Positions 1-64,000 of a stretch of 64,000 bases of DNA are shown here, in pieces. Source of the stretch: Candidatus Gallimonas merdae (lineage in GTDB: Bacteria > Bacillota > Clostridia > Christensenellales > Borkfalkiaceae); the NCBI GenBank assembly GCA_904419525.1, contig CAJFRT010000002.1:62001-126000 (forward strand). Direction: 5' to 3'. Both the position numbers and the translations under genes were made by a program. The stretch's first letter is position 1, and each line of letters opens with the position of its first letter. The notes beneath the pieces are model-generated. The model saw nothing but the letters and a program-made list of their open reading frames with translations, was not told the origin of the DNA and ran no database searches.

Positions 1-744
1 CACGCACGTGACCCGCCCGTCCGCAAACACTGCCGCGCGCGTACAGTTTTCGGAGATCTCGTCCATATCGTGCGAGACGATGACGACCGTCTTGCACCAT
101 TCCCTGTGCAGCTTGTGCAGAAGTTCCATGACCTCGCGCTTGCCCAGGGGATCGAGCCCCGCGGCCGGCTCGTCCAGAACGAGCACTTCGGGCCGGGTGA
201 CAATGACGCCCGCGATGGCGACGCGGCGTTTCTGTCCGCCCGAGAGTTCAAACGGGGATTTTTCCCTGAGCTCCCCGAAATCCAGACCGACCACTTCGAG
301 CGCGGCCTGCACGGCGGCGTCGATCTCCTGATCGGACAGCTTGGTCTCGGAAAAATTTTTCAGGCCGAAGGCGACGTCGTCGCGCACCGTCTCGGCGAAC
401 AGCTGATATTCGGGATACTGAAAGACCATGCCCACGCTCCGCCTGAGGGCGCGGAAATCCGTCTTTTTGTCCGTCAGGTCAAAGTCCCCCACCTTCAGAA
501 CGGTGGCCGGGGGCGGAAGCGCCCCCTTTTTCGGCTTTTCCGGGCGGTATTTCTTCATGGAAGAGGGCAGGCGCAGCAGCCCGTTGAGGTGCTGGACGAA
601 GGTGGATTTTCCGCTGCCCGTATGTCCGATGATCCCGAAAAATTCCCCCTCTTCAATGGTGAGGGAGACGTCTTTCAGGGCGGCCGTCTCAAACGGGGAC
701 TTTGCATTATAGGTATAGGAGAGATGCTCGGCTACGATACGCAT
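1..744 (-). CDS. ecfA2: Energy-coupling factor transporter ATPase EcfA2 (3' part beyond window)
   Basis: One of the two ATPase subunits of an ECF-type vitamin/micronutrient importer. The minus strand is open for 248 codons from ATG at 744 to the window edge, so the C-terminus is missing. Walker A reads GHTGSGKST (about residues 39-47), a Q-loop follows in VFQYPEYQLF, the signature is LSGGQKRR, Walker B is VLVLDEPAAGLD and the switch histidine lies in VIVSHDMDEI. The insertion with PPPATVLKVGDFDLTD before the Q-loop is usual for EcfA2. The start lies 13 bases inside the end of ecfA1, so the two are co-translated. ecfT is expected just outside the window. Confidence 0.93.
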   Translation of the reverse strand, partial: MRIVAEHLSYTYNAKSPFETAALKDVSLTIEEGEFFGIIGHTGSGKSTFVQHLNGLLRLPSSMKKYRPEKPKKGALPPPATVLKVGDFDLTDKKTDFRALRRSVGMVFQYPEYQLFAETVRDDVAFGLKNFSETKLSDQEIDAAVQAALEVVGLDFGELREKSPFELSGGQKRRVAIAGVIVTRPEVLVLDEPAAGLDPLGKREVMELLHKLHREWCKTVVIVSHDMDEISENCTRAAVFADGRVTCV

Positions 745-1556
745 TCCGCGATCTCCTTTGCGAGCGTCTGCGCATCGAGCGTATAACCGACCTGCATTCC
801 GCCCGCGCGCAGTTTTTCGCAGATGATGCCGATGCGCGGCAGAGCGAGATTGTACGTGACGAGTTCCTCGCGGCGCTCGAAGATCTCCCGCGGGGTCCCC
901 TGCATGACAAGTTCGCCGCGGTTCATCACCACGGCACGGTCCGCGAGCAGCGCCTCTTCCATAAAGTGCGTGATCAGCACGACGGTGATACCCTCCTCCT
1001 TGTTGAGGCGGGTGACGACGTCGACGATCTCGCGCCTGCCGCGCGGGTCGAGCATGGCGGTGGATTCGTCCAGGATCACGGCCCTGGGTTTCAGGGCAAG
1101 CACCCCCGCGATGGCAACGCGCTGTTTCTGACCGCCCGAAAGGCGGGCAACGGTGGCCGTGCGGTACTCCTCCATGCCCACGGCGCGCAGCGCAAAATCG
1201 ATGCGCTTTCCGATCTCTTCGCGGGGCAGACCGACGTTTTCCGCGCCGAAAGCGACGTCGTCCTCGACGATGGTCGCCACCGTCTGATTGTCGGGATTCT
1301 GGAACACGACGCCGACGTTCCTGCGGACATCGTACAGATTCTTTTCCCCCAGAAGGGTGCCGAACACGCGCACCTCTCCTTCGTCCGGCGTCAGAAGTCC
1401 GTTCGCAAGGCGCGCCAACGTGCTTTTTCCGCTTCCGTTATGTCCGAGTACGGCGACAAATTCTCCCTCGTCGACGGCAAAATTCAGATGTCTGACGGCG
1501 AACGGCCCCTCCTCTTCGTAGCGGAACGACACGTCCGTAAATTCGATCGCCTTCAT
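732..1556 (-). CDS. ecfA1: Energy-coupling factor transporter ATPase EcfA1
   Basis: First ATPase of the ECF transporter core; with EcfA2 it forms the heterodimer that powers the T component and exchangeable substrate-binding S subunits at the membrane. The protein has 274 residues. Walker A is GHNGSGKST (about residues 39-47), the Q-loop is in VVFQNPDNQTV, the signature is LSGGQKQR and Walker B is AVILDESTAMLD, with the H-loop in VLITHFMEEA. Here Walker B is followed by Glu-Ser rather than the commoner Glu-Pro, as often seen in EcfA1. The ATG at 1556 has GGGAG upstream. It is transcribed from the promoter at 1620-1648, and the gene overlaps ecfA2. Confidence 0.95.
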   Translation of the reverse strand: MKAIEFTDVSFRYEEEGPFAVRHLNFAVDEGEFVAVLGHNGSGKSTLARLANGLLTPDEGEVRVFGTLLGEKNLYDVRRNVGVVFQNPDNQTVATIVEDDVAFGAENVGLPREEIGKRIDFALRAVGMEEYRTATVARLSGGQKQRVAIAGVLALKPRAVILDESTAMLDPRGRREIVDVVTRLNKEEGITVVLITHFMEEALLADRAVVMNRGELVMQGTPREIFERREELVTYNLALPRIGIICEKLRAGGMQVGYTLDAQTLAKEIAECVS

Positions 1557-1619
1557 ATTGCTCCCAAATATCCGGAAACAGGGACAGCGGCCTGTTCCTG
1601 CCCCGGAAGATTTTCCCTT

Positions 1620-1648
1620 ATTATAGCAAATTGTCCGTCTTTTTACAA
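1620..1648 (-). promoter_or_regulatory. Sigma-A type promoter of ecfA1-ecfA2
   Basis: On the minus strand TTGTAA (1643-1648), 17 nt spacer, TATAAT (1620-1625), about 65 nt before the ecfA1 start. Confidence 0.75.
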
Positions 1649-1783
1649 TGAAAACACCGTGATATTTTTGTAAAAGCCGCCATTTTTGTCCGCAATCGGC
1701 GCCGCGGTCCCCAAACCGTTCCCCTTACACGCACGGACACGGAAAAATATCCGACAAAAACGTAAATTTTTTCACGGCGGGGG

Positions 1784-1812
1784 TTGACTTGTCCGCAAAA
1801 AACATTTATAAT
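1784..1812 (+). promoter_or_regulatory. Strong sigma-A promoter of PFOR
   Basis: TTGACT (1784-1789), exactly 17 nt, TATAAT (1807-1812). It gives a leader of about 195 nt before the PFOR start at 2015. No other gene lies between them. Confidence 0.85.
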
Positions 1813-1818
1813 AAACGT

Positions 1819-1980
1819 GTGCGTGTAAAAAGCGCCCTTTTTGCGTGCGCTCAAAATGCCGGACAGACAGGCTCATGCGCCCCGCCGCGGCAGAAGAGAC
1901 ATCGCTTCCGGGCAAAACCGCACAAAAACCATGCCTGAAACTCACGGCAAAGGCTCCGCGTCCGCGGAGGCTTTGCGTGA
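1819..1980 (+). promoter_or_regulatory. Structured 5' leader of PFOR with two hairpins
   Basis: A first stem starts at about +1: 1819-1832 pairs with 1837-1850 (14 pairs, several G-U) around CGCC. A second, GC-rich stem at 1942-1960 / 1963-1980 has one bulged G and one mismatch and ends about 20 nt before the GGAGG ribosome site. Neither is followed by a T-run, so they look like 5' stabilising or translation-modulating structures rather than terminators. No known riboswitch class was recognised. The 458 bases between ecfA1 and PFOR hold only the two promoters and this leader. Confidence 0.55.
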
Positions 1981-2014
1981 ACAATAAACGATATAAATTT
2001 ATGGAGGTTTTTCG

Positions 2015-5000
2015 ATGACCAAGATGACGATTGACGGCAATACCGCCGCGTCGCACGTCGCGTATGCTTTCTCGGAAGTCGCGGCGATCTACCCCATCAC
2101 CCCCTCTTCGCCGATGGCGGAGTCCGCGGACGAATGGGCGACCCAGGGAAGGCTGAATATGTGGGGGCAGAAACTCCGCATTGCCGAGATGCAGTCGGAG
2201 GGCGGCGCCGCCGGTGCGGTGCACGGTTCCCTTTCTGCGGGAGCGCTCACCACGACGTACACCGCTTCGCAGGGACTTCTGCTGATGATCCCCAATATGT
2301 ATAAGATCTCCGGCGAACTGCTGCCCATGGTCATGCACGTCTCGGCGCGCGCGATCGCGGCACATTCGCTGAACATTTTCGGCGACCATCAGGACGTGAT
2401 GGCATGCCGTCAGACGGGCTTTGCGATGATCGCGGGCTGCTCGGTGCAGGAGGTCATGGACCTTGCGCTCGTTGCGCACCTGTCCACCCTGCGTGCGCGC
2501 GTTCCCTTCATCAACTTCTTCGACGGCTTCCGCACCTCGCACGAGGTCGCCAAGATCGACGTCATTTCCTATGAGGAGATGAAGGCCATCTTCGACAAGA
2601 AGGGACTTGAAAAGGACGTGGCGGAATTCCGTGCGCGTGCACTCAACCCCGAACACCCGATCCAGCGCGGCACCGCGCAGAACGGCGACACCTACTTCCA
2701 GAACCGCGAGACGGCGAACAGCTACTACAATGCGGCGCCCGCCATCGTGCAGGAAATGATGGACGAGGTCTCCGCTCTGACGGGCAGAAAATACCACCTG
2801 TTCGACTATGTGGGCGCGCCCGATGCGGAAGAAGTGATCGTCATCATGGGTTCCGGCGCGGAGACGGTGGAAGAATCCATCAACAAGCTCAACGCCATGG
2901 GCAAGAAGTACGGCCTGATCAAGGTCCGCCTGTATCGTCCTTTCGTGACCGACGCCTTTGTCGCGGCGATCCCCAAGACCTGCAAGAAGATCGCGGTGCT
3001 CGACAGAACGAAGGAACCCGGATCGCTCGGCGAGCCGCTCTACCTCGACGTCTGCACGGCGCTGCTGGAAAAGGGCATGAAGGATATCGACGTCGTGGGC
3101 GGAAGATACGGCCTCGGCTCCAAGGAGTTCAACCCCTCGATGGTGCTCTCCGTCTACAAGAACCTTGAACAGAAGAACCCCAAGAACCACTTCACCGTGG
3201 GTATCTATGAGGACGTGACCAACTCCTCGCTCGACTTCTCCGAAAAGTTCGACGCCGCACCCGCAGGCTCCACGAGCTGCAAGTTCTACGGTCTCGGTTC
3301 GGACGGTACGGTCGGCGCGAACAAGAACTCCATCAAGATCATCGGCGACCACACCGACATGTATGCGCAGGCGTACTTCTTCTATGATTCCAAGAAGTCG
3401 GGCGGCATCACCGTCTCCCACCTGAGATTCGGCAAGACGCCCATCCAGTCGGAATATCTCATCGACGCGGCGGACTTCATCGCCTGCCACAACCCCTCTT
3501 ACGTCATCCGCTACGACATGGTGAGCGACCTCAAGGAGGGCGGCTCCTTCCTGCTGAACGCGCCCTGGACGACGGTCGAAGAGCTTGAGGCAAACCTGCC
3601 CGCAAAGGTCAAGAACGCGCTTGCCAGGAAGCACGCGAAACTGTACGTGATCGACGCGATCTCCGTTGCAGGAAAGCTCGGCCTCGGCAACCGCACGAAC
3701 ACCATTCTGCAGTCGGCCTTCTTCCTGATCAACGAGCAGATCATGCCTTACACGGAAGCGGTCGACCTGATGAAGAAGATGGCCTACAAGTCCTTTGCAA
3801 GAAAGGGCGACGCGGTCGTTCAGATGAACTACGCGGCCATCGATTCCGCGAAAGAACACCTTGTCAAGATCGATATCCCCGCTTCGTGGGCTACCACGAC
3901 GGAGGGCGCGGATATGGTCAAGCTCGCCGACAACGAATACTTCAGGAACGTCGTCGCGCCCATTCTTGCGCTCGAGGGAGACAAGCTGCCCTCCTCGGCA
4001 TTCAATGCGGACGGTTCCGTTCCCACCGGCACGACCAAGTATGAAAAGCGCGGCGTCGCCGTCATGGTGCCCAAGTGGGTCAAGGAAAACTGCGTGCAGT
4101 GCAACCAGTGCTCGTTCGTCTGCCCTCACGCCTGCATTCGTCCCGCTCTTGTGGCCGACGGTGCAGAAAAACCCGAAACGTTCGATACAAAACCCGCCAC
4201 GGGCATCAAGGGATATCAGTTCCGTATGCAGGTCTCCCCGCTCGACTGCATGGGCTGCGGCGTCTGCGCGGACGTCTGCCCCGGCATGAAGGGCAACAAG
4301 GCGCTTGTCATGACGCCCTTTGAAGAGCTTGAGACCGTTGAAGCGAACAACTGGAACTACGCGGTCGATCTGCCCGAGGCAGACCTGTCCGAAGTCAAGA
4401 TGGCGGACGTCAAGAAATCGCAGTTCACGCCTTCGCTGTTTGAGTTCTCGGGCGCGTGCGCGGGCTGCGGCGAGACCCCTTACGTCAAGGTCGTCACCCA
4501 GCTGTTCGGCGACAGAATGATCATCGCCAACGCGACGGGCTGCTCCTCCATTTACGGCGGTTCCTCCCCCACCTGCCCCTACACGGTGAACAAGCAGGGC
4601 CACGGCCCCGCATGGGCGAACTCCCTGTTCGAGGACAACGCGGAATTCGGCTACGGCATGAATCTCGCATACAAGGCAAGAAGAGCGGCGCTCAAAGACA
4701 AGGTCGCAAAACTTGCCGAAGTCTGGGCGGACTACGAAGAAGGCAAGGCGGCATGCGAGGCATGGATCGCCGGCATGGACGAAGCGGAAGCCAGCAAGAA
4801 GGCCGCAGCCGATCTTGTGAAGTGCCTTGAGAGCTGCAAGGACTGCGGCTGCGAGGCGGATGCGCTCGTCAAAGAAGTGTACGCGGACAAGGATTGCCTT
4901 GTCAAGAAGTCGTTCTGGATCATCGGCGGCGACGGCTGGGCATACGACATCGGTTACGGCGGACTTGACCACGTTCTCGCTTCGGGCGAAGACGTCAACG

Positions 5001-5551
5001 TGCTCGTGCTCGACACCGAGGTCTATTCCAACACGGGCGGCCAGGCTTCAAAGTCCACCCCCATCGGCGCTGTCGCGAAGTTCGCTTCCTCCGGTAAGCG
5101 CGTCAAGAAGAAGGATCTGGGCATGATCGCGGCAAGCTACGGCTATGTGTACGTTGCGCAGTGCGCCATGGGTTCGGACAAGAATCAGCTTGTCAAGGCC
5201 CTGAAAGAGGCGGAAGCATATCACGGCCCCTCGCTCATCATCTGCTATGCCCCCTGCATCAACCACGGCATCAAGATGGCCAAGTCGCAGTCCGAAGAGA
5301 AAGCGGCGGTCGACTGCGGTTACTGGCAGCTGTATCGCTACAATCCCGAACTCAAGGAAATGGGCGAGAACCCGTTCACGCTCGATTCCAAGGATCCGAC
5401 GGGCGACTACCAGGCGTTCATCCTCGGCGAAACGCGCTATGCTTCGCTGAAAAAGACGCAGCCCGCCGTGGCCGACGAGCTCTTCAAGAAGACGGAAGAA
5501 TCCTCCATGGAGAGACTTGCAGGCTACAAGAAGATGGCAGGCAAAGAATAA
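2015..5551 (+). CDS. nifJ: Pyruvate:ferredoxin (flavodoxin) oxidoreductase, single-chain
   Basis: Oxidatively decarboxylates pyruvate to acetyl-CoA and CO2 while reducing ferredoxin; a central enzyme of anaerobic fermentation. At 1178 residues it is the full-length homodimeric type. The N-terminal domain begins with AYAFSEVAAIYPITPSSPMAE. The ferredoxin-like domain carries CVQCNQCSFVCP (about 692) and CMGCGVCADVCPG (about 744). The cluster-binding CAGCGETPY is near 814 and the thiamine diphosphate site GDGWAYDIGYGG near 972, followed by SNTGGQASKSTP. The start is set by GGAGG 9 nt upstream. It is monocistronic: strong promoter at 1784, terminator at 5568. Highly used codons fit strong expression. 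Confidence 0.98.
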   Translation: MTKMTIDGNTAASHVAYAFSEVAAIYPITPSSPMAESADEWATQGRLNMWGQKLRIAEMQSEGGAAGAVHGSLSAGALTTTYTASQGLLLMIPNMYKISGELLPMVMHVSARAIAAHSLNIFGDHQDVMACRQTGFAMIAGCSVQEVMDLALVAHLSTLRARVPFINFFDGFRTSHEVAKIDVISYEEMKAIFDKKGLEKDVAEFRARALNPEHPIQRGTAQNGDTYFQNRETANSYYNAAPAIVQEMMDEVSALTGRKYHLFDYVGAPDAEEVIVIMGSGAETVEESINKLNAMGKKYGLIKVRLYRPFVTDAFVAAIPKTCKKIAVLDRTKEPGSLGEPLYLDVCTALLEKGMKDIDVVGGRYGLGSKEFNPSMVLSVYKNLEQKNPKNHFTVGIYEDVTNSSLDFSEKFDAAPAGSTSCKFYGLGSDGTVGANKNSIKIIGDHTDMYAQAYFFYDSKKSGGITVSHLRFGKTPIQSEYLIDAADFIACHNPSYVIRYDMVSDLKEGGSFLLNAPWTTVEELEANLPAKVKNALARKHAKLYVIDAISVAGKLGLGNRTNTILQSAFFLINEQIMPYTEAVDLMKKMAYKSFARKGDAVVQMNYAAIDSAKEHLVKIDIPASWATTTEGADMVKLADNEYFRNVVAPILALEGDKLPSSAFNADGSVPTGTTKYEKRGVAVMVPKWVKENCVQCNQCSFVCPHACIRPALVADGAEKPETFDTKPATGIKGYQFRMQVSPLDCMGCGVCADVCPGMKGNKALVMTPFEELETVEANNWNYAVDLPEADLSEVKMADVKKSQFTPSLFEFSGACAGCGETPYVKVVTQLFGDRMIIANATGCSSIYGGSSPTCPYTVNKQGHGPAWANSLFEDNAEFGYGMNLAYKARRAALKDKVAKLAEVWADYEEGKAACEAWIAGMDEAEASKKAAADLVKCLESCKDCGCEADALVKEVYADKDCLVKKSFWIIGGDGWAYDIGYGGLDHVLASGEDVNVLVLDTEVYSNTGGQASKSTPIGAVAKFASSGKRVKKKDLGMIAASYGYVYVAQCAMGSDKNQLVKALKEAEAYHGPSLIICYAPCINHGIKMAKSQSEEKAAVDCGYWQLYRYNPELKEMGENPFTLDSKDPTGDYQAFILGETRYASLKKTQPAVADELFKKTEESSMERLAGYKKMAGKE

Positions 5552-5567
5552 CCTCCGTTGCAAAAAA

Positions 5568-5594
5568 GCTCACGCATATCTGCGTGAGCTTTTT
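5568..5594 (+). terminator. Terminator of PFOR
   Basis: Perfect 9-bp stem 5568-5576 / 5581-5589 with loop TATC and a T5 tail. Confidence 0.9.
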
Positions 5595-5601
5595 CTTTGA
5601 C

Positions 5602-5635
5602 AAAAAAACGGCCTGCTTTCGGCAGGCCGTTTTTT
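5602..5635. terminator. Bidirectional terminator between PFOR and GH127 gene
   Basis: Stem 5609-5616 / 5622-5629 with A7 on one side and T6 on the other, so it can stop transcription from both convergent genes. Confidence 0.85.
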
Positions 5636-5645
5636 GATAGCCGGG

Positions 5646-8600
5646 TCAGGCGATGATGATCCGGATATAGCAGACGTTGATGCATAGATCATTGCTTGTG
5701 AGATCGAGCGACAGCGTTCCGCCCGTGACCTGGATCACATCGGAAACGAGCGCCGTGTTCACCGCCGCATTTTCAAAGATCACCGTGCCGTTCGCACGCA
5801 CCGTCGGATCCTTGGAGCAGTTCCAGGGATCGGCGAAGTACATCTCCACCACATACGCGCCGTCAGGCAGCTCAAACCGATAGTGCAGATTGCGCGCCAC
5901 GCCGCTTTCAAATTGATTCTTGGTATAGCGGTTCGTCTCCGTTTTATCGGCGCCGTCACCGGAAGCATACTCATTCGCCCAGGTGCTGTTCGTGCCGAAT
6001 CCCTTTCCGGCCTGCGGCGAACCCGCAATGTCGATCGCATGATCGTCCACAAGTCCCCATGCATACCCGGTGCCGGGATCAATTCCGAACACCTGTTCCG
6101 TCACGGAGTTGTAAAGCCCCAGGAAGTCCCCCGGGCTGACGGTGGACGTATCGTAGTCGCCGCAGTCCACAAAGTACGCCGTGCGGTTGACGAAGCGGTC
6201 CAGATAGATAAAGGAACACACCTTTGCCGATTCCGCACCGTTCACGCCGCCAAAGCGCACATCGATCACGTCGTAAGAGGTCCCGTTCGCGCTGATGCGC
6301 CGCGCTCCCTGCACGACGGAGTCCGGAAGATCGACGCTGACTTCATAGGTGTTGTTGCTCCCGGCATAGGAGAGCGATGCGTTGGAATAGACCGTCACGC
6401 CGTCTGCGGTGACGACGAGGCTTTTTCCCGCGTCCTCGGCGGCAAGGTAGAACGTAAGGCGGTTGGAGGTCTCCTTGTCCACCGCCATGCGATAGGTGAA
6501 CGAGCCGCCCTCCTCGGCATAGCGGTACGTGCCGATGCCGCCCGCGACGTTGGTCGCCCCCACGGAGCCGTCCGTCTGCATGTCGTGCAGCTCGTCTGTT
6601 TCATACTGCCCGTACCCGGGCTGCACGGTGTCCGATCGCTCCCAGATGCCGGCGGGGTGCTCTTCCTGCACCTGGGCATCGGCGTCCGCAAAGGTCATGT
6701 AGATCGCATAGCGCTGCGTATACTGACGGAAATGATACGAATAGAGCAGCTGTGTCTGCGATTCCGTCCCTGTCAGCGTGAATTTCCCGTCCTCCCCACG
6801 GACCAGATGACTTCCGATGTCTTCCATGAATTCACCGACCGTGCCGGAGGAGACGCGCACGACTTCCGTTTCCGCCGCCTGCGCGGGAATGCTGACATTG
6901 ACCCCCGTTGTCCCCTGCCGCATATCCTCCGTTCCGAGCTCGGCGGAAAGGACATAAGGCCCGTATTTGAACGCATAAACATTTTCACCGTCGGGCAGAT
7001 TGTGTGCCGTGACCGTCTTTTGCAGGACGATGCGGACGCTGTCCCCCGCCCTGACGTCCACCGAGAGGAATCCGCCGCGGGCCTCTCCTTCCACCACCGC
7101 GCCGTTGACGCTCACTTCAAACTTCGCCGTCCAGTCCGGTTTGCGCAGACGCAGCACCGTCGCCCCGCCCGTGACGTCGATCGTCACCGTGTCCGACTGC
7201 TCCAGATCGGCCTTCTGCGTCAGCGAGACAGCGGGCGACGCATACGCCGAACTCAGATACAGGGACACATAGGTCGCATTGCCCGCATCGTAATAGATGC
7301 TGTCGTTCAGCTTTGTGAAATTCTCCATGCCGCTGCCCGTGCAGCACCAGAAGTGATTTTCGGGCGAAGAGTATACTTTGAAATACCCGCTTGCCATGGG
7401 CTGAAAGTACATTGTCATGCCCGTTTCGGGATTCTGCGACGACCAGATCGCGTTGAGATAGGTATTTTCGTAGAAATCAAGATATTTCTTGTCCCCGGTG
7501 ACGCTGAAAAGCATGCGCGAGAGCTTGAGCATATTATAAGTGTTGCAGGTCTCGCAGTTGGCATTGGTGCGCTCGGCGTCGAGAACGTCGTCCGCGCCGA
7601 AATGTTCCCATTCCGAATTTCCGCCCGTGATATAGGAGTGATGATCGACGACGCGCTCCCAGAACAGCTGCGCGACATTGAGGTATTCGGCCGCATCAAC
7701 CGTTTCGCCCCCGACCGACTTGCCGTCGAGCGTGATATAGCGGTTGAGCGCGCCGATGATCTTGGGGATCGTGGTATTGGCGTGCTTGCCGTCCAGATAG
7801 TTCTTTCCGTCCTGCAGAACCACTTCAAAGAGGGATTCCTCGTCGAACATGTGCGCGGCCGCAGCATACTTTTCTTCCCCCGTTACCGCATACAGATTGT
7901 ACATACAGTCGTTCATGCCGCCATACTCGATCGCGAGCACCGTGCGCTGCGTGGCGGCATTCCAGCCGCCGACGCGGTCACAGACCCAGTCCCCCAGCTT
8001 TCTGACGACCGTGAGCGCCGTTTCGTTTCCGCCGAGCGTATAGGCGTCCAGCAGTCCCGCAATGATCTTGTGCATCGTGTACCAGGGCACCCATGCCTGC
8101 GTGTTGATGTCCGCCCGGCCCTGCTCCACGTTGTCGAACTGGATCTCCACATTCGCCGCGCTGACGACCTTCGCCCCCCAGAGAAAGCCCTCCTTTGCGC
8201 CGTGCTCCGCATCGTATGCGTCCTGACACTTTTTCAGCTCGTCCACGATGTAGCCGAGCTTCTGAGCAAGTTCCGCGCGGCGGTCTTCGGGCGTTCCCGC
8301 ATTCGCGACCACCTGCGAGAGCGCCGAAAGATAGTGCCCCATCGTATGCCCTCCGATGAGCGCGCCCTCCCAGCCGCCGCCGTACATGGAGGAACCGTTG
8401 CTTCCGAGCGACGAATTGGCATAGAAGCCTGCAAGCAGTCTGTCCGCATCCAGAAGCAGAAGATAGTCGGCCTCCTTTTCCAGCGCGTTGACCGCGTAAT
8501 CGTCCGTGACGGTCACCTGATCGAGCCCGGTGAAGGAAACGGGCTCCGCATCGGCCGTCTCAGACTGCGCGACCGTGCCGCCCGACCCGTCCCCCGCGTC

Positions 8601-8708
8601 GTCCGGCGTACAGGCGCTCACCGCGCCCAAAGTCCCCGCCGCAAGCGGGACACAAAGTAAGAATGCCATAAATTTTCTCCCGATTCCTTTTTTCCGTTCT
8701 GACCTCAT
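5646..8708 (-). CDS. GH127-family beta-L-arabinofuranosidase, lipoprotein
   Basis: Predicted surface-anchored glycosidase releasing beta-linked L-arabinofuranose, as in hydroxyproline-rich plant glycoproteins or arabinan side chains. The 1020-residue protein starts with a lipoprotein signal (lipobox VSAC, about residue 33). The catalytic domain shows the family's cysteine/zinc signature: CETCNTYNMLKLSR near 385 and FWCCTGSGMENF near 452; known GH127 enzymes use such a Cys3-Glu zinc site with one Cys as nucleophile. MGHYLSALSQ and WYTMHKIIAGLLDAY are also typical. The last 150 or so residues look like a malectin/carbohydrate-binding beta-sandwich. Start ATG 8708 has GGGGGGAG upstream. The divergent AraC gene is the likely regulator. 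Confidence 0.85.
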   Translation of the reverse strand: MRSERKKGIGRKFMAFLLCVPLAAGTLGAVSACTPDDAGDGSGGTVAQSETADAEPVSFTGLDQVTVTDDYAVNALEKEADYLLLLDADRLLAGFYANSSLGSNGSSMYGGGWEGALIGGHTMGHYLSALSQVVANAGTPEDRRAELAQKLGYIVDELKKCQDAYDAEHGAKEGFLWGAKVVSAANVEIQFDNVEQGRADINTQAWVPWYTMHKIIAGLLDAYTLGGNETALTVVRKLGDWVCDRVGGWNAATQRTVLAIEYGGMNDCMYNLYAVTGEEKYAAAAHMFDEESLFEVVLQDGKNYLDGKHANTTIPKIIGALNRYITLDGKSVGGETVDAAEYLNVAQLFWERVVDHHSYITGGNSEWEHFGADDVLDAERTNANCETCNTYNMLKLSRMLFSVTGDKKYLDFYENTYLNAIWSSQNPETGMTMYFQPMASGYFKVYSSPENHFWCCTGSGMENFTKLNDSIYYDAGNATYVSLYLSSAYASPAVSLTQKADLEQSDTVTIDVTGGATVLRLRKPDWTAKFEVSVNGAVVEGEARGGFLSVDVRAGDSVRIVLQKTVTAHNLPDGENVYAFKYGPYVLSAELGTEDMRQGTTGVNVSIPAQAAETEVVRVSSGTVGEFMEDIGSHLVRGEDGKFTLTGTESQTQLLYSYHFRQYTQRYAIYMTFADADAQVQEEHPAGIWERSDTVQPGYGQYETDELHDMQTDGSVGATNVAGGIGTYRYAEEGGSFTYRMAVDKETSNRLTFYLAAEDAGKSLVVTADGVTVYSNASLSYAGSNNTYEVSVDLPDSVVQGARRISANGTSYDVIDVRFGGVNGAESAKVCSFIYLDRFVNRTAYFVDCGDYDTSTVSPGDFLGLYNSVTEQVFGIDPGTGYAWGLVDDHAIDIAGSPQAGKGFGTNSTWANEYASGDGADKTETNRYTKNQFESGVARNLHYRFELPDGAYVVEMYFADPWNCSKDPTVRANGTVIFENAAVNTALVSDVIQVTGGTLSLDLTSNDLCINVCYIRIIIA

Positions 8709-8751
8709 TGCCTTTTTTCTCCCCCCAATTCTTTGTTTTTTTGTCCGCCTG

Positions 8752-8780
8752 TTGCAAAAACAGACGAATTATGATACAAT
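8752..8780 (+). promoter_or_regulatory. Promoter of the AraC-type regulator at 8846
   Basis: TTGCAA (8752-8757), 17 nt, TACAAT (8775-8780), in the 137-bp intergenic region shared with the divergent GH127 gene. Confidence 0.7.
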
Positions 8781-8845
8781 TATTTTAGAATATAGGAAGA
8801 AGATCCGCAATCCCAGAAGGAAATCCATAAGTATCAAAAAGTAAG

Positions 8846-9652
8846 ATGATTCATTTCGATCTGCACGAACCCGTCGGACTGTTGTGGTTCGGAGAATTTA
8901 TTTCGCCCGAACAGGGCTGGAAGCACCTGACCCGCCGTCTGTTTGAATATGAACTGATGATCGTCACCGAAGGCGTTCTGTTCATCGGCGACGAGGACAG
9001 GGAATACGAGGTGCGGGCGGGCGAATACCTGCTCATGTCCCCCACGGTCTTTCAGCACGGGACGCGCGTGTGCCGGTGCCGCTTTTACTGGATGCACTTC
9101 CGCTGCCCGGCGCTGCCCGCCTCCGTCTCCCTGCCCGCGCAGGGAAAGTTCCGCGACGCGGGCGCGATCCGCTCGATTGCGGACAGGCTGTCCCGCGCCG
9201 AGGCCGAAGAGCCGCGCGGCATCCGGTCGCGCTATCTTGCGACCGAACTTCTGCTCGAACTCTCCGCCCAGTCCGCGGCCGACAAACGGGAGGACAGAAT
9301 GCACTCCCCGCCGGAGCAGCTGTGCGAACGGATAAAGGAGTTTGTATTTTTCCACCGCTTTTCCGACGTGAAAGTGCGGGACATCGCGCGCGAACTCGGC
9401 TATCACGAAAAATATCTTTCCGCCGTGTTTCATGCGCACACCGGCACCACGCTCAAACGGTATCTGATCGGGCAGCGCCTTGCCGAAGCACAGCGGCTGC
9501 TGCTGGAAACAAATTACACCGTGGCAGAGGTGGCGTACTGCCTGAATTTTCAGACGCCGCACAACTTCGCACGGTTCTTCAAGGCGGAGACGGGCATGAC
9601 TGCGGGCGAATTCCGCGCCCGCGGCGCGCCGCAGACAACCGATCCCGCATAG
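8846..9652 (+). CDS. AraC-family transcriptional regulator
   Basis: Sugar-responsive DNA-binding regulator of 268 residues. The N-terminal half has a cupin-like sensor fold (GVLFIGDEDREYEVRAGEYL). The C-terminal third carries the twin helix-turn-helix AraC domain: VRDIARELGYHEKYLSAVF as first HTH and VAEVAYCLNFQTPHNFARFF as second. It is divergent from the GH127 gene and probably activates it in response to arabinose-type sugars; this is inferred from position. The ribosome site is poor (GAAGGAAAT lies about 23 nt upstream), so the start is somewhat uncertain. A terminator follows at 9697. Confidence 0.88.
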   Translation: MIHFDLHEPVGLLWFGEFISPEQGWKHLTRRLFEYELMIVTEGVLFIGDEDREYEVRAGEYLLMSPTVFQHGTRVCRCRFYWMHFRCPALPASVSLPAQGKFRDAGAIRSIADRLSRAEAEEPRGIRSRYLATELLLELSAQSAADKREDRMHSPPEQLCERIKEFVFFHRFSDVKVRDIARELGYHEKYLSAVFHAHTGTTLKRYLIGQRLAEAQRLLLETNYTVAEVAYCLNFQTPHNFARFFKAETGMTAGEFRARGAPQTTDPA

Positions 9653-9696
9653 AACATGCGCCGTGCGCAAGCGGACGGCGCCGACGGAATAAATAT

Positions 9697-9722
9697 CCTC
9701 CGGCAAAGCCGGAGGTTTTTTT
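9697..9722 (+). terminator. Terminator of AraC gene
   Basis: 8-bp stem 9697-9704 / 9708-9715 with loop AAA and T7 tail. Confidence 0.9.
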
Positions 9723-9749
9723 GACGCAAATTTGCACGAACGGCAAAAA

Positions 9750-9779
9750 AAGAACGGCATGTTTGCCGTTCTTTTTTTC
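9750..9779. terminator. Second, bidirectional terminator
   Basis: 10-bp stem 9750-9759 / 9764-9773 flanked by A and T runs. It overlaps the stop codon of the minus-strand gene ending at 9778, and also backs up the AraC terminator. Confidence 0.85.
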
Positions 9780-10203
9780 AGTCGCTCTGGGTGAGCTGCG
9801 TGAGCGGCTTGAGGACCGCGCCGATCTTGTCGGTCGTGAGCTGATTCATGATGCCGCGGATATTGCCGGCAAGGTCGTCCACCGTCCCGGCCATCACGTT
9901 GTAGCGCAGCACCAGATAGCCGTCATCGCGGATCATGGCCGTGAGCCATACCGAATTGCGGTTGAATTCGTTGATGAGCGCGAGCGTCTGCGGGTTCTCC
10001 TCCAGCTTGTCGAACACAAAATCAACGCCGAACGATCCGCTCTCATACATATCGATCGCGACATAAATGTTATCGTCATGCCCGCGAAGCGTGAGCTCAT
10101 TGGTCGCGCGCAGTCTGTCGTCCTTGCGCTCGAATTCGAAATCGAGCCCCAACTCTTTGTTCAGGAAACGTTTGATGTCACGTTCCACGATGCGAAGATT
10201 CAT
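9778..10203 (-). CDS. Hypothetical cytoplasmic protein, possibly YbjN-like
   Basis: A 141-residue soluble protein. The start is ATG 10203 because AGGAGG lies 7 nt upstream (10211-10217); a longer open frame to 10332 has no support and would run through the promoter. No signal peptide or membrane segment. The pattern of an N-terminal helix, then strands (NIYVAIDMYESGSFGVDFVF) and a helix with LALINEFNRNSVWLTAMI recalls YbjN/secretion-chaperone-like folds, but this is only an impression of shape. It is expressed from its own promoter at 10247 and stands alone between terminators. Confidence 0.75.
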   Translation of the reverse strand: MNLRIVERDIKRFLNKELGLDFEFERKDDRLRATNELTLRGHDDNIYVAIDMYESGSFGVDFVFDKLEENPQTLALINEFNRNSVWLTAMIRDDGYLVLRYNVMAGTVDDLAGNIRGIMNQLTTDKIGAVLKPLTQLTQSD

Positions 10204-10246
10204 ACCATTTTCCTCCTGATCTGCGGCTTTTGTGCCGTCTGACATG

Positions 10247-10275
10247 ATTATATCATTTTTTTTACAGTTTGTAAA
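10247..10275 (-). promoter_or_regulatory. Promoter of the 9778-10203 gene
   Basis: Minus strand TTTACA (10270-10275), 17 nt, TATAAT (10247-10252). Confidence 0.8.
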
Positions 10276-10295
10276 GGGGGAATTTTCAAACTTAT

Positions 10296-10327
10296 GAAAA
10301 AGAACTGCCCGCAGGCAGTTCTTTTTC
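10296..10327 (-). terminator. Terminator of the DUF1858 gene
   Basis: 14-bp stem 10296-10309 / 10314-10327 including an A5/T5 base, just past the stop of the gene at 10339. Confidence 0.88.
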
Positions 10328-10338
10328 AGCACAACTTT

Positions 10339-10536
10339 TTATTCAATTCCTTCGTTGAGCTTCGCAAGGAGTTTGTCGAGATCCTCCCCGTGAACGGCGA
10401 CCGCTTCCGCGATCGTCTCGCCGTGCGCCATCGCGCAGCCGAAGCAGTGCATGCCGGCGCCCTGCAGGATCTCCACCGCGTTGGGATTGATCTGCAGGCA
10501 GTCGGCGATCAACGTGTCTGCCGTAATCTTGGCCAT
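10339..10536 (-). CDS. DUF1858 redox-disulfide protein
   Basis: A 65-residue protein of the hybrid-cluster-protein-associated DUF1858 family. The central CFGCAMAHGETI holds the CxxC pair expected to form a redox-active disulfide or bind metal, and the N-terminal ITADTLIADCL is typical. Its exact substrate is unknown; relatives occur beside hybrid cluster proteins and other redox enzymes of anaerobes. Start ATG 10536 follows GGAGG. It has its own promoter (10566) and terminator. Confidence 0.88.
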   Translation of the reverse strand: MAKITADTLIADCLQINPNAVEILQGAGMHCFGCAMAHGETIAEAVAVHGEDLDKLLAKLNEGIE

Positions 10537-10565
10537 ATCCGTATTCCTCCGTTCTTTTTGCGGGT

Positions 10566-10594
10566 ATTATAGCACAGTCTGCCCGAAAAGGCAA
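10566..10594 (-). promoter_or_regulatory. Promoter of the DUF1858 gene
   Basis: Minus strand TTGCCT (10589-10594), 17 nt, TATAAT (10566-10571). It sits between the SpoVAC stop and the DUF1858 start. Confidence 0.75.
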
Positions 10595-10609
10595 ATCTTT
10601 TGCAGGCGG

Positions 10610-11065
10610 TCAGAGAGCGATCAGCCAATAGACAAGCCCCACCGCCGCACCGGCCGTCACGCCGAACACGATGATGGGCCCCGCCACGACGAACATCTTT
10701 GCCGCGGTGCCGTAGACAAACCCTTCCGTCTTAAACTCCACGGCGGGCGACGCCACGGAATTGGCAAATCCGGTGATGGGCACAATGCTGCCCGCGCCCG
10801 CGTTTTTCCCGATGCGATCATAGACGCCCAGCCCCGTCAGCAGTACGCCGAAAAAGATGAGTATGATTGAGACCGTACCCGCAAGCACATCTCCGGTCAG
10901 GCCCGCAAGTTCCAGCATCATGCGGAAAAACTGCCCGATACAGCAAATGAGTCCGCCGACAAAAAAGGCGCGCAGACATGTTTTGAAGTGCTGCGTGGGC
11001 GGTGCGAAGGAGTGCACGTACCGGATATAGTTCTTGTTGAAATTTTCGCGCGAACGGCCGGTCAT
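10610..11065 (-). CDS. spoVAC: Stage V sporulation protein AC (SpoVAC)
   Basis: Inner-membrane protein of the SpoVA channel that moves calcium-dipicolinic acid into the forespore and out on germination; SpoVAC is considered its mechanosensitive part. The 151-residue protein has the diagnostic block LRAFFVGGLICCIGQ followed by LLTGLGVYDRIGKNAGAGS and GFANSVASPAVEFKTEG, with about four hydrophobic segments. GGGAGGAG precedes the ATG at 11065. It stands alone: no spoVAD, spoVAE or other spoVA gene is adjacent, unlike the usual operon. A sigma-G promoter was not clearly recognisable. Confidence 0.92.
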   Translation of the reverse strand: MTGRSRENFNKNYIRYVHSFAPPTQHFKTCLRAFFVGGLICCIGQFFRMMLELAGLTGDVLAGTVSIILIFFGVLLTGLGVYDRIGKNAGAGSIVPITGFANSVASPAVEFKTEGFVYGTAAKMFVVAGPIIVFGVTAGAAVGLVYWLIAL

Positions 11066-11248
11066 GGACGGAACTCCTCCCTGCCCGCCGGGGGAAAACA
11101 GGTCTCGCGCTCGTCCCGCGTCTTGCCGAGCGGATTCTGCCGGATCTTCTTCATACCCCTATTTTGGTACGCCCGTCCGCGAAATATACGCCCGTCCGCC
11201 GACGCTGCGACAGGGCATACTTTTTGCGTGACGGCACATGCTGGAGAT

Positions 11249-12010
11249 ATGAGTTTCTTGCACATTGCGGCGGCCGCGGCGGCGCTGCTCTCGCTTTCCT
11301 TCCCCGCCGCAGGACGAACGGAAGTGACCATCATGGAGGAATGCGGCTGCGTGACGGGCGAAGGCGAACAGCTGGTACAGCTCAACGGCGTATATGAGAA
11401 CAAGGGCCTGTATGCGCAGGAGCTCACGATCCGGGTGCTGCAAAAAGAGACGGGCGAGGAAGCCGCCCTGATCTCCCCCGAACAGAATGCAGGCTATCTG
11501 CCTGCGATCCTGCTTGCCGATTTTACGGGCGACGGGATCTGCGACATCTTTCTCGGCATGGACAGCGGCGGGAGCGGCGGATTCGGGTACTACTATATCT
11601 ACGACCTTTCGGCGGGAGACGTGCGCACCATCTTCGATTTCGGAAAGCTCCCCATGCCCTATACCGCGGAATATGCGGACGGCTACCGTCTAACGGTCAC
11701 GGACGGCGCGGAACAGCTGCTGTATTCCCTGGATATCCGTCTGCGCGGCACGGACTACCTGAACGGAATTTACTGCGAGGACGGGGCGCTGAAAGAGCCG
11801 CTTTCCGCAGACGTTTCCCCCGTCAATGCCGTATTCCCTTTCTTTGTGAACACCGAACGGCGCTGTCATCTGCTTGTGATGCGCCGCATCACCGGATTGT
11901 ACAATGCCGATGCCTTCGGATATACCATGGACTTCATGCGCTATGACGGCGAACAATTTGTCTCCTATTTTCAGTGCGTCTCCGTCTATGGCACAACTGT
12001 TCCGGAATAA
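11249..12010 (+). CDS. Exported protein with FG-GAP/VCBS-like calcium motif
   Basis: A 253-residue secreted protein of unknown function. A signal peptide (MSFLHIAAAAAALLSLSF, cleavage near PAAG-R) begins at ATG 11249 with TGGAG close upstream; the frame is open further 5' but that part is antisense to spoVAC. The segment ADFTGDGICDIFLGMDSGG (about residues 90-108) resembles the Asp-rich calcium loop of FG-GAP/VCBS repeats, followed by a Gly- and Tyr-rich strand. The rest has alternating strands ending near the C-terminus. No operon partner: it converges on the LRR lipoprotein gene. Confidence 0.75.
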   Translation: MSFLHIAAAAAALLSLSFPAAGRTEVTIMEECGCVTGEGEQLVQLNGVYENKGLYAQELTIRVLQKETGEEAALISPEQNAGYLPAILLADFTGDGICDIFLGMDSGGSGGFGYYYIYDLSAGDVRTIFDFGKLPMPYTAEYADGYRLTVTDGAEQLLYSLDIRLRGTDYLNGIYCEDGALKEPLSADVSPVNAVFPFFVNTERRCHLLVMRRITGLYNADAFGYTMDFMRYDGEQFVSYFQCVSVYGTTVPE

Positions 12011-12022
12011 TTCAATACGCAG

Positions 12023-12054
12023 ACACAGCCCCGCAAAACATTGCGGGGCTGTGT
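12023..12054. other. Perfect hairpin between convergent genes
   Basis: 14-bp perfect stem 12023-12036 / 12041-12054 with loop AACA. There is no long T-run on either side, so it is at best a weak intrinsic terminator for the two genes that converge here. Confidence 0.6.
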
Positions 12055-12062
12055 TCATGCGA

Positions 12063-14282
12063 TCATTTCTTCCAATCCACAGTGATCGTCACGCCTTCCC
12101 TGTAGGAGAATGACCAATTACTATCCCAGCCTTCCGGCTTTTCGGAAACTTCGCAGTGGACCGTAAGGTTCACCGTGTTGTGATTGAAAATCATTTCTCC
12201 GATGGTCTTAACGCTTGCAGGAATGGTGACCTCTTCGAGCGCGGCCTCCTGAAAAGACAATTCGCCGATGCTTTCCAGCGATCTGCAGTCTCCGAGATTG
12301 ATCTTCTTCAGGAACGAACAGGAATAAAATCCGCCTTTCCCGATCCTGAGAAGTCCTGCAGGCAGCGTCACTTCCGTAATTTCTAACTTGGCAAAACTTC
12401 TGACGCCGATATATTTCAACGTGGAAGGCAGCGAAAGAGCGGTGATGTTCCTCGCCTTTTTCGGAAAGAATGAACTTGAGTTATCGTCATATCCGTCGGC
12501 AATGCCGACCGTCCCTTCCCGGACAGTAAATGAAGTCATCTCTTCATTTTTCACTGCGATCAGCCAATTGCCCAGATACAGTCCGTTGTCCGTCCAGTTC
12601 GCACTCTCATACGCCGTACCCGAAAAGGCGTTATAACCGATCGATTGTATGCCGTCCCCTATCTCGATTTCGGCCAGCTGACTGCATTGGCTGAAAGCAT
12701 ACGATCCGATGCAGACAAGACTCTGCGGCAACGTCACTTTCTTCAGCGCCCGAACCTGCTTGGAATCGGAAAAAGCGTGTTCCGCAATGACGATCGTCCC
12801 CTCCGGCACGATACATTCCGTCTTTCCGTAAAATCCCTCCCCGGCCCGGATCAGATATCCGTCGGCATAGAGAACGCCGTCTTTCCAGTTCGAGGCATCG
12901 TTAAAGTAGGCCGTATTATTCAGCAGCGTGAAACTCACCGCTATCGGCTTATCCGGCATGTCGATCTGTTTCAACGAAGTGCAACCGGCAAAAATATCAT
13001 TTTCATCCGTCAGAGAATCGATCGTTTCCGGAATTTTTATCGACTCCAATGCCGTACAATCCTGGAAAGCGCCGCTGCCGAGGCTGACGATGTTTCCAAG
13101 ATCGACGTCGGCAAGATTTTTACATTCCCTGAAAGCATACTGCCAGATATTTTTCAGCGAAGCAGGGGCAACAAACTTTTTCAGTCCCGTCCCCCAGAAG
13201 GCATCGGAACGGATCTGGACAAGGGAATCCGGGAATTCAACGTCTGAAAGCAGCGCGCACTGATCAAAGGCCTCGTCCGGGATCACGGTCAACCCCTCAG
13301 GCAGCCGTACTTTGCTGAGTTTCCGACACCCCGAACACATCTGATACCCGATGGTCTTCACCGTATCTGGGAGAATGAGCGTCTGCAGCTCCTGATTATC
13401 CTTGAACACGCCCTGGCCGATCTCCACGACCGTGACTCCGTTCACCACGGAAGGAACTTCCACCTTTGAATTTTCTGCGGAGATCCCGCTTACTCCCGTG
13501 AGAACGCCATTGGAATCCACCGTAAAAACGATCGCTTCCGGCCCGTTCTGTTCCCATCTGGCGTACAGCGTCTGCGCCTCGGTCACATCATACGGAAACT
13601 CCACCTTATTGACGAACCCGCTCTCCTTGTACCAGCCAAGAAAGGTAAATCCGTCCTTAACCGTCACGGGTTCCGTCTCGATGCGCGACACCGTCATGTC
13701 CCCGACCGCCGTTCCGCCGTCCGTCTCAAACTGCACGGTGTAACGGTTCTGTTCCCATCTGGCGTACAGCGTCTGTGCCTCGGTCACTTCATACGGAAAC
13801 TCCACCTTATTGACGAACCCGCTCTCCTTGTACCAGCCAAGAAAAGTAAACCCGTCCTTAACCGTCACGGGTTCCGTCTCGATGCGCGACACCGTCATGT
13901 CCCCGACCGCCGTTCCGCCGTTCGTCTCAAACTGCACGGTGTATGTTTCCGCAGGCGGGACAGGTTCTTCATTCCGCTCATAAAAGGCATAGACACTGAC
14001 ATCTTTCGTGAGCGGTTTTTCCGCATATGTATCTTCCGTCAGCCGATCGCTCCAGATGTTCCGGTCAAAATACCAGCCCCGAAACAAATATTCCTCTTTT
14101 TCCGGAGCTTCCGGGAGGACAATCGATTCCATGCCCGCCGTTTCAACGACACCGATCAGGTCCGTTTCATCATAAAAACAAATCGAATATTTCGTGTCCC
14201 CGCGAGATGTACAGGCCGCAAATATCCCCATGGAAATGATCAGACCGAACGTCGCAAAAATCAGTAAAAAACGCTTTCTCAT
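12063..14282 (-). CDS. BspA-like leucine-rich repeat surface lipoprotein with two InlB-type repeats
   Basis: A 739-residue cell-surface lipoprotein, probably an adhesin or binding protein. Lipobox FAAC follows the signal peptide (about residue 23). Residues 28-105 include a WYFD-type InlB B-repeat-like module, then two almost identical 67-residue InlB repeats each ending TLYARWEQN. The remainder is a chain of LRR_5 (BspA/Treponema) repeats with units such as LPDTVKTIGYQMCSGCRKL and IEIGDGIQSIGYNAFSG. AGGAG precedes ATG 14282. No sorting motif is present, so anchoring is through the lipid. Ligand unknown. Confidence 0.88.
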   Translation of the reverse strand: MRKRFLLIFATFGLIISMGIFAACTSRGDTKYSICFYDETDLIGVVETAGMESIVLPEAPEKEEYLFRGWYFDRNIWSDRLTEDTYAEKPLTKDVSVYAFYERNEEPVPPAETYTVQFETNGGTAVGDMTVSRIETEPVTVKDGFTFLGWYKESGFVNKVEFPYEVTEAQTLYARWEQNRYTVQFETDGGTAVGDMTVSRIETEPVTVKDGFTFLGWYKESGFVNKVEFPYDVTEAQTLYARWEQNGPEAIVFTVDSNGVLTGVSGISAENSKVEVPSVVNGVTVVEIGQGVFKDNQELQTLILPDTVKTIGYQMCSGCRKLSKVRLPEGLTVIPDEAFDQCALLSDVEFPDSLVQIRSDAFWGTGLKKFVAPASLKNIWQYAFRECKNLADVDLGNIVSLGSGAFQDCTALESIKIPETIDSLTDENDIFAGCTSLKQIDMPDKPIAVSFTLLNNTAYFNDASNWKDGVLYADGYLIRAGEGFYGKTECIVPEGTIVIAEHAFSDSKQVRALKKVTLPQSLVCIGSYAFSQCSQLAEIEIGDGIQSIGYNAFSGTAYESANWTDNGLYLGNWLIAVKNEEMTSFTVREGTVGIADGYDDNSSSFFPKKARNITALSLPSTLKYIGVRSFAKLEITEVTLPAGLLRIGKGGFYSCSFLKKINLGDCRSLESIGELSFQEAALEEVTIPASVKTIGEMIFNHNTVNLTVHCEVSEKPEGWDSNWSFSYREGVTITVDWKK
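13545..13946 (-). repeat. Tandem 201-bp repeat inside the LRR lipoprotein gene
   Basis: Two in-frame copies (about 13545-13745 and 13746-13946) differ at only a few bases and encode two 67-residue InlB-type repeats. The near identity points to recent duplication or gene conversion, so copy number may vary between strains. Confidence 0.9.
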
Positions 14283-14320
14283 AGATCCTTTTCTCCTGAT
14301 AAAAGTACTGCATAATAAAG

Positions 14321-14357
14321 AAAGACCCTGAAAATATCATCATTTTTCAGGATCTTT
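14321..14357 (-). terminator. Terminator of tRNA-Pro(AGG)
   Basis: 15-bp stem 14321-14335 / 14343-14357 with one G-U pair; on the minus strand it follows the CCA end and is trailed by a T-rich stretch. Confidence 0.8.
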
Positions 14358-14362
14358 CATAC

Positions 14363-14439
14363 TGGTTGAGGTGACGTGACTTGAACACGCGACCTCTTGG
14401 TCCCTAACCAAGCGCGCTACCAAACTGCGCTACACCTCA
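14363..14439 (-). tRNA. tRNA-Pro (anticodon AGG)
   Basis: A 77-nt cloverleaf with encoded CCA: acceptor TGAGGTG/CACCTCA, D-stem GCGC/GCGC, anticodon stem CTTGG/CCAAG around loop TTAGGGA, variable AGGTC, T-loop TTCAAGT. Positions 34-36 read AGG, decoding CCU. It starts U1-A72, whereas bacterial proline tRNAs normally have C1-G72, as in the second proline tRNA of this window. Promoter and terminator are both present, so it looks expressed. Confidence 0.88.
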
Positions 14440-14466
14440 ATGTCGCCGTCAAAAACAGCATATCTT

Positions 14467-14494
14467 ATTATAACAACTATTCGGAAAGTGTCAA
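14467..14494 (-). promoter_or_regulatory. Promoter of tRNA-Pro(AGG)
   Basis: Minus strand TTGACA (14489-14494), 16 nt, TATAAT (14467-14472), about 28 nt before the tRNA. Confidence 0.85.
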
Positions 14495-14540
14495 GCGATT
14501 TTTCCGTCTGCTTTACAAAAATTTTCACCGGAAACGAAAT

Positions 14541-14762
14541 TCAGCTTTGCGGACGCGGATAGCGCGACTCCTCGTCCGTCAGCCCGAGCAGATAGTCTAC
14601 GGACACTTTGTAAAAATCGGCAAGCGCGATCAGGTTGTCGATCGGGATCTGCCGCTGCCCTGTCTCGTACTGTGAATAGGTATTCTGCCGAACATGTAAA
14701 AAATCAGCCACCGTTTTTTGCGTCAGCATATTTTCTTCCCGTAATTTTTTTAGGCGTATCAT
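14541..14762 (-). CDS. XRE/Cro-type helix-turn-helix regulator
   Basis: A 73-residue DNA-binding protein consisting of one HTH domain: LREENMLTQKTVADFLHV and NTYSQYETGQRQIPIDNLI are typical helices 1-4. It is divergent from a SHOCT membrane protein and very likely represses both through the two palindromes in between. The first in-frame ATG is at 14762; a GTG precedes it at 14765. There is no Shine-Dalgarno sequence, and the -10 box TATAAT (14770-14775 on the minus strand) ends only 7 nt before the ATG, so the mRNA is probably leaderless. Confidence 0.85.
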   Translation of the reverse strand: MIRLKKLREENMLTQKTVADFLHVRQNTYSQYETGQRQIPIDNLIALADFYKVSVDYLLGLTDEESRYPRPQS

Positions 14763-14778
14763 CACTCTTATTATAAAA

Positions 14779-14818
14779 ATCTCATTTTGAGATATTTACT
14801 TTTATCTCAATTTGTGAT
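14779..14818. promoter_or_regulatory. Two operator-like palindromes in a divergent promoter
   Basis: ATCTCA-TTT-TGAGAT (14779-14793, perfect) and ATCTCA-ATT-TGTGAT (14804-14818, one mismatch), centres 25 bp apart. The second covers the spacer and start of the -10 box of the rightward promoter; the first lies behind the -10 of the leftward one. Likely sites for the XRE regulator at 14541. Confidence 0.7.
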
Positions 14819-14823
14819 ATAAT
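14795..14823 (+). promoter_or_regulatory. Promoter of the SHOCT membrane protein
   Basis: TTTACT (14795-14800), 17 nt, TATAAT (14818-14823), overlapped by the second palindrome. Confidence 0.75.
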
Positions 14824-14849
14824 GAGAGAAAAATAAGAGAGGTATCCAT

Positions 14850-15539
14850 ATGAATCCATTGATGAAACAGGAAAAAGAAGAACTGAAAAAGCTGACGGGA
14901 ATAAAAACCTATCCGGGAATCCTTTCAACTCTTTCCGCAATCGGCATCGTGCTGGCGCTCATCGGAGTCTTTTGTCCGTTCTTTTCCTATAACCCGACCG
15001 TGATCGACGATCTGAAACGAACCGTCGGATTCCTGGAGCTTCCCTTTCTCGCAATGATCGGACTGCTCTTTCTGTTCATTGCTCTTTTCCTTTCGATATT
15101 TGAATCCGCATGGATCACAAAATATATCAAAGAGCCGAAGGGAAAACCCTATGGCAGGAATATGATCATTCATTCCGTGGTTGCAGTGATTTTTGCACTT
15201 CTGTCTCTGATCCTTGTGCAAATTTCAGCTCTATTTTATGAGATTCCCGAATCTTCTTTTGAAATTCTGCCCCTGAAAGACGACGCCGGTTCCGTTTTAT
15301 ATTACATCGGCGTTATTCTGTTCTGTATCGCCGATCTGGCAAAATCCATTCTTCTGAAAAGCGCGATGACGGGGAAAACGGACATCGATAAACTGGCCAT
15401 CGGGAAACAGAGCGACACAAAGAAAGACGAAGGACAAACATTGCAGCAGCTCTCCGAATGGAAAAAAATGCTGGACGAAGGCGCGATCACGCAGGAAGAG
15501 TACAACGCAAAAAAATCCGAACTTCTGAAAAAACAATAA
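14850..15539 (+). CDS. Four-helix membrane protein with C-terminal SHOCT domain
   Basis: A 229-residue integral membrane protein of unknown function. About four hydrophobic segments are visible (near residues 27-47, 70-92, 112-132 and 152-170), then a linker and a C-terminal SHOCT module, LSEWKKMLDEGAITQEEYNA, a short helical hairpin often found at the end of membrane or oligomerising proteins. AGAGAGG precedes ATG 14850. Expression is probably controlled by the divergent XRE regulator. Confidence 0.82.
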   Translation: MNPLMKQEKEELKKLTGIKTYPGILSTLSAIGIVLALIGVFCPFFSYNPTVIDDLKRTVGFLELPFLAMIGLLFLFIALFLSIFESAWITKYIKEPKGKPYGRNMIIHSVVAVIFALLSLILVQISALFYEIPESSFEILPLKDDAGSVLYYIGVILFCIADLAKSILLKSAMTGKTDIDKLAIGKQSDTKKDEGQTLQQLSEWKKMLDEGAITQEEYNAKKSELLKKQ

Positions 15540-15544
15540 AAACA

Positions 15545-15575
15545 TGCGCCCCGAAGGCAAAGCCTTCGGGGCGCA
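15545..15575 (+). terminator. Hairpin after the SHOCT gene
   Basis: Perfect 14-bp GC-rich stem 15545-15558 / 15562-15575, loop AAA, but no T-run follows; a likely though not canonical terminator. Confidence 0.6.
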
Positions 15576-15577
15576 GA

Positions 15578-15814
15578 ATTTCAAAAAGGTACTTCGAGAC
15601 GGGCCTGTAAGCCGGGCTGCGCCGGGCGCAGCCTCGTCGCCGCAAAGCGCCGTTCCCCCGCCGCGCGCCTTCTTGCGGCGGACGCATAACGCTTGCGTCT
15701 CCTCGTCCCGTCAAAATGCTGCGCTTTTTTACGGGAGCCCATATACGATAAATGCCCGCGCCGGCGGACATTCTTATTTCAAAAAGGTACTTCGAGACGG
15801 GCCTGTAAGCCGGG
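15578..15814 (-). repeat. Perfect 39-bp direct repeat of the rnpB 3' end
   Basis: Bases 15578-15616 recur without a mismatch at 15776-15814. The right copy is the true 3' end of rnpB (P1 strand plus T5); the left copy has only that end and lies 198 bp further downstream of rnpB. The 159 bp between the copies encode no convincing protein and contain the hairpin at 15707-15735 that has a relative behind tRNA-Pro(CGG). Confidence 0.95.
15707..15735 (-). other. Conserved hairpin, copy A (downstream of rnpB)
   Basis: In rnpB orientation CCCGTAAAA pairs with TTTTGACGGG around a loop containing GCGCAGCA. A 41-base block spanning it (15700-15740) matches 31 of 41 positions, ungapped, with 24192-24232 downstream of tRNA-Pro(CGG). 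Confidence 0.6.
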
Positions 15815-16135
15815 TTCTGTCGAGCGCGGTCATTTATCTACGCGTACCGTCACCGATACGCTCAAGCGGTATTCACGGCTGCATTCGGGCGGGCAACCCG
15901 TGTGAACACAGCCCAACCTTGCATCGGACGGGGTTTACATGGCACGGGGCGTTACCGTCCCGTCGGTGAGCTCTTGCCTCGCCTTTCCACCCTTGCCGCT
16001 CAAAGCGGCGGTCTATTTCTGTTGCACTTTCCTTGAAGTCGCCTTCACCTGACGTTATCAGGCGTCCTGCCCTGCGATGCCCGGACTTTCCTCGTCGTAT
16101 TCAGGATACGCCGCGGCCGCGCAGCCCGCTCGAAG
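15781..16135 (-). ncRNA. rnpB: RNase P RNA (class A)
   Basis: Catalytic RNA that trims the 5' leader of pre-tRNAs. On the minus strand the diagnostic GAGGAAAGTCCGGGC lies about 45 nt from the 5' end, and the 3' end has AGAACCCGGCTTACAG. P1 is formed by CTTCGAG-CGGGC at 16135 onward and its complement at 15790-15804, followed by TTTTT. The length of about 355 nt is normal. A TATAAT box (16144-16149) lies just upstream. The 3' end is duplicated 198 bp downstream. Confidence 0.95.
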
Positions 16136-16143
16136 TATAAAGT

Positions 16144-16149
16144 ATTATA
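16144..16149 (-). promoter_or_regulatory. -10 box of rnpB
   Basis: TATAAT on the minus strand, 9 nt before the P1 helix; no good -35 hexamer is visible. Confidence 0.65.
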
Positions 16150-16230
16150 CCACAACTTGCGAAAAAATGCTTTATATTTCATGGAGAATATGATAAAATG
16201 GTTGCGGAAATATTTTTCAAAGGAGCTTGT

Positions 16231-17643
16231 ATGAGAAAGACCAAGATCGTCTGCACCCTCGGCCCGGCATCGGATACGGAAGAGGTGATCGCCGCCATGG
16301 CAGACGCGGGCATGAACGTTGCCCGCATCAACTTCTCGCACGGTACGCACGAAGAACACGCAAAAAAAATTGCGATGATCAAAAAGATCCGTAAAGAGAA
16401 GAACATTCCCCTGCCCGTACTTCTGGACACCAAGGGGCCGGAATTCCGCATCAGAACGTTCAAAAACGGAAAAATCAGCCTGAAAGAGGGCGACACGTTC
16501 ACCTTTACGACGGACGAGATCGAGGGCGACGAGACGCGCGTGTCCGTCTCATACAAGGGCATCTGCGAGGACATGCGGCCCGGGGACAGGATCCTTCTGA
16601 ACAACGGGCTGATGGTCTTTGAGGTCGTGAAAGTCAAGGCGCCCGACGTTGTGTGCACCGTCGTCATCGGCGGAGAGCTTTCCAACCGCAAGTCGATGTT
16701 CTTCCCCGAAAAGGAGCTGAAACTCACCTACCTTTCCGAACAGGACAAGAGCGATCTTCTGTTCGGCATTGAGCAGGGCGTGGACTTTGTGGCCTGCTCC
16801 TTCGTCTCCAAGGCACAGGACATTATCGACGTCAGAAACTTTCTGCACGAGAACGGTTCGGACGACATCGACCTCATTGCCAAAATCGAAAACCGCGCAG
16901 GCGTGAACAACCTGCAGTCCATTCTCGACGTATCGGACGGCATCATGATCGGGCGCGGCGACATGGGCGTGGAGATCCCCTACGAGGAACTGCCCAACAT
17001 TCAGAAGACGATCATTTCCGCCTGCCGCATGGCGGGAAAACGCTGCATCACGGCCACGGAAATGCTGGAATCCATGATCAAGCAGCCCCGCCCCACCCGT
17101 GCGGAGATCTCCGACGTGGCGAACGCCGTGTACGACGGATCGAGCGCGGTCATGCTTTCGGGCGAGACGGCGGCCGGGCTCTATCCCGTGGAATCCGTTG
17201 CGGCAATGGCGCGCATCGCCATTCAGGCGGAGAGCAAGGAACAGTTCATTCAGAAAGTCAATGAAAAGGATTACCTGATCCGCGGCACCGCCGACGCGCT
17301 GTCCCATTCGGCCTGCACCCTTGCAAAGGACGTGAAGGCAAAGGCGATCGTCGTGTGCACGCGCACGGGCAGCACTGCCAAGATGGTTTCGCGGTTCCGC
17401 CCGATGATCGACATCATCGGCATGACGACGGATATCCGCAGCTACCGGAAACTCGCGCTGAGCTGGGGCGTCCTGCCCGTCATGAGCGAGGAATACAACT
17501 CGGTGGACGTGCTCTTCCATTTTGCAAAATGCGCCGCGCGCGACTCCGGACTCGTGAAAAAGGGCGACACCATCGTCATCACGGGCGGCACCCCCAACGG
17601 AAAGAGCGGAAACTCCAACCTGATCAACATCGAAACGATCTGA
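16231..17643 (+). CDS. pyk: Pyruvate kinase
   Basis: Converts phosphoenolpyruvate and ADP to pyruvate and ATP, the last step of glycolysis, feeding PFOR. The 470-residue protein starts at ATG 16231, where AAAGGAGC is well placed; an in-frame ATG at 16198 lacks one. Motifs: INFSHGTHEEH, LLDTKGPEFRI, the catalytic IAKIENRAG, MIGRGDMGVEIP and TATEMLESMIKQPRPTRAE. The C-terminal domain has VCTRTGSTAKMVSRFRP, and the extra PEP-utiliser domain found in Bacillus enzymes is absent. A weak TAAAAT -10 lies at 16194. Confidence 0.97.
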   Translation: MRKTKIVCTLGPASDTEEVIAAMADAGMNVARINFSHGTHEEHAKKIAMIKKIRKEKNIPLPVLLDTKGPEFRIRTFKNGKISLKEGDTFTFTTDEIEGDETRVSVSYKGICEDMRPGDRILLNNGLMVFEVVKVKAPDVVCTVVIGGELSNRKSMFFPEKELKLTYLSEQDKSDLLFGIEQGVDFVACSFVSKAQDIIDVRNFLHENGSDDIDLIAKIENRAGVNNLQSILDVSDGIMIGRGDMGVEIPYEELPNIQKTIISACRMAGKRCITATEMLESMIKQPRPTRAEISDVANAVYDGSSAVMLSGETAAGLYPVESVAAMARIAIQAESKEQFIQKVNEKDYLIRGTADALSHSACTLAKDVKAKAIVVCTRTGSTAKMVSRFRPMIDIIGMTTDIRSYRKLALSWGVLPVMSEEYNSVDVLFHFAKCAARDSGLVKKGDTIVITGGTPNGKSGNSNLINIETI

Positions 17644-17697
17644 AACCCATTGCCGTTGCGCAAAATAGAATGTAACAAAACTGAAAAGGAGACAATT

Positions 17698-18216
17698 ATG
17701 TTGAACGAACAAGTCAGAAAACTTCTGAACGAGCAGGTGACAAGAGAATTTTACTCCGCCTATCTCTATCTGGATTTTGCGGACTACTATGCCGACGCGG
17801 GGCTGGACGGATTCGCCCACTGGTACGAAGTGCAGGCGCAGGAAGAGCGCGACCACGCCATGATGATGCGCCGCTATCTTCTAGACAACGGCGAAAAGGT
17901 CGTCTTCGGGCAGATCGACGCGCCCGACAAACAGTACGCGGACAACGCGGCGCCCCTGCAGGCGGGGCTCGCACACGAACGGCTGGTGACGGGCTGGATC
18001 AACGACATCTATGCCGCCGCGTTCGCCGCCAAAGACTTCAAGACGATGCAGTTCCTCGACTGGTTCGTCAAAGAACAGGGCGAGGAGGAGAAAAACGCCG
18101 AGGACCTCATCAAAAAAATGCAGCTCTTCGGCCAGGATCCCAAGAGCTTATATCTCCTCGACAAAGATCTTGCAGCGCGCGTCTATACGCCCTCCGCAAA
18201 CGCCCCTGCCATGTAA
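17698..18216 (+). CDS. ftnA: Non-haem ferritin
   Basis: Iron-storage cage protein of 172 residues that oxidises Fe(II) and stores Fe(III). The ferroxidase ligands are in place: Glu in QVTREFYSAYLYLD (about residue 17), Glu and His in QEERDHAMMM (about 50-53), and the second pair around the EQGEEE block near 130. GGAGA precedes ATG 17698; the upstream frame extension is not used. It follows pyk by 54 bp and ends in its own terminator, so it may be co-transcribed with pyk. Confidence 0.96.
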   Translation: MLNEQVRKLLNEQVTREFYSAYLYLDFADYYADAGLDGFAHWYEVQAQEERDHAMMMRRYLLDNGEKVVFGQIDAPDKQYADNAAPLQAGLAHERLVTGWINDIYAAAFAAKDFKTMQFLDWFVKEQGEEEKNAEDLIKKMQLFGQDPKSLYLLDKDLAARVYTPSANAPAM

Positions 18217-18219
18217 AAC

Positions 18220-18255
18220 AAATCCCGTCCGGAAAAACGGACGGGATTTTTCTTT
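18220..18255 (+). terminator. Terminator of ferritin gene
   Basis: 12-bp stem 18220-18231 / 18238-18249 followed by a T-rich tail. Confidence 0.9.
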
Positions 18256-18271
18256 TCCCCTCTCCCGACGC

Positions 18272-18300
18272 TTGACAGGAGCGGGAGATTCTGATATGAT
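18272..18300 (+). promoter_or_regulatory. Promoter of the marR-ABC exporter operon
   Basis: TTGACA (18272-18277), 17 nt, TATGAT (18295-18300). Confidence 0.88.
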
Positions 18301-18304
18301 ATCG

Positions 18305-18331
18305 TTGCGGGCGCAATCGTTGCGGGCGCAA
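18305..18331 (+). promoter_or_regulatory. Two tandem palindromic operators for the MarR repressor
   Basis: The perfect palindrome TTGCGGGCGCAA occurs at 18305-18316 and again at 18320-18331, as two 15-bp direct repeats starting 5 nt after the -10 box. Binding there would cover the transcription start; autoregulation by the downstream MarR protein is the natural reading. Confidence 0.75.
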
Positions 18332-18354
18332 TTATATGGAGACGGTGAACCGAT

Positions 18355-18801
18355 ATGGCAGATCCCTTTATGAAATGGCTCGGAGAGACGTGGCGGTGTG
18401 CCAACCTCTACCGCACGGCGCAATTTGAACCGCTCGGCATCGGCAGTTATCAGGACTCCTACATTCTGAACATCTGCCGGAATCCCGGGATCGCGCAGGA
18501 AGCGCTCAGCAGGCTCATCTATGTGCACAAGAGCAACGTCGCACGGCAGCTTGCCTCCCTGGAAGAAAAGGGATTCATCACCCGCACGCCCGACCCGCAG
18601 GACAGGCGGTCGCTCCTTGTCTGGCCCACGCAGAAGGCCTATGACGCCATTCCCGCGATCCGGGAAGCGCACCGCAGCTGGAACGAACGCATCCTTGAAG
18701 GATTTTCCGAACAGGAGCGCAGGGAAGTCGCCCTGTACGCGCAGCGGCTTGCCGAAAACGCAAAGCGCGTCATTGCAGAAGACGAGGAGCAACGCCCTTG
18801 A
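18355..18801 (+). CDS. MarR-family transcriptional regulator
   Basis: A 148-residue winged-helix regulator. The core reads GIAQEALSRLIYVHKSNVAR (recognition helix) followed by LEEKGFITRTPDPQDRRSL, the usual MarR wing with the DxRS-type motif. Long N- and C-terminal helices would form the dimer interface. It is the first gene of a three-gene operon with a drug-type ABC exporter and probably represses the operon at the twin palindromes until an exported compound binds it. Confidence 0.92.
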   Translation: MADPFMKWLGETWRCANLYRTAQFEPLGIGSYQDSYILNICRNPGIAQEALSRLIYVHKSNVARQLASLEEKGFITRTPDPQDRRSLLVWPTQKAYDAIPAIREAHRSWNERILEGFSEQERREVALYAQRLAENAKRVIAEDEEQRP

Positions 18802-20525
18802 AAACACTGCTTTCCTATCTTTCCCCCTACAAACTGCGCATGGCGGTCGGGTTCTGCATCAAGGCCGCGGGAACGCTGGCCGAACTCGTCCTGCCCCTCA
18901 TCATGGCGCACATGATCGACAACGTCGCCCCGACCGAAGACGTGCTTGCCCTGTCGCTGTGGGGCGCGGGCATGCTTGCCTGCGCCGCGGCAGGCCTGTT
19001 CGGGAACGTCATTGCCAACCGCATGGCCTCCAGAGTTGCGCGCGACACGACGGAGCGGCTGCGCGCCGACCTGTTTTCCAAGACGCTGCACCTTTCCGCA
19101 CGCCAGACGGACCAAGCGACCGTTCCGTCGCTCGTCTCCCGTCTTTCCTCGGATACCTACAACGTGCACAACATGATCGGCATGATGCAGCGGCTCGGCG
19201 TGCGCGCCCCCATTCTGCTGGTGGGCGGCGTGGCGCTCACCTTTACGGTCGACTATCTGCTTGCGCTCATTCTGCTTGCGGCCGTTCCCGTGCTCGCCGT
19301 GATCGTCATTCTTGTTTCCAGGCGCGGCATCGTGCTCTACGACGATCTCCAGCGTTCAGTGGACGGTATGGTGCGCAAGGTGCGCGACGACCACACGGGG
19401 ATCCGCGTCATCAAGGCGCTTTCCCACACGGAATACGAGAGCGCCTCCTTTGCCGCGATCAATGAGACCGTCGTCCGGAACGAGACCAAGGCGGGCACCA
19501 TGATGGGCGTCACCAACCCGCTGATGAACGCGGTGCTCAACCTGGGCATGGCGGCCGTCATCTTTGCGGGGGCGTTCCGCGTCGCTTCCGGGCACGCCAT
19601 GCCGGGCGACATCATCGCCTTTACGTCCTATTTTACGCTCATTCTCAATGCGGTCATCTCGGTGAGCCGCATCTTTGTCATGTACTCCAAGGGCGGCGCC
19701 TCGGCAAAGCGCATTGCGGACATTCTTGCCCTGCCCGAAGAGCTCACGCCCCTGCCCGCCGGGAAAACGGACGAAGCGGACGGCTCCGTTCTGCGTTTCG
19801 ACCGCGTCAGTTTTTCCTACGGCGGCGCGCACGCGCTCGAAGAGATCAGCTTTTCCGTTGCGAAGGGTGAGTCCCTGGGCATCATCGGCGCCACGGGGAG
19901 CGGAAAGAGCACGGTCGTCTCCCTTCTGCTCCGCTTTTACGATGCGGACGAAGGCGGCGTCTTTATCGACGGGAAAGACGTGCGCACCTATCCCCGCGAG
20001 GAGCTGCGCGCAAAATTCGGCGTCGTCTTTCAGAACGATTTCCTGATGGCGGCAAGTATCCGCGAAAACATCGATTTCGAGCGCGGGATCGCGCAGGAAG
20101 ACATCGGACGCGCGGCGCACTATGCAAAGGCGGACGCCTTTATCGAAGAACACGGCGGCTATGAAAGCAATCTCACCGCGCGCGGGGCAAATTTCAGCGG
20201 CGGGCAAAAACAGCGTCTGCTCATAGCCCGCGCCCTGGCCGCCGCCCCGGAGATCCTCATTCTGGACGATTCGTCGAGCGCGCTCGACTACCGCACGGAC
20301 GCACAACTCAGAAAGACGTTGCGCGAACAGCTCCCGGACACGACCATCGTCATGATCGCACAGCGCATCAGTTCGGTGCGTTTCGCCGACAAGATCCTGG
20401 TTCTGGACAAGGGAAAAGCCGTCGGGTTCGGCCCGGACGAAGAGCTCATGCGCACCTGCGAAGTGTACCGGAACATCTATGCTTCGCAGCATGCGGACGA
20501 CGAGGGAGGTTTCCATGAAACATAA
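18798..20525 (+). CDS. ABC exporter half-transporter, degenerate-site subunit
   Basis: A 575-residue membrane/ATPase half-transporter that pairs with the next gene product as a multidrug or peptide exporter. Six TM helices fill the N-terminal 300 residues. The nucleotide domain has Walker A GATGSGKST, a canonical FSGGQKQR signature, and Walker B ILILDDSSSALD in which the catalytic Glu is replaced by Asp, the hallmark of the non-hydrolysing site in heterodimeric exporters. The start is TTG 18798, overlapping the marR stop, with GAGGAG 8 nt upstream. Confidence 0.92.
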   Translation: MKTLLSYLSPYKLRMAVGFCIKAAGTLAELVLPLIMAHMIDNVAPTEDVLALSLWGAGMLACAAAGLFGNVIANRMASRVARDTTERLRADLFSKTLHLSARQTDQATVPSLVSRLSSDTYNVHNMIGMMQRLGVRAPILLVGGVALTFTVDYLLALILLAAVPVLAVIVILVSRRGIVLYDDLQRSVDGMVRKVRDDHTGIRVIKALSHTEYESASFAAINETVVRNETKAGTMMGVTNPLMNAVLNLGMAAVIFAGAFRVASGHAMPGDIIAFTSYFTLILNAVISVSRIFVMYSKGGASAKRIADILALPEELTPLPAGKTDEADGSVLRFDRVSFSYGGAHALEEISFSVAKGESLGIIGATGSGKSTVVSLLLRFYDADEGGVFIDGKDVRTYPREELRAKFGVVFQNDFLMAASIRENIDFERGIAQEDIGRAAHYAKADAFIEEHGGYESNLTARGANFSGGQKQRLLIARALAAAPEILILDDSSSALDYRTDAQLRKTLREQLPDTTIVMIAQRISSVRFADKILVLDKGKAVGFGPDEELMRTCEVYRNIYASQHADDEGGFHET

Positions 20526-22275
20526 GAACGTCCGCGAAAATACGGGACGAAGAGCCGTCTTTTTCCGCCTGCTCAGATACTTTCTGCACTATAAGGCGGG
20601 CGTGGCGGCGGCCTTCTTCCTCATGCTGGGGAGCAACCTGTTTGCCCTGCTTGGGCCGTGGCTTTCGGGCGAGGCGGTGGACGCGATCGCGGCCGACGGC
20701 GGCGTGGACTTTGCCGCCGTGGGCACTTACTGCTTTTACATGGCGATCTTTTACATCGTCTCGTCCGTTCTGAGCTATCTGCTCACCGTGCTCATGATCC
20801 GGCTGAGCCAGCGCATCGTGAAGAGCATGCGGCAGGACGTGTTCGACAAGATCCTGGTCCTTCCCCTCTCCCTGCTCGACAGAATGCAGACGGGCGACCT
20901 GATCAACCGCATCTCCTACGACATCGACACCGTGAACGCCTCCCTTTCCAACGACATATTGCAGGCCGCGACGAGCGTCGTCACGGTGGTCGGCGCACTC
21001 ATCGGCATGATCGCCGTTTCCCCCATTCTCCTGGGGATCTTCCTCGTCACCGTTCCCCTCTCCGTTGCGATCGCGCTCAAAAGAAGCCGCCAGGTGCGCC
21101 CCCTGTTCCGCAGACGGTCGGCAAAACTTGCCGAGCTCAACGGGTTTTCCGAGGAGATGCTCACGGGCCTGAACACGATACGCGCCTACGGCCGCGAGGA
21201 GAAGATGATCGGAAAATTCTGCGAAAAGAACACAGACGCGGTGGACGCTTACTATCAGGCGGACTATTACGGGAGTCTGATCGGGCCGGCAGTCAACTTT
21301 GTCAATAACCTCGGAACGGTGATCATCAGCACCGCGGGCGCATTTCTGTATCTGTTCGACCTCATCAGCATCGGCAACATCTCTTCCTTTCTGCTGTACT
21401 CGCGCAGATTTTCGGGTCCCGTCAACGAATATGCCAATATCCTGGGTGAGATCCAGTCGGCGCTCGCCGCGGCGGAGCGCGTGTTCCGGCTGATGGACGC
21501 TCCCGCCGAGGAGGCGGACGCCCCGGACGCCGCAGATATTTCCGATATCCGCGGAGAGCTGCGCTTTGAGCACGTGCGTTTTTCCTACGACGGGGAAAAG
21601 GACATCATCAAGGACCTTTCCTTTGCCGCCCTGCCCGGCCAGACGGTGGCGATCGTCGGTCCGACGGGCGCCGGAAAGACGACGCTCGTCAACCTGATGA
21701 TGCGCTTTTACGAACCGCAGGGCGGGCGCATCACACTGGATGGACGGGAGATCCGCAGTTATACCCGCAGGAGCCTGCGCGCGGCCTTCACGATGGTATT
21801 GCAGGACACGTGGCTGTTTGAAGGAACAATCTATGAAAACCTTGCCTACGGCAGCGACAACGCAACGCGCGAGGACGTGGAACGCGTCGCACGGGCGGCG
21901 CACATCGCGGAATTCATCGAAACGCTTCCGGACGGCTATGAGACGCGCATCACGGACGGCGGCGTCAACCTTTCCAAGGGACAAAAACAGCTGATGACGA
22001 TCGCCCGCGCCATGCTCTCCCCTGCGCGTATGCTCATTCTGGACGAGGCGACCAGCAATGTGGACACGCGCACCGAGCTTCTGATCCACGACGCCATGGA
22101 GAAGCTGCGCCGCGGCAGGACCTGTTTCGTCATCGCGCACCGCCTGACGACCGTAAAGAATGCCGACCTGATCCTGGTCGTCCGGGACGGCGACATTGTG
22201 GAGCGCGGCACCCATGCTCAGCTTTTATCCCGCGGCGGATTCTATCGGGAAATCTACTCCGCCCAGTTCGAGTAA
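20515..22275 (+). CDS. ABC exporter half-transporter, catalytic subunit
   Basis: Partner of the preceding gene, 586 residues. TM domain first, then Walker A GPTGAGKTT, a variant signature LSKGQKQL and an intact Walker B MLILDEATSNVD with the catalytic Glu. The variant signature completes the degenerate site of its partner, while its own Walker motifs complete the active one; together they match the asymmetric heterodimer architecture of BmrCD/LmrCD-type exporters. ATG 20515 (GAGGT upstream) lies inside the end of the previous gene. Substrate unknown. Confidence 0.92.
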   Translation: MKHKNVRENTGRRAVFFRLLRYFLHYKAGVAAAFFLMLGSNLFALLGPWLSGEAVDAIAADGGVDFAAVGTYCFYMAIFYIVSSVLSYLLTVLMIRLSQRIVKSMRQDVFDKILVLPLSLLDRMQTGDLINRISYDIDTVNASLSNDILQAATSVVTVVGALIGMIAVSPILLGIFLVTVPLSVAIALKRSRQVRPLFRRRSAKLAELNGFSEEMLTGLNTIRAYGREEKMIGKFCEKNTDAVDAYYQADYYGSLIGPAVNFVNNLGTVIISTAGAFLYLFDLISIGNISSFLLYSRRFSGPVNEYANILGEIQSALAAAERVFRLMDAPAEEADAPDAADISDIRGELRFEHVRFSYDGEKDIIKDLSFAALPGQTVAIVGPTGAGKTTLVNLMMRFYEPQGGRITLDGREIRSYTRRSLRAAFTMVLQDTWLFEGTIYENLAYGSDNATREDVERVARAAHIAEFIETLPDGYETRITDGGVNLSKGQKQLMTIARAMLSPARMLILDEATSNVDTRTELLIHDAMEKLRRGRTCFVIAHRLTTVKNADLILVVRDGDIVERGTHAQLLSRGGFYREIYSAQFE

Positions 22276-22277
22276 AC

Positions 22278-22308
22278 AAGGCCTCCCGAAGGAGGCCTTT
22301 CCTTTTTC
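22278..22308. terminator. Terminator of the exporter operon, also usable from the minus strand
   Basis: 9-bp stem 22278-22286 / 22291-22299, loop CGAA, T-rich tail; it reaches the stop of the convergent gene at 22307. Confidence 0.85.
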
Positions 22309-22786
22309 AGACAACCCCTGCGATCGTGACCGCAAGCACGACGAGCAGCATGATGACGAATACGACCGCGCGGTAGATGCCGTTGCCCGCCAGCCGCTTC
22401 CAGCGCGGGCGCGTAAAGAACGCAAAGACGAGATAGCCCGCGCAGAACACCCCCGCCCCGATCAGCCAGAGCGGCTGTTCAAGAAAGTACGCCAGCAGTG
22501 CGAACACGACCGCCACGGCAAAGCAGGCGATCGCACAGACATACATGCGCTTTGCCATTCTGTTCTCCAGCTGCCTCTGATGTTCCACGTCATCGTCCGA
22601 GACGAGTTCATCCAGCGTACAGCCGAACTGCACGGCAATGAGTTTCAGGCTGTCGATCCCGGGATACCCCAGATCGCGTTCCCACTTGGACACCGCCGCA
22701 CGCGTGACGTACAGCCTGTCGGCGAGCTCCTCCTGCGTAAGTCCCGCATTTTTGCGATAGTTTTTAAGTTTTTCTCCGAACGTCAT
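22307..22786 (-). CDS. XRE-family regulator with C-terminal membrane segments
   Basis: A 159-residue protein: an N-terminal HTH (GLTQEELADRLYVTRAAVSK, then LIAVQFGCTLDELVSDD) and, after a linker, three hydrophobic stretches (about residues 80-100, 105-123 and 140-158). Such membrane-tethered XRE proteins are common in Clostridia; their signals are mostly unknown. AGGAGG precedes ATG 22786. It has its own promoter at 22807 and no obvious operon partner. Confidence 0.88.
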   Translation of the reverse strand: MTFGEKLKNYRKNAGLTQEELADRLYVTRAAVSKWERDLGYPGIDSLKLIAVQFGCTLDELVSDDDVEHQRQLENRMAKRMYVCAIACFAVAVVFALLAYFLEQPLWLIGAGVFCAGYLVFAFFTRPRWKRLAGNGIYRAVVFVIMLLVVLAVTIAGVV

Positions 22787-22806
22787 TGTTCGCCTCCTGC
22801 CCGTTT

Positions 22807-22835
22807 ATTGTATCACAGGGGCGCAAAAATGTCAC
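22807..22835 (-). promoter_or_regulatory. Promoter of the XRE membrane regulator
   Basis: Minus strand GTGACA (22830-22835), 17 nt, TACAAT (22807-22812). Confidence 0.8.
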
Positions 22836-22867
22836 GCGACCATTCGTTGCGCGGCGTTTTCATGGAT

Positions 22868-22901
22868 AAAAAGGTGCGCCGCGGAAAACTCCGCGGCGCA
22901 C
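22868..22901 (-). terminator. Terminator of the metallophosphoesterase gene
   Basis: 12-bp stem 22874-22885 / 22890-22901; on the minus strand it is followed by CC and T5. Confidence 0.85.
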
Positions 22902-22909
22902 ACGCCCTG

Positions 22910-23800
22910 TCAGTCCGCCTTTTTCAGCGTGACCGCCACGACCTCCGGGCGGTTGTTCAGACGGATCGGAATGGAACTGTTCCCCAGCCCTCTGCTGACC
23001 ACCATATCGCCGTTTTCCTCATGATACTGCCCCTGCGTGTACTTCGGGAAGAGCCCCTGATTGGGCGCGACGATCCCCTTCCCCCAGGGCAGGCGGAACT
23101 GTCCGCCGTGCGCGTGTCCGGCAAACGCCAGATCGACGCCCGCCTCGCGGTACACGCCGAACAACTCGGGGCGGTGCGTCAGAAGCACGGTATATTGTCC
23201 GTTATCCGCAAGTACGTGTGCAAGTTTTTCGCGCATGAGCGAAGCATTTTTGTCTGCCTCCGCCGTCCTGAACATGGGATCGTCCACGCCGGCAAGTGTG
23301 ATATGCGCGCCGCCGCGCTCCAGATCGACGGCGCGGTTGTCCAGCACCGTTACGCCCAGTTTTTCCATCTTTTCGCGGAGATCGGGATATTCCTTGGAGA
23401 CTGCCTCGTGATTGCCCGTCACATAATATACGGGCGCGATCCGGACGGCGCGCTCAAAAAAATCGAGCGCGTGCTCCGTTCCCGGCCGACGCTTGTCGAT
23501 GACGTCCCCCGTCACGACGATGACGTCCGGCTTTGCCCCCGCAAGGAGCTCCGCAAGGCGGGACTGATCTTCGCCGAACTGCGTGTTGTGCAGATCGGAC
23601 ACGTGCGCAAATGTAAAACCGTCAAACGCATCGGGGATCTTTTCGTCCCGGACGGCAATGGAATGAAGCTGCAGAGCGGTGTTCTCCCATGCGCCCCAAA
23701 GACATACGACGGCAAATACGACGAGAACAGCCGCCGCGACGATGAGAACGACCATGATGCGGCGATACTTCCTTGAACTTAATTTTCCGTTCACATTCAT
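22910..23800 (-). CDS. Membrane-anchored metallophosphoesterase (YkuE/YaeI-like)
   Basis: A calcineurin-like phosphoesterase of up to 296 residues with an N-terminal anchor helix (about 16-36). The two-metal centre is complete: HVSDLHNTQ, VVTGDVIDK, YVTGNHEAV, LLTHRPELF and FAGHAHGGQFRLP. Relatives include UDP-2,3-diacylglucosamine-type and membrane-lipid phosphoesterases; the substrate here is unknown. The start is uncertain: ATG 23800 has no ribosome site and sits next to a TTGACA, while ATG 23755 has AAGGAAG upstream and would still give a signal anchor. Confidence 0.88.
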   Translation of the reverse strand: MNVNGKLSSRKYRRIMVVLIVAAAVLVVFAVVCLWGAWENTALQLHSIAVRDEKIPDAFDGFTFAHVSDLHNTQFGEDQSRLAELLAGAKPDVIVVTGDVIDKRRPGTEHALDFFERAVRIAPVYYVTGNHEAVSKEYPDLREKMEKLGVTVLDNRAVDLERGGAHITLAGVDDPMFRTAEADKNASLMREKLAHVLADNGQYTVLLTHRPELFGVYREAGVDLAFAGHAHGGQFRLPWGKGIVAPNQGLFPKYTQGQYHEENGDMVVSRGLGNSSIPIRLNNRPEVVAVTLKKAD

Positions 23801-23814
23801 TGTATGTCAAATCC

Positions 23815-23832
23815 GCATGAAATTATTCATGC
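23815..23832. other. Small palindrome upstream of the phosphoesterase gene
   Basis: GCATGAA / TTCATGC with loop ATTA, 15 bp before the annotated start; a possible operator, with no known binding protein. Confidence 0.35.
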
Positions 23833-23971
23833 GGGCAGCCGGACGGCGCTGACAGACACGCAACGTCTGAATGACGGGATCTCTCAGAGCCATTATAACA
23901 AGCCGCATGAAAAATTGCAAGACAAACAAAACCCGTCTGCAAGACAATTCAAATTGCAGTGTGAAAAACGC

Positions 23972-24000
23972 TTGCAAAAGACAATTCCGTTTGATATAAT
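23972..24000 (+). promoter_or_regulatory. Promoter of tRNA-Pro(CGG)
   Basis: TTGCAA (23972-23977), 17 nt, TATAAT (23995-24000), 12 nt before the tRNA. Confidence 0.85.
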
Positions 24001-24012
24001 AATAAAGCTTGC

Positions 24013-24089
24013 CGAGGCGTAGCGCAGTTTGGTAGCGCGCTTGGTTCGGGACCAAGAGGTCGTGGGTTCAAATCCCGTCGCCTCGACCA
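24013..24089 (+). tRNA. tRNA-Pro (anticodon CGG)
   Basis: 77-nt cloverleaf with encoded CCA: acceptor CGAGGCG/CGCCTCG, D-stem GCGC/GCGC, anticodon stem CTTGG/CCAAG around TTCGGGA, T-loop TTCAAAT. Anticodon CGG decodes CCG. It has the standard bacterial C1-G72 pair. Downstream lie fragments that look like broken copies of proline tRNAs (24163-24325). Confidence 0.95.
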
Positions 24090-24128
24090 AATCCCCCGCA
24101 GAGATTCTTTCTCTGCGGGGGATTTGTT
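24090..24128 (+). terminator. Terminator of tRNA-Pro(CGG)
   Basis: 14-bp stem 24090-24103 / 24111-24124 with a 7-nt loop and T-rich tail. Confidence 0.88.
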
Positions 24129-24162
24129 TGTTGCCATGGAACATGAATGCATGACTTCTTGC

Positions 24163-24325
24163 GTCCCTCTGCCAAGCGCGCTAACCCCCCGGGGCTCCCC
24201 GAAAAGGGCGCAGCACTTTTTGGGGAAAAGGAGCGGCGGACAACAGGGGCAGCGTGCTTTCCGAAAGGAACGTGCGCGCCAAACTTGTCTTGCCGCGACG
24301 CGGCTCGGAACCAAGAGGTCGTGGG
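24163..24325. repeat. tRNA-Pro-like fragments bracketing a conserved hairpin
   Basis: Bases 24302-24325 match the anticodon loop to T-stem of tRNA-Pro(CGG) in direct orientation, with a 16-nt exact core ACCAAGAGGTCGTGGG. Bases 24163-24185 resemble the reverse complement of the anticodon and D arms of tRNA-Pro(AGG), with GTCCCT and CCAAGCGCGCTA exact. Between them sits a hairpin: 24197-24206 pairs with 24216-24225 around GGCGCAGCA. No protein-coding gene is credible in 24129-24350. Confidence 0.6.
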
Positions 24326-24350
24326 ACTGGAGTGAGCAATCCTCTTTCTT

Positions 24351-27014
24351 TTACGACTGTACGGCCGTCTTTTCCGCGGAGCGCGAACGGACATAGTCCC
24401 AAAACTTTCCGTATTCCGCCACCAACGTGGGAGCGAGCGTCAGGCCGATGACCGCAAACCACTGCCAGCCGTTGAGCGCGCTCATTCCGAGCGCCGCCCC
24501 GACGGACGGGATCGATGCGATCCCCGCGACCGCGCCGAGCACGGCGAGCATGGCGATACAGCTCAGATACAGCTGCGGATTATCCTTCCAGCGATAGCGG
24601 ACGATGCTCTTGCGGCTGCGGACGGTGAGCACGTGCAGAACGGACGTCCAGCCCGTGACCAGAAACGCCATGGTCCTGCCCGCTTCCAGCGAAGGCGCGG
24701 CTCCGCCGAGAGCCGTATACTGTCCCAGATAAAACGCGACAAGCGAGACGATCGCAAAGACGAAGGTCTGGCGAATGATGACTTCCATCAGTCCGCCGCC
24801 AAAAAAGCTCTCCGTGCGGGCAATGGGTTTCCGCTTCATGATGCGCCTGTCCGATTCCTCCTTCGCGAGCGCCATTCCGGGGATCCCGTCGCCCAGCACG
24901 TTGATGATGAGCAGCATGAGCGGCGTAAGCGGGAGCTGCCAGCCCATGAACTGCGCAAAAAGCATGACGATGATCTCGGAAATATTGCAGACGAGCAGGA
25001 AATAGACGAGCTTGCGGATATTGGAGAAGATGTTCCGCCCTTCCGCCACCGCTTCGATGATGGTGGAAAAGCGGTCGTCCGTCAGGATCATCTTTGCCGC
25101 GCTCTTGGAAACTTCCGTACCGTTTTTGCCCATTGCAACGCCGACGTCTGCCGCTTTGAGCGCGGGCGCGTCGTTCACGCCGTCGCCCGTCATGGCGACC
25201 ACATCGCCGCGTGCCTGCCATGCCCGCACGATGCGGATCTTGTCCTCCGGCGAGACGCGCGCATACACCGAATAGAATTCGATCACTTCGGCAAACGTCT
25301 CGTCCGAAAGTTTCTGCAATTCCTGTCCCGTAATGATCCCCTCGTTCGCCGAGATGATCCCCAGCTCCCGCGCGATCGCGCCGGCTGTTGCGGCATGGTC
25401 GCCCGTGATCATGACGGTGCGGATCCCGGCCGCCTTGGCGCGTGCGATGGCGGCGCGGGCCTCCGGACGCGGCGGATCGATGATCCCGACAAACCCCTCG
25501 AACGTGAGATCTGCCTCCAGTTCCTCGAGCTTTTCGGGCAGGACTTCCACGCGCTTTGAGGCAAGTGCGATGACGCGCAGCGCGTCGCCCGCAAAGCCGT
25601 CGTGCACGTGTTCCAGTTCATAGAGAACATTTTTATCCGAACGGTCAAAGGGAAGCCTGTCGAACGCGCCCTTTGTCAGAACGAGATAGCCGCCCTCCGG
25701 GAGCCTGACGACCGAGGTCATCATCTTGCGCGCCGAGGAAAAGGCGATCTCTCCGACCTTTTCATACCGTTCGCCCAGCCGTTCATAGGCGATCCCCTTT
25801 GCCCGCGCAAGGCTGACGATCGCCGTTTCCGTTGGATCCCCGTAGATCTTTTCGTTACCGTCGTCGTCCGTGCCCACTCTGGCCGTGCAGGCAAGACAGA
25901 GCTTTTCCAGGAACGCAAGTTCGGGCGCGGAGAAATCTTCCTCTTCCGCAACGGGCTGTTCCCCGTACACCCAGAGACGTTTGACCGTCATGCGGTTCAT
26001 GGTGAGCGTGCCCGTCTTGTCCGAACAGATGACCGAAGTCGAGCCGAGCGTCTCCACCGCCTGCATCTGGCGGATCAGCGCGTTTTTTGCCGCCATCTTC
26101 TTGGCGCCCTGGGTCAGAATGAGCGTGACGATGAGCGAAAGCGTCTCCGGCACCGCCGCAACCGCAAGCGTGACGGCGATCATGATCATCTCCCACACGT
26201 CGTGCCCCTGGATCAGCCCCGTGACGAGCAGCGCGACGGCCGACATGACGGCGATCCCGCTGACGATCTTGCCCACTTTGTCGAGGCGCTGCTGCAGCGG
26301 CGTCTTCTGCTGCTTGGTCTCCGTCAGGAAACGGGCAATTTTGCCGATCTGCGTGTCCATGCCCGTCTCGGTGACGACCGCGACCGCGCTGCCCGCCGTT
26401 ACGAGACAGCCCGAAAATACCATGGTGACGCGATCCCCGAGCGGCACCTCGCCGGAAAGTTTCGCACGGGCGTCCTTTTCCGCCGGGACGCTCTCGCCCG
26501 TCAGGGAAGATTCGTCCACGGCAAAGCTCTCCGAACTGAGCAGGCGGGCGTCCGCGGGAACGAGATCCCCCGTCTTCAGAAGAATGATGTCGCCGGGAAC
26601 GAGCTGCGCCGGGTCGAGTTCGTGCACCTTTCCGTCGCGCAGAACACGGCAGACGGGCGATGAAAGCGTGCTCAGCGCCTCCAGCGCATTCTCCGCGCTC
26701 CGCTCCTGCGTCACCGCGAGCGCCGTATTCATGACGATGACGGCAAACACGACGACGGGCTCGATAAAGCCGTCTCCTTCCACAATGGCAAGCGTCAGGC
26801 TGAGCACCGCCGCGATCAGAAGTATGATCACGGAGACGTCCCTGAACTGCGCAAGGATACGCAGGATCAGTTTCTGCCTGCGCGGCTTTTCAAAGACGTT
26901 TGCCCCGAAGCGAACGAACCGTGCCTCGGCCTCTGCCGCGCTCAGACCGGTATCGCTCTGAACATTCTGCTCCTTCAACAGCTCCGCGGGCGATTTTTCG
27001 TAGTTCTGCTTCAT
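24351..27014 (-). CDS. P-type cation-transporting ATPase (calcium-ATPase-like)
   Basis: An 887-residue P2-type ATPase, most likely exporting Ca2+ or a similar cation. The N-terminal cation_ATPase_N domain is followed by LTGESVPAEKDA, phosphorylation site SDKTGTLTMNRMTV, and hinge MTGDGVNDAPALKAADVGVAMG, with about ten TM helices. TM4 reads AVPETL where calcium pumps usually have IPEGL: the coordinating Glu is kept but Gly is replaced by Thr. The TM6 motif is NVLGDGIPGMA. This makes the exact cation uncertain. GGGAGGGGGG precedes ATG 27014. Monocistronic. Confidence 0.9.
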   Translation of the reverse strand: MKQNYEKSPAELLKEQNVQSDTGLSAAEAEARFVRFGANVFEKPRRQKLILRILAQFRDVSVIILLIAAVLSLTLAIVEGDGFIEPVVVFAVIVMNTALAVTQERSAENALEALSTLSSPVCRVLRDGKVHELDPAQLVPGDIILLKTGDLVPADARLLSSESFAVDESSLTGESVPAEKDARAKLSGEVPLGDRVTMVFSGCLVTAGSAVAVVTETGMDTQIGKIARFLTETKQQKTPLQQRLDKVGKIVSGIAVMSAVALLVTGLIQGHDVWEMIMIAVTLAVAAVPETLSLIVTLILTQGAKKMAAKNALIRQMQAVETLGSTSVICSDKTGTLTMNRMTVKRLWVYGEQPVAEEEDFSAPELAFLEKLCLACTARVGTDDDGNEKIYGDPTETAIVSLARAKGIAYERLGERYEKVGEIAFSSARKMMTSVVRLPEGGYLVLTKGAFDRLPFDRSDKNVLYELEHVHDGFAGDALRVIALASKRVEVLPEKLEELEADLTFEGFVGIIDPPRPEARAAIARAKAAGIRTVMITGDHAATAGAIARELGIISANEGIITGQELQKLSDETFAEVIEFYSVYARVSPEDKIRIVRAWQARGDVVAMTGDGVNDAPALKAADVGVAMGKNGTEVSKSAAKMILTDDRFSTIIEAVAEGRNIFSNIRKLVYFLLVCNISEIIVMLFAQFMGWQLPLTPLMLLIINVLGDGIPGMALAKEESDRRIMKRKPIARTESFFGGGLMEVIIRQTFVFAIVSLVAFYLGQYTALGGAAPSLEAGRTMAFLVTGWTSVLHVLTVRSRKSIVRYRWKDNPQLYLSCIAMLAVLGAVAGIASIPSVGAALGMSALNGWQWFAVIGLTLAPTLVAEYGKFWDYVRSRSAEKTAVQS

Positions 27015-27047
27015 TCCCCCCTCCCGTGTGCATGATAAGACAATAAA

Positions 27048-27076
27048 ATTATATCATATTCACGTCCGTTTGTAAA
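27048..27076 (-). promoter_or_regulatory. Promoter of the P-type ATPase
   Basis: Minus strand TTTACA (27071-27076), 17 nt, TATAAT (27048-27053). Confidence 0.82.
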
Positions 27077-27139
27077 GTACTGATCGATGAAAAGAAATTT
27101 CCGTTCCGTGATAGTTTGGCGAAATCGACGGATTCTATG

Positions 27140-27173
27140 AAAAGGCGCCTCCCGCATGAGGGAAGCGCCTTTT
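27140..27173 (-). terminator. Terminator of trpB2
   Basis: 14-bp stem 27140-27153 / 27160-27173 with one mismatch; T4 follows on the minus strand. Confidence 0.8.
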
Positions 27174-27177
27174 GTTT

Positions 27178-28569
27178 TCAGAGAAGTCCTTTGTTCACGG
27201 GGCAGTCCGGAATGGTCGCAAACCCTTTTTCAAGATCGGCGTCCGTCGGAACGGTGTCCGTCATCGTGCCGTCGTTATACTGCTTATAGGCGGCCAGGTC
27301 AAAGTACCCGGTGCCCGTCAGTCCGAAAAGAATGACCTTCTTCCTGTTCTCCGCCTTGCACTTCAACGCCTCGTCCACGGCGGCGCGAATGGCGTGCGCA
27401 CTCTCCGGCGCGGGCAGGATCCCTTCGCACTTGGCGAACATGACCGCCGCTTCAAACACCTTGGTCTGTTCCACGGAGACCGCCCGGATATAGCCGTCGT
27501 GATAGAGCTGGGAGACAATGGGGCTCATGCCGTGATACCTGAGCCCGCCCGCATGGTTCGCGGAAGGCATAAAGCCGCAGCCGAGCGTGTACATCTTTGC
27601 GAGGGGCGTGATCTTGGCGGAGTCACAGAAGTCGTAGACGAACTTTCCGCGCGTGAGCGAGGGACAGCTTGCGGGCTCGACGCCGATAAATTCAATGTCG
27701 TTCTTCCCGTCCAGGCGATCGCCCATGTAGGGCGCGATGAGTCCCCCGAAGTTGGAGCCGCCGCCGACGCAGCCGATGATCGTGTCGGGAACCACGCCGT
27801 ATTTTTCAAGCGCCGTCCTGCATTCCAGCCCGATGACGGACTGATGCAGCAGCACGTGATCGAGCACCGACCCAAGGACATAGCGGCAGGAATCGGACGT
27901 GACCGCCTTTTCCACGGCCTCCGAAATGGCACAGCCCAGAGAGCCGCCCGTGCCGGGGAATTCCCTTAAAATTTTTCTGCCCGCCTCCGTCGTATCGGAC
28001 GGCGACGGAATGACGTTTGCGCCGTATGTGCGGATCACCTCTTTGCGGTAAGGCTTCTGCTCGGCGGAGACCTTGACCATGTAGACGTCCAGATGCAGCC
28101 CGTAGAAGGACGACGCCATTGCAAGCGCCGTGCCCCACTGGCCCGCGCCCGTCTCCGTGGTGATGGAGCGGAGCCCCTGTTTTTTGGCATAATAGGCCTG
28201 CGCCGCCGCCGAATTGAGCTTATGCGAACCCGACGTATTGTTGCCCTCGAATTTGTAATAGATCTCCGCAGGCGTATCGAGGAGTTGTTCCAGATAGTAT
28301 GCGCGCACCAACGGCGACGGACGGAACATGCGGTAAAAGTCGAGGATCCCCTGCGGAATGGCGATGCGTTCATCTTTTTCGTTGAGTTCCTGTTCGATGC
28401 ATTCGTCGCAGAAAACGGGCGACAGATCGGACGCCGTACACGGCTTCTGCGTGGCCGGATTGACAAAGGGCGGGTGTTGCGTCTTCATGTGCGCCTTGAC
28501 ATTGTACCATGCCTTCGGCATCTCCTCTTCTGACAGATAGATCTTGTACGGGATTTGTTTGGTTGCCAT
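27178..28569 (-). CDS. trpB: Tryptophan synthase beta-like protein, TrpB2 type
   Basis: PLP enzyme of 463 residues that joins indole and serine to make tryptophan. The extended N-terminus (MPKAWYNVKAHM) and C-terminus are typical of the TrpB2 branch rather than TrpB1. The PLP lysine lies in GNNTSGSHKLNSA; GAGQWGTALA and GCVGGGSNFGGL (phosphate-binding) follow. The start is ATG 28569, with AGGAGG 7 nt upstream; the longer open frame runs into the T-box. No trpA or other trp gene is adjacent, suggesting indole salvage. Expression is under a tryptophan T-box. Confidence 0.93.
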   Translation of the reverse strand: MATKQIPYKIYLSEEEMPKAWYNVKAHMKTQHPPFVNPATQKPCTASDLSPVFCDECIEQELNEKDERIAIPQGILDFYRMFRPSPLVRAYYLEQLLDTPAEIYYKFEGNNTSGSHKLNSAAAQAYYAKKQGLRSITTETGAGQWGTALAMASSFYGLHLDVYMVKVSAEQKPYRKEVIRTYGANVIPSPSDTTEAGRKILREFPGTGGSLGCAISEAVEKAVTSDSCRYVLGSVLDHVLLHQSVIGLECRTALEKYGVVPDTIIGCVGGGSNFGGLIAPYMGDRLDGKNDIEFIGVEPASCPSLTRGKFVYDFCDSAKITPLAKMYTLGCGFMPSANHAGGLRYHGMSPIVSQLYHDGYIRAVSVEQTKVFEAAVMFAKCEGILPAPESAHAIRAAVDEALKCKAENRKKVILFGLTGTGYFDLAAYKQYNDGTMTDTVPTDADLEKGFATIPDCPVNKGLL

Positions 28570-28719
28570 GGTGTTACCTCCTGATAAAAATTTATGTTCA
28601 CGCAGATCGTTTGTACGGGCAAACGCCCTGCCGTGAATGCAGTTTCGGTCCGGGCGCGCCGGGGCCGGGCGTCCGGGGGCGGCGCGTGCTCCCCGCTTCT
28701 GAGTCTGCCCTTTTGGACA

Positions 28720-28973
28720 AAAGAAAAAACACGGGACGATCCGCCTATGGGACGAATCGCTCCGTGTTGCCACCCAATTTTACAGCAAAATACGCTGCCT
28801 CGTTACGAGCACCATCATGCTCTCTTTCTGTAACGGGAAAGCCCCGTCGGACGCTACTCGTGTTCACGCCCGCCCTCCGTGACCCATTCACGCGCCGCCG
28901 GATGCCCCCATTCCACCGCCGGGGACTCTCTGAGATCTGACTTCCGCACGCTACTATTTCACATCTGCGGTTT
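28720..28973 (-). promoter_or_regulatory. T-box riboswitch, tryptophan-specific (UGG specifier)
   Basis: Leader RNA that binds uncharged tRNA-Trp and then permits read-through into trpB2. The T-box core GGGTGGCAACACG lies at 28763-28775 on the minus strand, followed by a terminator stem (AACACGGAGCGATTCG pairing with its complement) and T6 at 28722-28728. Stem I carries the AGTA and AGAGAG elements; the specifier loop reads GAA-TGG at 28884-28889, i.e. the Trp codon, agreeing with the downstream gene. Confidence 0.9.
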
Positions 28974-28979
28974 TCTGTT

Positions 28980-29008
28980 ATTATACGCAAAAGACAGGCC
29001 GCTGTCAA
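28980..29008 (-). promoter_or_regulatory. Promoter of the T-box/trpB2 transcript
   Basis: Minus strand TTGACA (29003-29008), 17 nt, TATAAT (28980-28985). Confidence 0.9.
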
Positions 29009-29053
29009 CCGTATGAAGAAAATTTTTGCGATTAAAATTTCCGATTGCGGCGA

Positions 29054-32000
29054 TCAGTCCGTCCGCCACAGCACGAAACTATCCACGGTGAAGCGCGTCT
29101 TGCTGCGCAGGACAACGGTGTGTTCCCCGGCTCCGAGCGGGCCGCTGATCCACAGCCCGTCTTCAAACGCTGCCGCGGCGTATTCCCTGCCGTCCACGAG
29201 CACTTCAAAGCTGCCCGTCGGCTCCGTGCCGAACACCGCAAACCGATCGCCCGTGAACGTGAAGGAGACGGAGGCGTTCTCTCCGGCATACCCATGCCCG
29301 AAGGTGGAGAGCGTGTTCGTCAGAGACCAGTTCCCGCGATATTCAAACATGGGTTCGTCCGGCGACATCAGCCGTCCGTCCGCAAGCGTATGGGCGACCT
29401 GAATCCCGCGGAATGCGATATACCGGTGGGAGACCGCCGTCGCGGTCGTGTCGGTCACGAAGAGGCGGTAACAGCGCATCTGCGTTTCCGGGAAATACAC
29501 GACCAGGTCGGAACCGCGGCGCACCGCATTTTCCTGCGTGGCAAGCAGCTGCATCTGTCCGGGGTCGGCGCCGCCGTACAGTTCAAATTTTGCGGGCAGA
29601 TACTGTCTGGTCGGCTCGCCGCGGACAAGAAAGGTGTTGACCGAGACCGTATTTCCGAGGTCTGCGACCAGTTCAAAGGGATTTTCCTGCGAAATATCCG
29701 TCCTGTCCGAATGGATATAGTTGGTCTCATCGTCGTCAAACAGCGCGTCGATGGGATAATTGCCGTCCCACGGGCGGTACTGCGAGGACACGAGCGACTG
29801 AGTTACCTCCGGAAAGACCTGATAGTCATACGTATAGTCGTGCCCGTAGAAATAGTCCGTTTCAAAGGGCTCGCGCTCGTAAGAGGAGCGATAGGCGTTG
29901 AGCCAGGTGACGTTTACCGTGTCCTGACTGAACTTGCCGAACCCCACGCCCACGAAACTTCTTGCATACGTCACCAGAAGAACGGCTTTGAAATATACCC
30001 ACTGTCCCTTTTCAAAATACCTGTCCGTATAGTGCGCGGCATTCGTCTGATCGAAATCGGAAGTTTCCGCAAGGTTTTCCACCGTGGCGGCCTGCCCGTA
30101 AGTTTCGCCGTCCGTTGAAAGATACAGCCCCGCATACCGCCGCCCGCGCAGCGCCACGCGGTACTTTCCGTCGCTTTCGATGAGGAACTTCCCGCGGATC
30201 TCCATGACGGCGTTGGAGGAGGGCTGCGGCTCCCAGATCTCCGCGTTGCCGTTCTGCACGCGGTTTTCGTTGTCCTCTTCCGTCGCCGTCTCATAGCCCG
30301 CATAGTTGTTTGCGACCGCATCGGCAACGCTCGTGTACATGTTCTCCGGCGCGTACGTATAGACGGTGCGCTCGAGCATGGACGGATTGGGCTGGGACTG
30401 GCGCAGTTCGACAACGAGCACGACGTCCTCGACGTCAAAGGCGCCGTCCGTTCCGGTGATGCCGAGCGTAAAGAAGATCTTGCCCGATTCCCTGTGCGCG
30501 GAGGAGGGCGTATAGCGGTACACGCCTTCCCCCGTCCGTTCCAGCGTTCCGTAGAGCGGGTCGGTCACGTCCTTTACCGTGAATGCAAAGCCGTCGGGCA
30601 GGACGATATCTGCACCGAGATCCATCACGAAGTCCTCGCCCGCGGCGATCGCGTACGGCTGCACCGTCCGGCTGAAACACTGTTTCCCGTCCGCCTGATA
30701 ACTTCTTCCCGTCTGATAGATGACGGAGACGGGAACGAACATGGGCAGATCTTTCGCCGCGTATTCGGCAAGAACGCTTTCCGAGACGCTCTGATGCAGC
30801 AGATCGCGGAAATAATAGGTCATGTCATAGCCCGTTGCATCGCTGACGGCGCGGTACCATGCGTCCGCACCGCCCGCCCCTCCGCCGCCCTGCGCCGCAC
30901 GGATAAACGCGTCCTGACCGAACGCGTGCAGAAGATTGGCATAGCTGTCCAGTTCGGAATTGGTCCCCTGTGTCGCGAGCGTCTGGCGGAGCGTCCAGCT
31001 CGGATTGGTGTAGCGGTTCCACCCGACCGCATAGCTGCCCTCGCCCGCGGCGCCCCTGGAGCGGTTTGCGGAGATGCGCGTGAACAGACTGTATTCGACA
31101 AGGCTCAGCGCATTGTTGGTGACTTCGTCGCCGGGACGGAAACCGAACCGCTGAAAATGGTGGTTGAACTCATGGATACAGCCCCAGAAGGCATCGCTCG
31201 CGTTGTCCACCGCTGCATCCGCATCGAGCGCGGCCGTAAGACAGTACAGCGGGCAGTTGACGGTGTGCCTGCCGACGAACGCGACCATGCTTCCGGCGGC
31301 AATAAAGGGATCGTATAAGAAGATGATCCCCTGTTCCCCCTGCGAGCCCGCGGGGACTTTGTTGGAGACGCGCGCGATCTTATCCCAGAGAACGGCCGCA
31401 TCGGTCAGTTCCCCGTAGCTGAACTGTTCCGCACGCGCCTTGGGGCCGGAGTGCCGCACGGCATCGTCCCAGACCTCCAGGTCAAAATAGGGCGCCGTGG
31501 ATTCTCTGTTCCGGTCAAACTCTTCCTGCGTCGTGCATCCGAGAATCAAATGCGAATAGGCAACGGCGCCCGAGATCGTCACCGTGAACGTGCTGTCCGA
31601 TTTCAGCGGCTGGATATAGACGGGCCCGCCGAGGAAGGAACCGACGTAAGAGACCGGCTCGCTCACCGTCATCACGTTCAGGATCACGGGCATGCGGTTG
31701 AAGTCGCGTTCAAGCCAGATGTTGTTCGCGCCGCCGTTTGCCAGCGCCTGGCCGATGTATACTCTGAGCCCGCCCGTCGCCGCAAGGTCCTCTTCACTCA
31801 TTTCGACCCTGACGACCTCGCCGGCGGGCGCATACAGACCCGTGATGTGGTTGCCCGAACTGCGCGGGCGAATGGTCAGCCGCTTGACGATGGCGGGCTC
31901 TTCGTCGTTGACGTCCCCTTCGTACATGCCGAGCGATGCCGTATGCTTGTACAGCGTCTGCCCGGTCGGACTGCCGCCGAGGTAGAGATTCCCCTCCGCG

Positions 32001-32416
32001 TCCATGCTGTCATAGGTGGAGGCCGAGGCGTTGAGCGAAACGTTTTCGTCAAAGATCTTCTGCTTTTCTTCCTGCGTTGCCGAAAGCGTCTGCCCGTACA
32101 CGGGGTACTTGTCCAGCCCTCCGTTTTTCAGTTCGGGCAGACGGCGCTCCACGGTGCCGAGGTACTCGACAGACATGCCCGCCTTGGACGGGCTGTAGAT
32201 CCCCGCCGAAAACAGCGTATCCGGATAGCCGTCGTCCGGGATCTCCGGTTCCCCGGTCCCGGGCTCCTCCGGCTCTCCCGGTTCCTCCACGGGCGGCACG
32301 TCGCCCGAAGGCGGAGCCTCCGCAGGCCTGCATGCGGTCAGCGTTCCGCATAAAAATACGCCTGCGAGCAGCATGGCAAGCGTCTTTGATACAATTCCCT
32401 TTCCATATTTTTCCAT
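29054..32416 (-). CDS. M60-like (enhancin-type) metallopeptidase lipoprotein
   Basis: A large (1120-residue) surface lipoprotein (lipobox LTAC, about residue 29) predicted to cleave mucin-type O-glycoproteins. The zinc motif HEFNHHFQ (HExxH, about residue 414) is followed by DEVTNNALSLVEYS, matching the M60/PF13402 pattern. A Pro/Glu-rich linker follows the lipobox. The C-terminal half contains Ig-like and carbohydrate-binding modules, including an F5/8-type C region with PFELVADLGNTVSVNTFLVRG. The start is placed at ATG 32416 because a promoter ends 7 nt before it and no ribosome site exists; an in-frame ATG at 32428 overlaps the -10 box. Confidence 0.85.
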   Translation of the reverse strand: MEKYGKGIVSKTLAMLLAGVFLCGTLTACRPAEAPPSGDVPPVEEPGEPEEPGTGEPEIPDDGYPDTLFSAGIYSPSKAGMSVEYLGTVERRLPELKNGGLDKYPVYGQTLSATQEEKQKIFDENVSLNASASTYDSMDAEGNLYLGGSPTGQTLYKHTASLGMYEGDVNDEEPAIVKRLTIRPRSSGNHITGLYAPAGEVVRVEMSEEDLAATGGLRVYIGQALANGGANNIWLERDFNRMPVILNVMTVSEPVSYVGSFLGGPVYIQPLKSDSTFTVTISGAVAYSHLILGCTTQEEFDRNRESTAPYFDLEVWDDAVRHSGPKARAEQFSYGELTDAAVLWDKIARVSNKVPAGSQGEQGIIFLYDPFIAAGSMVAFVGRHTVNCPLYCLTAALDADAAVDNASDAFWGCIHEFNHHFQRFGFRPGDEVTNNALSLVEYSLFTRISANRSRGAAGEGSYAVGWNRYTNPSWTLRQTLATQGTNSELDSYANLLHAFGQDAFIRAAQGGGGAGGADAWYRAVSDATGYDMTYYFRDLLHQSVSESVLAEYAAKDLPMFVPVSVIYQTGRSYQADGKQCFSRTVQPYAIAAGEDFVMDLGADIVLPDGFAFTVKDVTDPLYGTLERTGEGVYRYTPSSAHRESGKIFFTLGITGTDGAFDVEDVVLVVELRQSQPNPSMLERTVYTYAPENMYTSVADAVANNYAGYETATEEDNENRVQNGNAEIWEPQPSSNAVMEIRGKFLIESDGKYRVALRGRRYAGLYLSTDGETYGQAATVENLAETSDFDQTNAAHYTDRYFEKGQWVYFKAVLLVTYARSFVGVGFGKFSQDTVNVTWLNAYRSSYEREPFETDYFYGHDYTYDYQVFPEVTQSLVSSQYRPWDGNYPIDALFDDDETNYIHSDRTDISQENPFELVADLGNTVSVNTFLVRGEPTRQYLPAKFELYGGADPGQMQLLATQENAVRRGSDLVVYFPETQMRCYRLFVTDTTATAVSHRYIAFRGIQVAHTLADGRLMSPDEPMFEYRGNWSLTNTLSTFGHGYAGENASVSFTFTGDRFAVFGTEPTGSFEVLVDGREYAAAAFEDGLWISGPLGAGEHTVVLRSKTRFTVDSFVLWRTD

Positions 32417-32423
32417 ATGTAGA

Positions 32424-32452
32424 TTCATACCACATTTTCACGAAAAAGTCAA
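32424..32452 (-). promoter_or_regulatory. Promoter of the M60-like peptidase
   Basis: Minus strand TTGACT (32447-32452), 17 nt, TATGAA (32424-32429), then 7 nt to ATG 32416: a leaderless arrangement. Confidence 0.7.
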
Positions 32453-32515
32453 CAATTCAAGTCTGCGGATTTGCGCGGAAAATCATACGCCGCCCGCAAT
32501 TGCCCGCGCCGGCGT

Positions 32516-32544
32516 TTGACTTTTTCCCGCTGCGGACATATAAT
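32516..32544 (+). promoter_or_regulatory. Promoter of the EamA transporter
   Basis: TTGACT (32516-32521), 17 nt, TATAAT (32539-32544); the ATG follows after only 9 nt and there is no Shine-Dalgarno sequence. Confidence 0.85.
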
Positions 32545-32553
32545 GATGCTGAT

Positions 32554-33483
32554 ATGACTGCAGCGGCAAAAAAGGGACTCGGGATCCTGTTCATTCTCGG
32601 CGCGGCGCTCTGCTTTGCGCTCATGAATCTGTTTGTCAACCTTGCGGGCGATCTTCCGCTCATGCAGAAGGTGTTTTTCCGCAACGGCCTGACGGCCGTC
32701 GTCGTGATGGTTGTCCTGTGTTTTCAGAAAGAGCACTTCCGCATCGCGAACAAGGGCTGTATCCCGTGGCATTTCCTGCGATCGGGGCTGGGGCTTTTGG
32801 GCGTGGTGCTCAACTTCTATGCCATCGATCACATCGGAAGCATTTCGGACGCATCCATTCTGAACAAGCTCTCGCCCTTCTTTGCCATCCTGTTTTCCGT
32901 CTTTCTGCTCAAAGAAAAGCCCGCGATCCCCGAACTTATCTTTGTCCTGCTCGCCTTTGCGGGAGCCATGTGCGTGGTCAATCCGCGCTTTGACATGGAA
33001 GTGATGCCTGCGCTTTCGGGACTGGCGAGCGGCGCGTGCGCCGGTTTTGCCTATACGTGTGTACGGATCCTGGGCCTGAAAGGAGAGCGCGGCATTATGA
33101 CCGTATTCTTTTTTGCCGCCTTTTCCACCGTCGTCACCCTCCCCTTCATGATCGCATTTTACGAGCCGATGACGCCCATGCAGCTGTGCTGGCTGCTGCT
33201 TGCGGGAGCCGCGGCGACGGGCGGACAGTTCTGCATCACCGCGGCATACCGCCAGGCGCCCGCCAAGGAGATCGCCGTCTTTGACTATATGCAGGTGTTC
33301 TTTGCGGCGATCCTCGGATTTCTGTTCCTGGATCAGGTGCCCAAACTCCTCAGTTTTGTCGGATATGCCGTCATCATCGGCGCCGCCGTCGGGCAGTGGC
33401 GGGCAAGGACCGCAGCCGCACCCGAAGAAGAGCCCGGAAAAACGCCCGAAAGCCCGCCCCCGCCGGACCAAAAATCACCATGA
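32554..33483 (+). CDS. EamA/DMT-superfamily transporter
   Basis: A 309-residue membrane protein with about ten TM helices arranged as two EamA repeats: GAALCFALMNLFVNLAG opens the first and LASGACAGFAYTCVRILG the second. Such proteins export or import small metabolites (amino acids, nucleosides, sugars); the substrate cannot be read from sequence. The tail is hydrophilic and rich in Pro and Glu. Start ATG 32554 lies 9 nt after the -10 box, so the mRNA is likely leaderless. Divergent from the M60-like gene; nothing follows on this strand. Confidence 0.88.
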   Translation: MTAAAKKGLGILFILGAALCFALMNLFVNLAGDLPLMQKVFFRNGLTAVVVMVVLCFQKEHFRIANKGCIPWHFLRSGLGLLGVVLNFYAIDHIGSISDASILNKLSPFFAILFSVFLLKEKPAIPELIFVLLAFAGAMCVVNPRFDMEVMPALSGLASGACAGFAYTCVRILGLKGERGIMTVFFFAAFSTVVTLPFMIAFYEPMTPMQLCWLLLAGAAATGGQFCITAAYRQAPAKEIAVFDYMQVFFAAILGFLFLDQVPKLLSFVGYAVIIGAAVGQWRARTAAAPEEEPGKTPESPPPPDQKSP

Positions 33484-33807
33484 AAGCAACTATCCCCGTA
33501 TCCGCTGCGGGAATCCGATCCGGACACCGAAAACGCCTGGTCTCCTCGTGGAATTTCCGTGACAATGCGGCTCTTTCCTGGTCCGCTCTTTTTGCGTTTT
33601 TTTAATCGCGTATTCTTCCTCGCAACGGTACCGTAACACGCGATAAACAGTCCGCAAGCAGCAGCGACAAGACATACAAATCATGAAAATCCGGACAAAC
33701 TGGTATCCTTATTTCCTGCCCCGCGGCCACCGCGGGGTTTTATATCGCAAAAACCCGCGTTCCGTTCTTTGGACGGAACGCGGGTTTGAAAATACAATTT
33801 TATGAAC
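33484..33807. other. 324-base intergenic region, no gene seen
   Basis: AT-richer than its surroundings, with short unsupported frames only (none with a ribosome site). It contains two hairpins: 33719-33726 / 33730-33737 followed by T4, a possible distant terminator of the EamA gene, and the yfcE terminator at 33751-33787. Confidence 0.6.
33746..33787 (-). terminator. Terminator of the ade-rdgB-yfcE operon
   Basis: 15-bp perfect stem 33751-33765 / 33773-33787 with a T5 tail on the minus strand. Confidence 0.88.
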
Positions 33808-34275
33808 TTACAGAATGGGCACGACGGTCGGCGTGACCTTGGCGCCATGCACGACAAGGTAGCAATAGGAAGGAGACGTATAGTCCCCCGCCGCGCCGGG
33901 ATTGACGCACAGCACGCCGCCGACCTCCGAAATATCCGCGCGGTGCGTGTGACCGTACAGGGCAACGGAACAGTCCAGCTCTTTCGCCCTTGCAGCAAGG
34001 CGGCCGAGCCCGCTCTTGACGCCGTACTTATGGCCGTGACAGCAGAAGATGCGCACCTGTTCGGCCTCGATGACCGCCTCTTCCAGGCCGTACGAAAAAT
34101 CGCAGTTGCCCTTCATGATATAGACCTTTTCCGGATTTTCCCTGCCGAAGTCACGCACGTCCGCCGAGCCGTCGCCCAGATGCACGACAAAGTCATTTTC
34201 CGCGAACAGTGCAAGCAGTTTTTCCACGTTCTTTTTTCTGCCGTGGGAGTCCGATAAAACCACAAACGTCTTCAT
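33808..34275 (-). CDS. yfcE: YfcE/MJ0936-family phosphodiesterase
   Basis: A compact 155-residue metallophosphoesterase. The metal-binding motifs are in order: VLSDSHGRKK, VHLGDGSAD, MKGNCDF, CCHGHKYGV and YGHTHRAD, with the family's closing NPGAAGDYTSPSYC. Members hydrolyse model phosphodiesters; the physiological substrate is not settled. ATG 34275 overlaps the stop of the preceding gene by 4 bases (ATGA), and a terminator follows, so it is the last gene of the ade operon. Confidence 0.93.
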   Translation of the reverse strand: MKTFVVLSDSHGRKKNVEKLLALFAENDFVVHLGDGSADVRDFGRENPEKVYIMKGNCDFSYGLEEAVIEAEQVRIFCCHGHKYGVKSGLGRLAARAKELDCSVALYGHTHRADISEVGGVLCVNPGAAGDYTSPSYCYLVVHGAKVTPTVVPIL

Positions 34276-35336
34276 AATTTTGCGTCCAGTGCGGCAAGCG
34301 CCCGCGCACGGTGAGAGACGGAATTCTTTTCCTCGTCCGAGGCCTCGCCGAACGATTTTTTCAGATCATAGCTGTAAAACAGGCTGTCATATCCGAAACC
34401 GCCCGTGCCGCGCTCGGACGGCAGGATCTCCCCTTCGGTGCGCCCTTCGGCAGTCACTTCCCTGCCGTCCGGAAAGACGAGCGCAACGGCACAGGCAAAG
34501 TGCGCGCGGCGGTCCGCCGCCCCGCTCAGATTTTTCAGAAGGAGCGCACGGTTGTCCGCGTCGTCCCCGCCCGAATAACGCGCGCTGTAAACGCCGGGCG
34601 CGCCCCCGAGCGCATCGACGGCGATCCCGCTGTCGTCCGCGAGCGCCGCATGGCCGGTTGCCCGGCAGACCGCACGGGCCTTTATCAGGGCGTTTTCAAG
34701 GAACGTCTCCCCCGTTTCCTCCACGTTGCCGGCAAAGCCCGCTTCCTTTTCCGACAGAATTTCCCACTGCGGAAAGATCGCGCGCATTTCTTTGAGTTTG
34801 TGCATGTTTCCCGTCGCCGCAACAACTTTCATATGATTTCCGATCCTCCTTTCGTACGCCACGCGCATTTCGCCCGTCGCGATGGTGACCCTGCCGCAAA
34901 GGACAAAGCCGTTCCTTTCGAGCGCCGAACGCATGGGAAAGTTTCCCTCGTGTGTGTCGATACGCACCGACTCCGCCCCGACGGACCGCGCATATTCGCA
35001 GGCCGCTTCAAAGATCAGGGAGGCGACCCCGCGGCGGCGGAACGCGGGCGCGACGGCCACGCGGTGCAGCGCGACGTAAGGGCCGCCGTGCAGCCACGCT
35101 CCGTCGATCGTGTCGTAGGCAGGTTCATGCGAAACGAGCACAAACGTGCCGGCGATCAGACCGTCCTCGCGCACCACATACAGCTCCCCGCGCGAAAAAT
35201 GTATGCGCGTATCCTGTTCCGTGGGCGGAAACTTCTGCCACTGATCCAGCCCCTGCTCTCTCAGGTAGCCGCGGGCGGCCTGCAAAACCTCTCCGACGGC
35301 CGCCAGATCTTCCTGTTTTGCGGGCTCAGCCCTCAT
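34272..35336 (-). CDS. GNAT acetyltransferase fused in frame to RdgB/HAM1 XTP/dITP diphosphatase
   Basis: One open frame of 354 residues covers two enzymes. Residues 1-168 are a GNAT acetyltransferase (HRVAVAPAFRRRGVASLIF is the acetyl-CoA loop). Residues 169-354 are a complete RdgB: MKVVAATGNMHKLKEM, ETGETFLENALIKA, ADDSGIAVDALGGAPGVYSA and GFGYDSLF; it removes non-canonical purine nucleoside triphosphates. Within the frame AAAGGAGGAT stands 12 nt before the RdgB ATG at 34832, so free RdgB may also be made. ATG 35336 overlaps ade by 4 bases. Nucleobase salvage (ade) and pool cleaning (RdgB) make a sensible operon. Confidence 0.88.
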   Translation of the reverse strand: MRAEPAKQEDLAAVGEVLQAARGYLREQGLDQWQKFPPTEQDTRIHFSRGELYVVREDGLIAGTFVLVSHEPAYDTIDGAWLHGGPYVALHRVAVAPAFRRRGVASLIFEAACEYARSVGAESVRIDTHEGNFPMRSALERNGFVLCGRVTIATGEMRVAYERRIGNHMKVVAATGNMHKLKEMRAIFPQWEILSEKEAGFAGNVEETGETFLENALIKARAVCRATGHAALADDSGIAVDALGGAPGVYSARYSGGDDADNRALLLKNLSGAADRRAHFACAVALVFPDGREVTAEGRTEGEILPSERGTGGFGYDSLFYSYDLKKSFGEASDEEKNSVSHRARALAALDAKL

Positions 35337-37060
35337 TCCTCCACCCCGAGCGAAGTATAGGAGAACGCGTCCACATCGAACAGTCCCTTGTCCGTCAGTT
35401 TGAGATGCGGAATGACGGGAAGCGCCAGAAACGCGAGCGTCATGAACGGGTCGTACCCTTCTTTTACGCCCATGCGGCGCGCGAGCGCGGAGATATGCGC
35501 CGTTTTTCCGGCGACCTGCCCGGCGGAAGCAGAGCTCATCAGCCCCGCAACGTCGAGCGGAAAGACCTCTTCGATCCCCTTTCCGACAAGCGCCATACCG
35601 CCGCCGGCCTCTTTCAGAAGCCGGACGACGCTTGCCATGGCGGCGTTGTCATCGCCGAGCACGACGAGGTTATGGCTGTCGTGCGCGACGGAGATCCCGA
35701 TCGCGCCGCCGTGCAGGCCGTAATCCTTGACGAGCGCAAGCCCGATGTTCCCGCTTGCAAAATGGCGTTCGACGACGGCGAGCTTGCAGAGCCCGTCCGT
35801 CAGAACGACGTCGCCGCCGCGGCTCTCCACGGGCACGATCACCTGTTCGGTGACGAGTTCGTTGGGGCGCACGTACATGGCGCGTGCGCGCGGACAATCC
35901 AGCGCGATGCGGAAACTTTCCGCGGTGACTTCGCCCACATGGACCGTGTTGCGCACGGCCGCCGGAAGATAGGGCGCGGCGGCAAATTTCGCTTCGCCGT
36001 TTTCCGCCACAAGCGTTCCGCGCTTCCACACGGCGGACACGTGAAAATCCGTCAGATCGTCCACCGCCGCAAGGTCTGCGACGTAAGAGGGCGCGATCGC
36101 CCCGCGCCCGCGCATGGCATAGCACTCCGCGACGTTCTTGGTCGCCATGCACACCGCCCGGTGCGGGCTGACGCCAAACGCGACCAGCTGCCGGAGCGCA
36201 TCGTCGATATGGCCGTGCTCCATGAGATCGGGCGCATGTTTATCGTCCATGCACAGGAGGAACCGGCGGAAATTTTCCGCCGTGACGAGCGGCGCACATA
36301 CCGCCGCATTGTTCGCCGAGGACCCACACCGGATCTGCACATACATGCCGCGCGCGATCTTTTCGCCGATCTCCGAAGCGGAAAGACTCTCGTGATCGGT
36401 CGCGATCCCGGCGCAAAGATAGGCATTGAGCGCATCGCCCACGACGCCGGGGGCGTGCCCGTCGGCAACTTTTCCGAATTTTTGCGCCGCCTCCAGCTTG
36501 GCGACCGTCTGCGCGTCCCCCGCGATCACGCCCGGATAGTTCATCATCTCACCCAGGCCGAAAAACGTGTCCTTGGCGAGTTCTTCCTGCGTGGCGCGCG
36601 CATCGAGAACGGCTCCGCTCGTTTCAAAGGGCGTTGCCGGAACACAGGAAGGCAGCTGAAGACAGACGTCGAGCGGGCTCACGTCGCCGGCGCGCAGACG
36701 GGAGAACGCCTCGTGAACATACTCCGCCCCCTCCACGCCGCAGACATTGACGAGCTCGTGCGGGTCCGCGACGATCGCGCAGGTACCGTGCGGAACGGCA
36801 AGGCGCGCAAATTCTTCGGGCGTGAGCATGGTGCTCTCCACGTGCATATGCGCATCGATGAGTCCGGGAATGAGGATCTTCCCGCCCGCGTCGTATTCCG
36901 TCTTTGCAGGATACCCGCTGCCGATGCCGACGATGACGCCGTCCTTCACCGCGACGTCGCCCTCTTCAAGCTCTCCCGTAAATACATTGAGAATGCGGCC
37001 GCCTCTGATGACAAGGTCGCATTCCGCGCGCTTCATGGCGCAGTCGATCAACTGTTTCAT
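35333..37060 (-). CDS. ade: Adenine deaminase
   Basis: Deaminates adenine to hypoxanthine and ammonia in purine salvage. The 575-residue protein belongs to the amidohydrolase superfamily: IPGLIDAHMHVESTMLTPEEF holds the first metal-binding His pair, VADPHE another, and the C-terminal adenine-deaminase domain has VAHDSHNLVVLG. The start is ATG 37060 rather than an open-frame extension to 37279, because a near-perfect promoter (37068-37096) ends just 7 nt upstream and the extension is AT-rich intergenic DNA. First gene of an operon with overlapping stop/start codons. Confidence 0.95.
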   Translation of the reverse strand: MKQLIDCAMKRAECDLVIRGGRILNVFTGELEEGDVAVKDGVIVGIGSGYPAKTEYDAGGKILIPGLIDAHMHVESTMLTPEEFARLAVPHGTCAIVADPHELVNVCGVEGAEYVHEAFSRLRAGDVSPLDVCLQLPSCVPATPFETSGAVLDARATQEELAKDTFFGLGEMMNYPGVIAGDAQTVAKLEAAQKFGKVADGHAPGVVGDALNAYLCAGIATDHESLSASEIGEKIARGMYVQIRCGSSANNAAVCAPLVTAENFRRFLLCMDDKHAPDLMEHGHIDDALRQLVAFGVSPHRAVCMATKNVAECYAMRGRGAIAPSYVADLAAVDDLTDFHVSAVWKRGTLVAENGEAKFAAAPYLPAAVRNTVHVGEVTAESFRIALDCPRARAMYVRPNELVTEQVIVPVESRGGDVVLTDGLCKLAVVERHFASGNIGLALVKDYGLHGGAIGISVAHDSHNLVVLGDDNAAMASVVRLLKEAGGGMALVGKGIEEVFPLDVAGLMSSASAGQVAGKTAHISALARRMGVKEGYDPFMTLAFLALPVIPHLKLTDKGLFDVDAFSYTSLGVEE

Positions 37061-37067
37061 ATCCCAG

Positions 37068-37096
37068 ATTATAACAGAAAACGGCCCGCAACGCAA
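37068..37096 (-). promoter_or_regulatory. Promoter of the ade operon
   Basis: Minus strand TTGCGT (37091-37096), 17 nt, TATAAT (37068-37073); the ATG starts where transcription should begin. Confidence 0.85.
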
Positions 37097-37168
37097 GCCG
37101 CTGACAGAATAAAGTATGAGTTTTTCCGCGAAGACAGGCTGCACAAGGCCATTTTCTGCATGACTTTT

Positions 37169-37337
37169 ATTTAGAAAAGTATCTAAATACATAAATTTTT
37201 GCGGAAAAAAGTTCTTTTGAAGGTGCTGAAAGGGTCCGCAATTCCCCTGAATTCGCGGTTTTCGTGCGATTTCCGCCATTTTACCCCAAAGACAGGGAAT
37301 CGTATTGCCGATTTTGTATTTAGAAAAATATCTAAAT
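37169..37337. repeat. Two copies of an ATTTAGA-N6-TCTAAAT inverted repeat, 149 bp apart
   Basis: Perfect 7-bp inverted repeats at 37169-37188 and 37318-37337 with near-identical spacers (AAAGTA, AAAATA). They flank AT-rich DNA without a gene in the ade upstream region. They could be operators or the ends of a small non-coding repeat element. Confidence 0.6.
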
Positions 37338-37342
37338 ATATA

Positions 37343-37873
37343 TTATGGTTCCGATTTTTGCAGACAATAGACGAGATGCGGCATTTCAAACCCGTAGTAG
37401 TGCTTGACGATCGTGCCGACGATCTGCATCCCTCCCCGCTCCGCAACGCGGCGGGAAGGAAGGTTGTTTTCACGGATGATGGAATACACCTCAGGAAAGC
37501 CGAGTTCTTCAAAGGCATAGCTGCGGCAGGCGGCAGCAGCCTCCGTCGCATAGCCGTTGCGCCAATACCGGCGGGCAAGCAGATAGCCGACCTCCGGGAC
37601 AAGCCTTTCGCCGAACGGCTGCATGGTGAGACCGCACTGTCCCAGGAACGCGCCGTCCGATTTGCGGATGACCGCCCACAGGCCGAAGCCGTCCCGTTCG
37701 TAGCGCTCCAGCTGGCGCGCAAGCCATTCGTCCACTTCCCGATCGGAAAACGCATGCTCATATGCATACATGGCCTCGCGGTCCTGCAGCGTTTCGCACA
37801 GGGAAGCCCTGTCCGCCGGAAGAAGCCTGCGCAGATATAGCCGCGGCGTCTCCGATATCATTTCATCTTTCAT
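37343..37873 (-). CDS. GNAT-family N-acetyltransferase (RimJ/RimL-like)
   Basis: A 176-residue acetyltransferase of the RimJ/RimL-like branch: SETPRLYLRRLLPADRASL at the start, EVGYLLARRYWRNGYATEA as the acetyl-CoA loop and IIRENNLPSRRVAERGGM near the end. The acceptor (ribosomal protein, antibiotic or small amine) is unknown. The ATG at 37873 overlaps the rluA-type stop by 4 bases, so it is the last gene of the feo operon. Confidence 0.88.
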   Translation of the reverse strand: MKDEMISETPRLYLRRLLPADRASLCETLQDREAMYAYEHAFSDREVDEWLARQLERYERDGFGLWAVIRKSDGAFLGQCGLTMQPFGERLVPEVGYLLARRYWRNGYATEAAAACRSYAFEELGFPEVYSIIRENNLPSRRVAERGGMQIVGTIVKHYYGFEMPHLVYCLQKSEP

Positions 37874-38682
37874 TCCTGTACCTCATGTTCCGAAACAAAC
37901 GTCATCTGTGCAAGGTAGGAAAGACTGCCGTCGCACACGATCCTCAGCCGCTTTGCGACCAGCCGCTGACGGGTCGCATGGTGCGCACGGTTGAACGCGC
38001 CGTCCCCGTACTTTTCATCGCCGACGATCGGGTGGCCGATGAATGCCAGGTGGGCGCGGATCTGATGCGTCTTTCCCGTGTGGAGCGTCACTTTGAGGAG
38101 GGACGTTCCTTCCGACGAAGAGAGCACTTCGTATTCCGTGACGATCTTTTCCCCGACGGGCCTGTCCGTGATCTGCACCCTGGACGACGCCGCGTCCTTG
38201 ATCAGATACGCCTCCAGAACGGCATGCGCCGGCGACGGCGTGCCGATCACCCGCGCAAGATATTCCTTTCCGACGCTGCGGCCGCGGAACGCACGCAGCA
38301 GTTCTTCCTCCGCCTCCCGCGTCCTGGCAAAGACGATAAGCCCTGCCGTGTTCCGGTCCAGGCGATGAATAAAAAAGACCTCCCCGCGCTCCCGGAGCGC
38401 AGAAAACACCGCCTCGGAATTGACGCCGCTCTCCTTGTCGGCGACAAGGACGTTCCCGTCCTCGTACACAATCCGGAACGCGGACTTCTCTTCCTGCGCG
38501 CGCGTCATATAATAGCGCACGACGTCCCCGCCTTTTAACGGAACGTCGGAGGAGACGCGCACGCCGTTCACCCGCACATCGCGGTTTTTCAGAAGCGAAC
38601 GCAGACAAAAGGAGGCCTGCGCACAGACGTTATCTGTGAACGCGGCGAGCGTGGTATTTTCGGGGACGAGGTATTCTTTCAC
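37870..38682 (-). CDS. RluA-family RNA pseudouridine synthase
   Basis: A 270-residue enzyme that isomerises uridine in rRNA or tRNA. An S4-like RNA-binding domain occupies the first 70 residues; the catalytic motif FFIHRLDRNTAGLIVFAR contains the conserved Asp, and KTHQIRAHLAFIGHPIVGDEKYG follows. The start is GTG 38682 with GAGGAACC upstream, inside the last 53 bases of feoB in another frame, so translation is probably coupled. Its presence in an iron-uptake operon has no obvious functional reason. Confidence 0.9.
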   Translation of the reverse strand: MKEYLVPENTTLAAFTDNVCAQASFCLRSLLKNRDVRVNGVRVSSDVPLKGGDVVRYYMTRAQEEKSAFRIVYEDGNVLVADKESGVNSEAVFSALRERGEVFFIHRLDRNTAGLIVFARTREAEEELLRAFRGRSVGKEYLARVIGTPSPAHAVLEAYLIKDAASSRVQITDRPVGEKIVTEYEVLSSSEGTSLLKVTLHTGKTHQIRAHLAFIGHPIVGDEKYGDGAFNRAHHATRQRLVAKRLRIVCDGSLSYLAQMTFVSEHEVQE

Positions 38683-40408
38683 GGCGGTTCCTCAAAAGGC
38701 AGAATGCGGCGACGGGAAGCGCGGCAAGCACAAGGCAGGGCGCGCCGCCCCTCCACAAAAAGCAGGCGACATAGCTGAGCAGAAGCGCGCTGACCGTCTG
38801 AAAAAGGGCATACAAGAGGGCGCGCTTCCAGCCGAGTTCACGGGCGGTGGCGGCGATCGCCGAGACACAGGGCGAACAGGTGAGCACGAACACGGCAAAT
38901 GCAAACGCAGAGGCCGCACCGTAGGGAAACCCTCCGCAGAGCATGGCAAGCGCCCCGGCCACGTTCTCCTTGGCCACAAGACCCGAGAGCGCGGCATAGG
39001 CAATGCGCCAGTCGTTCATGCCGGCGGGCGCAAAGAGCCAGCCGAGCCCGCGGCAGACGTCTGCGAGCATGCTCTCCTCCGCGCCGCACAGCCGGAACTG
39101 CCAGTCAAAGGAGGAAAACAGCCAGCTTGCAAGAAAGAATGCAAGTATGACGGTCGCCGTCTTTATTATAAACTGTTTTGCCTGAAAGAGCAAGGATCTG
39201 ACGACAAAAAGCGGCCGCGGACACTGCAGCGGCGCCAGTTCCAACACAAAGGGCGAGCGTTTTCCGCTGTCCGTCAGCAGAGCGGCGAGCAGCGCAAACC
39301 CCACGCCGAGCGCATATAAAAGCAGGACTGCAAGAAAGGGATCGGGAAAAAAGGAGGACGCCAGCGTGAGATAGACGGGAAGTTTTGCACTGCATGAAAT
39401 GTACGGAAGGCACAGAATGGTCCTCCGCTGCACCCGCCTGTCGTCCAAGCCGCGCGTCGTCAGAACGGCCGCGGCAGTGCATCCGAACCCCATGACAAGG
39501 GAAAAGACCGCCCTTCCGTTCAGCCCGATCCGGGAAAACGCCCCGTCCGTGAGCGCCGCAAGGCGGGACAGAAAGCCGCTCTCCTCCAGAAGAATGAGAA
39601 AGAGAAAGAGCATCAGGATCTGCGGGAGAAACCCGAGCACCGTGCCGAGCGCGGGAAGCAGGCCGTCCGCGAGCAGACTGCGCACGACGTGGGAAGAGAT
39701 CTGCCGCGCGAACCCGCCCAGAAACCCGGAAAAGAATGCCCCGACGCCGCTCTTCATGAGATCGCCCGGACTGTGCGGAGCAAAGGTGAAAAAGAAGGCG
39801 GCGGCCAGCATACACAAAAAGAGCGGCACCGCGAACCAGCCGTTCAACAGAAGCGCTTCCGTCCTTGAAAGTGTGACCCGCGCGGGGATATAGCAATTTT
39901 CGGGCAGAGACGGCGCCTCGCCCGAAAGCGGCTCAGACGCGAGAATGCGGGCCGCGTTCTGCGCGAGTTCCGCCCGCTTCAGCCCCTCCGCACAGAAGAC
40001 GGGGACGCATAAAAGCGCGGAAAGCGCCCTCTCGTCGACGGCCCCTCCGCGGCGCACGAACCGCCGTTTTTTGGTGAGCACGACCGCCGCCCGCCGCCCG
40101 CGGCAGAGGGAATAAAAGAGCGGCAGGACGCGCGCGAGCGTGGCACATTCCGCCACAAACAGCACGGGGGCGGAGGGATCGGCCATAAGCGCGGCGCGGG
40201 CGCCCTTTTCCTCCATGCTGCGCCCCTCCGCCGTATAGATGCCGGGCAGATCGACATATGTCGATCTGCCCGCGCCGAACGCGCCCTCTTTTTCGAGCGC
40301 GCCCACCGTCACGCCGTGCCAGTTTCCCACCTTTGCATGGCCGTGCGTGAGCGCGTTGAAGAGCGTGCTCTTTCCTGCATTTGGATTTCCGACCAGATAA
40401 ATCTTCAC
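38630..40408 (-). CDS. feoB: FeoB-type ferrous iron transporter, atypical
   Basis: Inner-membrane Fe(II) importer with an N-terminal G domain. GNPNAGKSTLFNALT (G1, residues 7-21), GNWHGVTVG (G2) and VDLPGIY (G3) are present, but the place of the G4 NxxD motif reads VVLTKKRRFV, so guanine specificity may be lost. The membrane part has the two gate motifs (GFGCTAAAVLTTR and CSPCVSAIAATARELGWK). At 592 residues it is shorter than the usual 650-770. GTG 40408 overlaps the feoA stop. Confidence 0.9.
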   Translation of the reverse strand: MKIYLVGNPNAGKSTLFNALTHGHAKVGNWHGVTVGALEKEGAFGAGRSTYVDLPGIYTAEGRSMEEKGARAALMADPSAPVLFVAECATLARVLPLFYSLCRGRRAAVVLTKKRRFVRRGGAVDERALSALLCVPVFCAEGLKRAELAQNAARILASEPLSGEAPSLPENCYIPARVTLSRTEALLLNGWFAVPLFLCMLAAAFFFTFAPHSPGDLMKSGVGAFFSGFLGGFARQISSHVVRSLLADGLLPALGTVLGFLPQILMLFLFLILLEESGFLSRLAALTDGAFSRIGLNGRAVFSLVMGFGCTAAAVLTTRGLDDRRVQRRTILCLPYISCSAKLPVYLTLASSFFPDPFLAVLLLYALGVGFALLAALLTDSGKRSPFVLELAPLQCPRPLFVVRSLLFQAKQFIIKTATVILAFFLASWLFSSFDWQFRLCGAEESMLADVCRGLGWLFAPAGMNDWRIAYAALSGLVAKENVAGALAMLCGGFPYGAASAFAFAVFVLTCSPCVSAIAATARELGWKRALLYALFQTVSALLLSYVACFLWRGGAPCLVLAALPVAAFCLLRNRRERIPRPRKYHARRVHR

Positions 40409-40626
40409 GTCTCCACCCCGATCATGCGCGCCGTCTCCGCGCCGAGCGCCGCCGACGAAAAGGCCGTGCGGACAAAATAGACCGTTCTCCGGCGGGAGAC
40501 CCTGACGAGCTCCACGTGTTCGCCCTCTCCGAGCCCCAGAGCGCGGAGCCTCTGCACAAGGCTCTGTTCGGCCTGAAGTTTCACGATCTTCAGCCGGTCG
40601 CCCGTATTTCCCTCCGCGAGCGTCAT
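40405..40626 (-). CDS. feoA: FeoA-family protein
   Basis: A 73-residue SH3-like protein that partners FeoB. It shows TLAEGNTGDRLKIVKL and LRALGLGEGEHVELV, typical of FeoA. The start is ATG 40626 with GGGAGGA upstream. Stop and feoB start share GTGA. No promoter is obvious between the gene and the terminator at 40664; transcription may begin within that region. Confidence 0.92.
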   Translation of the reverse strand: MTLAEGNTGDRLKIVKLQAEQSLVQRLRALGLGEGEHVELVRVSRRRTVYFVRTAFSSAALGAETARMIGVET

Positions 40627-40663
40627 GCCGTCCTCCCGCCGCAAACGTGCGTCAATAATAAAA

Positions 40664-40701
40664 AATGCGGAGAGGGACACGATTATGTCCCTTTCCGCAT
40701 T
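40664..40701 (-). terminator. Terminator of the DUF378 gene
   Basis: 16-bp stem 40664-40679 / 40686-40701 with one G-U pair; T-rich on the minus-strand 3' side. Confidence 0.85.
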
Positions 40702-40715
40702 CTCTTTCCGGGCGC

Positions 40716-40961
40716 TCAGCGCTCTCTGACCGTGCGGGCCTCTCTGTCGCCCTGCAATTTCAGCATACCGTTCGTGATGATGGGCGAAATGATCAGCCAG
40801 ATCGCTGCAGCGGCAATGATGCAGTAGACAATGATGGAACCCACCGTGCGCGCCCCGCCGAAGATCGCCGAGACAAGGTTGAAATCAAAAATGCCGAACA
40901 TTCCCCAGTTGAGCGCACCGAGCAGCACGAGAATATACGACAGCACGTTGAAAAATACCAT
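40716..40961 (-). CDS. DUF378-family small membrane protein
   Basis: An 81-residue protein with two TM helices. VLSYILVLLGALNWGMFGIF is the hallmark of the family, followed by a second helix GSIIVYCIIAAAAIWLII. Function unknown. The start is ATG 40961, 6 nt after AAGGAGG; the frame is open further upstream but without support. Stands alone between two terminators. Confidence 0.88.
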   Translation of the reverse strand: MVFFNVLSYILVLLGALNWGMFGIFDFNLVSAIFGGARTVGSIIVYCIIAAAAIWLIISPIITNGMLKLQGDREARTVRER

Positions 40962-41021
40962 ACTATCCTCCTTGCGCACAGTTTGTGCGGCCGCCGCCCT
41001 TTCATGCATGGGAACGGGACC

Positions 41022-41047
41022 AAAAAAGCGGCGGAAAATTCCGCCGC
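41022..41047 (-). terminator. Terminator of the Gfo/Idh/MocA gene
   Basis: Stem 41028-41035 / 41040-41047 with T6 on the minus strand, directly after the stop codon at 41051. Confidence 0.9.
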
Positions 41048-41050
41048 GCT

Positions 41051-42073
41051 TCACTCTGCCTTCTGTTCGGATATGCTGCGTTGGATCTCGTCCGCGATGG
41101 ACGCATCGAGCGCCGCCGCAGATGCGGGATATCCCTTTTCTCTTCCCTCAAACGCCGCAAGCGCCCGACGGAGCGCCGAGGCCATGGCGATCTCTTCCTC
41201 GCTCAGACGCAGGCCGTAAAAAACGTTCCTGTAAACGGGCTCTCCGCCCAGGGAGACCGAGATCAGATCGGGCGCGCCGAGATCGCACCCCTGCCCGCCG
41301 TATTGCGTATGCAGCGAAAACTCCGCCGCCTCCCCGCCGACGAGACGGACGCCGCCCGACGGTGACATCTCCCCGAGCGTCCCCTGTACCAGAACGCGCG
41401 TTCTGCGGACGGGAGAAAAATACTGGGCGTGCGAGAAGTCGTAGAGCGCCGTCCTGCCGCCGAAGGCAAGCAGGGCGAGCACACGGTCATGACCGTGCAC
41501 CGCACCGTCGCGGGGAATCCCGCGCCACTGCGTTTCGGCATACGGATCGTCGATCTGCACCGCACGCACCGCGGGAACGGCTTCTCCCGTCCCGAGCAGC
41601 GCGCGCACGAGCGCGACGGCATGATAGCCGTGACAGCACGACAGAGACACCGTGTGCACGTCGCCGATCAGGCCGCGTTCCAGGCAGCTTCGGAGCGCCG
41701 CAAAGCGCGGCTGCAGCGGGAACTGTTCGGCAAATTGCAGCACGTCTGCGCCATATTGCGTCAGACGGGCGCGCTCCTGCGCCGTCATGCCCGCGGGCGT
41801 TTCACTAAGCACCCGCAAGCCGCGGGAGAGCAGTTCCTCCGACACGGAACAGTTGCTTTGTTTGGACACGCAAACGAGGACGGCGTCACAGCCGAGCGCA
41901 TCGAGCGCCGCGACATCGCGGACAGTCGCAATGCCATAGCGCGCGGAGAGTTCCGCCGCACGCGCTTCCCTGCGGCAGAGCACGCCGGCGACCGACGCAT
42001 CTTTGAGTTTTTGTATGACAGAGATCCACATCTCCGCCCGCCAGCCCGCGCCGACGATCCCGATTTTGTTCAT
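41051..42073 (-). CDS. Gfo/Idh/MocA-family oxidoreductase, atypical active site
   Basis: A 340-residue NAD(P)-dependent sugar-type dehydrogenase or homologue. The Rossmann motif is IGIVGAGWRAEM at the N-terminus. Where most members have EKP with a catalytic Lys, this reads SETPAGMT, and the usual downstream GxxH is represented by SCCHGYHAVALV. It may therefore bind but not reduce a typical substrate, or act on an unusual one. It lies 5 bases after the zinc-ribbon gene and lacks its own ribosome site, so the two are probably coupled. Confidence 0.82.
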   Translation of the reverse strand: MNKIGIVGAGWRAEMWISVIQKLKDASVAGVLCRREARAAELSARYGIATVRDVAALDALGCDAVLVCVSKQSNCSVSEELLSRGLRVLSETPAGMTAQERARLTQYGADVLQFAEQFPLQPRFAALRSCLERGLIGDVHTVSLSCCHGYHAVALVRALLGTGEAVPAVRAVQIDDPYAETQWRGIPRDGAVHGHDRVLALLAFGGRTALYDFSHAQYFSPVRRTRVLVQGTLGEMSPSGGVRLVGGEAAEFSLHTQYGGQGCDLGAPDLISVSLGGEPVYRNVFYGLRLSEEEIAMASALRRALAAFEGREKGYPASAAALDASIADEIQRSISEQKAE

Positions 42074-42078
42074 AACTT

Positions 42079-42783
42079 TTATAAGTTGACGATAATCGCC
42101 ATCACGATCGCCGCGACGACGATGATGATCCCGGCGATCTTCTTGCTGCGGTTGTGCGCCGCCGCGGAACGGTCGATGCGCGCGGAGAGAATGTCCAGGC
42201 GCTCCTTCGTCCGCTCATACAGATCACGCGTCTCCCGCGCGAGATCCTCGTTTTCGCCTTCGGGCAGTTTTGCCGCTCCCTCCAGCGTGCGATATGCCTC
42301 GCCCATGGCGGAATCCGCCGCGTAGTAGTCCGCCGCGATCGTGCGGACGCGGCTGTCCGTCACTTTTGCGCCCGAGCCGGAAACGGAACCGTAGCGCGAA
42401 CGGATCGCTTTGCAGGACATGGGAAAATAGATCTCCTTCCCGTTGTCGGCATGCACCCTGTCGCCGGTGAACTGCGATTCGGCGCTGCGCACGCGCTCGC
42501 CCGCCTGCGCGATGCGCACACGCGCAAGACAGATCCACGAGAGTGCGCTCTGCGGATATTTCTTTGTCATTTCCTCCGCAACGGACGCGGCCTCGGCGGT
42601 ATGTCCGAGCGTTTCAAAAGCGCTGAAACGCTCGTAGAAGGCGTCCGGCCCGTCGACGCTGCGCCGGCCGCCTTCCCCCGTCAGATACTTGCTTCCGCAA
42701 TAGGGACAATAGCCGAGCGAACGCGTCCCGTCCGTCTCGAGCGGTGCGCCGCACGCACTGCATTTTGCCGCAATGATGCTCAT
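42079..42783 (-). CDS. Zinc-ribbon membrane-anchored protein
   Basis: A 234-residue protein of unknown function. Four cysteines in CSACGAPLETD and CPYCGSKY (residues 8-34) form a zinc ribbon; the middle is helical with a TPR-like FSAFETLGHTAEAASVAEEM; the C-terminus has one TM helix (IAGIIIVVAAIVMAIIV). Start chosen at ATG 42783, with GAGGAAAT upstream. It follows the khpA operon terminator and precedes the Gfo/Idh/MocA gene. Confidence 0.8.
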   Translation of the reverse strand: MSIIAAKCSACGAPLETDGTRSLGYCPYCGSKYLTGEGGRRSVDGPDAFYERFSAFETLGHTAEAASVAEEMTKKYPQSALSWICLARVRIAQAGERVRSAESQFTGDRVHADNGKEIYFPMSCKAIRSRYGSVSGSGAKVTDSRVRTIAADYYAADSAMGEAYRTLEGAAKLPEGENEDLARETRDLYERTKERLDILSARIDRSAAAHNRSKKIAGIIIVVAAIVMAIIVNL

Positions 42784-42801
42784 GATTTCCTCATACGTAT
42801 G

Positions 42802-42826
42802 CAAAATCCCGCCACGCGGGCGGGAT
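42802..42826 (-). terminator. Terminator of the ylxM-ffh-rpsP-khpA operon
   Basis: Stem 42806-42813 / 42819-42826 and T4 on the minus strand. Confidence 0.85.
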
Positions 42827-42831
42827 CAGAT

Positions 42832-43074
42832 TTACTCCGCCGAACGTTCCTTGATCTCGACGTTGTACTTTTTGGAATCCTTGGGCGTCGCGGCGCGCAC
42901 AAGCGTGCGGAGCGCCTTTGCGATCTTGCCCTGTTTGCCGATGACCTTGCCCATGTCCGAATCGGACAAGAGAACGGTCACGTTCACGGCGTCCTCCGTC
43001 TCCTCCACTTCATAGGAGACGTTCTCCTTATCCTCGGCAAACTGCCCGACGATGTATTTGATGAGTTCCAGCAT
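42832..43074 (-). CDS. khpA: KH-domain RNA-binding protein KhpA
   Basis: An 80-residue single KH domain that pairs with KhpB to bind RNA and influence cell elongation and division in Gram-positive bacteria. The GxxG loop is in MGKVIGKQGKIAKALR. The start is ATG 43074 after AGGAGG. Placement directly after rpsP is the classic arrangement. Confidence 0.93.
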   Translation of the reverse strand: MLELIKYIVGQFAEDKENVSYEVEETEDAVNVTVLLSDSDMGKVIGKQGKIAKALRTLVRAATPKDSKKYNVEIKERSAE

Positions 43075-43152
43075 GTTGTTTCCTCCTGTATTTGCGGTGT
43101 GTTTGGAAAGAGGTAATACCGCCACATCCGGAGCTCCGGACAGGCAAACAAC

Positions 43153-43443
43153 TTACTTCTTTTTCTTCGTCTTGGTCTTGGAAGGCGAGAGCTTCGCCGG
43201 CTTCTCCATCGCGCCCGAACGGATGAGAAGGCTGCGGACAGTCTCGGTGGGCTGAACACCCTTTGCGAGCCATTCCTTCGCCTTTTCCACGTCCACGGTG
43301 AGCGTCACGGGCTCGGACTTGGGATCATAGAAACCGATCTTTTCGATATACTCACCCGTTGCCGCCTTGCGCGCATCCACGACCACGATACGGTACACGG
43401 GGGACTTCTTGTCGCCCATGCGCACCAATCTCATTTTGACCAT
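43153..43443 (-). CDS. rpsP: 30S ribosomal protein S16
   Basis: A 96-residue ribosomal protein needed for 30S assembly. MRLVRMGDKKSPVYRIVVVD and GFYDPKSEP are diagnostic; the lysine-rich tail ends in KTKKKK. The start is ATG 43443 with GGAGGT upstream; the open frame continues 5' without support. Third gene of the ylxM operon. Confidence 0.97.
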   Translation of the reverse strand: MVKMRLVRMGDKKSPVYRIVVVDARKAATGEYIEKIGFYDPKSEPVTLTVDVEKAKEWLAKGVQPTETVRSLLIRSGAMEKPAKLSPSKTKTKKKK

Positions 43444-43514
43444 AATACCTGACCTCCGAAATTTGTTTTTCTTTGATTTATGTCTGCCGCGCATCCGCGC
43501 GGAAAACCTGCCGT

Positions 43515-44831
43515 TCAGAAGGGAAGCCGCATCCTGCCCTTTCCGCCCTTCATCTGCTTCATCAGAAGTTTTGTCTGTTCAAACTGCTTGAGAAGCTGAT
43601 TGATCTCCTGCACCGTCGTGCCCGAACCGAGTGCGATCCGCCGCTTGCGGGAGGAGTTGATGATCTGCGGATTGTCGCGCTCTTTGGGCGTCATCGAAAG
43701 AATGATCGCGCGCGTGCGCTCCATCTTCTTTTCATCGAAGTCGCCCTCTTTGAGCTTGAGTTTGCTCCCCGGGAGCATTCCCATGAGCGCGGAAGCCCCG
43801 CCCATCTTTTTCAGCGCCTCGAACTGCTGCAGATAATCGGCGAGCGTGAAGGAATTTTCGCGCATCTTGCGCTCCATCTCCTTCGCCTGCTGTTCGCTGA
43901 CCGCCTCCTGCGCCTTTTCGATGAGGGACAGGACGTCTCCCATGCCGAGAATGCGGGACGCCATGCGGTCGGGATAGAAGGGTTCGAGATCGGTGAGCTT
44001 TTCGCCCACGCCGATGAACTTGATCGGTTTGCCCGTGACAGCCTTGATCGAAAGACATGCGCCGCCGCGGGTATCGCCGTCGAGCTTGGTGAGAATGACG
44101 CCCGTCACTCCGAGGCGCGCATTGAACGTCTCGGCGACGGTCACGGCGTCCTGACCCGTCATGGCGTCGACCGTGAGCAGGATCTCCGTGACGCTGACCG
44201 CCTTTTCGATCTCTTCCAGCTCTTTCATGAGCGCGTCGTCGATATGGAGCCGCCCCGCCGTATCCACAATGACGGTATCGTATCCCATTTTCAGGGCATA
44301 CTCGGCCGCCTGTTTCGCCGTCTTTGCGGGAGCCTGCGTCCCCTTTTCAAAGACCTCGGTCTCCGCCTTGGCGCCGACGATCTTCAGCTGCTCGATCGCC
44401 GCGGGCCGATAGATATCGCAGGCGACCAGCAGGGGCTTTTTCCCCTGTTTTTTCAGAAGATACGCCAGTTTTCCGCACAGCGTCGTCTTTCCGGCGCCCT
44501 GCAGGCCGCACATCAGTATGACTGTGGGAGGCTTGGAGGAAACTTCGAGCTTCGCGTTGCCCGGCCCCATGAGCGCGATCAGCTCGTCATTGACGATCTT
44601 GATGACCTGCTGGGCCGGATTGAGCGACTGCAGGACTTCCTGCCCGACCGCCTTTTCTGAGACGTCGGCAATGAACTGCTTGGCGACCCTGATGTTGACG
44701 TCCGCTTCCAGAAGCGCGATGCGCACTTCACGCATGGCCGTGCGGATCTCAAGCTCGGTGAGCTTGCCGCGCTTGGTGAGCTTGGAAAATATATGGTTGA
44801 GCCGCTCGGAGAGCGATGCAAACAGTGCCAC
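43515..44831 (-). CDS. ffh: Signal recognition particle GTPase Ffh
   Basis: Targets ribosomes making membrane proteins to the SecYEG translocon through SRP RNA and FtsY. N domain, then G domain with GLQGAGKTTLCGKLA, DTAGRLHID and TKLDGDTRGG, then the methionine-rich M domain (MGMLPGSKLKL and NSSRKRRIALGSGTTV). 438 residues, a normal length. The start is GTG 44831 with GGAGG 9 nt upstream. Follows ylxM by 24 bp. Confidence 0.98.
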   Translation of the reverse strand: MALFASLSERLNHIFSKLTKRGKLTELEIRTAMREVRIALLEADVNIRVAKQFIADVSEKAVGQEVLQSLNPAQQVIKIVNDELIALMGPGNAKLEVSSKPPTVILMCGLQGAGKTTLCGKLAYLLKKQGKKPLLVACDIYRPAAIEQLKIVGAKAETEVFEKGTQAPAKTAKQAAEYALKMGYDTVIVDTAGRLHIDDALMKELEEIEKAVSVTEILLTVDAMTGQDAVTVAETFNARLGVTGVILTKLDGDTRGGACLSIKAVTGKPIKFIGVGEKLTDLEPFYPDRMASRILGMGDVLSLIEKAQEAVSEQQAKEMERKMRENSFTLADYLQQFEALKKMGGASALMGMLPGSKLKLKEGDFDEKKMERTRAIILSMTPKERDNPQIINSSRKRRIALGSGTTVQEINQLLKQFEQTKLLMKQMKGGKGRMRLPF

Positions 44832-44855
44832 GGCGTGTTCCCTCCTTTTGCGCGA

Positions 44856-45236
44856 TCAAAGCGAGCGATCGGCGCGTTCCCCGATCGCCCTGCGGACTTG
44901 TTCGGAATAGTCGTGCTCAAGCAGCGACCGGATCTGCGCGCACTGTTCTTCGGTGAGATTGGCCTGCGCCCAACGGGAGATATCCGCCATCAGAAAGGAC
45001 TGCGCAAGCGAACTCTCCGCAAGCAGACGGCAGATGTGCAGCTTTTCTTCGTACTCTTCCAGCTGGCGGCGCGCCTTGGAGAGCGTGTCCGACACGCTCT
45101 GCCGCGAACAGCCCTTCTGTTCGGCGATCTCCGCAAGGGAAAGATCGCAGTTGAAATACAGATCGGTCACCTCGCGCTGGTTGTCCGTGAGGAGCGGATT
45201 GTAGATGTCCCACAGGCGCAAAAAATGCAGATCCAT
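44856..45236 (-). CDS. ylxM: YlxM/p13-family HTH protein
   Basis: A 126-residue protein with a sigma-like HTH (DLSLAEIAEQKGCSRQSVSD) encoded upstream of ffh in many Firmicutes and thought to modulate the SRP pathway. Start ATG 45236 follows GAGGAGGGG. First gene of the operon, under the promoter at 45256. Confidence 0.92.
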   Translation of the reverse strand: MDLHFLRLWDIYNPLLTDNQREVTDLYFNCDLSLAEIAEQKGCSRQSVSDTLSKARRQLEEYEEKLHICRLLAESSLAQSFLMADISRWAQANLTEEQCAQIRSLLEHDYSEQVRRAIGERADRSL

Positions 45237-45255
45237 TTTCCCCTCCTCGCAGACC

Positions 45256-45284
45256 ATTATATCCGATCGCCGCCCTGCTGTCAA
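45256..45284 (-). promoter_or_regulatory. Promoter of the ylxM-ffh-rpsP-khpA operon
   Basis: Minus strand TTGACA (45279-45284), 17 nt, TATAAT (45256-45261): a full consensus promoter. Confidence 0.92.
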
Positions 45285-45319
45285 GCATTTTTACTTGACA
45301 GTTGTGATTTTTTGAGCCG

Positions 45320-45357
45320 GACAAAAGGGACAGGCAAAACAGCCTGTCCCTTTCTTA
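45320..45357 (-). terminator. Terminator downstream of fucO
   Basis: 12-bp stem 45324-45335 / 45342-45353; T-rich ends on the minus strand. It lies 60 bases past the fucO stop. Confidence 0.75.
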
Positions 45358-45413
45358 TCGCCTGCAAACCATATGGGGGGAAAGCGTGCCGGCGTAAACC
45401 CGTCGGCCGCGCA

Positions 45414-46562
45414 TCAGAGCAGCGACCGATAGAGCGCGATGATGTCCTCTTTGGTGGGATCCTTGGGGTTGCCGGGGCGGCAGGCATCGTCCATGGCGGA
45501 CTGCGCCAGGAAGTCGAGATCCTCCTCCTTGACGATGCCTTTGAGCGTCTTGGGAATGCCGACGTCTTCGGAGAGCTTTCTCACCGCGTCGCAGGCCGCC
45601 TTCCTTGCCTCGGCAAGCGTCATCTTGTCCACGCCCTCAACGCCCATCGCCACGGCGATGTCGCGGTACTTCTCGCCCGTCGCCTCGGCGTTGTATTCCA
45701 TGACGGTGGGCAGAAGAATGGCGTTTGCCACGCCGTGCGGCGTGTCGTACAGGGCGCCCAGGGGGTGCGCCATCGAGTGGACGATGCCAAGCCCCACATT
45801 GGAGAAGCCCATGCCCGCGATGTACTGCCCCAAGGCCATGCCCTCTCTGCCCTCGGGGGTATTCGCCACCGCGCCGCGCAGGTTCTTGGCGATGATCTCG
45901 ATCGCCTTCAGGTGGAACATATCGCTCATCGCCCAGGCGCCCTTGGTGATGTAGCCCTCGATCGCATGTGTCAGAGCGTCCATGCCCGTTGCGGCGGTCA
46001 GTCCCTTGGGCATGCTGCTCATCATATCGGGATCGACGACGGCGACCACGGGAATGTCGTGCACGTCCACGCACACCATCTTGCGGTTCTTCTCCGCGTC
46101 GGTGATGACGTAGTTGATGGTGACCTCCGCCGCGGTGCCCGCCGTGGTGGGAACGGCGATGATGGGCACGCACTTGTTTTTGGTGGGCGCGACGCCTTCC
46201 AGAGAGCGCACGTCCGCGAATTCGGGGTTGGCAATGATGATGCCGATCGCCTTTGCTGTGTCCATGGACGACCCGCCGCCGATCGCGACGATGCAGTCCG
46301 CACCGCTCGCCTTGAACGCCGCGACGCCCGTCTGCACGTTTTCAATGGTGGGATTGGGCTTGATCTGAGAATAGATCTCGTAGGGAATGCCCGCGCCGTC
46401 CAGAACGCCGGTCACCTTTTTGGTGACGCCGAACTTCAGAAGATCGGGATCGGAGCAGACAAAGCACTTTTTGAATCCCCTGCCCCTGACTTCGTTCGCA
46501 ATTTCCTGAATTGCGCCCTTGCCGTGATAGCTCGTCTCATTGAGAACAAAACGATTTGCCAT
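45414..46562 (-). CDS. fucO: Lactaldehyde reductase (iron-dependent alcohol dehydrogenase)
   Basis: Reduces L-lactaldehyde from rhamnose (or fucose) breakdown to 1,2-propanediol, reoxidising NADH. The 382-residue group III dehydrogenase shows IGGGSSMDTAKAIG (cofactor site), GTAAEVT, and the iron ligands in GMDALTHAIEGY and GIVHSMAHPLGALYDTPHG. SD AAGGAGAT precedes ATG 46562. It lies 64 bp behind rhaD with its own promoter, so it can be expressed with or apart from the rha genes. Confidence 0.96.
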   Translation of the reverse strand: MANRFVLNETSYHGKGAIQEIANEVRGRGFKKCFVCSDPDLLKFGVTKKVTGVLDGAGIPYEIYSQIKPNPTIENVQTGVAAFKASGADCIVAIGGGSSMDTAKAIGIIIANPEFADVRSLEGVAPTKNKCVPIIAVPTTAGTAAEVTINYVITDAEKNRKMVCVDVHDIPVVAVVDPDMMSSMPKGLTAATGMDALTHAIEGYITKGAWAMSDMFHLKAIEIIAKNLRGAVANTPEGREGMALGQYIAGMGFSNVGLGIVHSMAHPLGALYDTPHGVANAILLPTVMEYNAEATGEKYRDIAVAMGVEGVDKMTLAEARKAACDAVRKLSEDVGIPKTLKGIVKEEDLDFLAQSAMDDACRPGNPKDPTKEDIIALYRSLL

Positions 46563-46589
46563 AACAATATCTCCTTATCATTTTTATTT

Positions 46590-46618
46590 ATCATACCCCA
46601 TCGGGGCAAAATTGTCAA
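46590..46618 (-). promoter_or_regulatory. Promoter of fucO
   Basis: Minus strand TTGACA (46613-46618), 17 nt, TATGAT (46590-46595), inside the rhaD-fucO gap. Confidence 0.8.
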
Positions 46619-46626
46619 GACGGCAT

Positions 46627-47460
46627 TCAAATATCGAGGAAGTCCTTGCGGTAGTCGATCCCGAACAGTTCCGCGAGCCTGACCATGTCCTCGTCTTTGA
46701 TGGTGTTCTTTCTGGGCAGGTGCGCGGTGAGCATATAGATCTGCGCCGCCTTTTCCACCGTCTCGATGAGACCGAACGTCTCGTCCATCGTCTTGCCCGC
46801 GCCGTAAATGCCGTGCATCGCCCAGACGACCAGGCGGAACTTTTCCATCTTTTTGGCGGTCGCCCGGCCGATCTCCGACGTGCCGCACAGCATCCACGGG
46901 AGCACGCCGACGCCGTCGGGGAACACCACGATGCACTCGGTGCACATCTCCCACAGAGTGTGCGTGAACTTCTTTTCGTCCAGCTCGTGCACGTAGTTCA
47001 TGGCGAGCGTGTTAGTGGGATGCGAATGCATGACGACGCGGTTTTCGGGATCGACCGAGAGGCGCGCCATGTGGCTCATCATGTGCGCGGGGAACTCGCT
47101 CGTCGGCCTGCCGCCGTCCTCATAGCCCCACAGGAGCTCGATGTTTTTGCCGCCCCTGCCGATGCGCACGATGCCCAGGTTGTTCGCGGGGTCCTTTTCC
47201 ACGTTCTTGAAGTACTTGCCCGTGCCCGTGACGATGAAGATCTTGCCTTCCAGCGGGCTTGCGTCGAAGTCCTCTTCGTTCACGCCCATGAAGGGAATGG
47301 TGCGCACGACCTTGGTAAGGTCGAGATACTGCGCGACTTCCTTTTCATCGAGCAGATAGCTGATGTTGCCGCCGTTTCTTTCGTCCCAGCCGAGGCGGTA
47401 CATGTTTGCCGTGGTTTCACACATTTCGCGCACAAAGGGCGCCGTCAGAATATCTTTCAT
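46627..47460 (-). CDS. rhaD: Rhamnulose-1-phosphate aldolase
   Basis: Splits L-rhamnulose 1-phosphate into dihydroxyacetone phosphate and L-lactaldehyde. The class II aldolase of 277 residues has WDERNGGNISYLLDE near the start and the zinc-binding MHSHPTNTLAM; a further His lies in VVWAMHGIYGAGKT. ATG 47460 overlaps the rhaA stop by 4 bases. Third gene of the rha operon. Confidence 0.96.
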   Translation of the reverse strand: MKDILTAPFVREMCETTANMYRLGWDERNGGNISYLLDEKEVAQYLDLTKVVRTIPFMGVNEEDFDASPLEGKIFIVTGTGKYFKNVEKDPANNLGIVRIGRGGKNIELLWGYEDGGRPTSEFPAHMMSHMARLSVDPENRVVMHSHPTNTLAMNYVHELDEKKFTHTLWEMCTECIVVFPDGVGVLPWMLCGTSEIGRATAKKMEKFRLVVWAMHGIYGAGKTMDETFGLIETVEKAAQIYMLTAHLPRKNTIKDEDMVRLAELFGIDYRKDFLDI

Positions 47461-48704
47461 TTGCGGTTCTCCATGACCTTCTTTTCGTATTCCATGATGG
47501 GTTCATAATAATTTTCGTCGAGGTTCTGCTGCGCGAGGTACTCCTCCCACACGTCGGAAAACGGCAGCATTTTGACGCGCTCCTGCAGGTACATGAGCCG
47601 TGTGAAATCCCCCTGCTCCTGCGCCGTCTTCATCTCACCGTTGGGCAAAAGCATCGCATACAGCAGCGCCTTTTCGACGGAGCGCTGCCCCGTCACCCAG
47701 GCGAATACGCGGTTGATGGAGGCGTCGAAGTAGTCGAGCGCGATCTTCACCCGGCCGAGCGCGTCGTTTCTGACGACTTCCTTCATGATCTCTTTGAGCT
47801 CGTCCTCGAAGATGACGACGTGATCGCTGTCCCAGCGCACGGGGCGGGAGACATGCAGCGCGACTTTCTCGTGAAAGGCGAGCATGGACGGGATCTTGTC
47901 GGAGACGACCTCGGTCGGGTGATAGTGTCCGTTGTCGAGGAGCGAGCAGATGCCGCGCGTCGCCGCATAGTTCTGGCAGAATTCATTGCTCCCGACCGTG
48001 TAACTCTCCACGCCGATGCCGAACACCTTGCTCTCCACCGCGGGAAGCACCCACTTTTTGTCATAGCCCTCCAGCATTTCGTCGAGCGACTGCGCGTATC
48101 TCAGGCGCGGCGAGAGGCGGTCTGCGGGGATATCCTTGTAGCCGTCGGGAATCCAGATGTTGACAAGGCACTGGCTGTTCATCTCTTTGCCGAGGTACGC
48201 CGCGATCTCCATGCAGCGCCTGCCGTGCTCCACCCAGAATTTGCGCGTCTTCTCGTCGGGCGAGGAGAGCGTCAGCCCATCCTTCATCCTGGGGTGCGCG
48301 AAAAACGTCGGGTTGAAGTCGATGCCCTCGACGCCGTGCTCTTTGGCAAACTTCACCCAGGGTGCAAAGTGCTCGGGGCGATACCCGTCGCGGTCGATCT
48401 TCCCCTTGTCCTTGCCGAGGAAGGCGTAACTCGCGTGAATATTGATGCGCTTGGTGCCCGGCATCAGAGAAAGAGCAAAGGCGTAGTCCGCCATCAGCTC
48501 TTCGGGCGTGCGCGCACGGCCGGGATAGTTGCCCGTCGTCTGAATGCCGCCCGAGAGGCTCTCGGCGCCCTCGAAACCGAGGACGTCGTCGCCCTGCCAG
48601 CAGTGCACGGAGACGGGCACCGTTTTGAGCGCTGCGATCGCCGCGTCCGTATCCACGCCGAACGCCGCATAAGTCTGTTTTGCCGTTTCGTAATTTTTAT
48701 TCAT
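47457..48704 (-). CDS. rhaA: L-rhamnose isomerase
   Basis: Interconverts L-rhamnose and L-rhamnulose. 415 residues, the usual length. Typical segments: VSVHCWQGDDVLGFE, NIHASYAFLGKDKGKIDRD, GIDFNPTFFAHP (metal/substrate region) and SLLDNGHYHPTEVVSDKI. Start ATG 48704 overlaps the rhaB end by 8 bases, so the genes are translationally coupled. Confidence 0.97.
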   Translation of the reverse strand: MNKNYETAKQTYAAFGVDTDAAIAALKTVPVSVHCWQGDDVLGFEGAESLSGGIQTTGNYPGRARTPEELMADYAFALSLMPGTKRINIHASYAFLGKDKGKIDRDGYRPEHFAPWVKFAKEHGVEGIDFNPTFFAHPRMKDGLTLSSPDEKTRKFWVEHGRRCMEIAAYLGKEMNSQCLVNIWIPDGYKDIPADRLSPRLRYAQSLDEMLEGYDKKWVLPAVESKVFGIGVESYTVGSNEFCQNYAATRGICSLLDNGHYHPTEVVSDKIPSMLAFHEKVALHVSRPVRWDSDHVVIFEDELKEIMKEVVRNDALGRVKIALDYFDASINRVFAWVTGQRSVEKALLYAMLLPNGEMKTAQEQGDFTRLMYLQERVKMLPFSDVWEEYLAQQNLDENYYEPIMEYEKKVMENRK

Positions 48705-50010
48705 TGGTCTTACCTCGCCGAATTTGTATTTTTAAATTTCCGATTGCCGTTGCCTCGATGGGAAGCGCGACGACTTTCACACCACACGCCTGTTCGGTCA
48801 GTTCGTTGAGCCATGCATTCTTTGCGCCCCCGCCCACAATATAGAGCGTATCATGCGCCTTCCCCGTGCAGGCGGCAAGCTCTTCAAGCGCCCTTTTGTA
48901 GCCAAGCGCGAGGCTTCTGTGTGCGCAGCGGAAGTAATCGCCCGCCGCACGCGGTCCAGCCCCTTCTTCAAAACAGCCGTCGAACGCCGCCTTCATGGAT
49001 TCGGGCGCAAGGAAGCGCGCATCCGTCACGTCGACCGTTCCGTCAAACGTACTCGCCCTGCCCAGCTCCATTGCCTCGTCGAAACTTTTTTCGGGCGCAA
49101 GCTCGGCTTTCAGGCGGTTGATGACCCACATGCCCATGATGTTCTTCTGAAATCGGGTATACCCCACGCCCCCCTCGTTGGAGAAGTTGCAGGAACGCGC
49201 CATGTCCGAACAGATGGCGGCGGGAACTTTTGCTCCCAGGAGCGACCATGTCCCGCTTGAAAGATAGGCGCCCCCGGACATGGGTATCCCCTCGACTGCC
49301 GAAGCGGTATCATGCGAGGCACACAGCACCACCTGCGTATTGCCGCCCGCCTCCGCCGCGATTTCGGGCAGGAGCGCGCCCACCCTGCTTCCGGGCGCGG
49401 AGAGCACGCCGAACAGATGCGCGGGAAGTCCGACCGCCTCGGTCAGTCCGCGATCGTATGCGCCGGTCTGCGCATTGACAAGCCCCGTCGTCGTCGCGTT
49501 GGTGTACTCATGCGCCTTTATGCCCGTGAGCTTGTACGAAAGATATTCCGGGATCATCAGAAAATCGGTGACGCCGTTCAGCCTGCCCCGCATCAGATCG
49601 TCCGTCAATTGATAAACGGTGTTGAAGGGCTGGAACTGGATCCCCGTGCGCTCGTACAGCTTTTCAAAGGGAACGCGCGCATGAACTGCCGCGACCGCCT
49701 CCTTTGTTCTGCCGTCGCGATAGGCATGACAGGGCAGAAGTTCCTTTTCTCCCTGCATCAGGACATAGTCCACCGCCCAGGTGTCGATGGCAAGACTCTC
49801 GATGTGCGGATACTTTGCAAAGGCCGCCCGGATCCCCGCTTTCACATGAGAAAACAGCGCGGCAATATCCCAGACGAGATGCCCCGCCTCCTCCCTGACG
49901 CCGTTGGGGAAGCGGTACACTTCCTCGGTGCGCAGCGCGCCGTTTTCTTCCCACCCGACGATGTGCCGGCCGCTGGACGCTCCGATGTCAATGGCAAGAT
50001 AATATTTCAT
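48697..50010 (-). CDS. rhaB: Rhamnulokinase
   Basis: Phosphorylates L-rhamnulose with ATP. A 437-residue FGGY-family kinase: YYLAIDIGASSGRHIVG (phosphate 1), SLAIDTWAVDYVLM, CASHDTASAVEGIP and LYIVGGGAKNAWLNEL (adenosine site). The start is ATG 50010, with GAGGT 7 nt upstream; an in-frame ATG 12 bases earlier is less well placed. First gene of the rhaB-rhaA-rhaD operon. Confidence 0.96.
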   Translation of the reverse strand: MKYYLAIDIGASSGRHIVGWEENGALRTEEVYRFPNGVREEAGHLVWDIAALFSHVKAGIRAAFAKYPHIESLAIDTWAVDYVLMQGEKELLPCHAYRDGRTKEAVAAVHARVPFEKLYERTGIQFQPFNTVYQLTDDLMRGRLNGVTDFLMIPEYLSYKLTGIKAHEYTNATTTGLVNAQTGAYDRGLTEAVGLPAHLFGVLSAPGSRVGALLPEIAAEAGGNTQVVLCASHDTASAVEGIPMSGGAYLSSGTWSLLGAKVPAAICSDMARSCNFSNEGGVGYTRFQKNIMGMWVINRLKAELAPEKSFDEAMELGRASTFDGTVDVTDARFLAPESMKAAFDGCFEEGAGPRAAGDYFRCAHRSLALGYKRALEELAACTGKAHDTLYIVGGGAKNAWLNELTEQACGVKVVALPIEATAIGNLKIQIRRGKTNE

Positions 50011-50031
50011 CTGTGACCTCATTACGACTCC

Positions 50032-50059
50032 ATTATAGCATCAGGTTGAAATAAAACAA
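50032..50059 (-). promoter_or_regulatory. Promoter of the rha operon
   Basis: Minus strand TTGTTT (50054-50059), 16 nt, TATAAT (50032-50037). The weak -35 fits an activator-dependent promoter. Confidence 0.7.
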
Positions 50060-50064
50060 GGTCG

Positions 50065-50119
50065 TTATTTTTGCAAAATACTGTCTTTATTTGACATCAT
50101 CAGAAAAATATGATATCAT
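50065..50119 (+). promoter_or_regulatory. Promoter of the rha regulator, with possible activator sites
   Basis: TTGACA (50091-50096), 17 nt, TATCAT (50114-50119), then 6 nt to the ATG. TTATTT repeats at about 50065 and 50087, roughly two helical turns apart between the divergent promoters; such spacing would suit an AraC-type protein, but this is tentative. Confidence 0.7.
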
Positions 50120-50125
50120 GCGCAT

Positions 50126-51073
50126 ATGGACAGAACGATCATTGAACGCCTGACGAAACTCACGCAGGAAGAGCGCGAGATCTTACGAGGCGGACAGGTG
50201 GAACAAGGCGACTATTCGGCGACCGACCGCTTTATCGTCAACAGCGCCAAACTCCTGGACGGGAAAGAGCTCGATCTGCGGCCGCATACCCGCTTTGTCG
50301 ACTTCCCGGAGCACGGACATGACTACATGGAATTCATGTACGTCTACTCCGGCAGCATTTCGCACGTCATCGGAAAGGAGACGATCACGCTCGAACAGGG
50401 CGATATCCTCTTTCTCAACCGGCACGTGCGGCACTCCGTCAGGCGCGCGGAACAGGCGGACGTCGGCATCAACTTTATTCTTTCCAACCCCTTTTTGCAG
50501 GTCGTCTTTCACAGCGTACAGAACAATCCCGTGATGAGCGAATTCCTGATCAACAACTTTGACGAAGCCGGCGAAGGCGAATACCTCTTCTTTCACACCC
50601 GCGACAACTTTCCGATCCGCAACCTGATGGACAACCTGATCTATGCCGTCGTCAACCGCTCGCACGAAGTCTATGCGGGGCTCGTCTCGCTGCTCTTTTC
50701 CTATCTCGCCTATTACCGCGACACGCTCGCAAACGCCCTGCGCGTCACTTCGCCGGAGGCAAACCTCCGCCGCGCCGTACTCGGCTATCTGGAACAGCAC
50801 TATCCGAACGCGACCCTTGCAGAACTTGCGCAGACGCTGGGCTATACGCCGGCCTATCTGTCCCGCAGGATCCGCACGGTATGCGGAAAGACCTTTCAAT
50901 GTCTGCTGCAGGACGAGCGCATGAAAGCGGCGGAAAAACTTCTGCGCACGACCTCGCTCGGCACCGAGGAGATCATACGCGCGGTCGGCTATGAAAATCA
51001 GAGCCACTTCTACCGCGTCTTTTTCAAAACGTTCGGCACGACCCCGCACAAATACAGAAAAAACGCCGACTGA
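50126..51073 (+). CDS. AraC-family regulator of rhamnose genes (RhaS/RhaR-like)
   Basis: A 315-residue activator divergent from rhaBAD. The N-terminal cupin contains FPEHGHDYMEFMYVYSGS and GDILFLNRHVRHSVRR; the C-terminal AraC domain has NATLAELAQTLGYTPAYLSR and GTEEIIRAVGYENQSHFYRVF. By position it should sense rhamnose and activate the operon. The start ATG lies 6 nt after the -10 box and has no ribosome site, implying a leaderless mRNA. The stop codon lies in the loop of the terminator. Confidence 0.9.
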   Translation: MDRTIIERLTKLTQEEREILRGGQVEQGDYSATDRFIVNSAKLLDGKELDLRPHTRFVDFPEHGHDYMEFMYVYSGSISHVIGKETITLEQGDILFLNRHVRHSVRRAEQADVGINFILSNPFLQVVFHSVQNNPVMSEFLINNFDEAGEGEYLFFHTRDNFPIRNLMDNLIYAVVNRSHEVYAGLVSLLFSYLAYYRDTLANALRVTSPEANLRRAVLGYLEQHYPNATLAELAQTLGYTPAYLSRRIRTVCGKTFQCLLQDERMKAAEKLLRTTSLGTEEIIRAVGYENQSHFYRVFFKTFGTTPHKYRKNAD

Positions 51074-51087
51074 CGGCGTTTTTTTAC
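51061..51087 (+). terminator. Terminator of the rha regulator
   Basis: Stem 51061-51068 / 51074-51081 with a T7 run; the TGA stop (51071-51073) is in the loop. Confidence 0.9.
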
Positions 51088-51100
51088 GGCAATACGGCAA

Positions 51101-51126
51101 CAGGCCCCGGAAAAATCCGGGGCCTG
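51101..51126 (-). other. Hairpin at the end of the phage-like cassette
   Basis: 10-bp perfect GC stem 51101-51110 / 51117-51126 just beyond the last minus-strand gene; no T-run, so only a possible terminator. Confidence 0.5.
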
Positions 51127-51138
51127 CGCCGCTACTGT

Positions 51139-51630
51139 TCAGCAATACGATGCGAGCAGATCGTAGAGCGTTGTATAGTATTCGCCGAGATACTGCCGTG
51201 CGAGCGTATCCATGGCATATGCCTGCAGACGCGCGTCGGGGTCGTCCGTTGCCTGCATGTAATAGTTGCGCACGACCAGGAACCGCTGCGACGGCGAAAG
51301 ATTGTAATTGGGGTTTTCAGGATAGCGATAGGGTCCGTTTTCGTCCCCTTCCGAGCCGAGCGCCTCGTATGCGAGCTGATACAGAAGGTCCTCTTTCACG
51401 ACTTCGATCTGCGCTTCGGCTTCGCTGTCGATGCGTTCCCGCGCGTACTGCATGACGGAGGACCGCGCAAAATGATTGGAAATGAGCTGATTCTGCAGCC
51501 GGTCCTTTTCTTCCGCGGCATCGGCAAGGATCTCGTTCTTCTTCCCCTGCGCGACGCGCACCATGGCGAGCTGTACGGGAGAGAGGTCGGCGTATTCCGG
51601 ATCGGTGAGGTCGATGATGTCGATGGTCAT
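51139..51630 (-). CDS. Unrecognised protein at the 3' end of the phage head cassette
   Basis: A 163-residue, mostly helical, acidic soluble protein (EEKDRLQNQLISNHFARSSV, then LSPSQRFLVVRNYYMQAT). I do not recognise a family. Its start overlaps the preceding gene's stop by 4 bases, so it belongs to the same transcript and is probably a virion or assembly component. In short-tailed phages this position can hold ejection or tail-hub proteins; that is only analogy. Confidence 0.75.
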   Translation of the reverse strand: MTIDIIDLTDPEYADLSPVQLAMVRVAQGKKNEILADAAEEKDRLQNQLISNHFARSSVMQYARERIDSEAEAQIEVVKEDLLYQLAYEALGSEGDENGPYRYPENPNYNLSPSQRFLVVRNYYMQATDDPDARLQAYAMDTLARQYLGEYYTTLYDLLASYC

Positions 51631-52910
51631 ACCCGTCCCTCCCGCCTTATGCGAAGCGCTATTTCCCGCACGCAGATTTCCTCATCGTCCGAAGAAATGC
51701 GCACCGTCACGGTCTCGCCGCGGACGCCCGCGGCAAGATCCAGCCAGCCGCCCGCCTCTCCCTTGCACGCCCGGCGCACGCCGTCCGGACCGAACGCCTC
51801 GACGCGCACGCTGCCCGCACCCGAAAGATATACGGCCTCCAGCCGTTTCTCTCCGTCGCCCAGCGCCGAGAGCGAAAATTCCGCCGCGCACGAACAGCTC
51901 CCGCCCTCGGGCAGCGCCCGCCCCGTCAGCCTGTAAGCCTTGCCCGCGCGCATGAAGACGACGGAATCCGCCGCAGAAAACTGCACGAAGGCACGGCGGA
52001 CAAACCTGCCGCGCCCGAATGCAGGCTCGTAGAGATAGAGCGCCGCCGAACCGTCCGTCAGCGTGACGGACGCCGCAAGCGCCGTCCCCCACGCCCGTTC
52101 CACGCGCATGGGCTGCGTCAGGTCGATCTCGCCGTCGTCCGCCCCCTCCGCACGCCCGGCGGACGAACCGTCAAAGCGACAGAGCCCGCTCTCCGTAAAA
52201 AAGTAGGCGCAGTCGCCGATCACGGCCGCATGGCTGACGATCTTCCCCATGCCGAACGGCACATCGTCCAGTTTGAAGTTATAGACATCGGCATATCCCG
52301 TCAGGCGGGTGATCCCGCACTGCCGCAGAAAATACACCCTGTCGCGCATGGCGATCACGTCCACCACGGCCCCGCCCGCGGGCAGAAGGTCGCATCTGCC
52401 CGCGCCTTGCTCGCTGAAGGTCTTCCAGCTCTCGAACTTCATCGGCGCGGTGTAGCGGATCTGCGTGCCCGAGGCGCCGAACAGCCGTTCATGATGGAGC
52501 ACGAGATTGGTCACCGAAGGAGCGGGCGAAAACACCGTCGCCGTGGAGTCGCTGTTCTCATAGCGGTACAGCAGCCCGGCACACAGTGCAAAGATCCCGT
52601 CCCCGCCCTCCGTTTCAGGCAGGTTGACCATGCGCAGCACCTCCTCGCTTGCGGGATAGACGCGCCCGTCCGAAAGCCTTCTGACGGACTGTGCCGTCGC
52701 ATCGTAGACAAAGATGCGATCGTCGATGCACCACAGATTCGTCGCCGTGGCGGCGAGCGTCGCAGCCTCCTCTTCCCCCTCCGCACAGACGAGGACGCCG
52801 CCCTGTTCCCGCAGATGATCGAGGCGGACGGAGCGCACATAACCCTGACCCGCGTGCAGATCTGAGGCGTTGCAGTGCACGATATGGCGCGAACAGGACG
52901 GAACGCTCAT
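51627..52910 (-). CDS. Phage head-closure/stabilisation-like beta-propeller protein
   Basis: A 427-residue all-beta protein reminiscent of the P22 gp10 packaged-DNA stabilisation type. It has repeating blades such as TNLWCIDDRIFVYDATAQSV, LLYRYENSDSTATVF, FLRQCGITRLTGYADVYNF and AYFFTESGLCRFDGSSAG. The start is ATG 52910 after AAGGAGGT; an in-frame ATG at 52928 has no support. Between the adaptor gene (4-base overlap) and the last gene (4-base overlap). Assignment rests on gene order and repeat pattern. Confidence 0.65.
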   Translation of the reverse strand: MSVPSCSRHIVHCNASDLHAGQGYVRSVRLDHLREQGGVLVCAEGEEEAATLAATATNLWCIDDRIFVYDATAQSVRRLSDGRVYPASEEVLRMVNLPETEGGDGIFALCAGLLYRYENSDSTATVFSPAPSVTNLVLHHERLFGASGTQIRYTAPMKFESWKTFSEQGAGRCDLLPAGGAVVDVIAMRDRVYFLRQCGITRLTGYADVYNFKLDDVPFGMGKIVSHAAVIGDCAYFFTESGLCRFDGSSAGRAEGADDGEIDLTQPMRVERAWGTALAASVTLTDGSAALYLYEPAFGRGRFVRRAFVQFSAADSVVFMRAGKAYRLTGRALPEGGSCSCAAEFSLSALGDGEKRLEAVYLSGAGSVRVEAFGPDGVRRACKGEAGGWLDLAAGVRGETVTVRISSDDEEICVREIALRIRREGRV

Positions 52911-53476
52911 ACCCACCTCCTTGCGCACAGCGAAAGTTTTCTGCGCTCCAGGCCGGCCGCGCGCAGCGCCGCATGAAATTTTTCATCGAACACGGCGGCT
53001 TCGGCATACCGCCCGCCCGAAAGCAGGTACTCCCCCGCAACGCCGTAGGAGAGGAGCCGCGCGGATATTTTTTCGGAAAACGCCGTCTCGTCGGCGATCC
53101 CCGCCCGCGGCGGCGCATACGAATAGGTCACGCGGACTTCGCCCGTGCCGCGCGGAAGAACAAGGCGGGCGGGATACACCGTAAAGGGAACGCGCGCACC
53201 CGAGCCGTCACGCACCTCGAGGATATCGACGGGCGCGCGCGAAAACTCCGTAAAGAGCACCGCGTCCCCCTTCGGCGCAAACGTCTGCGTCTCCTTCAGG
53301 GGGAAATGATCGAGCGCCACTTCGTTTTCCGTCAGGTGATAGCACCGCAGAAGGGTGGCTGTCTCCCCTTCGGGCGCCGTTCCGGGCGGCGCCGCACAGG
53401 CGGCCTCGATCCCGGGCACGAGATCCGCCCGTCCCAGTTCCTCCGCCGCAAGAATGAGCACGTCTTTGATGAGCAT
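52907..53476 (-). CDS. Phage head-tail adaptor-like protein
   Basis: A 189-residue protein in the position where short-tailed phages encode the head-to-tail adaptor, directly after the capsid gene. It begins MLIKDVLILAAEELGR and later has RLLSYGVAGEYLLSGGRYAEA, similar in pattern to gp6/gp4-like connectors (helical start, beta centre, helical end). No catalytic motif is visible. Assigned by context and general shape. Confidence 0.65.
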   Translation of the reverse strand: MLIKDVLILAAEELGRADLVPGIEAACAAPPGTAPEGETATLLRCYHLTENEVALDHFPLKETQTFAPKGDAVLFTEFSRAPVDILEVRDGSGARVPFTVYPARLVLPRGTGEVRVTYSYAPPRAGIADETAFSEKISARLLSYGVAGEYLLSGGRYAEAAVFDEKFHAALRAAGLERRKLSLCARRWV

Positions 53477-53491
53477 ACCGCCCTCCTTTGA

Positions 53492-54646
53492 TTATTTTTC
53501 CGTGATCCCCGTCAGCACCGCCTGTCCGCAGGGCCGGCTGCACATCAGTTCGGCATACTTGACAAGGGTCGCCGTGTAGACGGGCTTGCCCGGCACCTGT
53601 GCGAGGATCCTGCCGTTTTCGCCCTCCAGCCACTGCCAGTCGCAGAGCTGATGCAGGCGGAAATCGTCGGTGTTGAGCAGATACATCGTCCCGTCCGGGC
53701 AGAACCTGTCCGCAACGACGGGGATCCCGTTGAACGTGATCGCCTTTGCGCCGCCCGCAAGTTCCACGGAATCCACCTGGCGATAGCCCGAAAGCACCTC
53801 GTAGAGCGCACGCCGGACGCCCCAGGAGCAGACAATGAAGTTGATCTTGCTGCCCGCATTCTCCTCCACGAGGTCGATGGCCTTCTGCACGGCATTCTCC
53901 GTGAGCGTGCCGACGGTGGACACCTTGACGGGATTGAGCCAGGGATTGTCCGCGCGCTTGAGGCCGTAGAGCTCGGTGGAATCGGAGAAGATCGCGCCGA
54001 GGCCGGTGATCTCCAGATTGCGCGAGTTCTGCATGTAAATACTTCCGCCGACCGCATCGAGCTGCGCCGTCCCCGTGAGGGTGATCTGCTTTTTGGAGTA
54101 GTTCACGCCCGTCACGGTATGCCCCGCGGACACGAGCGCGTCCTCATCGTCGTACAGATCGACGATCATGCCGACGGCAAAATTCTTCACGCTGTCCAGC
54201 GTATAGGTATTCCCCGAGACAGTGCCCACCTTTCCGAGCCTGCCCGTCCCGTCGCCGAAGAGCATTCTGCCGAAGTTGAACGACGAACTGCGCAGGAGCT
54301 GTTCCATCTCGGTGTTCAGCAGGTCGATGAACGCGCCCTCGTCGTTGCGGGAAGCGCGCACCGCCTTGTCGGTGATCTCGATCCTGCCGTAAAGATTTTT
54401 CAGCGTGGAGACGAGCTGCGCGTAGCCGCCGCCCGCAGTTGCCGGAAGAGAGCCCTCCTCCGTGCCCGCGCCGACGCCGCCGTGCACGCCGTACACCGCC
54501 GCCTTTCTGACGTCCTTGCCCCAGACGTCCGACGTCGTCTGTTCGATCGCGGCGAGAAAGGGATTCGCCGCCTTGTTGAGCTGTTCCGCGACAGCATCAA
54601 GGTAATAAGAGCGCAGAACGCTGTCTGCCGAAGCCGTTGTAACCAT
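53492..54646 (-). CDS. Phage major capsid protein
   Basis: A 384-residue protein read as an HK97-fold coat protein. The N-terminus contains ANPFLAAIEQTTSDVWGKDV; later LYGRIEITDKAVRASRNDEG and the E-loop/P-domain-like stretches lead to NFIVCSWGVRRALYEVLSGY and AITFNGIPVVADRFCPDGTM, which recur in coat proteins of clostridial phages. Ends near ATLVKYAEL. GGGAGG stands before ATG 54646. Located after the scaffold gene, as expected. Confidence 0.85.
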   Translation of the reverse strand: MVTTASADSVLRSYYLDAVAEQLNKAANPFLAAIEQTTSDVWGKDVRKAAVYGVHGGVGAGTEEGSLPATAGGGYAQLVSTLKNLYGRIEITDKAVRASRNDEGAFIDLLNTEMEQLLRSSSFNFGRMLFGDGTGRLGKVGTVSGNTYTLDSVKNFAVGMIVDLYDDEDALVSAGHTVTGVNYSKKQITLTGTAQLDAVGGSIYMQNSRNLEITGLGAIFSDSTELYGLKRADNPWLNPVKVSTVGTLTENAVQKAIDLVEENAGSKINFIVCSWGVRRALYEVLSGYRQVDSVELAGGAKAITFNGIPVVADRFCPDGTMYLLNTDDFRLHQLCDWQWLEGENGRILAQVPGKPVYTATLVKYAELMCSRPCGQAVLTGITEK

Positions 54647-54649
54647 AAA

Positions 54650-55072
54650 TTAACCTCCCTGTTTCCGATGTTTGAGATAGCCGAGCGCCAGCGCGCCGGC
54701 CTGTCTGAATGTTGTCGCTTTCTGTGCAGGCGCGGTGATCCCCGCGCCCGAACCCGCCAGAAGGGGCACGCCGCCCAGCGACGCAAGGTATTCCCCCACA
54801 ATGCGCGCACGCACCTCTTCGTTCCCTCTGACGGCGCGGAGCAGCGCCTCGTCCGGCAGCTCCTCCGTCTGAGCGCGCGTCTCCCCCGCGTTCCCGCCCT
54901 GCGGCGCGGCGGCTTCAAGAGCGCGCAGGCGTTGACTGCGACGGGTAAATTCCGCCTCCAGCTCCTGATATGCGCGCATGAGGGCGTCCACACTCTGAAA
55001 TTTTCCGAGATCGGGCGTCCGTTCCTGAGGCGCCTGTCCGGGGTTTTCCGTTCCGTTCTCCTCTTCCGTCAT
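54650..55072 (-). CDS. Phage scaffolding-like protein
   Basis: A 140-residue charged protein between portal and capsid genes: acidic, Gln-rich N-terminus, coiled-coil-prone VDALMRAYQELEAEFTRRSQ and a basic C-terminus GYLKHRKQGG. This composition and position are typical of capsid scaffolds. The start overlaps the portal stop by 4 bases; it ends 3 bp before the capsid ATG. Confidence 0.7.
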   Translation of the reverse strand: MTEEENGTENPGQAPQERTPDLGKFQSVDALMRAYQELEAEFTRRSQRLRALEAAAPQGGNAGETRAQTEELPDEALLRAVRGNEEVRARIVGEYLASLGGVPLLAGSGAGITAPAQKATTFRQAGALALGYLKHRKQGG

Positions 55073-56922
55073 ACACTTCCTCCTTTTTCGCGGTGCGAAG
55101 CAAGATGGCGCAGGATCCGCCCGCGCACCGCCTCATTTTGTTCCCCGCCCGAGAGCAGGGCCCTGACGTGTTCGGCGCGGTGCAGCGCATGATCGTCGTA
55201 CTCGTCCGCCTCCACGTCCCGCTGCGCCAGCACGAGATTTTCCCGCTCCGCCTTCTTCAGGTGCAGATGCGAAATATCCCGCGCGTTCTCGAACGAACCG
55301 TAGCCGAGCGCTTCCAGCACGCGGTTGCGCGTATCGTCCGAAAAGCTGCCGTCCGCATTGCGCAGGAGCCCCAGCGAAAGCAGGGACAGAATGTCCTCCT
55401 TCCTCTGCTCCGGCGTCCGCTCGAATCCCGCTTCAAATTCAACGTCGTCCGCCGAAATATCGCTCTGCGAAAATGCAAACAGCTCGGTATCCCCGCCCGT
55501 TCCCGTCATGCGCATGATGCGCCGCGCACCGGCGAACTGCTTGTAGAGATGCAGAATGTGTTTTCCCGCCTCCCTGACCGCCCGTTCGATGCTCTCCGCG
55601 CTCATCTGCATGCGGTTGGTGTCCTGGTCGAGAAGAAGCTGCAATCCCGTGGCCGACGTGACGTGCGTCGGATTCGCCGAATTGCGCGAGATCTCGCTCA
55701 TGCCCGAGACGAGAATGAACTCGTCCGAGAGCCGCTCTTCCTCCTTCCCGAACTCCGACGGCACGCTGCCGCAGTCGAGGAAGCCCGGCTTCTCCGAACC
55801 CCTGCGGTAGACGAGCACTTTCCCGGGATACAGCCCGTCCTCCGCAAGTTCTTCGGCGTCCACCGAGCCGTCCTCGACGGCAATGACGCCCGTCGAGAGC
55901 CGGTTGAGAAATTCGTGCTTGCGGTTTCTGACCGCATTGTACGCCCGCTGCAGGGGGATCATTCTGTCGACGACGCTCGTTCCGAAAAACGCCCCCGCCA
56001 GCGCGATGCACGTCTGCCGCACAAAGGGCAGCGTGCGCTCGCCCCGATCCCCGTTGCGGTAGGGAAGCTCTCCCTCGTACAACAGTTTGTCAGCCGCCAC
56101 GATCTCCAGCCGTCCGTTCGGATGCGTTCCGTCCGGACGGGTATACCGTTCAATGAGAATGACCGCGTCCTCAAGGGCAGGACGTTCGCTGCCGTCCGCC
56201 GGACGCTTCCATCCGCTTGCCGCACTGTAGGGAGCAAGCGGAAAATCGGTGATGCGGTGCCCCTGCATCTCCACGCCGAATTTGTCTTCGAGATAGGAGA
56301 CGGGCACCGCCTTCGCGTGAATGATGCTTCTGACGTCCTCCATGCGCTCCGCCGTGAGCGAATCGGGATAGATCTCGAACGGAGAGAGCGCTATAACGTT
56401 TACGTCCCCCTCCCGCACCGAGTGCCCCGCCTCGTCCGTGCCGATCACCTTGCCGTCCTCGTGATTCCAGACGATCTTGTAAAAGGCCGTCCCGCATGTC
56501 TCCGACCAGAGCGTCGCGCGCGAGATGACCGCGTCAAGGTCGATGCGGTTGGTCACCGAGCGCAGAATGTTCGAGCAGAGGCGCGCCGTCTTCATGTCCT
56601 CGTCCGAATCGGAAAAGGCGCGCACTTCCAGCGACGGCCGCACTTTGGCGAGCCGCGCGATCCGCGTATCCAGCGTGGGCGCAATGTGGTTGAAACAGCG
56701 CCGCGCCTGCCAGTAAAATGCCGCCGCCTCTTCCTCCAGTTCGCCCGCCGGATTGATGTCGCAGAACTGATTCCCGCTCACAAAATTCATATTGAGCTCC
56801 CAGCCGCGTTCCAGCATCCTGCGCACGTTCCGCCGCGCCTCAAAATCGGCGGCGATCTCCTCCACAAGCGCCTCGACGCGCCGCTTTTCCGCCCTTTCCC
56901 TGAGTTTTTCCCTCTCTGTCAT
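55069..56922 (-). CDS. Phage portal protein
   Basis: A 617-residue portal of the kind found in P22-like short-tailed phages: the dodecameric ring through which DNA enters and leaves the head. Segments include NMNFVSGNQFCDINPAG, APTLDTRIARLAKVRPSLEV, LSPFEIYPDSLTAERMEDVR, AGAFFGTSVVDRMIPLQRAY followed by NAVRNRKHEFLNRL, and a Gln/Arg-rich C-terminal barrel. No frameshift or premature stop is visible. Overlaps both neighbours by 4 bases. Confidence 0.88.
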   Translation of the reverse strand: MTEREKLRERAEKRRVEALVEEIAADFEARRNVRRMLERGWELNMNFVSGNQFCDINPAGELEEEAAAFYWQARRCFNHIAPTLDTRIARLAKVRPSLEVRAFSDSDEDMKTARLCSNILRSVTNRIDLDAVISRATLWSETCGTAFYKIVWNHEDGKVIGTDEAGHSVREGDVNVIALSPFEIYPDSLTAERMEDVRSIIHAKAVPVSYLEDKFGVEMQGHRITDFPLAPYSAASGWKRPADGSERPALEDAVILIERYTRPDGTHPNGRLEIVAADKLLYEGELPYRNGDRGERTLPFVRQTCIALAGAFFGTSVVDRMIPLQRAYNAVRNRKHEFLNRLSTGVIAVEDGSVDAEELAEDGLYPGKVLVYRRGSEKPGFLDCGSVPSEFGKEEERLSDEFILVSGMSEISRNSANPTHVTSATGLQLLLDQDTNRMQMSAESIERAVREAGKHILHLYKQFAGARRIMRMTGTGGDTELFAFSQSDISADDVEFEAGFERTPEQRKEDILSLLSLGLLRNADGSFSDDTRNRVLEALGYGSFENARDISHLHLKKAERENLVLAQRDVEADEYDDHALHRAEHVRALLSGGEQNEAVRGRILRHLASHREKGGSV

Positions 56923-57194
56923 TGCAATTTCTCCTTGTTTTCTTCTCCGAGCGCGCGAATGAGTTTTGCGCGCTCCGCCTCCAGCTCCTCGTCCGAGAGC
57001 GCCGAATAATCCGCCCCCTCCAGAAGCAGTTTCGCCGCTTTGAGATCGGGCGGAATGTCCTTGTGCGTCTCCCGCCGCTTTACAAGTTTCAGCTCGCCGT
57101 CCCTGGCGTCGTATTCCTCCGTCACCTCCTCCACCCGGAAGCCGAGCGCCACTTTCAGCACCGCGTCCCTTACTTTATCGTCCTGAATCGCCAT
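56919..57194 (-). CDS. Small protein between terminase and portal genes
   Basis: A 91-residue charged protein (VKRRETHKDIPPDLKAAKLL, then LSDEELEAERAKLIRALGEE). Similar short proteins lie beside terminase genes in Firmicutes phages and may assist packaging, but I cannot name the family. The start is uncertain: ATG 57194 has GGGAGG 21 nt upstream, while GTG 57215 lies against it. Ends 4 bases inside the portal gene. Confidence 0.65.
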   Translation of the reverse strand: MAIQDDKVRDAVLKVALGFRVEEVTEEYDARDGELKLVKRRETHKDIPPDLKAAKLLLEGADYSALSDEELEAERAKLIRALGEENKEKLQ

Positions 57195-57263
57195 ACCATG
57201 TCCGAACGGACACACCTCCCATATCGCATGAATTTCTACTGAACGCAGACATGGTGCCTGCCT

Positions 57264-58712
57264 TTACTGTCTGCGCGCCCGGCGGGAACGAAGCAACACG
57301 CGGATCCGGCGCTCCTTGTCCCTTGCAACGGCGCTCGGCAAAAGTTCCTTCTCCGCCGGCGACGGACGGCTCATCAGAAAATACCGCAGCTCGTCCATTG
57401 CATGATCGTCGCGCTTGACGGGCGCATCGCCGCTCCCCCAGAAATAGCTCTTGAATTCGCGGATCATATTCGTGCAGCCCGAAAAAATGTACAGATCGGG
57501 CAGACCGTTTTCGCGGTTCAGATAGCTTTTGACCCGCTCGATCCCCGAAAACAGATCTTTCTCCACCCGCATATCGGCAAGGATCCCGCGCTCGCAGAAC
57601 AGTTCCGCAACCGATTTTTCGGCGGCGAGCGTGCGCTGGGACGCGGCGGAGTCGATGAGCGCTTCCACCCGTCCCCTTGCGTCCCGCTTCCAGCCGAGTT
57701 TCGCGCTGACGTCCAGAATGGCGCGGGCATGAAAGTCGATGTCCTTCCCCGCCGCGTAGTGTTCCGCGACGACATAGACGTTCCCGTCCCAGTCAACGGC
57801 ATACCAGTGCGCCGAGAGCGGGTTTTTCAGTCCGGGGTCGATCGCGATCCCCGCCTGCCATGCAGGGGGCAAGGAAAAGGGTTCGATCACATGCACCCGT
57901 TCGTCAAATTCGGGATAGACCAGCCCTTCCCGCGCGGCGAACCTGCCGTAGCGGCGGGATTCCAGCGTGGAGGCGTCCATCGAGGAAGAAAGAAGGGCGA
58001 TCTCCTTTGGGGAAAGATAGGGATTGTCCGCCCACTCCATGAACTCATACCAGACCTCCGGATTCCCTCCGCGGTTGAGGTAGATCTCCTCATAGACGAA
58101 CGTCAGCCCCTTCAGGGGGGTCATCGTCCCGAAGATATCCCCCTCCCTGTCGAGAACACGCATGAGGCACTCTTCATAGATGTCGCGCGGCGGTTCCTCG
58201 TCGAACCAGACAAAGTCCAGCGAACTCCCCTGAAAGCGCTCCCTGCCCTGATCGCAGCTCTTGAACCCGATGACGCTCGTTCCGCCGAATACGTTTCTGA
58301 CGACGATCTGATCGACGATCCCTGCCGCGGGATTGTCCTTTCTGCCGCTCACCATCACGATGTCCGCGATCCAGTCGGGCCGCAGATAATACAGGACCTT
58401 TTTCTGCGCGACGTCGCGCTGCACCTGCATGGTGGGAGAGACGACCCAGCCGAACACATTTTTCCTGTTCTTCCGGTACGGATGATTGCCGCGCGCGATC
58501 CAGACCGCTTCCGCCGCGCCGCACTCCGTCTTGCCCGAACGGTTGCCTCCGAACACCCAGCGGTTGCGCTTTCTGCACTTGTGGAAGGCAAGCTGTTTTT
58601 TGTGCTTCTTTCTGCCCGTATTGTACTTTGCAAGCCTGTCCGAAGCGCGCCGGCGGGCAAGTTCCTGTTCCACCGCACGCAGTTTTACCGATAATTCGCT
58701 TTCATTCGTCAA
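57264..58712 (-). CDS. Phage terminase large subunit
   Basis: A 482-residue DNA-packaging motor with nuclease. ATPase motifs: Walker A GGNRSGKTE (about residue 55) and Walker B FVWFDEEPPRD; coupling motif FGTMTPLKGLTFVYEE. RNase H-like nuclease acids are seen in GIAIDPGLKNPL, EALIDSAASQRT and DDHAMDELRYFL, so both activities look intact. The start is TTG 58712 with a GA-rich ribosome site (GGAGGGGGAGAG); the nearby ATG is out of frame and stops at once. Confidence 0.92.
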   Translation of the reverse strand: MTNESELSVKLRAVEQELARRRASDRLAKYNTGRKKHKKQLAFHKCRKRNRWVFGGNRSGKTECGAAEAVWIARGNHPYRKNRKNVFGWVVSPTMQVQRDVAQKKVLYYLRPDWIADIVMVSGRKDNPAAGIVDQIVVRNVFGGTSVIGFKSCDQGRERFQGSSLDFVWFDEEPPRDIYEECLMRVLDREGDIFGTMTPLKGLTFVYEEIYLNRGGNPEVWYEFMEWADNPYLSPKEIALLSSSMDASTLESRRYGRFAAREGLVYPEFDERVHVIEPFSLPPAWQAGIAIDPGLKNPLSAHWYAVDWDGNVYVVAEHYAAGKDIDFHARAILDVSAKLGWKRDARGRVEALIDSAASQRTLAAEKSVAELFCERGILADMRVEKDLFSGIERVKSYLNRENGLPDLYIFSGCTNMIREFKSYFWGSGDAPVKRDDHAMDELRYFLMSRPSPAEKELLPSAVARDKERRIRVLLRSRRARRQ

Positions 58713-58756
58713 AACTCTCCCCCTCCCGCCCGCGCAAACGCGGTACGATAGCGCGT

Positions 58757-59434
58757 ATGAAACGATCGATCTTTCTTTTCATTCTTTTTCTGACAACAGT
58801 CCTGATCCCCGCCCCCCGCACCGCGGCTTCCGCCGCGGACGACGGCACGTATGCTGTGGCCACGGGGGAAGTATGGTTCTATGCGGCAGCAGACGAGGAA
58901 GAAAAACTCTTTCTCCTGCCCGAGACCTACTATGTGCGCGTCCTCGATGCGGGCGGGACGTTCTGCACCGTCGAATATCTGACGGACGACGCCCCCTACC
59001 GCAAACTGCTCGGATACTGCAGGACAGACGCCCTCATCTTTGTGGACTTTGTCCCTGCGCGCCCCTATCTGCGCAAGCAGATCACCGTAACGTACACCCT
59101 GCCCGATTCGGGCAGCTTGGGCTCGGACGAATTCACAAAATTCGAGCGCACGTTCGTCTATTACGGTGACCGCTACGACGGCGGTCAGCTCTATCTGTAC
59201 GTCCTCTCCGGCGACACCTTCGGCTATATCCCCGCCGACGCGCCGCCCGAATTCGAGCGCAACGACGACTATCTCTCCTCCGTCTCCGGCGAAACAGGCG
59301 ATCCCTCCGCAGAGGGACCCCCCGCAAACGCCGTGCAGATCGTCGTCATCGTGTTGGCCTGCGTCGCGGCGGTCGCCGTCGCCGTCATTTTGCTGCGCGG
59401 CAAAAAGCCTCCGCGCGAGCAGCAGGAATTCTGA
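58757..59434 (+). CDS. Exported SH3-like protein with C-terminal membrane anchor
   Basis: A 225-residue plus-strand gene inside the otherwise minus-strand phage cassette. Signal peptide MKRSIFLFILFLTTVLIPAP, two strand-rich modules (TFCTVEYLTDDAPYRKLLGY recalls bacterial SH3 or SH3-like folds), then a TM helix (VQIVVIVLACVAAVAVAVIL) and a short basic tail. No phage family is recognised. The same plan (signal, SH3-like module, C-terminal TM, basic tail) occurs in the large protein at 60219. No ribosome site; TACGAT lies 7 nt before the ATG. Confidence 0.75.
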   Translation: MKRSIFLFILFLTTVLIPAPRTAASAADDGTYAVATGEVWFYAAADEEEKLFLLPETYYVRVLDAGGTFCTVEYLTDDAPYRKLLGYCRTDALIFVDFVPARPYLRKQITVTYTLPDSGSLGSDEFTKFERTFVYYGDRYDGGQLYLYVLSGDTFGYIPADAPPEFERNDDYLSSVSGETGDPSAEGPPANAVQIVVIVLACVAAVAVAVILLRGKKPPREQQEF

Positions 59435-59943
59435 CGCCCCGAAAAGGCAAGGCCGCATTGTTCCCTGCGCGCCGCCACAGCGCTCTCCCGCCCGTCCCGG
59501 ATCGCCCGCAGGATCCGCGCAAAAAGAGAATAGCCCGCAAAAGCCGCAAAATAAGCCTCTTCCGTCCAGCCGCATGCCGCAAAACAACATGCGGCCTTTT
59601 TGAGCAGCGCGCTCTGCCTGCGAAAATAAGTGCGCTCCGAACAGGGCACCACATAGCCGCCGAAGGCACCGAGCCTGCGCCTGCGGCGGAAATAGCGGTA
59701 CTCCAGTAAGAACAGCTCCTCCCGCGAGCACTGTGCAAGCAGCTCCTCCACCGCCTTTTCCAGCCGCAAAAGCCGGGAACGCACGGCGAGTTCTTCCGCA
59801 ATGCGCTCCGCCTCCTCCAATGCGCCGAGCCGGGAGCGGAAGGACAAAAGCGCCTTGTTTTCCGCTGCGACGGCGGACGCTTCCGCAAGCGCATGCAGAT
59901 GCGGATAGGCGTACAGAATCACCTTTGCGTAATCGTATGCCAA
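59269..59943 (-). CDS. Phage-type regulator with sigma-like HTH (ArpU-like?), overlapping tail
   Basis: A 224-residue protein at the head of the phage cassette. A leucine-rich helical region is followed by CSREELFLLEYRYFRRRRRL and SERTYFRRQSALLKKAA, the two helices of a sigma-region-4/ArpU-like HTH seen in late-gene activators. The start is TTG 59943 with GGGGAGGG 4 nt upstream, better than ATG 59991. The last 55 or so codons are antisense to the end of the plus-strand gene and have low-complexity composition, so the original stop may have been lost. Confidence 0.55.
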   Translation of the reverse strand: MAYDYAKVILYAYPHLHALAEASAVAAENKALLSFRSRLGALEEAERIAEELAVRSRLLRLEKAVEELLAQCSREELFLLEYRYFRRRRRLGAFGGYVVPCSERTYFRRQSALLKKAACCFAACGWTEEAYFAAFAGYSLFARILRAIRDGRESAVAARREQCGLAFSGRQNSCCSRGGFLPRSKMTATATAATQANTMTTICTAFAGGPSAEGSPVSPETEER

Positions 59944-60218
59944 GTTTCCCTCCCCTCTCGTCCGCCGATGCGGCGAACGAAATACGAACATTTGTTTGCC
60001 TTTTTATCTTAGCATTGATTGTTGCCAGACGCCTGCCTGTATGCCAAAAAAATTCAAGAAAATCCGGAAAATTTTTGGCCGTTCGGAAAGACTTTCCCGC
60101 AAAACCCGCATGCCGCCCGAAATACAGCGGACTTTCGGGGAGCCGCCCCGTCTGCCGTCCTGAAAATTTTTCCGGCGAAAGAATTGTAATTTCTGCGCGC
60201 GCGTGTTATAATGGGTAC
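59944..60218. other. Intergenic region between phage cassette and exported protein
   Basis: 275 bases, AT-rich near 60000-60070. The promoter of the plus-strand gene is at 60184. No convincing promoter for the minus-strand cassette was found here. Confidence 0.5.
60184..60212 (+). promoter_or_regulatory. Promoter of the large exported protein
   Basis: TTGTAA (60184-60189), 17 nt, TATAAT (60207-60212), then 6 nt to ATG 60219; no Shine-Dalgarno sequence. Confidence 0.8.
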
Positions 60219-62768
60219 ATGACGATACGAAAGAGTGCGGGCGCCGCGCTCGCCGCCCTGTTTGTGTTCGGGGCGGTGTGCACCGCGATCCCGCAGATGA
60301 CAACCGACGTTTTCGCCGCCGGACCGGAGCAGACTTCACAACCCGCCGTTCTTACGACCGGGAATGCTTCCCTGTTCCTGCCCGAAAGCTATGAACAGTA
60401 TCTTGCGCTCGAAAATCCGGCCGACGCTGCCTTTTCAGAACGGTATATCGCGGTTGCGGACGGCAGCACGCTCTATCTGTATCAGCGGGAAAACGGCGCC
60501 TATACCTCCTATACGGCAAGTGCGACCATCACCAAGATCCAGTTCGCGGGCGACCGCCTGTATTTCACCGTGCGCGGCACTTCCAACTCGTTCTGGTACT
60601 ACGACTGCATAGAAAACACGGCGCAGCAGGTCGGCTCGCTCAACTGTTCCACCTTCCTCATCGTGGACGATGCGCTCTATACCGCCGTCATCGCGGGCAG
60701 CCAGATGACGCTCGCGCGGCGCTCTCTCGACGAACTCGACGGCGAAGGCACTTCGCTCGGAACGCTCTCCACCGGCACGGAGCCCTGGCTCGCCTGGGCG
60801 AACGATACCCTTTACTGCATCGTCGGCGGTACCATCTACCGCCCGAGCAACGGCATGTTCGACGACAGGAACGGGTACTATATCGGCGATTTTGAACAGA
60901 GCTCCGGGATCTCCTCCGTCTGCTCGGACGGCACCTTGCTCTACTTCTCCTCCTCCGCGGGATTTTTCCGCAGAGAGACTGCCATCGACGCCAAGCCCGT
61001 CCTCCTTTCGTCCGACGATCAGCTCTGCGGCGTGACGGCGCTCACCTGCGAGGGCGGAACGCTCTACTGCATATCGGGCTCGTCCGTTCATACGATTTCG
61101 CTGGCGGACGGTTCCGCAGCCTTCACCGACTACGAGATCGCCTCTGCGTCCGACTCCGTCAACCGCATTTCGGAGGCTTCCGACACGGCCCGCGCAGGCG
61201 ATCTGCTGGTCACGGCAGACACGGGCAATTCCCGCGTGAGCGTCTTCAATTTTTCCACGGACAGCTATACGGTGATCGGCTGTGCCGCCGCGCCCTCCCT
61301 TGTCGCCACGGACGGCGAAATCATTGCTTACGCCGCAGGCGCACAGGTCTACACCTGCGATTATGCGGCGGGCGAACGGGAATTCACTGCGGCGGAGCTC
61401 TCCGGCGTGGACATTGCCGGCCTTGCCGTGCTCTACGGCGAGACATACTACGTCAAGACGAACGGGACGCGCGGCGTCGTGGGCGGAGCTTCGACCGAAA
61501 TGGGCAGCGCGACCCCGACCGGGCTCACCTGTGACCTGTACGGAAATCTCTACGTCTCCTTTGCAAGCGGCAATGCACGCCGTTTCACCGAAGAAGAGTT
61601 CGTTCAGAGCGGCACGGGAACGGACACCGGCATCGCCGTCGCCGCGGACGCGACCTCCCTCAGGGCCGACTTCGAGGGCAACCTCTACTATCTTTCGGCC
61701 GGCGCGTTATACTGCAACGGCGAATTGTTTGCCTCTGTCGACGGCGGCGACTTCGTCTACATGCAAAGCGACGCCGTTCCCGTCTCCTTCGCGCTCGGGT
61801 TCGAGGACGATTCCGTCTATTTCAATTTCGGAAATTACATGATCGCAAGCAATGCCAGCACCGAAGAACAGCCAGGCCCCCTTGCGGGCATTCCGACGCT
61901 CGGCGAGATCGCGGAGGACGGCGCAAGGGCGGCGACGTTTTCCCACCATTCGCAGACCGGACTGCTTGTAGACGTCGCGGCGCGCACCGTGGGCATCGAC
62001 ACCGACCTTGCCGAATTCAGATCCTCCGACAGCGCCTATTTTCCCTACCGCGGCTATGCACGCTCTGTGGAGGCGCGCCGTGGGCTTCTGCTTGCCTCCA
62101 CCTCGGAGGAAGCGGGCGGCTATTCCCTGGTACTCTTCCCGGAAGAGGACGGCTCCTATACGGCGCGCCTCTACCGATCGGAAGCGCTCACCCCGGCGGA
62201 AGAGACCTTCCGCGAAGAACCGTCCGTGCGCTGGCTCACCAATGAAGTGGGCGCCTACTATGCGCCCTGTCTCGATGCCTCGCTCTCGGCCGAGACCCTT
62301 GCGCGCGGGACGCAGGTCACCGTGATCGGCTATTTTACCGCGCCCGACCGCGCGTATGCGCTCGTGGAATATGAGGGAGGAACGCAGAAAAACACGGCGC
62401 AGGGCTGGATCCCCTCGGCGTATCTTTCCGCGGTTTCCCCCGATCTGTCCGCCGGGGACGACTATACGCTTGCCTATCTCAAAGCGGATCGGGACGGCAT
62501 CATCTTCACCGCGGCGGACGGCTCCGAAAAGACGGTGACCGAGCGCGTGCAGGTGCGCCTGTATGACAACGGCGACGGCACCTATACCGCAAGGCTCTTT
62601 GACGATCCCGCATACAGCGCAACCGTCACGGAAGACATGCTGGACAAGGACAATTCAGAAGTGCTGCGCATTGCGCTCATCGTCATTCTGTCCGTACTGG
62701 CGCTCGTCATCATCGGCGTGTATATCTTCCTGCTTCCATGGGAAAAATACCGGAAAAAACGCATATAA
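60219..62768 (+). CDS. Large exported propeller-like protein with SH3-like module and membrane anchor
   Basis: An 849-residue protein, function unknown. Signal peptide (about residues 1-34). Residues 40-600 contain repeating blade-like units (YIAVADGSTLYLYQRENG, AGDRLYFTVRGTSNSFWYYD, NDTLYCIVGGTIYR) typical of beta-propellers. Near 690-760 an SH3-like region (YALVEYEGGTQKNTAQGWIP) follows, then a strand-rich region and one TM helix (about 815-840, ALIVILSVLALVIIGVYIFL) with a basic cytoplasmic tail. It would be displayed outside the cell on a C-terminal anchor. The start at 60219 is set by the promoter and signal peptide; the open frame upstream is not used. Confidence 0.82.
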   Translation: MTIRKSAGAALAALFVFGAVCTAIPQMTTDVFAAGPEQTSQPAVLTTGNASLFLPESYEQYLALENPADAAFSERYIAVADGSTLYLYQRENGAYTSYTASATITKIQFAGDRLYFTVRGTSNSFWYYDCIENTAQQVGSLNCSTFLIVDDALYTAVIAGSQMTLARRSLDELDGEGTSLGTLSTGTEPWLAWANDTLYCIVGGTIYRPSNGMFDDRNGYYIGDFEQSSGISSVCSDGTLLYFSSSAGFFRRETAIDAKPVLLSSDDQLCGVTALTCEGGTLYCISGSSVHTISLADGSAAFTDYEIASASDSVNRISEASDTARAGDLLVTADTGNSRVSVFNFSTDSYTVIGCAAAPSLVATDGEIIAYAAGAQVYTCDYAAGEREFTAAELSGVDIAGLAVLYGETYYVKTNGTRGVVGGASTEMGSATPTGLTCDLYGNLYVSFASGNARRFTEEEFVQSGTGTDTGIAVAADATSLRADFEGNLYYLSAGALYCNGELFASVDGGDFVYMQSDAVPVSFALGFEDDSVYFNFGNYMIASNASTEEQPGPLAGIPTLGEIAEDGARAATFSHHSQTGLLVDVAARTVGIDTDLAEFRSSDSAYFPYRGYARSVEARRGLLLASTSEEAGGYSLVLFPEEDGSYTARLYRSEALTPAEETFREEPSVRWLTNEVGAYYAPCLDASLSAETLARGTQVTVIGYFTAPDRAYALVEYEGGTQKNTAQGWIPSAYLSAVSPDLSAGDDYTLAYLKADRDGIIFTAADGSEKTVTERVQVRLYDNGDGTYTARLFDDPAYSATVTEDMLDKDNSEVLRIALIVILSVLALVIIGVYIFLLPWEKYRKKRI

Positions 62769-62784
62769 ATTTTTTCCTTCCCTG

Positions 62785-62845
62785 TTGACAACGGCGCAAA
62801 AGTGTAGTATCGTAAAATAGAAAAAACGGTGCGCCCGGCGCACCG
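62785..62845 (+). promoter_or_regulatory. Promoter and 5' hairpin of the GH43 gene
   Basis: TTGACA (62785-62790), 17 nt, TATCGT (62808-62813). Then a 9-bp palindrome CGGTGCGCC-C-GGCGCACCG (62827-62845) in the leader, which could be an operator or an RNA stem. Confidence 0.7.
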
Positions 62846-62874
62846 ATCAAAAACAATTGTTGAGGAATGAATGT

Positions 62875-63891
62875 ATGGCAACCTACCTCTCTCCCCTTGC
62901 GCCCCAGCGCGCAGACCCCTATCTGTACAAGCACAACGGCAAGTACTACTTTACGGCGACCTGCCCGCTGTATGACAGGCTTGAGATCCGCTGTGCGGAC
63001 ACCGTGAACGCGGTCGCCTCCGCTCCCGCGCGCGTCGTCTGGAAGAAGCACGAGACCGGAGCGCTCGCTTCGCACATCTGGGCGCCCGAACTCCACTACA
63101 TCATGGGGAAATGGGTCATTTACTTTGCCGCGGGACATCAGCCCGACGTCTGGGATATCCGCCCCTATGCGCTCGTCTGCAAGGGAGACGACCCCATGAA
63201 AGACGACTGGGGCGATGCCGTTCCCATGCAGGCCGCGGACGGCGATCCCTACCCCTTCACCGATTTCTCCCTGGACATGACCGTATTTGAAAATCAGGGA
63301 AGATGGTATGCGATCTGGGCGCAGAAGTTCGGCTGCCAGCGGGCTCCGACTCCCATTTCCGATCTGCTCATCGCCGAACTGGAGACCCCCACAAAGCTCA
63401 GGACGGTCTTTGTGCGGCTCACCTCCCCCGACTACGACTGGGAGCGCGACGGCGGATTCTGGGTCAACGAAGGCCCCGCCGTCCTGCAGGGACCGGAGAC
63501 GAAGGGAAAGATCTACATGACCTACTCCGCTTCGGCGACGGGCGCCTGCTACTGTATGGGCATGCTGTCTGCCGATGCAGACGCCGATCTGCTCGATCCC
63601 CGCAGCTGGACCAAGGAGAGATACCCCGTTCTCAAGACGGACGAATCCCTGAAAGTCTACGGCCCCGGGCACAACTGCTTTGTGCGCGGCGACGAAGACG
63701 AGGTCCTCACCCTGCTGCACTTCCGCGACTATGAAAAGATCGTCGGTGACCCGCTGGACGACCACAACCGCCACGCGCACGTCATGAAGGTGCAGTTCGA
63801 CAAAAACGGACGCCCCCTGTTCCGGCTCGATGCCGCACAGCTCTACAACACGCCCTACGAAAACGAGAAACAAAAAGGCATCAACGATTAA
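62875..63891 (+). CDS. Glycoside hydrolase family 43 protein
   Basis: A 338-residue five-bladed-propeller glycosidase without signal peptide, so acting inside the cell on imported oligosaccharides; arabinofuranosidase or xylosidase activity is typical of the family. The catalytic triad is plausible: Asp in QRADPYLYKHNGKYYF, Asp in FSLDMTVFENQGRWY and Glu in WVNEGPAVLQGP. HIWAPELHYIMGKWVIYF is characteristic. The start is ATG 62875 after GAGG; an in-frame ATG 18 bases upstream lacks a site. Fits with the GH127 enzyme as arabinoside users. Confidence 0.88.
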   Translation: MATYLSPLAPQRADPYLYKHNGKYYFTATCPLYDRLEIRCADTVNAVASAPARVVWKKHETGALASHIWAPELHYIMGKWVIYFAAGHQPDVWDIRPYALVCKGDDPMKDDWGDAVPMQAADGDPYPFTDFSLDMTVFENQGRWYAIWAQKFGCQRAPTPISDLLIAELETPTKLRTVFVRLTSPDYDWERDGGFWVNEGPAVLQGPETKGKIYMTYSASATGACYCMGMLSADADADLLDPRSWTKERYPVLKTDESLKVYGPGHNCFVRGDEDEVLTLLHFRDYEKIVGDPLDDHNRHAHVMKVQFDKNGRPLFRLDAAQLYNTPYENEKQKGIND

Positions 63892-63929
63892 AAGGTGCGC
63901 CCCGCGGGATCCGCGGGGCGCACCTTTGC
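63892..63929 (+). terminator. Terminator of the GH43 gene
   Basis: 16-bp perfect stem 63892-63907 / 63911-63926, starting at the stop codon; only a short T tract. Confidence 0.75.
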
Positions 63930-63970
63930 AAAAGAACCGCGGCTCGAACAGCCGCGGCTCTTTTATTTTT
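63930..63970 (-). terminator. Terminator for a minus-strand gene entering from the right
   Basis: 15-bp stem 63930-63944 / 63950-63964; the single mismatch on the plus strand becomes a G-U pair on the minus strand, which also has the T-run. Confidence 0.7.
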
Positions 63971-63973
63971 CGG

Positions 63974-64000
63974 TTATTTCGTCCCGAACAGACGGTCCCC
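63974..64000 (-). CDS. C-terminal end of an unidentified minus-strand gene
   Basis: Read on the minus strand the last bases encode GDRLFGTK followed by TAA (63974-63976), and a terminator lies directly after. Too short to identify; the rest is outside the window. Confidence 0.4.
   Translation of the reverse strand, partial: GDRLFGTK

Follow-up and report, generated by a model that had tools for sequence, protein, structure and literature searches.

A podovirus-type head-and-short-tail operon, probably of a gene transfer agent, inherited mainly vertically in an order of Clostridia

Gene content of the locus

The window, that is, the whole 64,000-nt stretch of DNA analysed here, contains a block of eight consecutive minus-strand genes (positions 51139-58712), all with open frames, and, beyond its terL end, a further minus-strand gene for a regulator (59269 to about 59940), in agreement with the initial annotation of about nine uninterrupted genes on this strand. 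The 4-base stop/start overlaps that it described were found at three of the seven junctions (51627-51630, 55069-55072 and 56919-56922); at the other four, the genes overlap by 22 bases (52907-52928) or are separated by 3, 15 or 48 bases. The GC content of the block, 0.595-0.641, lies in the upper part of the range of the window (0.476-0.641). The left boundary first proposed stands in part, with the rhamnose genes nearby and an AraC-type gene (50126-51073, plus strand) separating them from the block. The right boundary has to be moved, because the plus-strand exported-protein gene placed there, which sits between the regulator and terL, is, like the regulator, part of the conserved unit.

The large terminase, TerL (57264-58712, minus strand), matched Terminase_6N (48.9 bits), and its profile retrieved large-terminase chains among solved structures (best E 3.9e-07). 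The ATPase and nuclease residues seen in the initial reading are nearly invariant among aligned relatives, with the Walker A Lys present in 130 of 130 sequences, the Walker B Asp-Glu in 133 of 133 and the three putative nuclease Asp in 134/134, 132/134 and 134/134. Furthermore, in the dN/dS comparison that had been suggested for the terminase and capsid, terL was the most constrained gene (median 0.10) and the major capsid protein (MCP) gene had a median of 0.20, within a range of 0.10-0.42 across the block, where dS was near saturation in many pairs, the medians are given without a formal test, and the TerS value was set aside because a wrong ORF had been used for one genome (L031) or more. 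The low dN/dS and the nearly invariant active sites suggest that the packaging motor has been kept by selection.

The small terminase, TerS (56919-57215, minus strand), has no recognisable N-terminal DNA-binding domain. The window protein matched phrog_309 (30.4 bits, E 7.4e-07) over a fragment of the profile, positions 190-243 of 319, and no HTH family at E≤0.1. The TerS proteins of this cassette are short (83-128 aa in 53 sequences), and a profile of these 53 aligned weakly (14.0 bits) with residues 84-142 of a 182-aa TerS from outside the order, the HTH of which is at about 44-70 (HTH_23, 18.3 bits, below the cut-off). The frame is open for at least 60 residues upstream of the conserved part in 15 of 100 loci. 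Judging from these weak matches, the cassette TerS appears to lack a DNA-binding domain, a trait that, in the part of PMC6854486 drawn on here, is proposed to define the TerS of gene transfer agents (GTAs) and is described as the apparent state in RcGTA and other alphaproteobacterial GTAs.

The portal (55069-56922, minus strand) is of the P22/SU10 type (P22_portal, 68.7 bits; phrog_156), with 8jov as the sole match of its profile among solved structures (E 0.0016). The MCP (53492-54646, minus strand) is of the SU10/phrog_14242 type, matching phrog_14242 at 191.6 bits and SU10_MCP at 21.7 bits, just under the cut-off; against solved structures, the capsid profile gave E 0.00084 for a rhodanese-like chain, 0.0019 for a major head protein and 0.069 for a putative capsid protein. 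Thus, the terminase, portal and capsid assignments of the initial annotation hold. The genes at 54650-55072 and 52907-53476 (both minus strand) had no family match in family-model or PHROG scans and are assigned as putative scaffold and head-to-tail adaptor from position, the latter lying between capsid and nozzle; the adaptor profile matched tail tubular protein A at E 0.72 and an unrelated chain at E 0.24.

The propeller protein already recognised in the block (433 aa; 51627-52928, minus strand) shares its fold with the podovirus tail nozzle (P22 gp10 / T7 gp12-like). Its profile had no match among solved structures, and the gene evolves fast (dN/dS 0.42). With a nozzle fold and a gene in the adaptor position, the block is not the isolated, tail-less head cassette that was first described. 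The last gene (51139-51630, minus strand) encodes a 163-aa protein with a predicted helical model (pLDDT 78.9), which matched DUF7934 under the cut-off in a direct search (E 0.039) and over 66 columns in a profile-profile comparison (probability 88.6, E 2.6e-06). As a larger DUF7934 form comes after the nozzle in other families, this is probably a shortened DUF7934 protein.

The regulator gene, reg (59269-59940, minus strand; the true start is uncertain and the ORF runs to 59991), encodes a sigma-70 region-4-like/DUF1492-like protein. Of 17 aligned members, 5 matched Sigma70_r4_2 and 3 matched DUF1492; the window protein itself had no family match, and the reg profile matched one solved chain, at chance level. 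The divergent gene, exp (58757-59434, plus strand), starts 44 bases from the terL start and encodes an exported protein with SH3-like domain(s) and, as read by eye from alignments, a signal peptide and a C-terminal membrane anchor; SH3_3 was detected in 5 of 20 aligned members and not in the window protein.

Of 42 further ORFs picked from the window, 35 were scanned against PHROG, and 25 of the 26 matched families were viewed; none of these carries a structural, lysis or integration name, many being without a function name, in line with the initial statement that lysis genes are missing from the locus. Likewise, no replication or integration gene was recognised beside the structural cluster in the window ORF scan, and at loci of other families host-type genes, read by eye, lie beside the block.

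Neither the window block nor the genome of the window (92.6% complete) yielded a lysis or receptor-binding gene, and the BhlA holin was found neither in this genome nor in any of 61 genomes of the family. Tail and lysis genes had been proposed for a search elsewhere in the genome: the tail nozzle lies inside the block itself, and the lysis match is a single weak one to phrog_297 (15.2 bits) in a host context without phage-like neighbours. PF25588 matched only at the place of the 163-aa protein (9.3 bits) and within an aminotransferase-like ORF (18.9 bits), judged to be due to chance. A second locus for tail fibre and lysis in this genome was therefore rejected. Across the order, BhlA was found in 92 of 297 genomes. 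Among the 74 of these with a portal among the matches listed, the two genes are on one contig in 66 and on different contigs in 8, and in all 66 one-contig cases BhlA is on the portal strand, 3.8-8.5 kb downstream. Since two genomes of family f4 have BhlA without a listed portal match, this holin may also occur independently of the cassette.

Distribution and inheritance

The search for the same block in related genomes, which the initial annotation had proposed, detected TerL in 146 of the 151 host-family genomes (17 of 18 genera), with gene order largely fixed and usually accompanied by the sigma-like regulator and divergent exp. There is one TerL match in 136 of these genomes and two in 10, and in at least five of the latter the two matches are fragments of a single gene; 13 matches in this search contain one or two internal stops. 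Among 81 source loci, 80 of which were chosen by TerL similarity, the eight-gene set is complete in 65 and cut by contig ends in the other 16, with the scaffold-position gene in 72, reg in 66 and exp in 80, each time in reverse orientation relative to the cassette. At 20 loci from across the order, reg is present in 12, in some weakly, and exp in 14, in one case (L147) at another place. Exp and reg thus belong to the conserved unit, as usual partners of the cassette.

In Christensenellales, which we take from the GTDB placement to be the order of this Candidatus Gallimonas-like Clostridia genome, 172 of 297 genomes from 17 family codes, representing 63 of 125 genera, have the portal, as do 147 of the 247 genomes of good quality; outside the order it was detected in only 14 genomes of a class draw of 391. 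A tree of portal, MCP and TerL from 21 genomes of 17 families shares 7 of 18 splits with the RpoB tree and recovers six of the seven RpoB splits with local support of at least 0.9, and the cassette and RpoB distances are correlated (Spearman 0.588, Mantel p 0.0005). Cassette presence is also clustered on the RpoB tree, requiring 8 changes against a shuffled mean of 14.6, with none of 500 shuffles as low. Agreement of the single genes with RpoB is moderate (Spearman 0.33 for portal, 0.50 for MCP and 0.38 for TerL), and the cassette-bearing families f13 and f33 fall outside the 24-genome core clade, which calls for some transfer or for repeated loss. At the locus representing f28 (L143), terS has no neighbouring terL, even though the sequence covers this region. 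Altogether, these comparisons point to a stable host locus with mainly vertical inheritance rather than a mobile prophage, and support the initial suggestion of an old insertion kept by selection.

A single-sequence portal scan of IMG/VR yielded no relative, and a portal profile scan yielded 48 loci, all with the cassette's own gene order, with exp and/or reg in 15 and a holin in 6. Given both results, an origin as a free virus was rejected; the cassette may account for a group of short contigs classed as viral but probably of bacterial origin. In a phage collection, 975 records had a TerL match, all below 60% identity, with the 20 listed at 28-31%.

Comparison with known particles

RcGTA-type GTAs are vertically inherited across a large clade, and RcGTA is siphovirus-like, whereas the present operon is of the P22/SU10 podovirus type in its portal and capsid families and in its nozzle fold. 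Podoviruses of this type and two phage-like loci of the class, L166 and L176, have homologous TerL, portal and capsid proteins, and the nozzle fold is that of P22 gp10; unlike the cassette, L166 has genes that, by eye, resemble replication and repressor genes, and its TerS, of the Terminase_2 family, is encoded upstream of TerL. Capsid-forming phage-inducible islands carry their own capsid and packaging genes. The cassette differs from these islands in its near-universal presence in the family and its own nozzle, and no integrase or replication gene was recognised in it.

The GTA of Faecalibacterium, FpGTA, also from gut Clostridia, is encoded, according to the portions of its description available to us (Borodovich et al. 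2026; PMC12946183), in one ten-gene operon of TerS, TerL, portal, scaffold, capsid and short-tail-type proteins, with no replication genes and a TerS without an obvious DNA-binding domain, and has ~40-nm capsids with 8.4-8.9 kb of packaged host DNA. In the same text, TerS is upstream of TerL, whereas here TerL precedes TerS, and a second operon encodes baseplate, fibre, RBP, holin and endolysin (PMC12946183), whereas here the main operon carries holins in other families, and the family of the window yielded none. Unlike FpGTA, the cassette is, furthermore, order-wide and has a sigma-like regulator and, in divergent orientation, an SH3/membrane protein as partners; the likeness described here between the two is one of gene content.

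DNA packaging and alternative explanations

The block is real and intact, and it is not a decaying prophage. In our view, it probably encodes the head and short tail of a podovirus-type GTA, mainly vertically inherited in the order and recognised here from its genes, and would descend from an ancient phage domesticated by Clostridia as a DNA-packaging particle. Among the three roles first offered, that of a GTA-like DNA packager is well supported, because the block is nearly universal in the family, its phylogeny is host-like, dN/dS is low, the TerL sites are intact, no DNA-binding domain is recognisable in TerS, and other families have holins in the operon. A sub-population of cells would switch the operon on via the regulator, and capsids would assemble on portal and scaffold and fill with host DNA without sequence preference, as such a TerS could not recognise a pac site. 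The cells would then lyse, through holins in many lineages and by another route in the family of the window, and the particle would pass its DNA on to kin by way of its short tail.

Alternatively, a GTA-derived particle could package host DNA and mainly kill kin or competitors, as PBSX does, or provision DNA after lysis instead of transducing. This is unlikely, although the same genes would be conserved, neither the window block nor its genome yielded a receptor-binding protein, and the FpGTA authors leave the point open for FpGTA (PMC12946183). The nozzle and the nearly invariant packaging motor have been kept, and a killing device has no obvious need for a pac-blind TerS.

The other two roles first offered fare worse. 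A satellite or capsid-forming island borrowing tails, lysis or replication from helper phages would fit a window in which no tail-fibre, lysis or replication gene was recognised, but is very improbable for a syntenic locus in 146 of 151 family genomes that tracks the host tree, has its own nozzle and, in other families, same-operon holins, and beside which no integrase gene was seen. Slimmer still are the chances of a protein shell repurposed for a non-DNA, encapsulin-like use: the head genes are isolated from phage replication genes, but terminase residues nearly invariant in 134 sequences, terL as the most constrained gene and the tail nozzle fit this badly. We would give equally little credence to an ordinary prophage, or to what is left of some prophage family widespread among these hosts, since, despite the homologous TerL, portal and MCP of L166 and L176, the portals of these loci score 480 and 434 bits against the portal profile versus 686-862 bits in 20 order loci, L166 has replication-like genes, the cassette tree tracks RpoB, all 48 IMG/VR relatives have the cassette order, most frames are intact, no integrase or replication gene was recognised among the window ORFs scanned, and the distribution is not sporadic.

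If the block does encode a GTA, capsid-borne gene exchange would be intrinsic to a considerable share of the gut flora, as 17 family codes of one Clostridia order carry the operon and many of these families are known from gut metagenomes. GTAs with known genes are few, mainly in Alphaproteobacteria and Brachyspira, with PBSX and FpGTA in Gram-positives, and GTA-like packaging has been reported in Christensenellaceae genera, as stated in parts of PMC12946183; the cassette is a candidate source of the latter. The losses across the order provide a natural series for testing the use of the particle.

Frameshifts in relatives had been named as a sign of decay, and damaged copies do exist: frames are split in G081 and G096, G051 has either a deletion or a misassembly, and terL is interrupted in five relatives, but these are exceptions among 146 genomes. 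As the compared junctions show, the five (L291, L292, L293, L295 and L296) carry foreign sequence at one terL site, after about codon 279, which corresponds to 57875-57876 in the window, where the gene is intact. Some mobile elements seem to be specialised in jumping into the gene of the DNA-packaging motor and, if confirmed, a terL-targeting insert would be evidence that they experience the particle as a threat. Islands are known to insert into comM, switching off natural transformation. A bolder and quite tentative scenario is that an order-wide podovirus-type GTA, domesticated before the families diverged, spreads or exchanges chromosomal DNA so effectively that mobile elements have evolved precise insertion into terL, carrying defence genes and switching transfer off as the islands in comM do. 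Interruption of terL by a defence-carrying insert was seen once among the five.

Gene layout, conservation and selection

The block is transcribed from the minus strand in the order reg (a small, sigma-like HTH regulator; 59269 to ~59940), terL (large terminase; 58712-57264), terS (small terminase), portal, a gene in the scaffold position, capsid, a gene in the adaptor position, nozzle (tail nozzle) and the gene of a 163-aa protein, the last of the block, which ends at 51139. Between reg and terL lies exp (58757-59434, plus strand), whose product is exported, contains SH3-like domains and has a membrane anchor at its C-terminus; the starts of exp and terL are 44 bases apart on opposite strands. 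To judge from its divergent placement and surface topology, the exp protein may be a receptor, block adsorption or time lysis. On the flank, a gene for an exported, beta-propeller-like membrane protein (59733-62768) accompanies the block in 72 of 81 family sources and the adjoining enzyme gene (62857-63891) in 38 of 81, contig ends not being allowed for in either count.

All eight genes were found in 65 of these 81 sources (80 named-collection loci and the window), the remaining 16 being truncated by contig ends. Because the 80 loci were picked by TerL similarity, the unbiased family-wide figure is the TerL match in 146 of 151 genomes and 17 of 18 genera, with identities of 61-90% for full-length matches among the rows listed, the window's own aside. 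Ten of the 146 carry two TerL matches, and five genomes (G012, G028, G034, G062, G091) gave no match. Exp is present in 80 and reg in 66 of the 81 sources; among the 15 without reg, 14 form one divergent subgroup and one begins at terL. In G051, terL stops near codon 312 and is followed by nozzle-like and DUF7934-like sequence (L301:5983-8507), reflecting either a deletion of the middle of the operon or a misassembly. G081 and G096, members of one genus, both have a terL that breaks into two overlapping frames around codons 125-140 (L299:2543-3936, L300:1437-2857), through a shared frameshift, recoding or sequencing error.

Across 20 representatives of the order, under 17 family codes, we recognised portal in 20, capsid in 19, nozzle in 18, terL in 17, exp in 14 and reg in 12; three loci (L146, L154, L155) are truncated by contig ends, some exp and reg matches are weak, and exp of L147 sits at another place. 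L143 has no terL next to terS, although its contig covers the region. A protein of ~112 aa lies between capsid and adaptor in 16 of the 20 loci, and a DUF7934-type protein follows nozzle in 15, of which the 163-aa protein of the window is, judging by sequence, probably a reduced form. A BhlA-type holin occurs in 10 loci and a second holin-like protein in 8 (7 under a stricter rule; in L160 within a longer ORF), with BhlA and Phage_holin_1 passing the Pfam cut-offs in L143 and L158. BhlA was detected in 92 of 297 order genomes and in none of 61 genomes of the window's family. Where a portal coordinate is listed (74 genomes), the two genes share a contig in 66, always on the same strand and with BhlA downstream at a distance of 3.8-8.5 kb (median 5.7 kb); they lie on different contigs in 8; the other 18 BhlA genomes, two of f4 among them, have no listed portal row.

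Within a set of ten close relatives that includes the window, pairwise dN/dS had a median of 0.10 for TerL, 0.165 for portal, 0.18 for the 163-aa protein, 0.20 for capsid, 0.24 for adaptor, 0.29 for reg, 0.32 for exp, 0.35 for scaffold and 0.42 for nozzle (pairs with dS<1.5 only, median dS ~0.6-1.1; medians without formal test). In 134 aligned TerLs (the 81 family sources plus order, IMG/VR and outside loci, the last >300 bits), Walker A is invariant save one Ser position (130 sequences with letters), the Walker B Asp-Glu is present in 133 of 133, and the three putative nuclease Asp residues in 134, 132 and 134 of 134.

Distribution and descent

GTDB places the host in Borkfalkiaceae/Christensenellales; NCBI taxonomy lists Gallimonas as Clostridia incertae sedis. 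Named relatives, among the best 80 of 295, include Candidatus Gallimonas and Candidatus Coproplasma. The portal profile matched 172 of 297 order genomes at E<=1e-10, under 17 family codes (f1 to f33 occur among the rows listed for the order), including 147 of 247 good-quality genomes and 63 of 125 genera. In 391 genomes drawn across the class, order members among them, 27 matched at E<=1e-20, 14 of these outside the order with lower scores. In one genus outside the order, a lone portal gene (555-582 bits) was seen with no other head genes recognised (L163:9040-10884, L164:9016-10884, L165:8988-10859), that of L163 adjoining genes resembling spoIIIA sporulation genes; in a different family, another portal gene (L167:8980-10926) lies amid host-like genes, other head genes again not being recognised.

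For 21 genomes of the order, from 17 family codes, the joint cassette tree and the RpoB tree have 7 of 18 splits in common, including a nine-genome group (f3, f6, f8, f10, f14, f16, f24), f1+f29 and, unrooted, f13+f33. Of the 7 RpoB splits whose local support is >=0.9, the cassette tree contains 6. Cassette and RpoB distances are correlated (Spearman 0.588; Mantel p 0.0005, none of 2000 shuffles better), agreement being lower for the single genes portal (0.33, p 0.021), capsid (0.50, p 0.0025) and TerL (0.38, p 0.014). When 18 order genomes listed as lacking a portal match were added to the RpoB tree, cassette presence required 8 changes versus 14.6 on average after shuffling (none of 500 shuffles as low), and one clade with full support has the cassette in 19 of its 24 genomes. 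One genome added as portal-negative (G173) carries a BhlA holin, so that some absences, at least, may be assembly gaps. Since f13 and f33 fall outside this clade, either the cassette is older and was lost in places, or it has undergone some transfer.

All 48 IMG/VR 'viral' contigs matching the portal profile (L207-L254) show the gene order of the cassette, with exp and/or reg in 15 and holin in 6; thus, viral databases probably hold the cassette as short false viruses. One of these contigs, L221, has a tandem pair of capsid-like ORFs (L221:3690 and L221:4886).

Relation to described agents and proposed mechanism

The closest match that we found among described systems is FpGTA, the gene transfer agent (GTA) of Faecalibacterium (PMC12946183). 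Compared by description rather than sequence, the cassette resembles it in the genes present, the type of TerS and the short-tail character, whereas the order of the genes differs. The same paper attributes 3 of 25 events of GTA-like packaging to Christensenellaceae genera, and its sections 9, 10 and 26 name no operon for these (PMC12946183). Among the matches listed from open-licence PMC literature on GTAs of Clostridia/Bacillota/Christensenellales or Borkfalkiaceae phages, none describes this operon.

We consider a vertically inherited, podovirus-type GTA quite likely. The reg sequence follows the pattern known from late regulators of phages, with sigma-70 region 4 or DUF1492 in some members, from which we infer a switch that would turn on the operon in a few cells. 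Portal and scaffold would then form the base for capsid assembly, TerL/TerS would feed in host DNA with no preferred start site, adaptor and nozzle would close the head, and lysis would free the particle.

Foreign inserts in terL

In five family genomes (G123, G075, G145, G053, G007), terL is interrupted at about codon 279 (L291:4636, L292:54, L293:253, L295:57, L296:4557-12797) by inserts that begin with one common end sequence. A search for this end across 201 family genomes returned only G123, G145, G007 and G053, with one threshold match in G004, the G075 stretch being too short for the search. The three inserts that are long enough, two of them identical in sequence, contain a 16-base repeat in three copies at nearly fixed spacing (3 sites each at <=3 mismatches versus 0-0.015 expected in base-shuffled controls). 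The G123 and G145 inserts share 252 bases at 100% identity, though the species differ, and a second G145 contig spans the terL site uninterrupted.

Genes for a type II C5 methyltransferase, a Thoeris system (ThsA macro and two ThsB TIR) and a Cro/C1-type regulator lie in the G007 insert (L296); of its seven scanned ORFs, two matched nothing and none was recognised as a transposase. The far side of the insert lies in the capsid gene; the end of terL, terS, portal and scaffold are missing there, the operon being absent as far as the end of the capsid gene, and the portal profile has no match in the G007 genome. Islands in comM disable transformation, and the terL inserts resemble these. The analogy suggests, as a hypothesis, that the elements gain by silencing the particle. 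Elsewhere in the window's own genome, contig C7 has, close to its end, two large ORFs that look recombinase-like by eye (L258:12908-16304) and presumably belong to some other mobile element.
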